This document shows positions 1 to 27,308 of a DNA stretch of 27,308 nt, in pieces (within the stretch, counting starts at the first letter, position 1; each line of letters begins with the position of its first letter). The stretch covers positions 1 through 27,308 of IMG/VR virus record IMGVR_UViG_3300021197_000393. One strand, written 5' to 3'. Position numbers and translations under genes: made by a program. Source of the stretch: a virus. The notes under the pieces were generated by a model. The model did not search any database. It saw nothing but the letters and a program-made list of their open reading frames with translations, and was not told the DNA's origin.

Positions 1-1206
1 TTTCTTTAATTTTGGATTTCTTTCTGTTGTATCTTTTTCATGCTTTTTTATTCTTGTAATTGCACCTACTAATTTATCTATAACATCATTAGAAGATTGG
101 TTTTCTTTTATTTCTTTTTTCTTTATTTGGTCTGGTGTAGGTGCAGAAGGTGTCCATTTATCAGGCACTATCTTATTTTTCTCATTAAAGTTTAATCTAG
201 GAATATTTATTGTCGTACCTTTGTCTGTATACTTAGTGTACTTCTCCTTAACTATATCCATTGCTCTACGTCTGTCATTGTAGGCTGGATGATTTACATT
301 ATTAAATATAACTTCTATCTCTCTAAGCATTTTATCAGATATATCTCCAGCTATTTTATTATTTGCTACATTATCAGATGTAAATATGAAACTACCATCG
401 TTGGATGTGGTTACTGTAGTACCACGTTTTGATGTTAAATCCATTGTGCGTGATACCCATGAAGCTATATCTGATGCTGCTCTAGATTGTGAAGCAGTTG
501 TGTCTTGACCTACGGACTTTAAAAATTGAGTACCTCTATCAGATAAGCCAACTTGTGAGAAGTCTACAGCTTTTGTAGCACTGTCTTGAGAAGGTTGTTG
601 TAAATCAATATTTTTATTTATTTCATCTATAGCTGAAGTATCTTCTTCGCCACCCCTAATAAAATTACGTAAGAAAGATTGACTCTTAGGTGCTTTTACT
701 CCATCCATTAAGTTGTTTAATTTAACTGTAGGTCCTGATAAAGCCTCTAGCACATCTTCTGTTGAGAATCCTGCTATCTGACCTCTATACTCTTTTGATA
801 CTTTGTACAAGCCATTTAAATCTAAAGTTGGATTTTTTGCTTTTTGCTTTAAGATTGTTTTAAGGTCTCCTGTCTGATAAGCCTGACCAGCTAGATATGG
901 ATTCATATCAAGTGCTACTGCTCTTTTAATGTCTGGTTCGGCAGCTTCTCTTCTTTCTAATCTCCTTAACTTATTTCTAGCTATCTCTTTTGTGGCTGAT
1001 GCTGTTGCTGTTTCAATAAACTTATCTCTTCTTGCTCTATCTGCTTTTTCATATTCTTCTATTTTTTCCTGAAAGCCTTCTAGAACATATGGGTCTTGTT
1101 TTGCAGCGTATGCAGCGATAACGGCGGCAATGCCACCCCTAACATATTTATTATCAAAAGCACCAAAAGTGCTAGTCTCTTCTTCCTTTTTTACTTCGTC
1201 TGCCAT
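1..1206 (-). CDS. Probable virion-associated protein, partial (cut by window edge)
   Basis: An open frame of 402 codons starts at ATG 1206 and runs without a stop to base 1, so the C-terminus is missing. The start overlaps the stop of the upstream gene (TAATG) and follows an AGGAG ribosome site about six bases away. The visible protein has a small Ala-rich segment near residues 23-37 (GGIAAVIAAYAA), then a long charged helical stretch (roughly 42-110, many E, K and R) and later a mixed region without cysteines. I recognise no enzyme motif. Its place after the tail genes, next to other long helical proteins, suggests an internal or ejected virion protein, which is inference. The open frame is certain; the function is not. 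Confidence 0.75.
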   Translation of the reverse strand, partial: MADEVKKEEETSTFGAFDNKYVRGGIAAVIAAYAAKQDPYVLEGFQEKIEEYEKADRARRDKFIETATASATKEIARNKLRRLERREAAEPDIKRAVALDMNPYLAGQAYQTGDLKTILKQKAKNPTLDLNGLYKVSKEYRGQIAGFSTEDVLEALSGPTVKLNNLMDGVKAPKSQSFLRNFIRGGEEDTSAIDEINKNIDLQQPSQDSATKAVDFSQVGLSDRGTQFLKSVGQDTTASQSRAASDIASWVSRTMDLTSKRGTTVTTSNDGSFIFTSDNVANNKIAGDISDKMLREIEVIFNNVNHPAYNDRRRAMDIVKEKYTKYTDKGTTINIPRLNFNEKNKIVPDKWTPSAPTPDQIKKKEIKENQSSNDVIDKLVGAITRIKKHEKDTTERNPKLKK

Positions 1207-1712
1207 TAAGCTCTCCTAGCCATTAGACCTGTAGGCATTGTCTCTTCAGCTACAGGTGCTTCTTCTTGTATCATCTCTTCTTGAGAACCCATATCATTCT
1301 CATTAGCTACATTTTCAACAGCCAACTGAATAGTAGAATCTTGTAGTTCAGACTCTATATCTCTTTCTATTCCTGTTACATATTCAATCCCATCACTCTC
1401 GGCTATAAACATTATCATTTCCATAATGACAGGTAATGACAACATGCCAACATCAAGGCTGTGTACACCATTCATCATATTAACTGTTTGCATAGCATTA
1501 GCAATCATTGTTACAGGCATTTTTGTTTCTAGTAAATTTAATACGTTATCAGCAAAAGCATCATCCTGCATCTTAGAAATATAGTATTGTGCAACATCAT
1601 CCATACTTGTATATTGAGCAGGTTGTTGCCAAGGTCTAGCACCTACTTCATGTGTCATCCCCATTCCCGGGACAGGTAAATCAAATACAGGTTCTTCTCT
1701 ATTTTCATACAT
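1206..1712 (-). CDS. Hypothetical virion-associated protein, 168 aa
   Basis: The product is acidic and methionine-rich. It has a central hydrophobic stretch around residues 80-105 (MNGVHSLDVGMLSLPVIMEM) that may be one or two buried helices or a membrane segment. The C-terminus is Glu-rich and ends in Ala-Arg-Arg-Ala. No strong ribosome site precedes ATG 1712, and only four bases separate it from the gene before, so it is probably translated by coupling. Its stop overlaps the start of the next gene. I associate similar Met-rich proteins with marine phage genomes, always next to long internal virion proteins, but know no function. Confidence 0.7.
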   Translation of the reverse strand: MYENREEPVFDLPVPGMGMTHEVGARPWQQPAQYTSMDDVAQYYISKMQDDAFADNVLNLLETKMPVTMIANAMQTVNMMNGVHSLDVGMLSLPVIMEMIMFIAESDGIEYVTGIERDIESELQDSTIQLAVENVANENDMGSQEEMIQEEAPVAEETMPTGLMARRA

Positions 1713-1716
1713 GATA

Positions 1717-1965
1717 TTATACTTTCTGCTTTAACATATTTCTTTGTTTTCTTATAGCTATGAAATAATCTAATGCTATTTCTATAGGCTCTTGTTCTTT
1801 TTCTTCACTCTTGTTATTTTTTTGTTTTAGTCTTTTTAGCAAACCTTTAACATTACCACTTTCTTTGCTTGGCGTAGAAGATTTTCCTGATGCTTGCATA
1901 GTTTTTGCTAGGGCATCAAACTTAAGGTATGTTGCTTTAGCTGCATTATTTATCATTTGTGTCAT
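1717..1965 (-). CDS. Small lysine-rich hypothetical protein, 82 aa
   Basis: This is a short, strongly charged protein. It has a neutral N-terminal third, a basic middle near residues 38-52 (KGLLKRLKQKNNKSEEKEQE) and a more hydrophobic helix near the C-terminus. AAGGA lies at a good distance before ATG 1965. It sits between two putative internal virion genes with gaps of 4 and 13 bases, so it belongs to the same transcript. No domain is recognised. A DNA- or membrane-interacting virion component is possible but unproven. Confidence 0.65.
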   Translation of the reverse strand: MTQMINNAAKATYLKFDALAKTMQASGKSSTPSKESGNVKGLLKRLKQKNNKSEEKEQEPIEIALDYFIAIRKQRNMLKQKV

Positions 1966-1978
1966 TTAAATTTCCTTA

Positions 1979-4075
1979 TTATCCAAAAGATGAGAATATA
2001 CTACCAATAATACCACCTAATGCTTTCTTCCCTGCCGCAGACTTAGTAGCATTGGCGGCATATGCCTGTGCTTCTTTACTGATTTCTGCAATAGCAATTG
2101 CATTGATTCTATCTAACTCACTTTCAGCACTCTTCCATGCCCACTCAACAGTATCAGAATAAAAAGACCACATATTATTATATGCAGTATTTGACACATC
2201 TAAGACTGCTTTTGCATTCAGTTCGTTAGCACGATTGATGGCGGCAGTATCTGCTGTAGCTATCTCTCTTCTCCATACTGCATTACTTTGAGCAATAGCT
2301 AATTGATTGCTTGCATTAAATTGGTCACGTTGATTTCTAACTTCTGCATTAAAACGTTCTATGGTATTCTCTTCACCTGCATTAAACTGTGCCTGTGCAT
2401 TTGCCTGTGTTGCATTAAATTGAGATACGTTGTTGGCTAGGTTTGCCATAAATTGTTTGGTTTGATTTTCGGATGTGGCATTGAATTGTTTAGATGCATT
2501 GTCAGCAGCTTGGTCTGTTAAAATAGATTGGTTAAGTGCCTGTGCATTAAACATGGCTGTCTGTTGTTCATTACTTAAGTTAGCCATTTCCTGCTGTAAG
2601 AAGTTTTGTGCATTCTGTACGGCAGCCTGTTGATTGTTACTTAAGTTAGCCATATCTAGTTGTGATAATGCGGCAGCTTCAGCCATAACCATAGCTTGCT
2701 TGTTAGATAAGTTTTGTAGATTCATGGTGTTTACAGCACGAGAATTTTCCATAGCTATGTTTTGTTCAGCAGTAAAATTCATATTAGCTATATCACCTAT
2801 TCTAGATGAATTTTGAACTCTAGACTGAAACTCTTGGTCAAACTCTTGACCCAAGAATGTTGCACGTTGTTGTGCGGCAAGCATAGCTCTTTGCTGTCTA
2901 TTGGATAAGTTTTGTGTCTCAAACTGTGCCTGTGTATTTGCATCAGCTTGTGCTATTGGAAGAGCAGATTCTAAAGCACCTTGTATAAGTGCTTGACCTG
3001 CCATTGAGGATGCACCTAAACCCCTAGCGGCTAACTGCCCTTGTACTCCACGTAGAGTTCCTGCTGCCCAAGCAGGTGGGTTATTCATATCAAAATTGTT
3101 AGTTAGCTGTGCTAGTTGTCCTTGTACAGTAGCTTTCTCTGATGGGGTAGCTGTGGCGGCTTGAACCTGTTCAGTAAACTTAGATGCTTTTTCTGCGTCT
3201 GCAACACCACTAATTAATTCACCATCCTGTATTTCACGTTGTACAGGATTCTCCATTATATAGGCATTACCTTGTGCGGCATTTAAATCCGATACAGCAG
3301 ACTTTGTTTGTTGGGCAGCTACAACTTTAGCTCTTGGGTCGTTGGGGTCTGTCTGAGCAGGTAAGTTAGCTTCTAGTGCTGTCCTTACTTCTTCTGTAGA
3401 TTTTGTAGCATCATATGTTGAAGCAGTTACTTCTTGTGCATCGTCTGCCTTAGTAGTGTCTGCCTTACTTACTGTCGCATCTGTCTGTGTACCAACTTCG
3501 CCTGTTCCTGTAGCTATATCTTGGTCTGAACCTTTTTCTATTTTCTCAACTTTTGTGACAGCACCTTCAGGGATTGCACCTGTTTGTGACATCTTAGCAG
3601 TAACGTCTGCCACATTTGCAGGTCTAGTTTTCTGTACAACATTACCATCTTCATCTGTTGTTGTATAAGTAACATCTCCATAAGCATCAACCTGTCCTGC
3701 ACCTGTTCCTAGTGTAGGTACAGTAGCCTGTTTTTGAGCTTGTGTGGATGGTAGTCTTTGACCAGAAGGATTAGGTATTTGAGGTAATCTAGTGTTTACA
3801 GGTGAAGGTCTTCCATCACCAACTTGTTCTAATCCCGGTGTAATTTCAGCTATAGGAAATTGTTCCATGTCGGTAGGCGTACCCCCAACTTGCATTCTAC
3901 GTACAGCACCCCCCTGTGCCATTTGCACAGCACGTTGATTATACATATTCATCATGTTTTGTTTGTCAGGGTTCTGTTGTAAGTAACTGTCAAAGCCTTC
4001 TAAGCTACCTGTATAACCCATACGGTTAGCTATCTTTTGTAATCCTTGTGGCTTAAAGCCTTTAAACATTGCCAT
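1979..4075 (-). CDS. Long helical virion protein, probable internal/ejection protein, 698 aa
   Basis: The protein has three parts. Residues 1-66 are basic with a GG-containing motif (QMAQGGAVRRMQVGG). Residues about 67-330 are low-complexity, rich in T, V, D and Q. The remainder is a long Gln/Asn/Ala helical region with an imperfect repeat of about 25-30 residues marked by NLSN (four clear copies plus one NLAN), typical of extended coiled coil. The last 15 residues are glycine and hydrophobic (ALGGIIGSIFSSFG), possibly membrane-active. Size, helical repeats and position after the tail fibres fit podovirus internal core or ejected proteins. No muramidase motif is visible. The start overlaps the previous stop as TAATG. 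Virion role likely; ejection is inference. Confidence 0.75.
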   Translation of the reverse strand: MAMFKGFKPQGLQKIANRMGYTGSLEGFDSYLQQNPDKQNMMNMYNQRAVQMAQGGAVRRMQVGGTPTDMEQFPIAEITPGLEQVGDGRPSPVNTRLPQIPNPSGQRLPSTQAQKQATVPTLGTGAGQVDAYGDVTYTTTDEDGNVVQKTRPANVADVTAKMSQTGAIPEGAVTKVEKIEKGSDQDIATGTGEVGTQTDATVSKADTTKADDAQEVTASTYDATKSTEEVRTALEANLPAQTDPNDPRAKVVAAQQTKSAVSDLNAAQGNAYIMENPVQREIQDGELISGVADAEKASKFTEQVQAATATPSEKATVQGQLAQLTNNFDMNNPPAWAAGTLRGVQGQLAARGLGASSMAGQALIQGALESALPIAQADANTQAQFETQNLSNRQQRAMLAAQQRATFLGQEFDQEFQSRVQNSSRIGDIANMNFTAEQNIAMENSRAVNTMNLQNLSNKQAMVMAEAAALSQLDMANLSNNQQAAVQNAQNFLQQEMANLSNEQQTAMFNAQALNQSILTDQAADNASKQFNATSENQTKQFMANLANNVSQFNATQANAQAQFNAGEENTIERFNAEVRNQRDQFNASNQLAIAQSNAVWRREIATADTAAINRANELNAKAVLDVSNTAYNNMWSFYSDTVEWAWKSAESELDRINAIAIAEISKEAQAYAANATKSAAGKKALGGIIGSIFSSFG

Positions 4076-4311
4076 TATCTATTTCCAATCAGTATCTTAT
4101 CCAATTTATCTTCTAATCTTTTGATTGCATCCATAAGTGTGTGCATATCGTCTTTTACATCATCCTTACGTGCATAATCTTCACGTGTCTTGTTCAAAAG
4201 TATCTGTATGCGTTTGACCTCTTGGAACATCTTGTTAAATGCCCAACCGAATGGTACAACGACCATAGTCAGGATAATGTTCCAAAATAACATTGGGTCT
4301 ATACTTTCCAT
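4075..4311 (-). CDS. Membrane-anchored coiled-coil protein, 78 aa
   Basis: One hydrophobic segment at about residues 8-26 (FWNIILTMVVVPFGWAF) is followed by a charged heptad-like helix to the C-terminus, with two Lys/Asp-rich turns near residue 50. This is a type of small membrane protein often found between tail and internal virion genes of marine phages. It could help DNA ejection or act in lysis like a spanin, but it lacks a lipobox and has no visible partner. The main lysis genes are 17 kb away, so a virion or tail role is preferred. Confidence 0.7.
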   Translation of the reverse strand: MESIDPMLFWNIILTMVVVPFGWAFNKMFQEVKRIQILLNKTREDYARKDDVKDDMHTLMDAIKRLEDKLDKILIGNR

Positions 4312-4354
4312 TTTAATCTCACATAATTGTTAAACTTGTTGAATGAGTGCTATC

Positions 4355-5032
4355 TTATGCAATCTCATCATATTGTAATGATAAATTAGCTGAAAAAGAC
4401 CTTCTTTCACCTTCACCATAAAACGGATATGCTGTATGAGAAAGCGATGCTGGGAATACATATAAATCGCCTACTTCTGGTCTTCTTGTATATTGACAGG
4501 GTGAACATAATGTATTTGTACCAGAAAAAAAATCAATATAGCCTTCAGTTGTATGATTTTTTTTAGTGTTTTTAAAATTTTTTCTACCTATTGATGGTGG
4601 TACTTTTGTGTATATAATACAAGAAAAATCACAACCAGTATGAATATGAAGTGGGTTATAATCATTTTTAAAACTACGAACAAACCAAGAAGCAGCTACA
4701 AAAAGTTTACTAAGGTTTACACCCGGAACTTGTCCACTTTCCATACCACCTCGTTCTCGCACATCGTTTTCTTGTAAGAATTTACAAGCATCAAATAATA
4801 TTTTCAATAAATCCTTAAATGAATCTTCACTTAAATCACAATTTAATTCTTCAGCAACATGACCAACTAAATCTTGTGATTTGTCATGTTCTTTCCTATA
4901 CATATCTCCTTGTGCAATTACATTATCACAATACCTATTCATATTATCAATAATGTGCATTGGTAATTTACTTACAATCATTCTAGGACCAAAAGGTCTT
5001 TCTAAACGTATCTCTACTTCATTATTATACAT
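4355..5032 (-). CDS. 2OG-Fe(II) oxygenase, 225 aa
   Basis: ATG 5032 is chosen over an upstream ATG at 5068 because GGAG lies eight bases before it; the longer form would also overlap the preceding gene by 32 bases. The C-terminal half looks like a jelly-roll dioxygenase of the 2OG-FeII_Oxy_5 kind. It shows NPLHIHTG with H129 and H131, then D135, then GDLYVFPASLSHTAYPF with distal H199, then GERRSFSANL with R210/R211 for 2-oxoglutarate. The first metal triplet is ambiguous (H129 or H131 with D135). The N-terminal 110 residues are helical and unassigned. It lies four bases after a second, different oxygenase and downstream of a collagen-like fibre. Substrate unknown. Confidence 0.82.
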   Translation of the reverse strand: MYNNEVEIRLERPFGPRMIVSKLPMHIIDNMNRYCDNVIAQGDMYRKEHDKSQDLVGHVAEELNCDLSEDSFKDLLKILFDACKFLQENDVRERGGMESGQVPGVNLSKLFVAASWFVRSFKNDYNPLHIHTGCDFSCIIYTKVPPSIGRKNFKNTKKNHTTEGYIDFFSGTNTLCSPCQYTRRPEVGDLYVFPASLSHTAYPFYGEGERRSFSANLSLQYDEIA

Positions 5033-5036
5033 ATAA

Positions 5037-5570
5037 TTATCTCCACTTAGCACCTTCAAACCACGCAACCAATGATTTTCTAATACCCTTAGTGACTGGC
5101 GAAACTTTATGTTGTAAATAACTTGGAAAAATTAATATAGTTCCTTTATCTTTTAAGTTCTTATTTGGTGATTGACATTCAGTAAAGGAAAATTCTCCAC
5201 CTTCATATTCACTAGGATCTGAAAGTTGAACAGTTACGGATAATTTTCTATCTAATCCATCTTCTCTATTCCAATCAATATCATGGTGTAAATTATAATG
5301 CCCACCTTCTGTGGATAAATATTCTGTATATTGAATATCTGCTTTTTTATATAAATCTACTTTAAAAACAGTTCTATTTACTAAATCAACATAATCATAT
5401 AATAAATTTAAAACTCGTTTGTCTGCTATCCATGAAACACGACTCACTCTTACGTCTTTACCACTATGATTAAATGTTGATGCTTGTTCTGTCTTATCTG
5501 CAATTGTAATTATTTGATTAATTATTTGTTCATCAAGAACTTTATGAAACATTTGCCAATTTTGTCGCAT
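5037..5570 (-). CDS. Prolyl-4-hydroxylase-like 2OG-Fe(II) oxygenase, 177 aa
   Basis: Residues 80-172 show the full P4H/PKHD-type pattern. YNLHHDIDW gives the HxD pair H95 and D97, EYEGGEFSF is the conserved strand, LIFPSYLQHKV gives distal H154, and R164 ten residues later should bind 2-oxoglutarate. All expected catalytic residues are present, so it should be active. The 177-aa length is typical of single-domain phage P4H-like enzymes. The stop is followed four bases later by a second oxygenase whose ribosome site lies in this gene. Possible substrates are the collagen-like fibre encoded 0.5-2 kb upstream, another virion protein or a host protein; none is shown. Confidence 0.88.
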   Translation of the reverse strand: MRQNWQMFHKVLDEQIINQIITIADKTEQASTFNHSGKDVRVSRVSWIADKRVLNLLYDYVDLVNRTVFKVDLYKKADIQYTEYLSTEGGHYNLHHDIDWNREDGLDRKLSVTVQLSDPSEYEGGEFSFTECQSPNKNLKDKGTILIFPSYLQHKVSPVTKGIRKSLVAWFEGAKWR

Positions 5571-5642
5571 ATATTAGTTTCTCCCCTTTAAACGATGGTA
5601 GCTTTGTAGTTGGTTTATCTAAAGACACAATATCTTTAATAC

Positions 5643-6050
5643 TTAGCTTGGTCTAGTTGGGTACGTCACATTACTTGGAAAACCTGATTGTTGTGGAATA
5701 TTTAAAAGGTCTGTCCTATATTGTTTCCAAGCATTTTGTTTTTCAGTTGTTAAATCTGCCCATAATAGCCCATTACTTACAATAGGGTCAACATCTATTC
5801 TTAGAAGATTATCTCTCTCATTGCGAACACGTAATTCTGCTATAGTATTTTTTTCATCTGCTGTTAGTTCTTTGTAATTTGAACCAATTAATTTTAATAA
5901 TTCAGAATTATCTACTGTATTATCTGGATCATCTGTATGTAAAATATATGTGATCCATCCATATTCTGGATGATTTATTTCTAATTCAAATTCTGTATTA
6001 TCATCATTAGTAGAAACTGCATTTCTAATTTCTGTTATTGTAACACTCAT
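5643..6050 (-). CDS. Tail fibre assembly-type protein, 135 aa
   Basis: The C-terminal 50 residues carry the signature I associate with the Phage_tail_APC family: LLWADLTTEKQNAWKQYR, then LLNIPQQSGFP and a final PTRPS. It directly follows the collagen-like tail fibre gene, the usual place for a fibre chaperone or a small fibre-tip partner. AAGGAG precedes ATG 6050 by about eleven bases. The N-terminal half (residues 1-60) is a beta-rich acidic segment. It probably binds the fibre C-terminus during trimerisation. The family call is fairly sure, the exact role less so. Confidence 0.75.
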   Translation of the reverse strand: MSVTITEIRNAVSTNDDNTEFELEINHPEYGWITYILHTDDPDNTVDNSELLKLIGSNYKELTADEKNTIAELRVRNERDNLLRIDVDPIVSNGLLWADLTTEKQNAWKQYRTDLLNIPQQSGFPSNVTYPTRPS

Positions 6051-6065
6051 ATTATTAAATCTCCT

Positions 6066-7688
6066 TTATGAAATTCTAACACATAAACTGGAAACAGAAG
6101 TGCTAAAGATTGCTCCCATAACTCTCCATGTACCAGAAGGTCTAGTGCCAGATGATGTTGTACCACTAAATGAACAAAACAATAATCCTGTATTGTTTCC
6201 ATTTTGTGAAAACGTACCACCCGGACTGATTGTTGTTTGATATTGATTATTTATAGCTCCATAAGAACCAACTGTATTTATTGTACTATTAGGATTACCA
6301 TCAGGACCTGTAGGACCTGTTGGACCTGTTGGACCTGTACCTCCTGCTGATCCTGTTGGACCTGCCGGACCCGTAGGACCTGTAGGACCTGTTGGACCTG
6401 TAGAGCCATTACTTCCATTATTTCCTGCAGGACCTGTTGGACCTGTTGGTCCGGTAGGACCTGCTAAAGATGCATTTGTAATTGTTCCCTTTACCCATGC
6501 TGACGCAGTGGTATCATAAACTGCAAGTAAGTCTGCTCCTTGAAAAGATGTAGTTGTACTAAGACCAGTTAAAGAAGAACTTACATTCGCTGTATCAGTA
6601 ACATCTGCACTTGCTTCAACACCATCTAGTTTAGTACCATCTGTAGCAACATCTCGACCATCTACAGTTCCACCTACCACAACGTTTCCTGTTAAGGTAA
6701 CATTTCTAAGTGATGCCACATCTTTATTTGAATCTACTGTAACTACTTTACTTGCTACAACTGTACCTACAGATGCACCTGTGTCACTGTAGTTAAGTTC
6801 TGCCGCTGTAGCACTAACTGTTGTACCATTTATAGATAAGGCATCTGTTTCTAAAGTACCATTAACATCTATATCACCTTCAAGGTCAATATCACTATTT
6901 GCAACTATATTACCTGTAACAGTCAAGTTTCCAGCTATAGTTGGATTATTCTCTATTTTTGCACCTGTTACAGCATCGTCAACAATAGAAGCAGTGACTA
7001 CAGCATTTGCAGCTAACTCATCTGCTCCTACAGCATCGTCTGCTAACATAGAGTTTACTACCTTTGTAGCACCAATTGTAGTTACTCCACCGTTTGTCAT
7101 TGTTACATCGCCTGATAATGCTGCCGCTGTAAAACCTGTTCCATCACCTATGAGTAACTGTGTGTCTCCAACTGCTTTTGCAGAAACAACACCTGAACTA
7201 TTAGCATCCCTAACTAGCACTGAATTTGCACCTTGGTTTGCTATCTTTGCTAACGTAACCTGTGCGTCTGCAATGTGAGCAGTATCAATAGAACCATCTA
7301 CGTAGTGTTCTGAATTAATTGAGTCATCAGCTATCTTTGTACCATCAACAATGTCAGCGGCTAAGTGTGCTCTATCAATAGAGCCATCTACATATTGGTC
7401 ACTATTTATAGAATTAGCAGCCATCTTCGCAACAGTAATGTTAGCATCTGCTATTTTAGCTGTGGTGACGTTGGCATCCGTTATCTTAGCTGTAGTCACT
7501 GCATCGTCAGCTAAACCTGCTGTAGCAATGAGTGGTCCTTCGCCTGTTGTTCCATCATGTGAGTGTCCACTACTACCATTAAAGGCAGATTGAACTGCAT
7601 CAAACTCACCATCGAGGTCTGATGCGTTAATAACGTTACCATCAGCTATATTGTTTGATGAATCGTTACGAGTATATCCTGTTCCCAT
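6066..7688 (-). CDS. Collagen-like tail fibre protein, 540 aa
   Basis: The N-terminus contains [12 protein letters not shown] near residues 42-53, common in phage fibre attachment domains. Residues about 55-250 hold repeated short beta turns (DANVTTAKI and similar) including a duplicated block ending YVDGSID, as in beta-helical fibre shafts. Residues about 250-400 resemble structural beta-repeat stems ([20 protein letters not shown]). A run of 19 uninterrupted Gly-X-Y triplets follows (bases 6291-6461). A 74-residue C-terminal tip, ending [10 protein letters not shown] and CVRIS, probably trimerises and binds receptor. AGGAG precedes the start. The assembly protein and two dioxygenases lie just downstream. 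Confidence 0.9.
6291..6461 (-). repeat. Collagen Gly-X-Y tract, 19 triplets
   Basis: Nineteen consecutive Gly-X-Y triplets lie within the tail fibre gene, mostly GPT and GPA. Thirteen have proline in X, one (GNP) has proline in Y. The DNA shows it as near-tandem nine-base repeats, so slippage could change its length. A triple helix here would make a stiff rod before the receptor-binding tip. Confidence 0.93.
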
Positions 7689-7690
7689 TT

Positions 7691-9217
7691 TTATCTCCTA
7701 GCGTTAGTAATATACTGCAGGGTAGCAGCGTCTATGGTAAATGTAGTACTTACATTTTCTTCGTTGGTTTCGTATATAAGCGATGCAGTAAAACCTGAAC
7801 CTATTGTCTGCACTTCATAATAAGTTTGTTGTTTACCACCAAATGTAGATGTTCCAAAAGTTCCTGAACCGTATGTGAAAGTGCCTGAAGCATCACTTGA
7901 AAACTCTATCACATCAGGTTGAATAGAATTTATTTGGTCAAAATCAAACTTAAGTGATTTCTTGAGTCCAAACTGACCATTAACATCTAAATACGTTGTA
8001 CCCTTATATATTGTCTTACGAACCTTTGGGTCTCCTAGAGGTATAAAAGGTGTAGCAAATGTTGCAGGTATATTTCTTCCATCTAAAGTATTTCCCTGTT
8101 CCATTCTGTATATATACCCATCAGTAGCACCAAAGTATATAAATTCAGTACGACCAATATACTCACTAAATGTTACAAAGGCATTGAAACCACGTAAGTC
8201 ATTAAAAGATATTCCATCTTCTAATTGAGTTGCGGCAATTCCTTTAGCCGCATCATTCGTGAATCCTGAATTATATCCAAATATTCTATATTGACTTTTC
8301 TCACGAATAATTGTACTACTAAAACCATTAGGACTACTATTTACTAAATCTAATACTTCAGCCTGTATTGTTTTTGATATAGTTGCAAGATTAAAGTCAC
8401 CTATCTTCTCAGTGGCTGAAAATAAACGAAGTCCATCAGGTCCTAAGAATATAATATCACCACCTATCTCTTGTATCGTATCTTCTGCAATACAACCTAA
8501 ATCACGAGAAACAGGTTTTAGTTGAAAGTCTGCTACACTATTACCATTAAGTATATTTATACTATTTTCGCTAAATATTATTAGTTGGTCACGAAACACA
8601 ATTAATCCTGTAATTGTATCTGTTACATTAATTATACCACCACCGTTAGCAATTGTCAAGTCATTATCTTTATAAGGTGCAGAAAAAACTATTTTTTTCC
8701 CATTACCAAAAAATATGTGGTTTTTAAAGTTTACTATAAAACTTGCACCTGATACATCAGATGGTAAAGAACTTAATTGTTCAAACGTACTTCCATTAAA
8801 TCTATATGGTTTACCTGTTCCATCAACAAGCATAAGTTTTTCTGTACCATCAAAGTCGTACTTTAAAAATCTTACTTTACCTGCACCACCTACTGTAACA
8901 CCTGCACTGTTGTAAGTTGCATTGTCACTTATCTGTGTCCATCCTGAACCACTAGACCTAAATAAATCATTACCTCTTACAGCATATACATGATTACTAT
9001 AACTGTGTATGCCTCTTAGGACACCTGTGTTTGGTACAGTATTTGAATCAAATTTAGAATATCCTTCTATTCTTCGGTATCCACCAAATATAGAAGGCTC
9101 AAAGTTACGTAATATACGTGCAGAACCGGGTGCTTGAAAACCTTGTTGATAAGGTGAAATATTTGTTATCAAGCCACCTTTAAATTCAAATGAGTGGGTT
9201 TGCCATGCGTCTGCCAT
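7691..9217 (-). CDS. Probable tail hub/stabilisation protein, 508 aa
   Basis: The protein is beta-rich with repeated blades of a kind that fits a beta-propeller (for example [18 protein letters not shown] near residue 75 and [18 protein letters not shown] near residue 125). Its N-terminus ([20 protein letters not shown], about 12-31) is one I associate with marine-phage hub proteins; P22 gp10-like stabilisation proteins also begin with such a segment. Near residue 450 it has a [13 protein letters not shown] motif like one in the repeat protein encoded at 10.3-11.5 kb. It sits between the adaptor gene and the tail fibre, fitting a tail tube or hub plug. A promoter is embedded at 8631-8659. Exact homology is unproven. 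Confidence 0.72.
8631..8659 (-). promoter_or_regulatory. Perfect sigma70-type promoter inside the tail hub gene
   Basis: On the minus strand TTGACA (8659-8654) is separated by exactly 17 bases from TATAAT (8636-8631), and TGG directly before the -10 box adds an extended -10. Start of transcription is expected near 8624. It lies within coding sequence and would raise expression of the tail fibre, assembly protein and oxygenase genes downstream. Confidence 0.65.
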
Positions 9218-9945
9218 TAGATAACAGACCTAGAAAATCCTGTAACACCACCACCTGTATTTTGTGATATCATTGTAGAACGTAAGTAATATGTTCTATT
9301 AATTAAAACAATACGCATATTTTTTATGCCTTCGTCAAACTTTTGTTTAGCTACCATTGCATCTTGTGAATTACCACGAAATAGATAAGCATAATGCATT
9401 GCACCATCAACAATAATATGTTTAAACCTTTCAGGAACAACAGGAACATCATCAAATAAAATTAAATCTACAGGAAAACGATAATACTCATATACAACTG
9501 TATAGGCTTTATCAGGTTGAGGAGTAAGTAAATATTCTAACGCAGGTCCTTGTGCAACCCTTTGAGGCACACCTTTTCTAATATCTGTATTATATTCTTG
9601 GTCTACATATTTTTCAAGGTATTCTTCATACGCTATGTTGCCTAGCTTTATTGTTCCATTCCCTAAAGTAGTATCAGCTTTTATACGAAAGCTATCAAAA
9701 TTAACTAACTTTGCATCTTGAGGAAATGAATATCTTGTAACATTTGCAGATACTGTATCTTCTTGTTCTACGTGATTAAAGGGCCAATTAAATTCATGTT
9801 GATTTATATCACGTATAGCAGCATTTATTGCGTCTTTTACTTGGGCATAAAAACCTGTGGCTGTAGGAAAATTACTTGAAGTAAGTTCTGTTTCATTTAA
9901 TCTGCGATTTACTTGGTTGACAAGTTCTAAATAATTATAAGCCAT
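9217..9945 (-). CDS. Head-to-tail adaptor / tail accessory protein, 242 aa
   Basis: The helical N-terminus (YNYLELVNQVNRRLNE, then AINAAIRDIN and HEFNWPFNH around residue 50) and a beta middle followed by a long helical C-terminus resemble P22 gp4-like or T7 gp11-like adaptor proteins that bind the portal ring. It lies between the small fibre-adaptor-like gene and the hub protein, with one-base stop/start overlaps on both sides (9945 and 9217). The C-terminal tail (NTGGGVTGFSRSVI) is Gly/Ser-rich. The adaptor assignment rests on fold-like pattern and gene order; the nearest named family is uncertain. Confidence 0.72.
   Translation of the reverse strand: MAYNYLELVNQVNRRLNETELTSSNFPTATGFYAQVKDAINAAIRDINQHEFNWPFNHVEQEDTVSANVTRYSFPQDAKLVNFDSFRIKADTTLGNGTIKLGNIAYEEYLEKYVDQEYNTDIRKGVPQRVAQGPALEYLLTPQPDKAYTVVYEYYRFPVDLILFDDVPVVPERFKHIIVDGAMHYAYLFRGNSQDAMVAKQKFDEGIKNMRIVLINRTYYLRSTMISQNTGGGVTGFSRSVI
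9589..9617 (-). promoter_or_regulatory. Sigma70-type promoter inside the adaptor gene
   Basis: On the minus strand TTGAAA (9617-9612) precedes TATAAT (9594-9589) with a 17-base spacer, 11 of 12 consensus bases. It is internal to the adaptor gene and points toward the hub and tail fibre genes, about 1 kb before a perfect promoter. Confidence 0.45.
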
Positions 9946-10289
9946 TAATTTTCCCTTATTCGCATTTTTACAGTTCTTTCAGCTTGACTTGCTGTGCTAT
10001 CAATTATATTACAAGTAAAAATATATTCACGATTTAACACCCCACCACCTATATTTATAGTAGCTACTGTACTTGTGTTTGTTTGAGATATATTTTGTAT
10101 ACTGTCAGTTACAGTATTAGATGATGCAGTTGTTAAAGTTTGTCCTGCGGCTAACGTTGTCTTACCTATTTCAGGTGTTTGAACAGACCATGTAACAGAT
10201 GATATCGTAGCAGTGTCTAAAAACCTAGACCAATCTATACTATAATCTAAACTTTCATCTGGGTCTTTTGGTGTCCAACGAAAAGACAT
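9945..10289 (-). CDS. Small beta-sandwich fibre/tail-adaptor-like protein, 114 aa
   Basis: The opening KDPDESLDYSIDWSRFL is the signature I associate with small proteins annotated as phage fibre-tail adaptor or capsid cement proteins: a Pro-Asp/Asp-Tyr N-terminus followed by an immunoglobulin-like beta-sandwich with alternating T/S-rich strands. The C-terminus RTVKMRIREN completes the last strand. AGGAG lies before ATG 10289. It sits between the large repeat protein and the head-tail adaptor. It probably decorates the virion or connects two tail parts; which of the two cannot be told. Confidence 0.68.
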   Translation of the reverse strand: MSFRWTPKDPDESLDYSIDWSRFLDTATISSVTWSVQTPEIGKTTLAAGQTLTTASSNTVTDSIQNISQTNTSTVATINIGGGVLNREYIFTCNIIDSTASQAERTVKMRIREN

Positions 10290-10298
10290 TTAATTCTC

Positions 10299-11498
10299 CT
10301 ATGCAGCTGCTCTACGTTCAGCAGTAGTATCTTGTCTTGGTACGTATACAACTCTTTTTCTATCGTAATCATTTGCAACAAAGTTAAAAGTAACTCCTGT
10401 TGCTGTTATAATACCTGCAGTAGATGTTCCTACTGCTGAAGTGATACGATGTGTATTGCTATGTGTTATTGTGTCATTTATAACACCTGTAGCTGAAACT
10501 GAGTTAAGTCTTTCTTGTACATCGATTTCAAAACCATTTACTTGTACAGACTCTACAGTTGTAGTTCCTTGAACACTTCCTAAAGAATAGGTATTACTGT
10601 GTGTTAGTATACCTATTGCACCTGTAGCTACTACACTAGATAGTGCTTCTGAAGTGGTTATTTCAGGTGTACCTATAGCAACTGTTGCTACTACACCACT
10701 TATAGGCTCATCTACGTTAGGTTTAAGTGTACCTATTGCACCTGTAGCTACTACAGAAGCAGAAGATATAAACGTAAATGCTTTTGCAAAAGGTCTATCA
10801 CCTTTATTAAGTGTAGAAGTTCCAACAACACTTGCAATAGAATGTGTGTTACTGTGTGTTAATGTTCCAATACTACCTGTCGCATTCACACCAACTACAG
10901 GTTCTGTTGGATTAGGTTTTATTGTTCCTAAAGCACCTGTAGCAGACACACCTGTAATTAGTTTTGGTATAGTTTGAACTTGACCTATTTGACCTGTAGC
11001 TGAAACACTTAATAAGCGTTCAGATACATCGACTTCAAATTGACCACCTACTTGTACAGTAGCAATAGTACCTACTAATTCAAAGCTAGGAAGATTAATA
11101 GTTGGTGAAACGTTACCATATCTAGCTGAACCATACCTACCTGTTCCGTATAAAGCATCATTAGCACCAAAAAATGCTTGAGCAAAAACAGTACCTATTG
11201 CACCTGTAGCAGATACACCTGTAAGTGCTTCTGCAGGGTTTTCAGATACTATATTTACTAATCCTGTTGCTGAAACAGAACTTAGTGTTAAACTAGAATC
11301 ATTAACAGCAGTAACAGTTCCAATTTGTCCTGTAGCACTAACACCTGACAGCGTTACACTAATAGTAGCATTAACAGCAGTTATCTGTCCTGTAGCACTA
11401 ACAGACCCTAAAGATATGATTGGAGTTATGACACCGAAAGAAGCAGTACCGTATTCTCCTGAACCATATATAGCATCATTAGCACCGTAGAACGACAT
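10299..11498 (-). CDS. Tandem beta-repeat virion protein, 399 aa
   Basis: Nearly the whole protein consists of about 15 copies of a short repeat, roughly SVSATGxIGTV followed by a 10-20 residue linker, some degenerate (SVVGTSTL, SVQGTTTV). A YG-rich module (YGANDAIYGSGEYGTASFG) at the N-terminus is duplicated near residue 113 (FFGANDALYGTGRYGSARYG). The last 25 residues are charged and end in Ala. Such repeats build beta-solenoids or strings of small beta domains, fitting a virion surface or tail protein. It lies between two capsid/tail-adaptor genes. No cysteine and no catalytic motif is visible. Repeat copy number probably varies between relatives. Confidence 0.75.
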   Translation of the reverse strand: MSFYGANDAIYGSGEYGTASFGVITPIISLGSVSATGQITAVNATISVTLSGVSATGQIGTVTAVNDSSLTLSSVSATGLVNIVSENPAEALTGVSATGAIGTVFAQAFFGANDALYGTGRYGSARYGNVSPTINLPSFELVGTIATVQVGGQFEVDVSERLLSVSATGQIGQVQTIPKLITGVSATGALGTIKPNPTEPVVGVNATGSIGTLTHSNTHSIASVVGTSTLNKGDRPFAKAFTFISSASVVATGAIGTLKPNVDEPISGVVATVAIGTPEITTSEALSSVVATGAIGILTHSNTYSLGSVQGTTTVESVQVNGFEIDVQERLNSVSATGVINDTITHSNTHRITSAVGTSTAGIITATGVTFNFVANDYDRKRVVYVPRQDTTAERRAAA

Positions 11499-11508
11499 GT
11501 CCTACCCC

Positions 11509-11946
11509 TTAAGCTATACGTATTACAGCGTTAGAAGCGTCAGCAGTTGGGAACTGAATAGTCAAGTCACCTGCAGTAGCAGATACTGTACCACCAAAAT
11601 CAATAACAGCAATTGCTTTATTAGATGCACTTGCATTATAAATAATACAACCATCAGCAGAACATGTTACGTTTGAAAATACTTCATCGGCAAAGTCTAC
11701 AATTGCAGTTGTTCCAGAAAGAGATATAGACGCACTGTCTAAAACCTGACCACCTGCAGAATAATTTGTACCACTTGCTTCGTCAGAGTTACCTGTTACG
11801 TCAGAGTAGTTAGTTGTAGCGTTATTGTATGTACCTGATGGGGATGCTTTAATAAGTGCTAGTTTAAGTGAATGAGTATCAAGGTCGTGAGTACCACCTA
11901 ATAACTCTGATTTAAAACTTTTGCACATCGCAGTCGTAATAGCCAT
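11509..11946 (-). CDS. Virion structural protein, 145 aa
   Basis: The pattern SFKSELLGGTHDLDTHSLKL near the N-terminus, then YNNATTNYSDVTGN, a YSAGGQVL strand and a C-terminal AIAVIDFGG resembles a small beta-rich protein commonly found just after the capsid genes of many phages. Its exact position in the particle is not known to me. AAAGGAG lies before ATG 11946. The upstream hairpin at 11973-12005 separates it from the capsid transcription unit, so its level may be lower than that of the capsid. C98 and C103, inside CSADGC, are close enough to pair. Confidence 0.75.
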   Translation of the reverse strand: MAITTAMCKSFKSELLGGTHDLDTHSLKLALIKASPSGTYNNATTNYSDVTGNSDEASGTNYSAGGQVLDSASISLSGTTAIVDFADEVFSNVTCSADGCIIYNASASNKAIAVIDFGGTVSATAGDLTIQFPTADASNAVIRIA

Positions 11947-11972
11947 TTGTAATCTCCTTTTAATATGACATG

Positions 11973-12015
11973 AAGTAAGGGCAACCCTAAAGCTGCCCTT
12001 AACTTATATTAAGTT
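11973..12015 (-). terminator. Hairpin after the capsid-associated gene, possible weak terminator
   Basis: AAGGGCA (11977-11983) pairs with TGCCCTT (11994-12000) across a 10-base loop, extended by AAGT/AACTT on the outside. It starts about ten bases after the stop of the 160-aa gene. An overlapping inverted repeat, AACTTA/TAAGTT (12001-12015), could form instead. There is no clean T-run on the minus strand, so it may be a leaky terminator, a processing site or an mRNA 3' stabiliser. Confidence 0.4.
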
Positions 12016-12497
12016 TAAGCTAAAGTGTCTCTATCAACTTCGTTTGCTGACATGTCACCTTGGTCACTTATATCCATCATCATTGCATACACACGTATTT
12101 TACCTGCAGTAAATGATGCACCACCACCTGCTAATAACACATCAATAGTGTCAGCAGAAGTAGAAGCAGTCAAACCTGTGATTGCAATTTGAGGAGCATA
12201 AGCACCATCGGAAGCACCATCAATATCAAAAGTTGCAACAAACTCATCAACGTCACCACCTGTGAAACCAAGTGATGCTGTTGCATCTGTGCCAGTATTC
12301 TGAGTTGCACTTTCTACAACCTGAAGACCTGCAGCCACGATAAGAGTATTAGCTGGAACTGTGATAGCTTGAATGGTATCACCGTTTGGATTAATGCTAT
12401 TAGCAGTTAAGTCAATAACATTATCCATATAGTATACGTTTCTGCCTCTCTGGGAGTTGCCAGAAGCGGCTTTAAGAACAGCAGTAATATTAGCCAT
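12015..12497 (-). CDS. Putative capsid decoration protein, 160 aa
   Basis: The gene directly follows the major capsid gene with a 12-base gap containing GGGAG. The protein is acidic and beta-rich (ITVPANTLIVAAGLQVVE around residues 44-61, then GKIRVYAMMMDISD near the C-terminus) without cysteines, typical of small head-decoration or cement proteins encoded next to the capsid gene. A hairpin after its stop may end the abundant capsid message, which fits a protein made in capsid-like amounts. The role is inferred from position and composition; no named family is certain. Confidence 0.68.
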   Translation of the reverse strand: MANITAVLKAASGNSQRGRNVYYMDNVIDLTANSINPNGDTIQAITVPANTLIVAAGLQVVESATQNTGTDATASLGFTGGDVDEFVATFDIDGASDGAYAPQIAITGLTASTSADTIDVLLAGGGASFTAGKIRVYAMMMDISDQGDMSANEVDRDTLA

Positions 12498-12509
12498 TAT
12501 ATATTCTCC

Positions 12510-13607
12510 CTACGCTAAACAGTATGCAGCAGTAACGATAGCTTCAGGTCGAAGTATCTTTCTGCCATATAAATGCATACCACGAACAATATCAGCAAAA
12601 GAATCAGGGTCTCTATAAGTCTCTGTCTTGTTGATTTGCTCGGCAGTAGCTACTGATGAAGAGTGACCTGCTACGATAACACCAAAGTTAGAAGTGTTCT
12701 GACCACCTGTGGTAGACGAACCTGTTCCAATTGAAGGAAGGTTATTAGATGTATATATCTTAAAACCATGTAAGTTATTCATAACAAGACCATTTTGCAA
12801 TCCAGAACCACCAAAGTCAGAATTTAGTAGTCTTGAGTCTTCATCTTTTAATAATTCGATGAACACAGGATCAAGAACTAACCATCTGCTTGCTGTATCT
12901 ACATTTTGCTGGTCTAGTAATCTAGACATACGTGCAATAACTTGTAATGGAAATGCATTACCTGTTGTTCCACTTTTTGCAGCAGTTGCACCACCTGCTC
13001 TTGGCTCTAAACCAATCGCATTATTTGCTGAACCTGCTGTGCCATCTGCCTGTGTAAAATCAGAAGCATCAAGTGACATTGAAGCTAATAATTCTGCACC
13101 AACTAAGTTAGCACCATCGGAAGCTGTACTTACTGCTTTAGCACCATTAACAGTTGTGTTAACAGTATTTGGAGCACCGTGTATAGCTGACTGCTTAAAA
13201 CCTGCCATATAACCAAGTACGTCTTGGTCAAATTGGTCGGCTAGTCTATGGGCTGCTCTATCAGATGCTAACTGTTGAAAGTTAATATGCGAATGAGCTT
13301 CCTCAATATCATCCACTTTAAATGCAAAGTAATTAGCTTTGTCAATATTAAGTGAAAATTCTTCATCATCAAGGTCTTGAGGAGTAATAGTAGTTCCTCT
13401 CTCGTATGCCTTAACGGTTATTTCTGGTTCTTTGATAACCTTAACGGAATCGCCCATATTAGCAATCTCACCGAAATAATCATTATTAGTGATTGAATCG
13501 ACTACAGACCCTTTGCGAAATGCAAGTTGAACCTGTTTGCTGTAAATAATAGGACTAAAATTACCGTTAGGAAGATTACCATAACCAGCTGCTGCTGTAA
13601 ATGCCAT
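12510..13607 (-). CDS. Major capsid protein, 365 aa
   Basis: The N-terminus contains NGNFSPIIYSKQVQLAF (residues 14-30), followed by SITNNDYFGEI and VKVIKEPEITV, a pattern I know from major capsid proteins of marine podoviruses and relatives with the HK97 fold (N-arm, spine-helix region EEAHSHINFQQLASDRAAHRL near residue 102, A-domain strands near the C-terminus). About 365 residues is normal. AAGGAG lies well placed before ATG 13607. The long structured leader and its own promoter upstream fit very high expression. It follows the scaffold-like gene and precedes a small decoration-like gene, the standard order. Confidence 0.88.
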   Translation of the reverse strand: MAFTAAAGYGNLPNGNFSPIIYSKQVQLAFRKGSVVDSITNNDYFGEIANMGDSVKVIKEPEITVKAYERGTTITPQDLDDEEFSLNIDKANYFAFKVDDIEEAHSHINFQQLASDRAAHRLADQFDQDVLGYMAGFKQSAIHGAPNTVNTTVNGAKAVSTASDGANLVGAELLASMSLDASDFTQADGTAGSANNAIGLEPRAGGATAAKSGTTGNAFPLQVIARMSRLLDQQNVDTASRWLVLDPVFIELLKDEDSRLLNSDFGGSGLQNGLVMNNLHGFKIYTSNNLPSIGTGSSTTGGQNTSNFGVIVAGHSSSVATAEQINKTETYRDPDSFADIVRGMHLYGRKILRPEAIVTAAYCLA

Positions 13608-13815
13608 TTTAAAATCTCCTTAAACATTTATAATACACGTAAAATACGTGTTGCTTTTAGTCATTTTACTTTATAAGGACCATTCATGCGTTGAGGTTGT
13701 ATAGGAGATAGCTAATCTCTTATAGGCTCACATAACTGGGTAATCTTTAAAGTTTGGTATTAATGTAGCATAAGTATCCTAAAAAGGGGTTATGCTACAC
13801 TTCTAGTTATGTATA
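13608..13815 (-). promoter_or_regulatory. Structured 5' leader of the capsid gene
   Basis: About 200 untranslated bases lie between the capsid promoter and capsid start. Three inverted repeats are present: TGTAGCATAA (13764-13773) with TTATGCTACA (13790-13799), a perfect 10-bp stem about ten bases after the expected transcript start; an imperfect TATA-GAGAT/ATCTC-TATA repeat (13700-13724); and CACGTA/TACGTG (13636-13650) just before the ribosome site. The first could protect the mRNA 5' end; the last could regulate initiation. No gene is supported here. Confidence 0.6.
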
Positions 13816-13843
13816 GTTATATACATAAATTTTTGTTTGTCAA
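13816..13843 (-). promoter_or_regulatory. Sigma70-type promoter of the capsid gene
   Basis: On the minus strand TTGACA (13843-13838) is followed after 16 bases by TATAAC (13821-13816), 11 of 12 consensus bases. It begins 13 bases after the stop of the scaffold-like gene, in real intergenic space, and points at the capsid gene. Transcription should start near 13809. Confidence 0.7.
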
Positions 13844-13856
13844 CTATATTTTTATA

Positions 13857-14741
13857 TTATCTAGCTGAACCTGATATGTCATACACAAAGTTGCCTGACC
13901 TAATAGCTTCCATTATTGCATCAGCTTGTTTCTCGTACTGTGCAGTGGACATTTTTTGAACAGCAGACTCCAGTATTTTTTTACCTGACTCTGCAGTGTC
14001 AACTTTAGTCTTCGTAGCTTTCGTGCCAACTTCCATCGCTGCACTCTTATTACTCTTTGTTGTATTTTCCTTACCGATTCCTGTATCGGCTTTGTATAAG
14101 TCAATAGCTCTTGCTGCTGACCTAGCATCATTGTTGTTTTCATAAAGTGCATCCTGTACCCATTTTGGCTGTTCATCTGCCCAATCGTGAAACTCATCAC
14201 TGTCTCGGATATCAGTAAAGTCAGGATGTAATCTCAATAGTTCTGCTTCAGCTTTATCTTTCTGAGCCTCAACAGACATTTCATCTATCTTTTGTATTCT
14301 ACTTTCTAGCTCAAGTGATTGCTCTTTTGCTTTCTTCATAGCAATAGTCTCAACAATCTTAGCTACGTCTGGGTACTCTGTTGCCCATGCTTCTATGTCC
14401 TCATCGGACTTAGGCAACTTCATTTCTTTTTTAGTTGCTTTAGCTAGTTGCTCTTTCATGTCATCTAGCTGTTTTTGAAACTGCTTTTCTTTCTCCTGAG
14501 TATGCCTTCTTAAATCGCCATATCTTTTCTTAAAAGTTTTCTCTTCAGCCGAAGTCGGTTCTTCTTCACTAGGAGTTTCCTCTTCGCTAGTCTCGCTTGC
14601 ACCTTTTTGCTCCTCAACGAGCCTTGCAAGTTCTTCTTCATCTCGCTTTACTCTTTCCTCTTGAGAATAAGGTCTATTCATAAACATTGCTTTTTTAGGT
14701 GTGTTTTCTTCCACCATTACTTTTGTAGCTTCTTCAGCCAT
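13857..14741 (-). CDS. Probable scaffolding / head assembly protein, 294 aa
   Basis: The protein is highly charged and almost entirely helical. It has an acidic Glu/Ser-rich segment (about 45-70), a Lys/Glu coiled coil (about 75-105 and 135-175) and a less charged C-terminus that could contact the coat protein. It lies between portal-associated genes and the major capsid gene, the scaffold position, and 294 residues is in the usual range. No protease motif is seen. CAAAGGAG lies before ATG 14741. That start shares one base with the stop of a possible 18-codon reading frame upstream. The role is inferred from order and composition. Confidence 0.75.
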   Translation of the reverse strand: MAEEATKVMVEENTPKKAMFMNRPYSQEERVKRDEEELARLVEEQKGASETSEEETPSEEEPTSAEEKTFKKRYGDLRRHTQEKEKQFQKQLDDMKEQLAKATKKEMKLPKSDEDIEAWATEYPDVAKIVETIAMKKAKEQSLELESRIQKIDEMSVEAQKDKAEAELLRLHPDFTDIRDSDEFHDWADEQPKWVQDALYENNNDARSAARAIDLYKADTGIGKENTTKSNKSAAMEVGTKATKTKVDTAESGKKILESAVQKMSTAQYEKQADAIMEAIRSGNFVYDISGSAR

Positions 14742-14797
14742 TAGTTTTCTCCTTTGGGGTTATCGTAGCCATTTATTGTTGGGGGATAAGTAGCCAT
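14741..14797 (-). CDS. Possible 18-aa leader peptide before the scaffold gene
   Basis: Between the 504-aa gene and the scaffold-like gene an ATG at 14797 opens a frame for MATYPPTINGYDNPKGEN, whose TAA stop overlaps the scaffold ATG as TAATG, the junction style used throughout this window. The frame also contains the scaffold ribosome site. Against it, no ribosome site precedes its own ATG and it is very short. It may be a small real peptide, a coupling leader or chance. Confidence 0.25.
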   Translation of the reverse strand: MATYPPTINGYDNPKGEN

Positions 14798-14810
14798 TAA
14801 TTGTGGATTA

Positions 14811-16325
14811 TTAACGTGAAGCTAATCCACCTTGCTTCATCTTTTTAGTTTTCTTTTTCTTCTTAGGTATTAAACCACCTACTGCTGTAGATATGTCACT
14901 GCCGAAACCTGTATTTGAGTCATAGTCATCGCTTTTACTATATCCACCATCATCACTGCCACCCATAGATTGACCTGCTTCTCTACCTGTTATTCTACCT
15001 TCTTTTTCAGCTTTTTCTTGGGCTGCTTTGTTTTTAGCTATTCTTTCTCTAGCTCTTTTTTGTTCTTTGAATGACAGACTAATCTGACGTTGTTTCTTTT
15101 CTTCTTCTTTCTTTTCTTTGTCTAGTCTATCTTGTTCTGCTGCTTTAGCAATGTCACTTGCCTTTAAACCTAATTGATAGTTTTCTATTCCACCACCTGT
15201 TCTAATACCTTCATCTATACTTCTTACTTGTGCTCTTGTTAAATCATCAACTCTTGCAACTTCAGGGTCTTTAACTTTTGCATCCTTTAATGCTAAGTCT
15301 ATATCAAATATATTTTGTGCTTTTTGTTTGCTTAAAAAGGTAGTTGCTGTCTTAGACTTTTTTATTGCGGCATTAAGTTTATCGTACCTAGGTGTCTTTA
15401 TTCCTAATTTCTTTCCGAGTTCAGCAATAGCTACTGCCTTTAAACCTTTGACTTTACCAAGTTGAGCTAGTTGACCTGTTTTTTGTGTTTTAATTGCTTC
15501 AGCAACTTTGGGAGTAGCAATTTGAAAGTTTCTTTGACCTGTAGCTTTATAGTTGTCTAAACTTTGTAAACCTACTGTTCCATCAAAGTTATATTGAACA
15601 GCATATTCAACATCACCTATTGTAGTTCTAGCTCCACCCAAATCTCCAGTTGGGTCATCATTATCATTATTGTCATCTTGTTGTTGTTGCGTACCACCTG
15701 ATTGCTTCTCTTCTTTTACAGGCTCTTCTACAGCTTCTGCTTGAGGCACGAAACCTTTTGGTACAGGATATATAGTATTTCCTATTGACCCATCTGCATT
15801 TATAAGATGTGGTATCATACGAACTTGTTTTGTTTGTTCGTTGTAGTATCTAACGTTTTCAACTTCTGGTACATTAGGTGTGACTAAATTGCCGAAATTT
15901 CCCGGTGCATAAACTTCTTGTTGTCCTTCAATAACTCCACCTGTATTATACTCTAAATCATCTTCTGTGTCAAGGTCTGATTCATCAAAAGGTAAGTCTT
16001 CTGTGTCAAGGTCTGTTTCATCAAAAGGTAAATCATCAGGCATAGTAGCTTCTTCGCTATTACCCATTTGACCCATCTCTTCCATAGTCTTTAAGCCTTG
16101 TTTAGCTTGTTGTCGCATCTTCATAAGTTTTTCAAGACCTATATATCTAACAACATCAGCAGGAAATACAAACTCCCCTTCACTTAATTGTGCAGGTATA
16201 TCATCTCTAACTTCTTCTCGTGTAGAACCCGGGGGTACATCATTGCCTGACACTTCGTCAACCATACCACCTTCATCTTTGAGACCACCATCCTCAAACA
16301 TTTCCATCTGTTCACGTAATGCCAT
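14811..16325 (-). CDS. Portal-adjacent virion-associated protein, 504 aa
   Basis: The N-terminus MEMFEDGGLKDEGGMVDEVS (7-26), then DDIPAQLSEGEFVFPADVVR (about 42-61), is a signature I associate with a conserved protein encoded after the portal in many marine and other phages; its function is not established. Residues about 98-125 contain a tandem 12-residue duplication rich in Asp. The middle is low-complexity, about 385-430 is a Lys/Glu/Arg coiled coil, and the C-terminus is very basic, ending KKMKQGGLASR. Acidic head and basic tail suggest an internal or assembly protein. A perfect promoter lies inside the gene at 15945-15973. Confidence 0.75.
   Translation of the reverse strand: MALREQMEMFEDGGLKDEGGMVDEVSGNDVPPGSTREEVRDDIPAQLSEGEFVFPADVVRYIGLEKLMKMRQQAKQGLKTMEEMGQMGNSEEATMPDDLPFDETDLDTEDLPFDESDLDTEDDLEYNTGGVIEGQQEVYAPGNFGNLVTPNVPEVENVRYYNEQTKQVRMIPHLINADGSIGNTIYPVPKGFVPQAEAVEEPVKEEKQSGGTQQQQDDNNDNDDPTGDLGGARTTIGDVEYAVQYNFDGTVGLQSLDNYKATGQRNFQIATPKVAEAIKTQKTGQLAQLGKVKGLKAVAIAELGKKLGIKTPRYDKLNAAIKKSKTATTFLSKQKAQNIFDIDLALKDAKVKDPEVARVDDLTRAQVRSIDEGIRTGGGIENYQLGLKASDIAKAAEQDRLDKEKKEEEKKQRQISLSFKEQKRARERIAKNKAAQEKAEKEGRITGREAGQSMGGSDDGGYSKSDDYDSNTGFGSDISTAVGGLIPKKKKKTKKMKQGGLASR
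15945..15973 (-). promoter_or_regulatory. Perfect sigma70-type promoter inside the 504-aa gene
   Basis: On the minus strand TTGACA (15973-15968), a 17-base spacer and TATAAT (15950-15945) match consensus at all 12 positions. The codons involved read Leu-Asp-Thr through Tyr-Asn. It points toward the scaffold and capsid genes, with expected start near 15938. The -35 box lies in a duplicated 36-base unit; the second copy (16004-16009) has no -10 partner. Confidence 0.6.
15961..16032 (-). repeat. Two-copy 36-bp in-frame tandem repeat
   Basis: Units 15961-15996 and 15997-16032 differ at only two bases. They encode 12-residue Asp-rich copies around DLPFDE(T/S)DLDTED in the 504-aa protein. The near identity indicates a recent duplication. 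The downstream unit supplies the -35 box of a perfect promoter. Confidence 0.92.
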
Positions 16326-16527
16326 TTACTTCATCCCTTAATAGTTTAAGTTTACTCAAAGACGCTATTGCACCTTGAGACCTATGTAAAGTTATTGTAT
16401 CACTAGATTGCTCTAGTATTTTATGTTGCTTACTTATTTGTAAGTCTATATAATCATTGAAGCTGTTCATTAGCTTGAGGTTGTTCACTAGCGGCTTGAT
16501 TTGCTGCAGCACCTGCTTGTCCATCAT
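16312..16527 (-). CDS. Small helical protein overlapping the portal end, up to 71 aa
   Basis: This reading frame bridges the otherwise empty 16326-16453 between portal and the 504-aa gene and overlaps both. The likely functional part begins at ATG 16470 (MNSFNDYIDLQISKQ, 52 aa), although ATG 16527 has a close AGGA; the start is unsettled. The product is helical with a C-terminal pattern ITLHRSQGAIASLSKLKLLR that resembles small proteins encoded right after phage portals. Such proteins may be head-assembly cofactors, but I know of no proven role. Its stop overlaps the next gene by 14 bases, supporting coupling. Confidence 0.65.
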   Translation of the reverse strand: MMDKQVLQQIKPLVNNLKLMNSFNDYIDLQISKQHKILEQSSDTITLHRSQGAIASLSKLKLLRDEVNGIT

Positions 16528-18619
16528 TTCCTGAAAATCCTTGTTCTCCCGGCACTGGAGCTTGTCCTGTACCTATATTGCCACCACCTGCTCCTGTTGG
16601 GTCTAGTGGATTAGCACCTGCAGGTGGTTGACCTGCCTGTTGTGGTTGGGGTTGTCCTTGTTCAGGCTGTTGTTGTTCACCCTGCATACCTTTTAGTATC
16701 TCTGCTTGTAACGCTGCCTCATCCATATTATTAGTAACCTTTTCAGGGTCTAATTCCATAGACTTAGCTATCTCTCTAATAATATACGGAAACTTAGCAA
16801 ATGGAGCTAGTGCAGGATTAGATGCAACTTGCAAGAAACCCATAAGTCTTTGACTACGTACTTCATTAGCCATTAGACTTTCTGTTCCACGTGCAACAAC
16901 TTCTAAGTCACCCTTTATATCTTTATTAAAATTAAACTGCATATTAAAACGAAACATACCTTCACCTAATGGTTTTAATAAATAGTCATCTACATTTTTA
17001 ATAACAGTCTTAATACTACCTGCAGCTGCATTCATAAGCATTGATATACCTGACGCAGTTCTACCTACACCTTGAACACCTGTTTGTCCATGTGCAAACG
17101 ATGGAAAGCCTGTGCTTTCATCTGCAAGTACTCTTGCTTTATCAAACAGTTGTAAGTTTTCATTAGATACGTTAGGAAACTTTGTGCCAAAGATAGCTTG
17201 ACCCGGAGCACCACCTTGTCTTCTAAACACTTTACCCGGATATACAGATAAGTCTTGTCCCGGAACTAAATTAGTTTCATCTACTTCTATAAGCAAGTTA
17301 CCTGATAACACAGCATTATCAACAGCCATTCTCATAAAGCCATTCATTAAAGTTTGTGTATCATCCATGTTTTCAGCTAAACCAATCCCAAAAAATGAAT
17401 ATGGGTTAAGTTCATAAGGAGCTGCCATGTAAGGTATAGTTGCAGGTTTGAATGGATTGAGAACCATTCTTATAAGTTTACCATTACTTATCCAAATGTT
17501 AGCCTGTAACTCATCGAATTGTTTTAATTCTTTTGGTATTTCTACACCATTTTCTTCAAGCATGTCTACATCGCACATACCCCAATACTCTAAGACTTCA
17601 AATCTGTCTATTCCATGTTCAGGTGTATAATCAGATAAGTCATCTTCCCAATACTTTTTATCGTAGGATTCACCTTGTTGTATTACTTCATCGATTACGT
17701 TTTCACGAAAGTATGGTCTCTTTTTTAGTCCACGTAACTGACTTCTTGACATCTTGTGTCTTTCAATTACAAATTGTGCCTCATCCATATTGGCAGCATC
17801 AGGGTCTGGATAAAAGTTCCAGACTGATACATGTGAAGTAGATGGAACAGTTTTATATACAGGACTATAATCCCCTTCGTCATCCCAACTAGGGTATTCT
17901 TTATCAACAGCAAAAGGTCCTTTCATTACACCTGTACCAAACAAAGCCATTTCAAATGCTGTGCTTCTCAGTTGTTTACTAGTACCAGATTCTTGTAATT
18001 GGTCCATGATTTGCTTTTCCATATTCTTGGCAGCAACCATAGCAGGACTAAATGTAATAGCTGTAGGTGTTTTTCCTACCCCTTCTTCCAAGTCTTCAAT
18101 TTCTGATAGACTTTCTTGTAAAGGACCCAACATATCTTCCAACGTTTTTTCTGTAGCACCTTTAGGTAAATCTCTGCCATCACCTTTAAAACCATAAGGT
18201 GAAGATAATGCAGTATCCCCTTTAAGCTCTTCAGGCTTTTTTGGGTCAAAGTTAACATCAGCTGCCACCCCTTCAGGTAACACTGTTGGCTCAACGCTAA
18301 TAGGAAACTTGTTACCTGCAAATAATACATCAACAATTTGTCCGTAAGCTGCCAGAGTTTTGGTTTTAGTGACTTTGATAAAAACTCTTGACTTTTCTGC
18401 TTCAGTGAATTGAACATCACTACCATATAACCCCCTATAGTTTCTATAAGACCTTAACCATCGTTCTTCATCATTATATCGATAGTCTTCAGCACGTTTA
18501 TATTTTTCCATTACGAATGGAACAATACCACTTACATCTACATCACTAACTTCTGATTCTTCTACGTCTTCTAGTGCAATAGATTCATCGTCTAATATTA
18601 TTTCGTCTTGTTCTGCCAT
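16454..18619 (-). CDS. Portal protein, 721 aa
   Basis: The large protein next to TerL has portal features: an acidic N-terminus, a helical-beta core (KYKRAEDYRYNDEERWLRSY near residue 39, VWNFYPDPDAANMDEAQFVI near residue 268), a Gly-rich loop VQGVGRTASGISMLMNAAAG near residue 527 that fits the portal tunnel/crown region, and a Gln/Pro/Gly-rich tail over the last 70 residues. At 721 aa it is the long podovirus type (P22 gp1-like) rather than HK97-like. AAGGA lies before ATG 18619, nine bases after the TerL stop. It should form the dodecameric ring that TerL docks on and through which DNA enters and leaves. Confidence 0.85.
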   Translation of the reverse strand: MAEQDEIILDDESIALEDVEESEVSDVDVSGIVPFVMEKYKRAEDYRYNDEERWLRSYRNYRGLYGSDVQFTEAEKSRVFIKVTKTKTLAAYGQIVDVLFAGNKFPISVEPTVLPEGVAADVNFDPKKPEELKGDTALSSPYGFKGDGRDLPKGATEKTLEDMLGPLQESLSEIEDLEEGVGKTPTAITFSPAMVAAKNMEKQIMDQLQESGTSKQLRSTAFEMALFGTGVMKGPFAVDKEYPSWDDEGDYSPVYKTVPSTSHVSVWNFYPDPDAANMDEAQFVIERHKMSRSQLRGLKKRPYFRENVIDEVIQQGESYDKKYWEDDLSDYTPEHGIDRFEVLEYWGMCDVDMLEENGVEIPKELKQFDELQANIWISNGKLIRMVLNPFKPATIPYMAAPYELNPYSFFGIGLAENMDDTQTLMNGFMRMAVDNAVLSGNLLIEVDETNLVPGQDLSVYPGKVFRRQGGAPGQAIFGTKFPNVSNENLQLFDKARVLADESTGFPSFAHGQTGVQGVGRTASGISMLMNAAAGSIKTVIKNVDDYLLKPLGEGMFRFNMQFNFNKDIKGDLEVVARGTESLMANEVRSQRLMGFLQVASNPALAPFAKFPYIIREIAKSMELDPEKVTNNMDEAALQAEILKGMQGEQQQPEQGQPQPQQAGQPPAGANPLDPTGAGGGNIGTGQAPVPGEQGFSGNDGQAGAAANQAASEQPQANEQLQ

Positions 18620-18628
18620 GTTATATCC

Positions 18629-20182
18629 TTAATATCCAAATGTAGCATCTGCCATTGGCATACTGTTACTAGGTCTTCCCATTGGGTCGTAATCAAATAT
18701 ACTAAATCGTGGTCTTGACATTATACCATATCTTAATGCATCGTATAAGTGGTCTTCTGCTCTAGTATCTACATCTTCAGGATTCTTTTTATCCAAAGGT
18801 AGTGCAGGTAATTGTGCTACTGTATGTGTACAAGTGTTAAAGAAAACTAATCTAGGTTCTTCTGTAAACTCATCTACTTGTAATCTTCTGTGTATCTCAT
18901 TCTTCCCTGATACACGACTGCCTTTACTTCTGTCTGAAGGTCTCCAACGACAGCCTTTCATAATCATCTGTTCAGCAAGAGAAGGACCAGTATCACCACG
19001 TTTATGCCAAAGAGAGCTATCTAAAACTCCATACTTAATATTTCCATCATCAGCTTCGGCATCTAATATCATATCTGCCAAATCTGTGGCAAGTACTTTA
19101 CTACAATACAACTCTCTATATACGATAATCTGCTCGTCTGGAGAAACAGCAAACCACAACACACCACTATAAGAACCATAACCGTAATCGCAAGCACGAA
19201 ATTTAACCCAATTTCTTGGAATTGAAAAAGGCTCAATAACGTGAATATTCCTATCAAACTCAGTAAAAGCAGCACCTTCTTTAATATCCCAATCACCTTC
19301 AAGCAACTGTTTGCGTTGGTGTTCAGGTAAGGACAGAAGCATTGCTTCATAGTCACCTTGCTCTGACAGATATGGGTTGTCTGATAACCTTGCTGGGATA
19401 AATCTACGTTTGAATAGAGCTTGTCCTGCTTTACTGTGTCCTTTTGGATAGGAAAGAACGTTACCTGACTCAATATCTGTGGCATCAAATTGTTTTCCGT
19501 ATGGTGCAGGGTCAATAAACATTTTTTTGACCCACTGATGACCCGGACCTCCCGGGTTTGTTGTTGCTCTCATATACACAGGTAAATCATGTGCAGTAGA
19601 ACGCAAACGTGAACGCATATAGTTCCAAGCATACGGAGTAGACCATTGGGTTAATTCATCAAACCCTATCCAACTAAATGCCAAACCTTGATAACGAAGT
19701 ACATCATCATCACGGTCTAAGTATGACATCCATAACCTTGCACCTGATGGTGCTTCCCATTGCATCTTTCTTTCTGACCACTTAATACCCTTCCATATTT
19801 GAGGATATATTTCCTTAGATTTAAATATAAGTTCTCTAAGTTCTTCTGTTGTATGTCTTAATAGTAATCCACTAAATGATGGATGACCCATATAACGTAA
19901 GGGGTCTGCTAACATGGCATACGACTTACCACCACCAGCACTTCCACCGTATAAAACTTCTCTCTCCCCTGCAGCAAGAAACTCTGTTTGAGGTCCTGCA
20001 TTAGGTTTAAATACTACCTTCTGCTCTTCTACAGGTACTGCTTCTACATCTGCAACTTCCTGTATTTTAGGCTCTTGCACCTGTTCTTTCTTCTTCGATG
20101 GCTTTCGCTTTCTCGATTGCTTTCTCGGCATAAGCTGCCCACTTTCGGAGAGTTCTAGCTTGGTCCTTACGTTGTTTTTCAT
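18629..20182 (-). CDS. terL: Terminase large subunit, 517 aa
   Basis: This is the packaging ATPase and nuclease. It has Walker A GGSAGGGKS (79-87), Walker B WIGFDE (171-176, D175/E176), coupling motif TTNPGG (207-212) and RNase H-like nuclease acids D332 (ACDYGY), D388 (GVLDSS) and D477/D481 near the C-terminus. All key residues are present. The first 58 residues are a very basic, low-conservation extension. The start is uncertain: ATG 20182 has a weak ribosome site and makes the gene overlap the previous one by 116 bases; ATG 20131 would remove 17 residues. The portal follows. The motor cuts and pumps DNA into procapsids. Confidence 0.95.
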   Translation of the reverse strand: MKNNVRTKLELSESGQLMPRKQSRKRKPSKKKEQVQEPKIQEVADVEAVPVEEQKVVFKPNAGPQTEFLAAGEREVLYGGSAGGGKSYAMLADPLRYMGHPSFSGLLLRHTTEELRELIFKSKEIYPQIWKGIKWSERKMQWEAPSGARLWMSYLDRDDDVLRYQGLAFSWIGFDELTQWSTPYAWNYMRSRLRSTAHDLPVYMRATTNPGGPGHQWVKKMFIDPAPYGKQFDATDIESGNVLSYPKGHSKAGQALFKRRFIPARLSDNPYLSEQGDYEAMLLSLPEHQRKQLLEGDWDIKEGAAFTEFDRNIHVIEPFSIPRNWVKFRACDYGYGSYSGVLWFAVSPDEQIIVYRELYCSKVLATDLADMILDAEADDGNIKYGVLDSSLWHKRGDTGPSLAEQMIMKGCRWRPSDRSKGSRVSGKNEIHRRLQVDEFTEEPRLVFFNTCTHTVAQLPALPLDKKNPEDVDTRAEDHLYDALRYGIMSRPRFSIFDYDPMGRPSNSMPMADATFGY

Positions 20183-20468
20183 GTATTAATCGTTTCCTTA
20201 ACCCCACATGTGATATAACTCTATTTGTTTTAGTTGTTAGCCAATTAGCTACTTCACGATACGAATATTGTTTTATATACTTTCTTGCCATTTCTATGGC
20301 TTCTAGTTCAAATGGTATTGGGTCAAGTAAATCAGGGTCTTCTTCATTTAACTTGTATCCAAACGGAACAGTCCTAGCTATACGTGGTATCTGCATCCAT
20401 TCATTTTGTTCTTCATCTTTTAAATCTGTCGGTTGTGGTAACTTCCACTTACCTACACTTCTATTCAT
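20067..20468 (-). CDS. Helix-turn-helix DNA-binding protein, 133 aa
   Basis: Residues about 33-95 (PFGYKLNEEDPDLLDPIPFE, then SYREVANWLTTKTNRVISHVGLRKRL) resemble the recombinase/helix-turn-helix region seen after the catalytic domain of serine recombinases, but the catalytic domain itself is absent. The C-terminus is a Lys/Glu/Arg coiled coil. Wedged between the small-terminase-like gene and TerL with TAATG overlap upstream, it probably binds DNA for packaging, as an accessory or second small terminase. It could also be a regulator. The HTH call is good, the role inferred. Confidence 0.7.
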   Translation of the reverse strand: MNRSVGKWKLPQPTDLKDEEQNEWMQIPRIARTVPFGYKLNEEDPDLLDPIPFELEAIEMARKYIKQYSYREVANWLTTKTNRVISHVGLRKRLIHEKQRKDQARTLRKWAAYAEKAIEKAKAIEEERTGARA

Positions 20469-20722
20469 TATTTTTTCTTTTTACGATTGTCTACAATTTT
20501 TACAGGATTCGCATATTTTTTATTACTTATTAAACCACCTGCATATTTTTTAACAGGTTCGGGGTCTAAACTTATTATGTAACTTCTCAATGAGTCTAGA
20601 CCCCCCGGACCTGTAGAGAAATCTTTAACAAAATCTAACTCTTCCTTTCCGTAGTTTTCTTTTATGAAAGGTCCATATTTTTTAAATAATTCTGCCTTAC
20701 TCATTTTACCATATTCTGCCAT
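20468..20722 (-). CDS. Hypothetical basic protein, 84 aa
   Basis: This small protein starts at ATG 20722 after a well-placed AAGGAG and ends with TAATG overlap into the DNA-binding gene. It is helical in the first half (KMSKAELFKKYGPFIKENYG) and ends in a Lys/Arg tail (NRKKKK), with a PVKKYAGGLIS element like GG motifs in neighbouring proteins. It lies inside the terminase gene group, so a packaging-related or head role is possible. No known domain is recognised. Confidence 0.7.
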   Translation of the reverse strand: MAEYGKMSKAELFKKYGPFIKENYGKEELDFVKDFSTGPGGLDSLRSYIISLDPEPVKKYAGGLISNKKYANPVKIVDNRKKKK

Positions 20723-20724
20723 TT

Positions 20725-21087
20725 TTATTCTCCTTGTTTTGGGGGAAGTAGCATAACACCACCAGTGCTTTCTACTTGCATCTTCTCAGTCTTAACTAAG
20801 CCTGTCCTGTCGAGTAATTCTTTTGCCGCCATCATTTTATCTTTGAGACCTAACTCAGTAGGGTCATATAAACCACCCACCATAGCCATTGCAGCTTTAG
20901 GTGCGTTCCTACTCATAAACAACTGTGTAGCTTCTAGTATCTCATCCTTCATGGACTTCACTATCTCTGTTGTGCTAGATGTTTCAGCATAACCTGCCAA
21001 CTTCTTAGCTGCTACTACATCTCCACCTGCTTCATCAAATAAAACAGCTAGAAACTTTTGTTGTCTTTCAGTTAGTTCTCTACTCAT
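20725..21087 (-). CDS. terS: Terminase small subunit, 120 aa
   Basis: The N-terminus LTERQQKFLAVLFDEAGGDV, followed by AAKKLAGYAETSSTTEIVKS, is a classic small-terminase DNA-binding helix-turn-helix. The middle (AAMAMVGGLYDPTELGLKDK) is the oligomerisation helix region, and the C-terminal VMLLPPKQGE resembles the TerL-binding tail. At 120 aa it is short, as in many marine phages. It overlaps the endolysin stop by four bases (ATGA). It recognises the packaging start site and loads TerL, encoded 0.5 kb downstream. Confidence 0.85.
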   Translation of the reverse strand: MSRELTERQQKFLAVLFDEAGGDVVAAKKLAGYAETSSTTEIVKSMKDEILEATQLFMSRNAPKAAMAMVGGLYDPTELGLKDKMMAAKELLDRTGLVKTEKMQVESTGGVMLLPPKQGE

Positions 21088-21551
21088 GTTGGAACACTTT
21101 CTCTTACAAATTGTCTATCAACGATTGCTATTAGACGTTTGGCTCTGTTGGATGTTTGCTTGAACCACCTACTGTTTTCCATCTCGTCTGCCATTCTTTC
21201 CCAGTCCAAATCTTCTACGGCAGCAATCATGTTTTTAAATTTGGATAGTCTCGGTCTACCTAATTGAAAACACATATTTGCTAATACATGTTGTATATCG
21301 TCAGGCAGATTATTAAATTGAGAAAAAAGTAGGTTACAATCTTTTATAGTTGTTTCTATATCTTTCTCAAACCAATCATTTACTTGCTCATTTGGTACTT
21401 TAGTTCCTATGGGTTTATCATAATAATCTGTATCCCATTCCGTAATAAGGTGACCTATTCCCCCGGTTAAATGCCCAAGTGAGCAGTGGTATGTTTCATA
21501 TTTAATTCCTTCGTCATTAGCTAATTCATCTTGTAGTTTAATTAAGTTCAT
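21084..21551 (-). CDS. T4-type lysozyme endolysin (GH24), 155 aa
   Basis: The catalytic triad region E14-x8-C23-x5-T29 fits the GH24 pattern E-x8-(D/C)-x5-T. E14 lies in NDEGIKYETY and T29 in LGHLTGGIGH. At the T4 Asp20 position there is a cysteine, which T4 lysozyme is known to tolerate. The C-terminal SRWFKQTSNRAKRLIAI matches the T4 family end (SRWYNQTPNRAKRVI). No signal peptide or SAR anchor is seen, so release depends on the holin, whose gene overlaps by four bases (ATGA). It should cleave peptidoglycan at the end of infection. Length is about normal for the family. Confidence 0.93.
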   Translation of the reverse strand: MNLIKLQDELANDEGIKYETYHCSLGHLTGGIGHLITEWDTDYYDKPIGTKVPNEQVNDWFEKDIETTIKDCNLLFSQFNNLPDDIQHVLANMCFQLGRPRLSKFKNMIAAVEDLDWERMADEMENSRWFKQTSNRAKRLIAIVDRQFVRESVPT

Positions 21552-21940
21552 TTTTTCCCCATTATTTTCATAGCTTGACCTGCACCCTTTATTCCAAAAG
21601 ATGCACTAATTGCTATAAATAAAAGATACTGATACCACTCAGGTAATGTATTTAATACTTCAAAGCCTACTCTTACGTATTCTGTCATGCTAGGTATGAA
21701 TACTAGTATAGCAGGTAAAAGTAAAACTGTCAAGGCAAATTCATCTTTCCAGCTATTATCTGTAGCATCTGCCATAGACTTTTCCCATTGTACTTCTCCT
21801 GTGGCTACCTTCTCTGCAACAACTGCTTTAGCTTTTGCTTGTGCAACTTTAGCTTGACCATCAGCTTTTACCTTCTCAACTTTACTGTCCATCCATGAAC
21901 TAGCTAGATTTGCTATAGGTCCTATGAGTGCTGTAAACAT
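21548..21940 (-). CDS. Holin, 130 aa
   Basis: The N-terminal 16 residues are amphipathic, residues 18-45 form a Lys/Ala helix, and two clear membrane segments follow at about 68-83 (FALTVLLLPAILVFIP) and 102-117 (WYQYLLFIAISASFGI). Together with the amphipathic start this fits the GTA-type 3-TM holin family. The ATGA overlap with the endolysin is strong contextual support. It makes the membrane holes that release the endolysin. A near-perfect promoter lies inside it at 21705-21733. Lys-rich ends may set membrane topology. Confidence 0.85.
   Translation of the reverse strand: MFTALIGPIANLASSWMDSKVEKVKADGQAKVAQAKAKAVVAEKVATGEVQWEKSMADATDNSWKDEFALTVLLLPAILVFIPSMTEYVRVGFEVLNTLPEWYQYLLFIAISASFGIKGAGQAMKIMGKK
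21705..21733 (-). promoter_or_regulatory. Sigma70-type promoter inside the holin gene
   Basis: On the minus strand TTGACA (21733-21728), a 17-base spacer and TATACT (21710-21705) match 11 of 12 consensus bases. Transcription would start near 21698 and cover the holin end, endolysin and terminase genes. Confidence 0.5.
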
Positions 21941-22065
21941 TATAGTCTCCTCTTACCTTCTTCTTTTTGTTTTTCTCTTAGAGCTTTCACGTGCTTGTTG
22001 AATAGATAGTTTCCTAGCTTCAGCAGCGGCTTCGCCAAGTTGAGATACAATACGTCTTTTCTCAT
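21940..22065 (-). CDS. Small basic protein, 41 aa, overlapping both neighbours
   Basis: ATG 22065 overlaps the previous stop as ATGA, and the TAA stop overlaps the holin start as TAATG, so 126 bases fit exactly between two genes with the junctions used elsewhere here. The peptide has a short hydrophobic start (VLYLNLAKPLLKLGNYLF, residues 5-22) and a Lys/Arg tail. It could be a small membrane-associated lysis partner, but this is only position-based. A longer competing frame (21953-22249) lacks good junctions and overlaps the preceding gene for most of its length. Confidence 0.55.
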   Translation of the reverse strand: MRKDVLYLNLAKPLLKLGNYLFNKHVKALREKQKEEGKRRL

Positions 22066-22307
22066 CTAAATCTCGCCGCTTTTGAAGCAATCTTTTTGGG
22101 CTGCTTAGATACTTGTCTACCTGCTCTAGTTGCTTTGCGTTTAGCAGCCGTAGAGGCGGCGTATTCTTGGGGAGAAAGAGCCTTAATTGCTTTTTCAGGT
22201 AGATAACGTTCACCGGTAGCTTTTGACCCTTGTGTACTAGGTTTACCACTTTTAGTTCTCCACTTTTGTTTTGTCCAATTTGCTAGTGATTTTTGTGGTG
22301 CTCTCAT
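22062..22307 (-). CDS. Small basic phage protein (DUF5872-like), 81 aa
   Basis: The start MRAPQKSLANWTKQKWRTKS, the middle GERYLPEKAIKALSPQEYAA and the end KQPKKIASKAARFR match a small, very basic protein I know from many marine phages, probably the DUF5872 family. ATG 22307 follows AAGGA. Its first 56 bases overlap the end of the DUF1289 gene in another frame, and its TGA overlaps the 41-aa gene start. The basic charge and WTKQKW segment suggest nucleic-acid binding, but no function is established for it. Confidence 0.72.
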   Translation of the reverse strand: MRAPQKSLANWTKQKWRTKSGKPSTQGSKATGERYLPEKAIKALSPQEYAASTAAKRKATRAGRQVSKQPKKIASKAARFR

Positions 22308-22392
22308 ATGCTTCCTTTATTTGTTCTATTGTTCTAAAGCATCCTATACATATATTACCTTGTAATTTACAAATGCCCACACAAGGACTCAA
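22252..22392 (-). CDS. DUF1289 zinc/iron-binding-like protein, TTG start, 46 aa
   Basis: The TTG start at 22392 overlaps the previous stop as TTGA and follows GGGAAG. The protein begins SPCVGICKL, then CIGCFRTIEQIKE, which is the DUF1289 pattern: C4-x3-C8-x6-C15-x2-C18 followed by the Arg-Thr and Glu-Ile/Gln-Ile helix. Bacterial DUF1289 proteins usually start with the same SPC motif, so the TTG start makes sense. The four cysteines likely bind zinc or an iron-sulfur cluster. DUF1289 function is not known. Two genes of about 80 and 150 aa flank it; it fills what otherwise looks like a gap. Confidence 0.82.
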   Translation of the reverse strand: MSPCVGICKLQGNICIGCFRTIEQIKEAYESTTKITSKLDKTKVEN

Positions 22393-22832
22393 AATCTTCC
22401 CATCCATTTGCCTGCTGCCCATGCTAACAAACCTGCAAAGAATACTATAATAATAAAACCTACACTATATCCTACGTATTCTAATATCTCTTCTCTGCGT
22501 TTTTCTGCCATCTTTTCCTGATAGCGTCTAGACTTTCTTGCTTCAGCTTGGAACTGTTGCCAATCTTGCCAAAGTCCGGGTCTGCCTAGATATATCATTA
22601 TCTTCTTGAGTTCTTCTTCTTTTTCTTTTATCTGCTCAAGAGCCATAAACTCTTCTAAGTCTCCACCACCTATGCCTTTAGCTTTTTTCTTTTTGAGACT
22701 TTTTTCTATAGCTTCTTTAGAAAATACAAAATCTGATATTTGTTTAGCACAACCTGAAAGTTCTTTACCATTGGATATAAAACTCTTGATAACACCAAAG
22801 GCTGCATTTGCTGCTGCGAGTTCTGCTAACAT
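22389..22832 (-). CDS. C-terminally anchored coiled-coil membrane protein, 147 aa
   Basis: An Ala-rich start is followed by a charged coiled coil (about 42-115, with EKSLKKKKAK and LEQIKEKEEELKK) and one membrane segment at about 120-141 (GYSVGFIIIVFFAGLLAWAA) with a short Gly/Arg end. The YLGRPGLWQDWQQFQ block near residue 81 is one I know from marine phage homologues. Type II or tail-anchored topology is likely, with the coil inside. A virion, lysis-timing or superinfection role is possible; none is shown. AAAGGA precedes ATG 22832. Confidence 0.75.
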   Translation of the reverse strand: MLAELAAANAAFGVIKSFISNGKELSGCAKQISDFVFSKEAIEKSLKKKKAKGIGGGDLEEFMALEQIKEKEEELKKIMIYLGRPGLWQDWQQFQAEARKSRRYQEKMAEKRREEILEYVGYSVGFIIIVFFAGLLAWAAGKWMGRF

Positions 22833-22835
22833 TAT

Positions 22836-23171
22836 TTAATTCCTTTGTGGTAAATAAGATTCGTTTACCCTAAATGTAACAGTAATTGCACTATTTCCAC
22901 TTGCGAGTCCTCTTAGTTTATCTCCCTTAAAAAGCCAAAGTTTACTCTCTAGAAGCAATACAGAATTTGCAGCTAAAGATAGAGCTTCTGTAAGTGTAAA
23001 AAATGTAGTTGTTTGAGCATCATACCAATCTAAACTAACAGTCGCACTAGAACCACTTTCATTACATATATGTATACTATCTATTCCTGCTTCATAATTA
23101 TCAGGAACAGTATATATGTCAGCATTACCTGTTGTTAGTAGTTTTCCAACAGTGCGATTTTTAGTATCCAT
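22836..23171 (-). CDS. Small beta-rich hypothetical protein, 111 aa
   Basis: Alternating hydrophobic and polar strands run through the protein (AGIDSIHICNESGSSATVSL near residue 28, then NSVLLLESKLWLFKGDKL), giving the look of a beta-sandwich, such as a head or tail decoration protein. Similar small genes are frequent in marine phages. AAGGA lies before ATG 23171. It follows small cysteine-containing genes and precedes a membrane protein. No enzyme motif is present and only one cysteine is seen. Structural role is inference. Confidence 0.7.
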   Translation of the reverse strand: MDTKNRTVGKLLTTGNADIYTVPDNYEAGIDSIHICNESGSSATVSLDWYDAQTTTFFTLTEALSLAANSVLLLESKLWLFKGDKLRGLASGNSAITVTFRVNESYLPQRN

Positions 23172-23173
23172 AT

Positions 23174-23356
23174 TTATCTTTTCCTTCTTGGCTTACAATA
23201 TGCTGTTATCTTTAGATTAGGTCCTTCCTGTTTTGGAATTGAAGGTTGCTTGTGTAATCTTTCTGCAAAATACAAGCATCTATCTATATCATCAAAGGTT
23301 TGTGTTTGGTCTACTACTCTTAATCCCATCATAAACACTAACACAAACTCAATCAT
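23174..23356 (-). CDS. Small N-terminally hydrophobic two-cysteine protein, 60 aa
   Basis: The first 12 residues are hydrophobic (IEFVLVFMMGL), as in a signal or membrane-anchor segment. The remainder has two cysteines, C27 and C54, and a basic C-terminus ending KPRRKR. A 70-aa protein encoded at 26361-26573 has the same layout with C33 and C58, so the two look like divergent paralogues. The start overlaps the stop of the 8-cysteine gene by eight bases. It could be exported and form a disulfide. Function unknown. Confidence 0.65.
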   Translation of the reverse strand: MIEFVLVFMMGLRVVDQTQTFDDIDRCLYFAERLHKQPSIPKQEGPNLKITAYCKPRRKR

Positions 23357-23462
23357 TTCCTTTCTCTGCTACTTGCTCCTCGTGACATTCACAGTTACAC
23401 TCATCACAATCACAATCGTAACATTCACAAGTCTCACATCTATTTTTTGTTTTTTCTGTCAT
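23349..23462 (-). CDS. Metallothionein-like 8-cysteine peptide, 37 aa
   Basis: ATG 23462 follows AAGGA by six or seven bases, opening 37 codons that fill an apparent gap. Residues 9-26 hold eight cysteines spaced C-x2-C-x-C-x2-C-x-C-x2-C-x-C-x-C followed by H27, with Glu and Asp in between (for example CETCECYDCDC). This density is typical of metallothionein-like metal clusters for zinc, copper or cadmium. It overlaps the preceding gene by 23 bases and the next by eight, in step with neighbouring junctions. It could buffer metal or be a redox sponge. The reading frame is well supported; the function is inferred from composition alone. Confidence 0.72.
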   Translation of the reverse strand: MTEKTKNRCETCECYDCDCDECNCECHEEQVAEKGND

Positions 23463-23742
23463 GTGCTTTCCTTAGTTGTTCTTTTGCTATTCTTGCAAGT
23501 CTTGCTTGTTCTTTCTTCCCAGATACCTTGGCTCGTTGTTCAAGGACTGTAAGGATTTGTATCTTTCTCGCATACGGTTTATTGATTCTTTTAACTTTTG
23601 CAATGGTTTCTTTGGCATCTGCGACTGTGGCGAACTTGATGCTAACTGTGTCTTTAGGATTTTCATCTGTGTATAATCGCCTGTCACTTCCTTTTGGTTT
23701 TTTACCTGTGCCAACTTTAGGGTCTCCCTTCTTCTTTGCCAT
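23440..23742 (-). CDS. Basic protein, 100 aa, conserved in marine phages
   Basis: The N-terminus KKKGDPKVGTGKKPKGS and RRLYTDENPKDTVSIKF, followed by VKRINKPYARKIQILTVLEQ, is a pattern I recognise from many marine phage genomes. The protein is strongly basic and helical, with a Lys/Arg-rich C-terminus. Nothing enzymatic is visible. Such proteins might bind DNA in the virion or act early in takeover. The start overlaps the upstream stop by one base (TAATG), and its end carries the ribosome site of the 8-cysteine peptide. Confidence 0.72.
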   Translation of the reverse strand: MAKKKGDPKVGTGKKPKGSDRRLYTDENPKDTVSIKFATVADAKETIAKVKRINKPYARKIQILTVLEQRAKVSGKKEQARLARIAKEQLRKAHDRKNKK

Positions 23743-24035
23743 TATCCTCTGTATCCACCACCTGCTGCTTTATAGGCTTTGGCAACCATCTGTGCTTTTC
23801 TTGCACTCCATTGACCGGGTGAACCCCCTTTACCACCTGCTTTGATACGGTTGAATATTTTCTTACGCATGGTTGGTTTAGTGTAATTACCTGCACTATT
23901 TACGGTACTCCCCCCACTTTTTAGCTTTAAAGTTGATAAAGACTTAGCTTGACTAGCGTGACTCTTACTAGCCTTCTTTAATCCTTTAATTACTTTTTTT
24001 ACTACTTTTCTTGCCTGTGGCTTTTTTGTTGGCAT
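23742..24035 (-). CDS. Small basic DNA-binding-like protein, 97 aa
   Basis: ATG 24035 (MPTKKPQARKVVKK) is favoured over ATG 24047 because GAGG sits at a good distance before it. The first 60 residues are Lys/Arg/Ser-rich. The C-terminal 25 residues, SPGQWSARKAQMVAKAYKAA ending GGGYRG, are a motif widespread in marine phages, probably a small nucleic-acid-binding module. It overlaps the previous gene by 50 bases. The motif also occurs as the C-terminus of other phage proteins, so this may be one carrier of a mobile module. Confidence 0.7.
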   Translation of the reverse strand: MPTKKPQARKVVKKVIKGLKKASKSHASQAKSLSTLKLKSGGSTVNSAGNYTKPTMRKKIFNRIKAGGKGGSPGQWSARKAQMVAKAYKAAGGGYRG

Positions 24036-24693
24036 CTCTATCCTCATATAAGTTATTAAATGTGGTAAATGGGTCTAGATAAGATTCATGTGACTCTGCT
24101 GAATGTAACCATTGCGATGGTGCAAAGTCAGGTGCTCCTTCTCCTGTAACCCATAGAGCAGGACTTGTAGCTCTTACTCTGTTATTTGGCAGTGCAACAA
24201 TGTTGCCTGTCCATTTTCCTGCATCCAACAAGTACATCACGTGTGACTGTTTATGTTGTGCAGGGTCATCTGCTATGTCACTGTCTGTATAATCAACAGT
24301 AAACATATACTTAGCTGTATAGAACTCATTGCCTATCTTACATAACCAAGGACTAGAACTTACTCTGTCCATAACTATGATGCTATGATTTCTTGATTCA
24401 CAATCCCAAGGTTGACATAAGTGGTCTTCCATTGGTTCTGCCCATTCATCTACAGGTATATCGGCTACTAGTGCTTGTATAGGCATCCTTGCCCACATTG
24501 CACCACCGTGTACATTCTCTTCTTCTGTACAACCTGTGAAGACTACCTGAAAACTTAGTGACCTATCAGGTATGGTATTGACTGCGAAAGCTAGTGCGTG
24601 TAGGTATTCACCGTGATAATTCATATGATTACAAGTGAACTCCTTACGTACCCAACATTTAAAATGTGGTACGTTACTTATAAGATATGACAT
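23986..24693 (-). CDS. Conserved hypothetical protein, 235 aa
   Basis: The N-terminal part SYLISNVPHFKCWVRKEF and HGEYLHALAFAVNTIPDRSL is a pattern I associate with a large conserved family in marine phages with no assigned role. The protein has several Cys and Trp/Phe residues and an acidic, beta-rich middle (MPIQALVADIPVDEWAEPM), then a low-complexity, basic C-terminus. No catalytic motif is evident. The start shares one base with the stop of the upstream gene. It lies in the block of small basic proteins and is the largest globular protein there. Confidence 0.7.
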   Translation of the reverse strand: MSYLISNVPHFKCWVRKEFTCNHMNYHGEYLHALAFAVNTIPDRSLSFQVVFTGCTEEENVHGGAMWARMPIQALVADIPVDEWAEPMEDHLCQPWDCESRNHSIIVMDRVSSSPWLCKIGNEFYTAKYMFTVDYTDSDIADDPAQHKQSHVMYLLDAGKWTGNIVALPNNRVRATSPALWVTGEGAPDFAPSQWLHSAESHESYLDPFTTFNNLYEDRDANKKATGKKSSKKSN

Positions 24694-25394
24694 TACTTAC
24701 GTTTAGCTGCTCCACCTTTAGCCATGTACTTAGTTTTCTTCATACTAGCACCACCAGCTTTCATTTTCATCTTTTTAGTTGGTGTACCATAGCCACCTTT
24801 TGCCATGTATTTAGTTTTCTTCTTCATCATAGCACCACCTCCTGCTGCTTTTTTTGTTTTTAAAGAAGATGCTAACTTTGCAAAATAGTCACTTCTTTTT
24901 TTAGTTTCTGAAGGTGATTTAAATTTTGCGTCTTTTTTAGCCATCTCTTTTTCTTTGTCTATCTCAGCTAATCTCTGAGCAATAGTTCCTTTACTACCAT
25001 CTTTAAGTGTAACCATTTTTACGTCTTTGGTTTTCTTTTCCATTATGGATTTTTTTCTTGTGTTTTTCTTCTCTGTATTAGTCTTCTCGGTCTTTTTAGT
25101 TTCTACCTTCTTTTCTGTTTTCTTAGGCTTTACTACCTTTGGTTTTTTTGTAGGTAGTTCAATCTTAGCCTTAATAATATTAGATTTCTTCTTTTCGTCT
25201 TTTAGTTTATTTTCTACAGTTTTTGTTGTCACTGGAGTTACATTCATAGCTTTAAACTTAGCCATAGATAACATCCTTAAGTCATTGACTGCTTTTATAA
25301 ACTCTCTACCACCTTTAGGGTATTTTTTATTAAGCTCTTGTCTTTTTTCTTTTTTATACTTTCGTAATTTCTTCATATCGTCTGCGTAAGACAT
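24693..25394 (-). CDS. Lysine-rich repeat protein, 233 aa
   Basis: The protein is about a quarter lysine. The C-terminal third carries four GG-containing motifs, two of them TKYMAKGG, with KAAGGGAMM and KMKAGGASM beside them. The central part is a Lys/Glu/Thr low-complexity helix (PTKKPKVVKPKKTEKKVETK). The first 60 residues look more folded (MKKLRKYKKEKRQELNKKY). AAGGAG precedes ATG 25394. Such proteins could bind DNA or be virion core proteins; nothing is established. Confidence 0.7.
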   Translation of the reverse strand: MSYADDMKKLRKYKKEKRQELNKKYPKGGREFIKAVNDLRMLSMAKFKAMNVTPVTTKTVENKLKDEKKKSNIIKAKIELPTKKPKVVKPKKTEKKVETKKTEKTNTEKKNTRKKSIMEKKTKDVKMVTLKDGSKGTIAQRLAEIDKEKEMAKKDAKFKSPSETKKRSDYFAKLASSLKTKKAAGGGAMMKKKTKYMAKGGYGTPTKKMKMKAGGASMKKTKYMAKGGAAKRK

Positions 25395-25395
25395 G

Positions 25396-25656
25396 TTATG
25401 TTCTCCTTGTTAATTTTTTAGCATTGCGTGTTCTCTTAAAAGAACGATTAGCTGTTTTAGATGTGACAGCTAGATTACCGATTTGATTATCTTTTGGGTT
25501 TCCGTTTCTATGATGCACATCTTTACCATCACCTTTGGCTGTACCCCCAGCCTTCATAACTATCTTACGTGCTTTATTTCTACCTGCTCTGTTCACCTTC
25601 TGTGCAGGTTTAGAGTGGTAGTTAGCATATTCTTTTTTGTAATTTCTACTAGACAT
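25396..25656 (-). CDS. Short HNH-type endonuclease-like protein, 86 aa
   Basis: Residues about 46-72 match an HNH core: KDVHHRNGNPKDNQIGNL with the two histidines and Asn/Asp residues, followed by SKTANRSFKRT. The preceding segment is basic (RAGRNKARKIVMKAGG). The zinc-finger-like extra cysteines of some HNH proteins are absent, so it may be a minimal nuclease or an inactive relative. The true start is ATG 25656; a TTG just upstream is not needed. HNH proteins assist terminase in some phages, but this one is 5 kb from the terminase genes. Overlaps upstream by eight bases. Confidence 0.68.
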   Translation of the reverse strand: MSSRNYKKEYANYHSKPAQKVNRAGRNKARKIVMKAGGTAKGDGKDVHHRNGNPKDNQIGNLAVTSKTANRSFKRTRNAKKLTRRT

Positions 25657-26056
25657 CAAAACCCATATTTTTTACAGCATCTCTGCCTTTAGAACTTTTT
25701 GCCAATATACGTAATCCTTTGTTTGGTAGGTTATCTGTAACTGAACCACCATTTGAATACATATGCTTCTTGCCACCTACACTGCCACCATAAGCCATTT
25801 CAGTTTTCTTAGATTTCTTTTTAAGATTTTTAGGTTTAGGTTTTGGTGTTGTAATTATAATAGATAAAGTTGAAGGTCCTGTTAATTCAGAGTTCATGGG
25901 ATTAGCAGGGTCAAGGTCGTGAAACTCACCTGTCTTATCGTAGTATGCTTTAAATTGTTTCTTTGTCATCTTAGGTTTTAACTGTTTAAGTTGTGCCTTT
26001 TTACGGTCTTTATCAGACGTTGCTTTAGTACCTATCATTTTAGCTTGCTCTGTCAT
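25649..26056 (-). CDS. Small protein with C-terminal conserved motif, 135 aa
   Basis: The final 20-odd residues (NKGLRILAKSSKGRDAVKNM, ending GFDV) are a motif I associate with a family of small marine-phage proteins. The middle carries AYGGSVGGKKHMYSNGGSV, Gly/Ser-rich GG elements like those in neighbouring proteins. The first 60 residues are basic with TKKQFKAYYDKTGEFHDLDP. The start lies ten bases after the stop of the upstream 97-aa gene. Function unknown; tight clustering suggests a shared takeover or virion role. Confidence 0.7.
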   Translation of the reverse strand: MTEQAKMIGTKATSDKDRKKAQLKQLKPKMTKKQFKAYYDKTGEFHDLDPANPMNSELTGPSTLSIIITTPKPKPKNLKKKSKKTEMAYGGSVGGKKHMYSNGGSVTDNLPNKGLRILAKSSKGRDAVKNMGFDV

Positions 26057-26066
26057 AGTTATTTCC

Positions 26067-26360
26067 CTACCATTTTACTTTATGTGACCAATACTTCGCT
26101 GATAACTTTGAAGTTGGTTTACCTTGAGCATTATGCCTTGCATAGTAACTCTTCTTACGTGCCTTATCCTTCGCTGTGGTCGGATTCTTTCCTGCACCTT
26201 TTACACCCTGTTGTCCAAAACGAATAAACTTATATGTGTCACCTTCTTTTGCCATTACGCAGTGTGACTTAGTAGGATGGCTAGGAGTTCTCTTAGGTTT
26301 GTTTACACCCTTGAGACCTTCTTCCTTCATTTTTGTTTTGACTCGTTCAGGTATAGCCAT
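26067..26360 (-). CDS. DUF6321-like small protein, 97 aa
   Basis: The central and C-terminal pattern (YKFIRFGQQGVKGAG, ARKKSYYARHNAQG and AKYWSHKVKW) is one I associate with DUF6321, a small, basic protein of marine phages. Its core has one cysteine (HCVMAK) and aromatic residues. The start overlaps the upstream stop region (TAA directly before ATG). No function is known. Aromatic and basic residues suggest binding to nucleic acid, which is inference. Confidence 0.75.
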   Translation of the reverse strand: MAIPERVKTKMKEEGLKGVNKPKRTPSHPTKSHCVMAKEGDTYKFIRFGQQGVKGAGKNPTTAKDKARKKSYYARHNAQGKPTSKLSAKYWSHKVKW

Positions 26361-26573
26361 TTAAGTGCTCACTTTATCTTTGTCTTTTTCTATTTCTATA
26401 CATTTATACTTCATTGCTTGGAAGTTAGGCATATACTCTGGTAAATCCTTAGCTATTTCATAGGCACGTGAGATACATTTATTTTTATTTTCGTATGGTC
26501 CTTCTAAATCTGCTAGTGTGTGGCATATATTGGAAGTACCAATCATGCATACGAGTACAAGTGTCTCGAACAT
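26361..26573 (-). CDS. Small secreted- or membrane-type four-cysteine protein, 70 aa
   Basis: An N-terminal hydrophobic stretch (FETLVLVCMIGT) could be a signal or membrane segment. It is followed by C17, C33 and C58 plus C9 in the hydrophobic part. Layout and spacing (C33 to C58) resemble the 60-aa protein at 23174-23356 (C27 to C54), suggesting distant paralogues. AAGGGA lies eight bases before ATG 26573, which overlaps the stop of the first gene. Possible export with one disulfide. Function unknown. Confidence 0.65.
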   Translation of the reverse strand: MFETLVLVCMIGTSNICHTLADLEGPYENKNKCISRAYEIAKDLPEYMPNFQAMKYKCIEIEKDKDKVST

Positions 26574-26773
26574 TACAACATCCCTTCTGCTATCATTGCT
26601 GTTTCTACATGCTTTAACGTATAACGCACACCTGTGTCAGCTTCAATAGCAGCACGCACATAAAATACGGAACTATGTGGTATATGAAGGTTCTTTAGTT
26701 TATTAGTACGAATAGCATCATAGAATGCTTCTAAAATATTCTCTGGTGTGTTTAGTTTTACTGATTTTTTCAT
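26573..26773 (-). CDS. First gene of the block, hypothetical protein, 66 aa
   Basis: ATG 26773 is preferred over an in-frame TTG at 26782. The protein is helical, with VKLNTPENILEAFYDAIRTN, then SSVFYVRAAIEADTG and an ending AMIAEGML that I associate with marine phage homologues of unknown function. No strong ribosome site is seen, but it is the first gene after the leader promoter at 26909-26937. The expected 5' untranslated region is about 130 bases and carries a direct repeat. An early regulatory role is possible; no DNA-binding motif is clear. Confidence 0.68.
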   Translation of the reverse strand: MKKSVKLNTPENILEAFYDAIRTNKLKNLHIPHSSVFYVRAAIEADTGVRYTLKHVETAMIAEGML

Positions 26774-26825
26774 GTTTGTCAAGGGGTAAAATTTATTTAG
26801 TACAGATAATTAATATATCTATGTA

Positions 26826-26897
26826 CATTTAAGTGTTTCATATATATGTATTTAACAAGAATAAGTAATAATCATTTATATGTATCATTTAAGTGTT
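26826..26897 (-). repeat. 12-bp direct repeat in the leader, 60 bp apart
   Basis: CATTTAAGTGTT occurs at 26826-26837 and 26886-26897 with similarity extending into TACATA on one side. Both copies lie just downstream of the leader promoter start, so they could be an operator pair or mRNA elements. Confidence 0.6.
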
Positions 26898-26908
26898 AGT
26901 TATACATA

Positions 26909-26937
26909 ATTATACTCGATTTTGTAAATGTTGTCAA
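26909..26937 (-). promoter_or_regulatory. Perfect sigma70-type leader promoter
   Basis: On the minus strand TTGACA (26937-26932), a 17-base AT-rich spacer and TATAAT (26914-26909) match the consensus at all 12 positions. It lies in true intergenic DNA upstream of the first gene and points into the whole block; transcript start near 26902. It should be read by the host's housekeeping sigma factor. Confidence 0.82.
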
Positions 26938-27308
26938 GTCCAATTATTTTTAATATGTACGATTCTTGTATTCAAGTGATAAAAATGCAACATATTACTA
27001 GGTAAGTAAGCATTTAACAGTTATACTTGTGGTTAACACCTTAAAAATCACTTCTGTGTAGTTCTCCAAGCACGTATACGTACACCCCCCACCTGTCGCA
27101 TGCCCTATACCCCATGTTTTCTATCACTTTTCCTAGTTTCAAATAAAAAATACCTTCAAACCCTTGTAAACTGTACATTTTTTATGTTTCACTCTAGCTA
27201 AGTCATTGATTTTATTACATTTTATATGTCTATATCAACTGTTTATCTATCAGTTACCCTTAAATGTATCATTCAAAAAGTACTAACCCCTTGTTTTTGC
27301 TACAGAAT

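Follow-up and report, generated by a model that had tools for sequence, protein, structure and literature searches.

The window, that is, the whole stretch of DNA analysed here, is a complete IMG/VR record of 27,308 bp and belongs to a marine phage of the HMO-2011 type: its TerL is 80-87% identical to those of HMO-2011, CRP-1 and CRP-345 and its structural gene order resembles that of HMO-2011-type phages, so both features of membership, a close terminase and synteny, are present. Of these matched phages, HMO-2011 is a Puniceispirillum phage, and CRP-1 and CRP-345 are Roseobacter phages. The fibre module of HMO-2011 differs from that of the window, no oxygenase was found among the genes of the inspected CRP-1 and CRP-345 stretches, and relatives of the prolyl 4-hydroxylase (P4H)-like enzyme described below with more than 50% identity were absent among the matches listed for GenBank phages. 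On the minus strand of the window the fibre module runs from a tail protein through the fibre, a chaperone and the P4H-like enzyme to a second oxygenase, as follows.

7691-9217, minus strand: tail protein, the upstream neighbour of the fibre
6066-7688, minus strand: collagen-like tail fibre of 540 aa (phrog_892 and other tail fibre families, Pfam Collagen)
6291-6461 (about), minus strand: Gly-X-Y tract of the fibre, 19 triplets at aa 410-466 with GPT prevailing, the proposed hydroxylation target
6066-6290, minus strand: C-terminal fibre domain (VGSYxA...SGTWRxMG type), likely a tip or trimerisation domain
5643-6050, minus strand: tail fibre assembly chaperone, Phage_tail_APC (PF16778, 6e-11; phrog_4628, 5e-22)
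5037-5570, minus strand: P4H-like 2OG-Fe(II) oxygenase of 177 aa (PF13640, phrog_61, H95/D97/H154/R164)
4355-5068, minus strand: second 2OG-Fe(II) oxygenase (PF13759/phrog_81)

The fibre carries, as the first-pass annotation had claimed, 19 consecutive Gly-X-Y triplets with 14 prolines, 13 in X and one in Y (a GNP triplet), and the count was confirmed in the sequence. Pfam Collagen matches above the cut-off (31.9 bits against 27.2, E 1.1e-7), and at 6303-6463 TRF detects about 18 copies of a repeat unit of 9 nt. The triplets include GPT ten times, GPA twice and GPD once, and, to judge from the sequence, the segment would form a trimeric triple helix. The HMM of the C-terminal fibre domain matches fibres both with and without Gly-X-Y, which makes this domain useful for the matched comparison given below.

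The P4H-like ORF passes the PF13640 cut-off (E 6e-15) and contains H95, D97, H154 and R164, that is, the HxD...H iron triad and the basic 2OG-binding residue. These residues are invariant in an alignment of 37 sequences (there numbered H94, D96, H153 and R163). The earlier description of an intact P4H-like enzyme encoded two genes after the fibre is upheld. Its AlphaFold model (pLDDT 94.3) predicts a double-stranded beta-helix fold nearest to the prolyl hydroxylases (Z 16-19), which make up most of the top structural matches; these include P. putida P4H, PHD2, an algal P4H with a Ser-Pro peptide and PBCV-1 vCPH, with the complex of P. putida P4H and EF-Tu at the top. In sequence, PKHD-type enzymes (PiuC, for example) are its nearest relatives of solved structure, and PBCV-1 P4H matches weakly at the profile level. 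The protein consists of a catalytic domain alone, with no separate peptide-substrate-binding domain as found on the alpha subunit of animal C-P4H. Animal P4H favours proline in Y, and the tract, with 13 of its 14 prolines in X, departs from the animal C-P4H substrate rule (Pro in Y, X-Pro-Gly).

The second oxygenase probably starts, judging from the sequence, at an ATG at 5032, just past the stop of the P4H-like gene, rather than at a TTG at 5068, and its H141, H143 and H211 are conserved across 22 sequences. It had been put forward as a further modifier of the fibre, but its family is linked to Gly-X-Y in only one of 13 relatives, which is the window itself, and it was ruled out as a member of a collagen system.

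Viral loci, many of them from fragmentary records, were gathered via the P4H, the second oxygenase, the chaperone and the upstream tail protein, collagen not being a criterion, and the P4H subfamily was delimited at 255 bits or more, at a natural gap in the HMM scores (264 against 244 bits). A Gly-X-Y protein, called from a run of six or more triplets, lies within 6 kb upstream in all 30 non-redundant loci of the subfamily having at least 3 kb of upstream sequence. When only 2 kb or more was required, the figure was 34 of 35; the one deviating locus is L102, in whose 2.7 kb of upstream sequence no Gly-X-Y tract was found. In the control, chaperones of loci with neither a P4H nor a PLOD-like gene (see below), such a run lies upstream in only 5 of 36 cases, and therefore the tract of the window is far beyond chance. 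Furthermore, among fibres sharing the common C-terminal domain, 26 of the 30 that contain Gly-X-Y are followed by a gene for a P4H or PLOD-like enzyme, against 1 of the 37 that do not, and that one (L149) is a split-gene artefact, its tract of 30 triplets lying in the ORF next to it. No enzyme gene follows in four of the Gly-X-Y fibres: those of L223, L236 and L242, whose tracts are mostly GAT, GPQ and GST and whose whole records lack a PF13640 gene, and a second fibre of L160, located after the P4H.

This matched comparison excludes a general rule of any oxygenase near any fibre. The link is not readily ascribed to one particular fibre gene either, since eight unrelated C-terminal families follow the P4H-linked collagen tracts and the loci span seven gene-content clusters, although the segment immediately before the tract is common to all linked fibres. 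The coupling of oxygenases and fibre proposed at first thus stands for the P4H subfamily and falls for the second oxygenase. It had also been asked of the proposal whether oxygenases are equally common beside fibres without Gly-X-Y; this is clearly not so for the P4H subfamily. Some other 2OG oxygenases do occur after such fibres, and the claim is therefore limited to one subfamily and does not extend to oxygenases in general.

The composition of the triplets follows the enzymes. In loci with P4H only, GPT dominates the tracts: X is 67% Pro and Y is 60% Thr, with 2% Pro and no Lys in Y. The initial caution that proline in X speaks against a P4H substrate loses its force, because every P4H-linked tract places its prolines in X. 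In addition, relatives, but not the window, encode a PLOD-like protein of about 600 aa with GT25/COLGALT-like, GT_PLOD and lysyl hydroxylase-like 2OG oxygenase domains (GT_PLOD 1e-43 in L086). The model of the L086 protein matches best full-length human LH3, then mimivirus R699 and L230 and then human COLGALT1, and the Bacillus anthracis P4H structure is also among its matches. All 20 P4H loci that also encode the PLOD-like enzyme have lysine in Y (GXK tracts), as against none of the 28 that do not encode it, and on the P4H tree these two traits change seven times, always jointly, two of the changes being on well-supported branches. Conversely, Pro in X occurs in all 19 PLOD-like loci with P4H, whereas in the five without a neighbouring P4H it amounts to 0% in three, 5% in L465 and 38% in L296, whose genome has a P4H-family gene elsewhere. 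A locus found by DNA pattern only (L393) seemed to be free of enzymes, but both are encoded just upstream of the stretch first examined.

A natural swap of the fibre tip is seen among near-identical phages. Over its first 245 aa the window fibre shares 92-93% identity with the non-collagen fibres of L001, L002 and L005, which go on into a different, collagen-free tip. In these three phages the collagen tract is missing together with the chaperone and the P4H subfamily, and other oxygenases are present instead, while the module of L004 is the same as that of the window; therefore the distal tract, the chaperone and the P4H move as a block.

With the gene order, the intact active site, the prolyl-hydroxylase fold of the model, the near-obligate association of the P4H subfamily with Gly-X-Y and the co-variation of residues and enzymes all observed, the fibre, chaperone and P4H genes probably make up an exchangeable unit for host recognition, whose enzyme hydroxylates X-position proline of the co-encoded fibre stalk. 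As an enzyme of this kind is almost never found without a collagen stretch in related phages, hydroxylation of the fibre by the phage's own enzyme, comparable to that of collagen in animals, is probable. Action on peptidyl proline is indicated indirectly, in that Pro in X tracks the enzyme. Within the host cell, the P4H would act on X-position proline in GPT triplets, and also in GPA and GPQ, most likely before or during trimerisation aided by the neighbouring chaperone, and the hydroxylation would stabilise or modify the collagen stalk that bears the C-terminal tip. Gly-Hyp-Thr peptides reportedly form triple helices and Gly-Pro-Thr peptides do not, so hydroxylation of GPT at X would have a direct structural purpose. 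The reaction itself, its X-position target, the triple helix and an effect on stability or host binding are inferred. A wider reading, to which the evidence inclines less firmly, is that tailed phages possess an animal-like fibre collagen pathway, in which P4H would act on the X-position proline of GPT and the COLGALT/LH3/LH fusion of the relatives would hydroxylate and glycosylate lysine in Y, enzymes and residues being gained and lost jointly.

The alternative that survives best, improbable as it is, regards the P4H as a hitchhiker in the fibre module with another substrate, for example a host protein. P. putida P4H acts on EF-Tu, and it is the complex of these two that heads the structural matches of the model; moreover, the cassette is co-inherited, and the P4H relatives encoded on the chromosomes of SAR116 bacteria are not beside collagen genes. 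For the same reason of co-inheritance the Fisher (2x2) values overstate independence: supported independent changes on the chaperone tree number only 2-4, so that a sign test cannot reach significance, and in the tree-based tests the concordance is without exception wherever both traits differ, with too few supported changes for significance. However, a hitchhiker would not be expected almost only where the collagen tract is when the C-terminal fibre domain is held constant, nor to persist with the eight unrelated C-terminal families, nor to have the proline and lysine content of the tract follow the enzyme content.

It is still less probable that the P4H-like enzyme targets threonine in Y, for instance in preparation for glycosylation, or a residue of the C-terminal domain. 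Threonine dominates Y in the P4H-linked tracts, and other 2OG oxygenases come after collagen-free fibres, but tracts that lack a P4H have threonine in Y just as often (GAT, GST). Because threonine stays and proline in X is usually lost where P4H is missing, as in most of the PLOD-like loci without it, proline rather than threonine appears to be the target, and the suggestion that threonine is modified is disfavoured; a C-terminal target in turn fits poorly with linked tracts that precede so many unrelated C-terminal families. Least probable of all, the oxygenases would be ordinary auxiliary metabolic genes for changing host 2-oxoglutarate/nitrogen signalling or for nucleic acid repair, as their widespread cyanophage homologues (31-42% identity, often several per genome) and the second oxygenase without collagen link might suggest; this would explain neither why the gene lies within the fibre module nor why the residues track the enzymes.

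The dependence between hydroxylase and collagen runs in one direction. When tracts of the general virome were sampled by DNA pattern alone, a linked P4H was found in 8 of 115 with (GPT)3 and in 1 of 92 with GAT only (p 0.045), a difference that is not significant when limited to loci with 2.5 kb downstream. A GPT tract is accordingly ruled out as a sufficient predictor of P4H; GPT collagen can do without the enzyme, and the enzyme needs collagen, not the reverse.

Several known systems resemble parts of the module. The substrates of PBCV-1 vCPH are proline-rich repeat proteins. This enzyme (PDB 5c5t) is, like the P4H of the window, a single-domain viral P4H, and the two share a fold (Z 17.9) at 22% identity, but it belongs to a virus of a eukaryotic alga and not to a tailed phage, and has no tail-fibre cassette. 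Viral collagen hydroxylation is known from this chlorovirus (PMC9301287, citing Eriksson 1999) and from mimivirus (PMC9546862). The mimivirus enzymes L230 (lysyl hydroxylase/glucosyltransferase) and R699 (glucosyltransferase) are virus-encoded and both match the PLOD-like enzyme of the relatives (PMC9546862), but they come from a giant virus of amoeba and act on lysine, whereas the window has the P4H part alone. In bacteria, Bacillus anthracis P4H hydroxylates collagen-like peptides at X and Y, with Y favoured (PMC8968730); it is a bacterial P4H that goes with collagen-like exosporium proteins, in a spore system and not a phage. The collagen-like proteins of pathogenic E. coli prophages (PMC3368898) are of the phage type with a collagen stalk Pro-rich at X as here, but they have no hydroxylase.

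In the literature, the collagens of prokaryotes and phages usually count as unhydroxylated (PMC3368898, PMC8968730); bacteria and viruses have been stated to be without prolyl hydroxylases for collagen (PMC3368898). For cyanophage 2OG oxygenases, 2-oxoglutarate signalling or DNA repair has been proposed (PMC3037559). P4HA has been placed among viral 'auxiliary metabolic genes' in marine viromes, where the viral use of prolyl 4-hydroxylase 'remains cryptic' (PMC9301287); these P4HA genes likewise lie in viral contigs and tail-fibre collagen was named as a possible context, but that study gives no linkage or substrate test. As the open-access literature searched yielded no description of a tailed-phage cassette that joins a collagen fibre to prolyl or lysyl hydroxylases, the coupling of collagen hydroxylation to tailed-phage fibres appears to be new relative to the literature searched. 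The compact cassette of substrate, chaperone and enzyme allows a direct test of the 'cryptic' viral use of prolyl 4-hydroxylase, and it offers small, bacterially expressed enzymes for modifying collagen prolines, with lysyl and glycosyl modification in the relatives. If the proposal is true, phages tune their receptor-binding fibres through post-translational modification, and the origin or spread of collagen modification extends far outside animals and giant viruses.

Relatives of the P4H are also seen in bacterial genomes. Several of those on SAR116 chromosomes come after a Pro-Thr repeat protein, and, in favour of the proposed hydroxylation of collagen, an Erythrobacter MAG has a related P4H directly behind a collagen-like gene of 100 triplets.

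GT25/COLGALT-like, LH3 GT_PLOD-like and 2OG lysyl-hydroxylase-like domains are fused in one phage-encoded protein (the PLOD-like enzyme) of comparison locus L086, relatives of which are found in loci L284, L285, L295, L301, L302, L309 and L566, and the fibres adjoining the fusion gene in L086 and these relatives are collagen-like, with abundant GQK and GEK triplets. Within the L086 cassette, the gene is immediately followed on its 3' side by that of an FkbM-type methyltransferase (PF05050), which could further modify the fibre glycan.

L086:9379-11136, PLOD-like fusion protein
L566:3546-5444, PLOD-like fusion protein
L086:11129-11677, FkbM-type methyltransferase (PF05050)

Homologues of the window's P4H-like oxygenase are also encoded by bacteria. 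In an Erythrobacter MAG (L552), the related P4H lies immediately 3' of a collagen-like gene fragment with 100 Gly-X-Y triplets, and in SAR116 genomes (L549, L556; about 46% identity) it comes after a Pro-Thr-rich repeat protein, the unit of which is E(V/A)PTVD(T/I)NEAIASADE and which is possibly another repeat substrate of the enzyme.

L552:2-1555, collagen-like gene fragment
L552:1637-2176, related P4H
L549:6877-7935, SAR116 repeat protein followed by related P4H
L556:6985-7935, SAR116 repeat protein followed by related P4H

At least two different 2OG oxygenases follow the fibre in the HMO-2011-type relatives L001 and L005, the fibre tips of which are collagen-free, suggesting that other fibre tips are oxygenase-modified in such relatives.

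L001:7292-9244, 2OG oxygenases 3' of fibre with collagen-free tip
L005:14226-16783, 2OG oxygenases 3' of fibre with collagen-free tip

Pelagibacter phage HTVC008M (L142) carries, in one short stretch, several genes annotated as oxygenase or dioxygenase together with a tryptophan halogenase. Elsewhere in the window, two near-identical copies of a 36-bp tandem repeat (15961-16031) fall in an acidic stretch of a 504-aa ORF (14811-16325).

Follow-up and report, generated by a model that had tools for sequence, protein, structure and literature searches.

A cysteine-rich open reading frame (ORF) of 37 codons in a marine phage sequence is strongly supported, by comparison with its relatives, as a real conserved gene with a metal-ligand-like pattern of conservation. 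With a probability of about 55%, we read this ORF as encoding a metallothionein-like phage peptide, small and acidic, which would serve as a metal and thiol buffer, or as a donor or chaperone, late in infection. By analogy with characterised systems, the peptide most likely works like a metallothionein; judged by its sequence, it lies outside the described metallothionein families and would constitute a new family of small proteins whose chemistry is of a familiar kind.

The peptide gene and its overlapping neighbours

The window (the whole stretch of DNA analysed, 27,308 bases) has a terminase region that matches HMO-2011-type phages, namely Roseobacter phages CRP-345 and CRP-1 and Puniceispirillum phage HMO-2011. 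The features considered here are as follows.

23349..23462, minus strand: Cys-rich peptide gene, 37 aa, MTEKTKNRCETCECYDCDCDECNCECHEEQVAEKGND, identified by its frame and its relatives
23382..23438, minus strand: 19-residue putative ligand core C-x2-C-x-C-x2-C-x-(C)-x2-C-x-C-x-C-H, with 7 Cys and the His invariant in 71 of 71 relatives
23406..23408, minus strand: codon of the fifth cysteine (residue 19), in relatives T, V, I, K, D, M, Y, S, A, P or E
23174..23356, minus strand: downstream ORF and candidate partner, 60 aa, two invariant Cys, predicted beta-beta-alpha-beta fold
23440..23742, minus strand: upstream neighbour, 100 aa, lysine-rich, with a sub-threshold RRM_3 match; its last 23 nt overlap the start of the peptide gene
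22389..22832, minus strand: 147-aa ORF, often next after the peptide and partner genes in relatives matching a window gene
22252..22422, minus strand: DUF1289 protein with four Cys (PF06945, E=1.6e-9), sometimes in the same block

The peptide ORF carries the motif C-x2-C-x-C-x2-C-x-C-x2-C-x-C-x-C-H, with eight Cys and one His at residues 9–27, and the composition of its 4.3-kDa product is acidic (predicted pI 4.3). The ORF shares its first 23 nt with the upstream ORF and its last 8 nt with the downstream one, which leaves an apparent gap of 83 nt between the two neighbours. A first-pass annotation had described the 37-codon frame, its overlap with both neighbours, and the eight Cys plus His within 19 residues, all of which are indeed present. 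It had also pointed to an AAGGA ribosome site, which exists in the window but is not conserved, as most relatives have AAAGA there. Likewise, every Cys of its proposed pattern is found in the window, but the fifth is dispensable in relatives. Stops or unconserved cysteines in related phages, which it had listed as evidence that would speak against the gene, were checked for, and the gene withstood this check.

Among 60 first-order Markov resamplings of the window, none contained 8 Cys in 19 residues (ATG ORFs of at least 30 aa), and the highest count, seen once, was 7. Conservation among relatives is far stronger evidence for the reality of the peptide than these shuffles.

Conservation of the cysteine and histidine positions

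A direct protein search with the peptide in the phage collection yielded no match, for which low-complexity filtering is possibly to blame, and DNA patterns were therefore used for the family search. A DNA search with the peptide gene itself returned chance-level matches only. Pattern scans of IMG/VR recovered at least about 200 contig stretches with the peptide family. The scan on Cys spacing alone gave at least 120 matches, mostly CTG-type repeats read as Cys, which were removed by inspection; among the matches listed were 19 clean genes, and all 19 have T, Y, and H at identical positions. The family-specific scan gave at least 95 distinct peptides, two of these being repeat artefacts. When only the first half of the motif was searched for, the second half was also present in 136 of 136 genuine family members, and searching for the second half recovered the first in 128 of 129 (the exception is cut by a contig end); these half-motif counts pool loci fetched earlier via the full motif and are not wholly independent.

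The Cys codons were fixed by the search patterns, so the unbiased test of conservation is a sample chosen through the downstream gene. We gathered 80 loci by this gene without reference to the peptide. The peptide is present in 71, while three loci are cut off at contig ends and six lack it, with the endolysin directly abutting the downstream gene in these six. C1, T, C2, C3, Y, C4, C6, C7, C8, and H are invariant in all 71 peptides. The fifth Cys (C5), by contrast, is replaced in 14 of them by any of eight residue types (T, M, V, Y, K, S, D, or A). Scanning for the seven-Cys form retrieved 79 stretches, and eleven residue types occur overall at the fifth-Cys place. On a tree of the downstream 600 bp, the state of this position changed at least 19 times, a figure that recombination may inflate.

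The peptide core is under purifying selection: pN/pS is 0.10 over the 19 residues and 0.21 in the columns left free by the search patterns. Third codon positions hold most of the variation in the DNA alignment of the core, and both TGT and TGC occur at every Cys position of the family. The alignment of the peptide gene revealed no conserved RNA structure, and no Rfam family was found for the region, with all matches far below the gathering score.

A scan for relatives without the conserved T identified a divergent subgroup of four contigs (L504, L505, L506, and L507; example SQCEDCKCENCECTECECECHNEKTDED), which are HMO-2011-type phages with terminases 80–81% identical. Their peptides retain eight Cys and the His, have lost both T and Y, and follow the same upstream gene family as in the main group. 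The usual downstream gene was not found in these contigs, in a search without a positive control that makes the absence weak. Across the divergent subgroup and the main group, the residues that selection preserves everywhere are seven Cys and one His, that is, eight putative ligands. In these same contigs, the divergent peptide is followed by a further short ORF with several Cys (NTFKPCAGCKTPTACRKANACLLGKKGIKHKH) and then by a 22062-like gene.

Gene neighbourhood, phage groups, and database searches

In 104 of 105 distinct contexts, the gene after the peptide is the same one; the remaining context is a truncated contig. The peptide stop either overlaps the start of this gene or is no more than 15 nt away from it in each of the 157 contexts with a start found. 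A Shine-Dalgarno sequence for the downstream gene within the peptide tail was also considered; a simple test was positive in just 65 of the 157 contexts, and we therefore limit the claim to the overlap. The beta-beta-alpha-beta prediction for the 60-aa downstream protein is confident (AlphaFold2 pLDDT 88.6). The protein matches no known family, and a fold search retrieved no solved relative, only weak matches to uncharacterised viral proteins. It may be the partner of the peptide; the two genes also occur apart. In one lineage (L080, L117, L218, and similar), the peptide frame extends about 20 codons over the downstream start in an alternative frame, with the tail HHNDRVSTDLHDR... The upstream gene varies: across the 105 distinct contexts, it is the 23440 gene in 45, an endolysin in 33, and a phrog_17747 gene in 17.

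The peptide is found mainly in HMO-2011-type marine phages, with a single occurrence in a phage whose terminase is unrelated. The abstract of PMC9038755 portrays HMO-2011-type phages as dominant in the ocean and broadly distributed there. Contig G001 (52.8 kb; L494–L496) carries the peptide, and two contigs from other datasets concur at 99.7–99.9% identity. Neither the terminase nor the coat protein of the window has a match in G001, whose own terminase shares 39% identity with the one from Pelagibacter phage HTVC023P. G001 and the HMO-2011-type loci have in common a block of about 750 bp with 80–91% DNA identity, which starts within 16 nt of the start codon of the peptide. This common block suggests that the peptide block has been exchanged between phage groups. 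In HMO-2011 itself, a distant homologue of the downstream gene adjoins a phrog_17747-like gene, without the peptide. The peptide was not found in 13 cultured or named relatives searched in full, and no cultured carrier phage was found.

Searching 84,980 bacterial and archaeal species genomes with the family pattern gave no match, and a looser Cys pattern in the same genomes picked up one larger metallothionein-like protein (Agitococcus) and otherwise just repeats and Cys-rich proteins that are unrelated. For 45 peptide members, no metallothionein model in Pfam or NCBIfam matched at E<=10, a result in which HMMER composition filters may hide weak matches. The only matches to any family in these two libraries, one in each and each for one of the 45 members, were judged to be chance: RiPP-family TIGR04135 (E=0.47) and the phage zinc-binding family PF24128 (E=3.3). 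No PDB chain matched the family in sequence, and the window peptide, the one member searched against PHROGs v4, had no profile match at E<=1. A search of open-licence papers found no paper on a phage metallothionein, and the words cysteine, metal, and DUF1289 led to no mention of the peptide ORF in PMC9038755.

Proposed function and alternatives

The peptide would be disordered without metal and would fold round soft metal ions via seven obligatory Cys and one obligatory His. AlphaFold2 gave no confident fold for the metal-free peptide (pLDDT 60), which is what is expected if folding is metal-dependent. We propose soft-metal binding because of the chemistry of published metallothioneins, in which Zn is bound in clusters by Cys and His (PMC10612145). 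Eight obligatory ligands would be enough for two tetrahedral Zn(II) sites, or for a compact Cu(I), other thiolate, or mixed cluster, and the optional fifth Cys would be a ninth ligand. Since the gene sits with lysis, packaging, and structural genes, the peptide is probably made late in infection, and in the infected cell it would act as a metal and thiol buffer, a metal donor, or a chaperone. The features by which metallothioneins are broadly recognised (small size, high Cys content, C-x-C and C-x2-C) are all present, with 8 Cys in 37 residues and four C-x-C in 4.3 kDa. A wider reading of the sequence data, which we offer only tentatively, is that this is a common and previously undescribed viral metallothionein: a minimal two-site zinc/copper peptide of abundant marine phages, encoded by the first gene of a transferable block, through which the metal pool of the bacterial host would be controlled during late infection.

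The fixed spacing and, in the main group, the T and Y are stricter than a pure thiol sponge needs and may point to a specific partner or a structured site. The peptide could be a very small C7H zinc module, a structured zinc-binding adaptor rather than a buffer, with a specific protein or nucleic acid of the phage or the host as its target; the downstream product may be this partner. Eight invariant ligands would suit two discrete tetrahedral sites, the ligand spacing never varies, T and Y are invariant in the main group, and the downstream gene is constant in 104 of 105 contexts. However, the divergent subgroup has no detectable downstream gene and no T or Y, so neither is essential. The downstream gene is also found without the peptide, and 19 residues leave little room for a two-zinc domain that has a hydrophobic core; we consider the adaptor unlikely. 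A thiol redox buffer or oxidant sink, with metal binding incidental, would draw on the high Cys content, the negative charge, the oxidisable cysteines, and the two Fe-dependent oxygenases of the contig, but it would need neither a fixed His nor fixed spacing, and it fits poorly with one Cys position being freely lost and seven never, which makes it improbable.

It is highly improbable that the ORF is a leader peptide, in which translating the Cys run would control the downstream gene by coupling or by stalling in cysteine shortage. Such a role would account for the position of the 3' end, which overlaps the downstream start or is at most 15 nt from it in all 157 contexts where that start was found, and for the conserved tail variants AEKGND and VQGVPV, which reach or enter that start. 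The idea is weakened by the divergent subgroup, which holds the ligands with no downstream gene detected, and by the free choice of TGT or TGC at the Cys codons. Furthermore, the core-to-stop distance varies widely, no conserved RNA structure is seen, and the His is invariant. A leader or attenuator would be marked by a fixed regulated downstream gene, which was not found in the divergent subgroup, and by conserved RNA or codon elements, which were not seen in the family. That the frame is no gene but arose by chance, or as a by-product of an antisense ORF (23250..23552, plus strand), is scarcely credible. The frame is short, it overlaps both neighbours, and the antisense ORF is present, but purifying selection acts in the peptide frame, the antisense frame is interrupted by stops across the core in 44 of 103 relatives, and the peptide is conserved despite unrelated upstream contexts; a non-gene reading is refuted by this conservation.

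The metallothionein-like reading can be set against described families. The bacterial metallothioneins SmtA, BmtA, and PmtA are about 55 residues long. Like the phage peptide, SmtA/BmtA of cyanobacteria and PmtA of Pseudomonas are small and Cys-rich, with several C-x-C and with His among the likely ligands (PMC10612145); the phage peptide differs in having just 37 residues, with all putative ligands packed into a contiguous stretch of 19, without a part recognisable as a zinc finger, and with no Pfam or NCBIfam match. It therefore lacks the separated ligand groups of the BmtA/SmtA type, and the zinc-finger-like fold of that type was not seen in a metal-free prediction, which cannot reveal a metal-dependent fold. 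For the metallothioneins of eukaryotes, and for short domains from plants such as the Zn2Cys6 gamma domain of wheat Ec-1, similar metal-thiolate cluster chemistry would be expected from clustered C-x-C and C-x2-C (PMC10612145), whereas the peptide has seven to eight Cys and one His and no sequence relation to them in the PDB set. The candidate metallothionein of Agitococcus lubricus (63 aa; L326:7629-7820, plus strand) contains C-x2-C-x-C-x2-C-x-C-x2-C-x-C-x-C like the peptide; unlike it, this protein has many more Cys, and its 8-Cys stretch is followed by Cys rather than His. We found no evidence of common descent between the two.

Should HMO-2011-type phages produce a peptide that holds metal, the zinc, copper, or iron pool would change in some of the most common marine bacteria when they are infected, and metal would be freed by lysed cells in peptide-bound form. 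The peptide would also be a small viral metal-thiolate module, whose natural seven-Cys and eight-Cys variants offer a ready test of the role of each ligand. Very short overlapping phage genes can be widespread and strongly conserved, yet missing from the family libraries searched here.

Other metal-related genes occur in the window and in this phage group. Two 2OG-Fe(II) oxygenases are encoded in the window, and the first-pass annotation had connected the peptide with these iron-dependent enzymes and with the DUF1289 gene; the identities hold up, but the link to the peptide is one of co-occurrence only. HMO-2011-type phages are reported to carry the metal-related accessory genes iscU and erpA (Fe-S biogenesis; PMC9038755), whose products are unrelated to the Cys-rich peptide. 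Elsewhere in the window, the ORF at 23986-24693 (minus strand) matches phrog_3704, which is annotated as "ferredoxin"; the sequence is unlike one, and this annotation may be wrong. A 399-aa ORF at 10299-11498 (minus strand) has many "VSATGxIGT"-like repeat units and is probably structural, and a 540-aa ORF at 6066-7688 (minus strand) has a collagen-like stretch and is probably a tail fibre.
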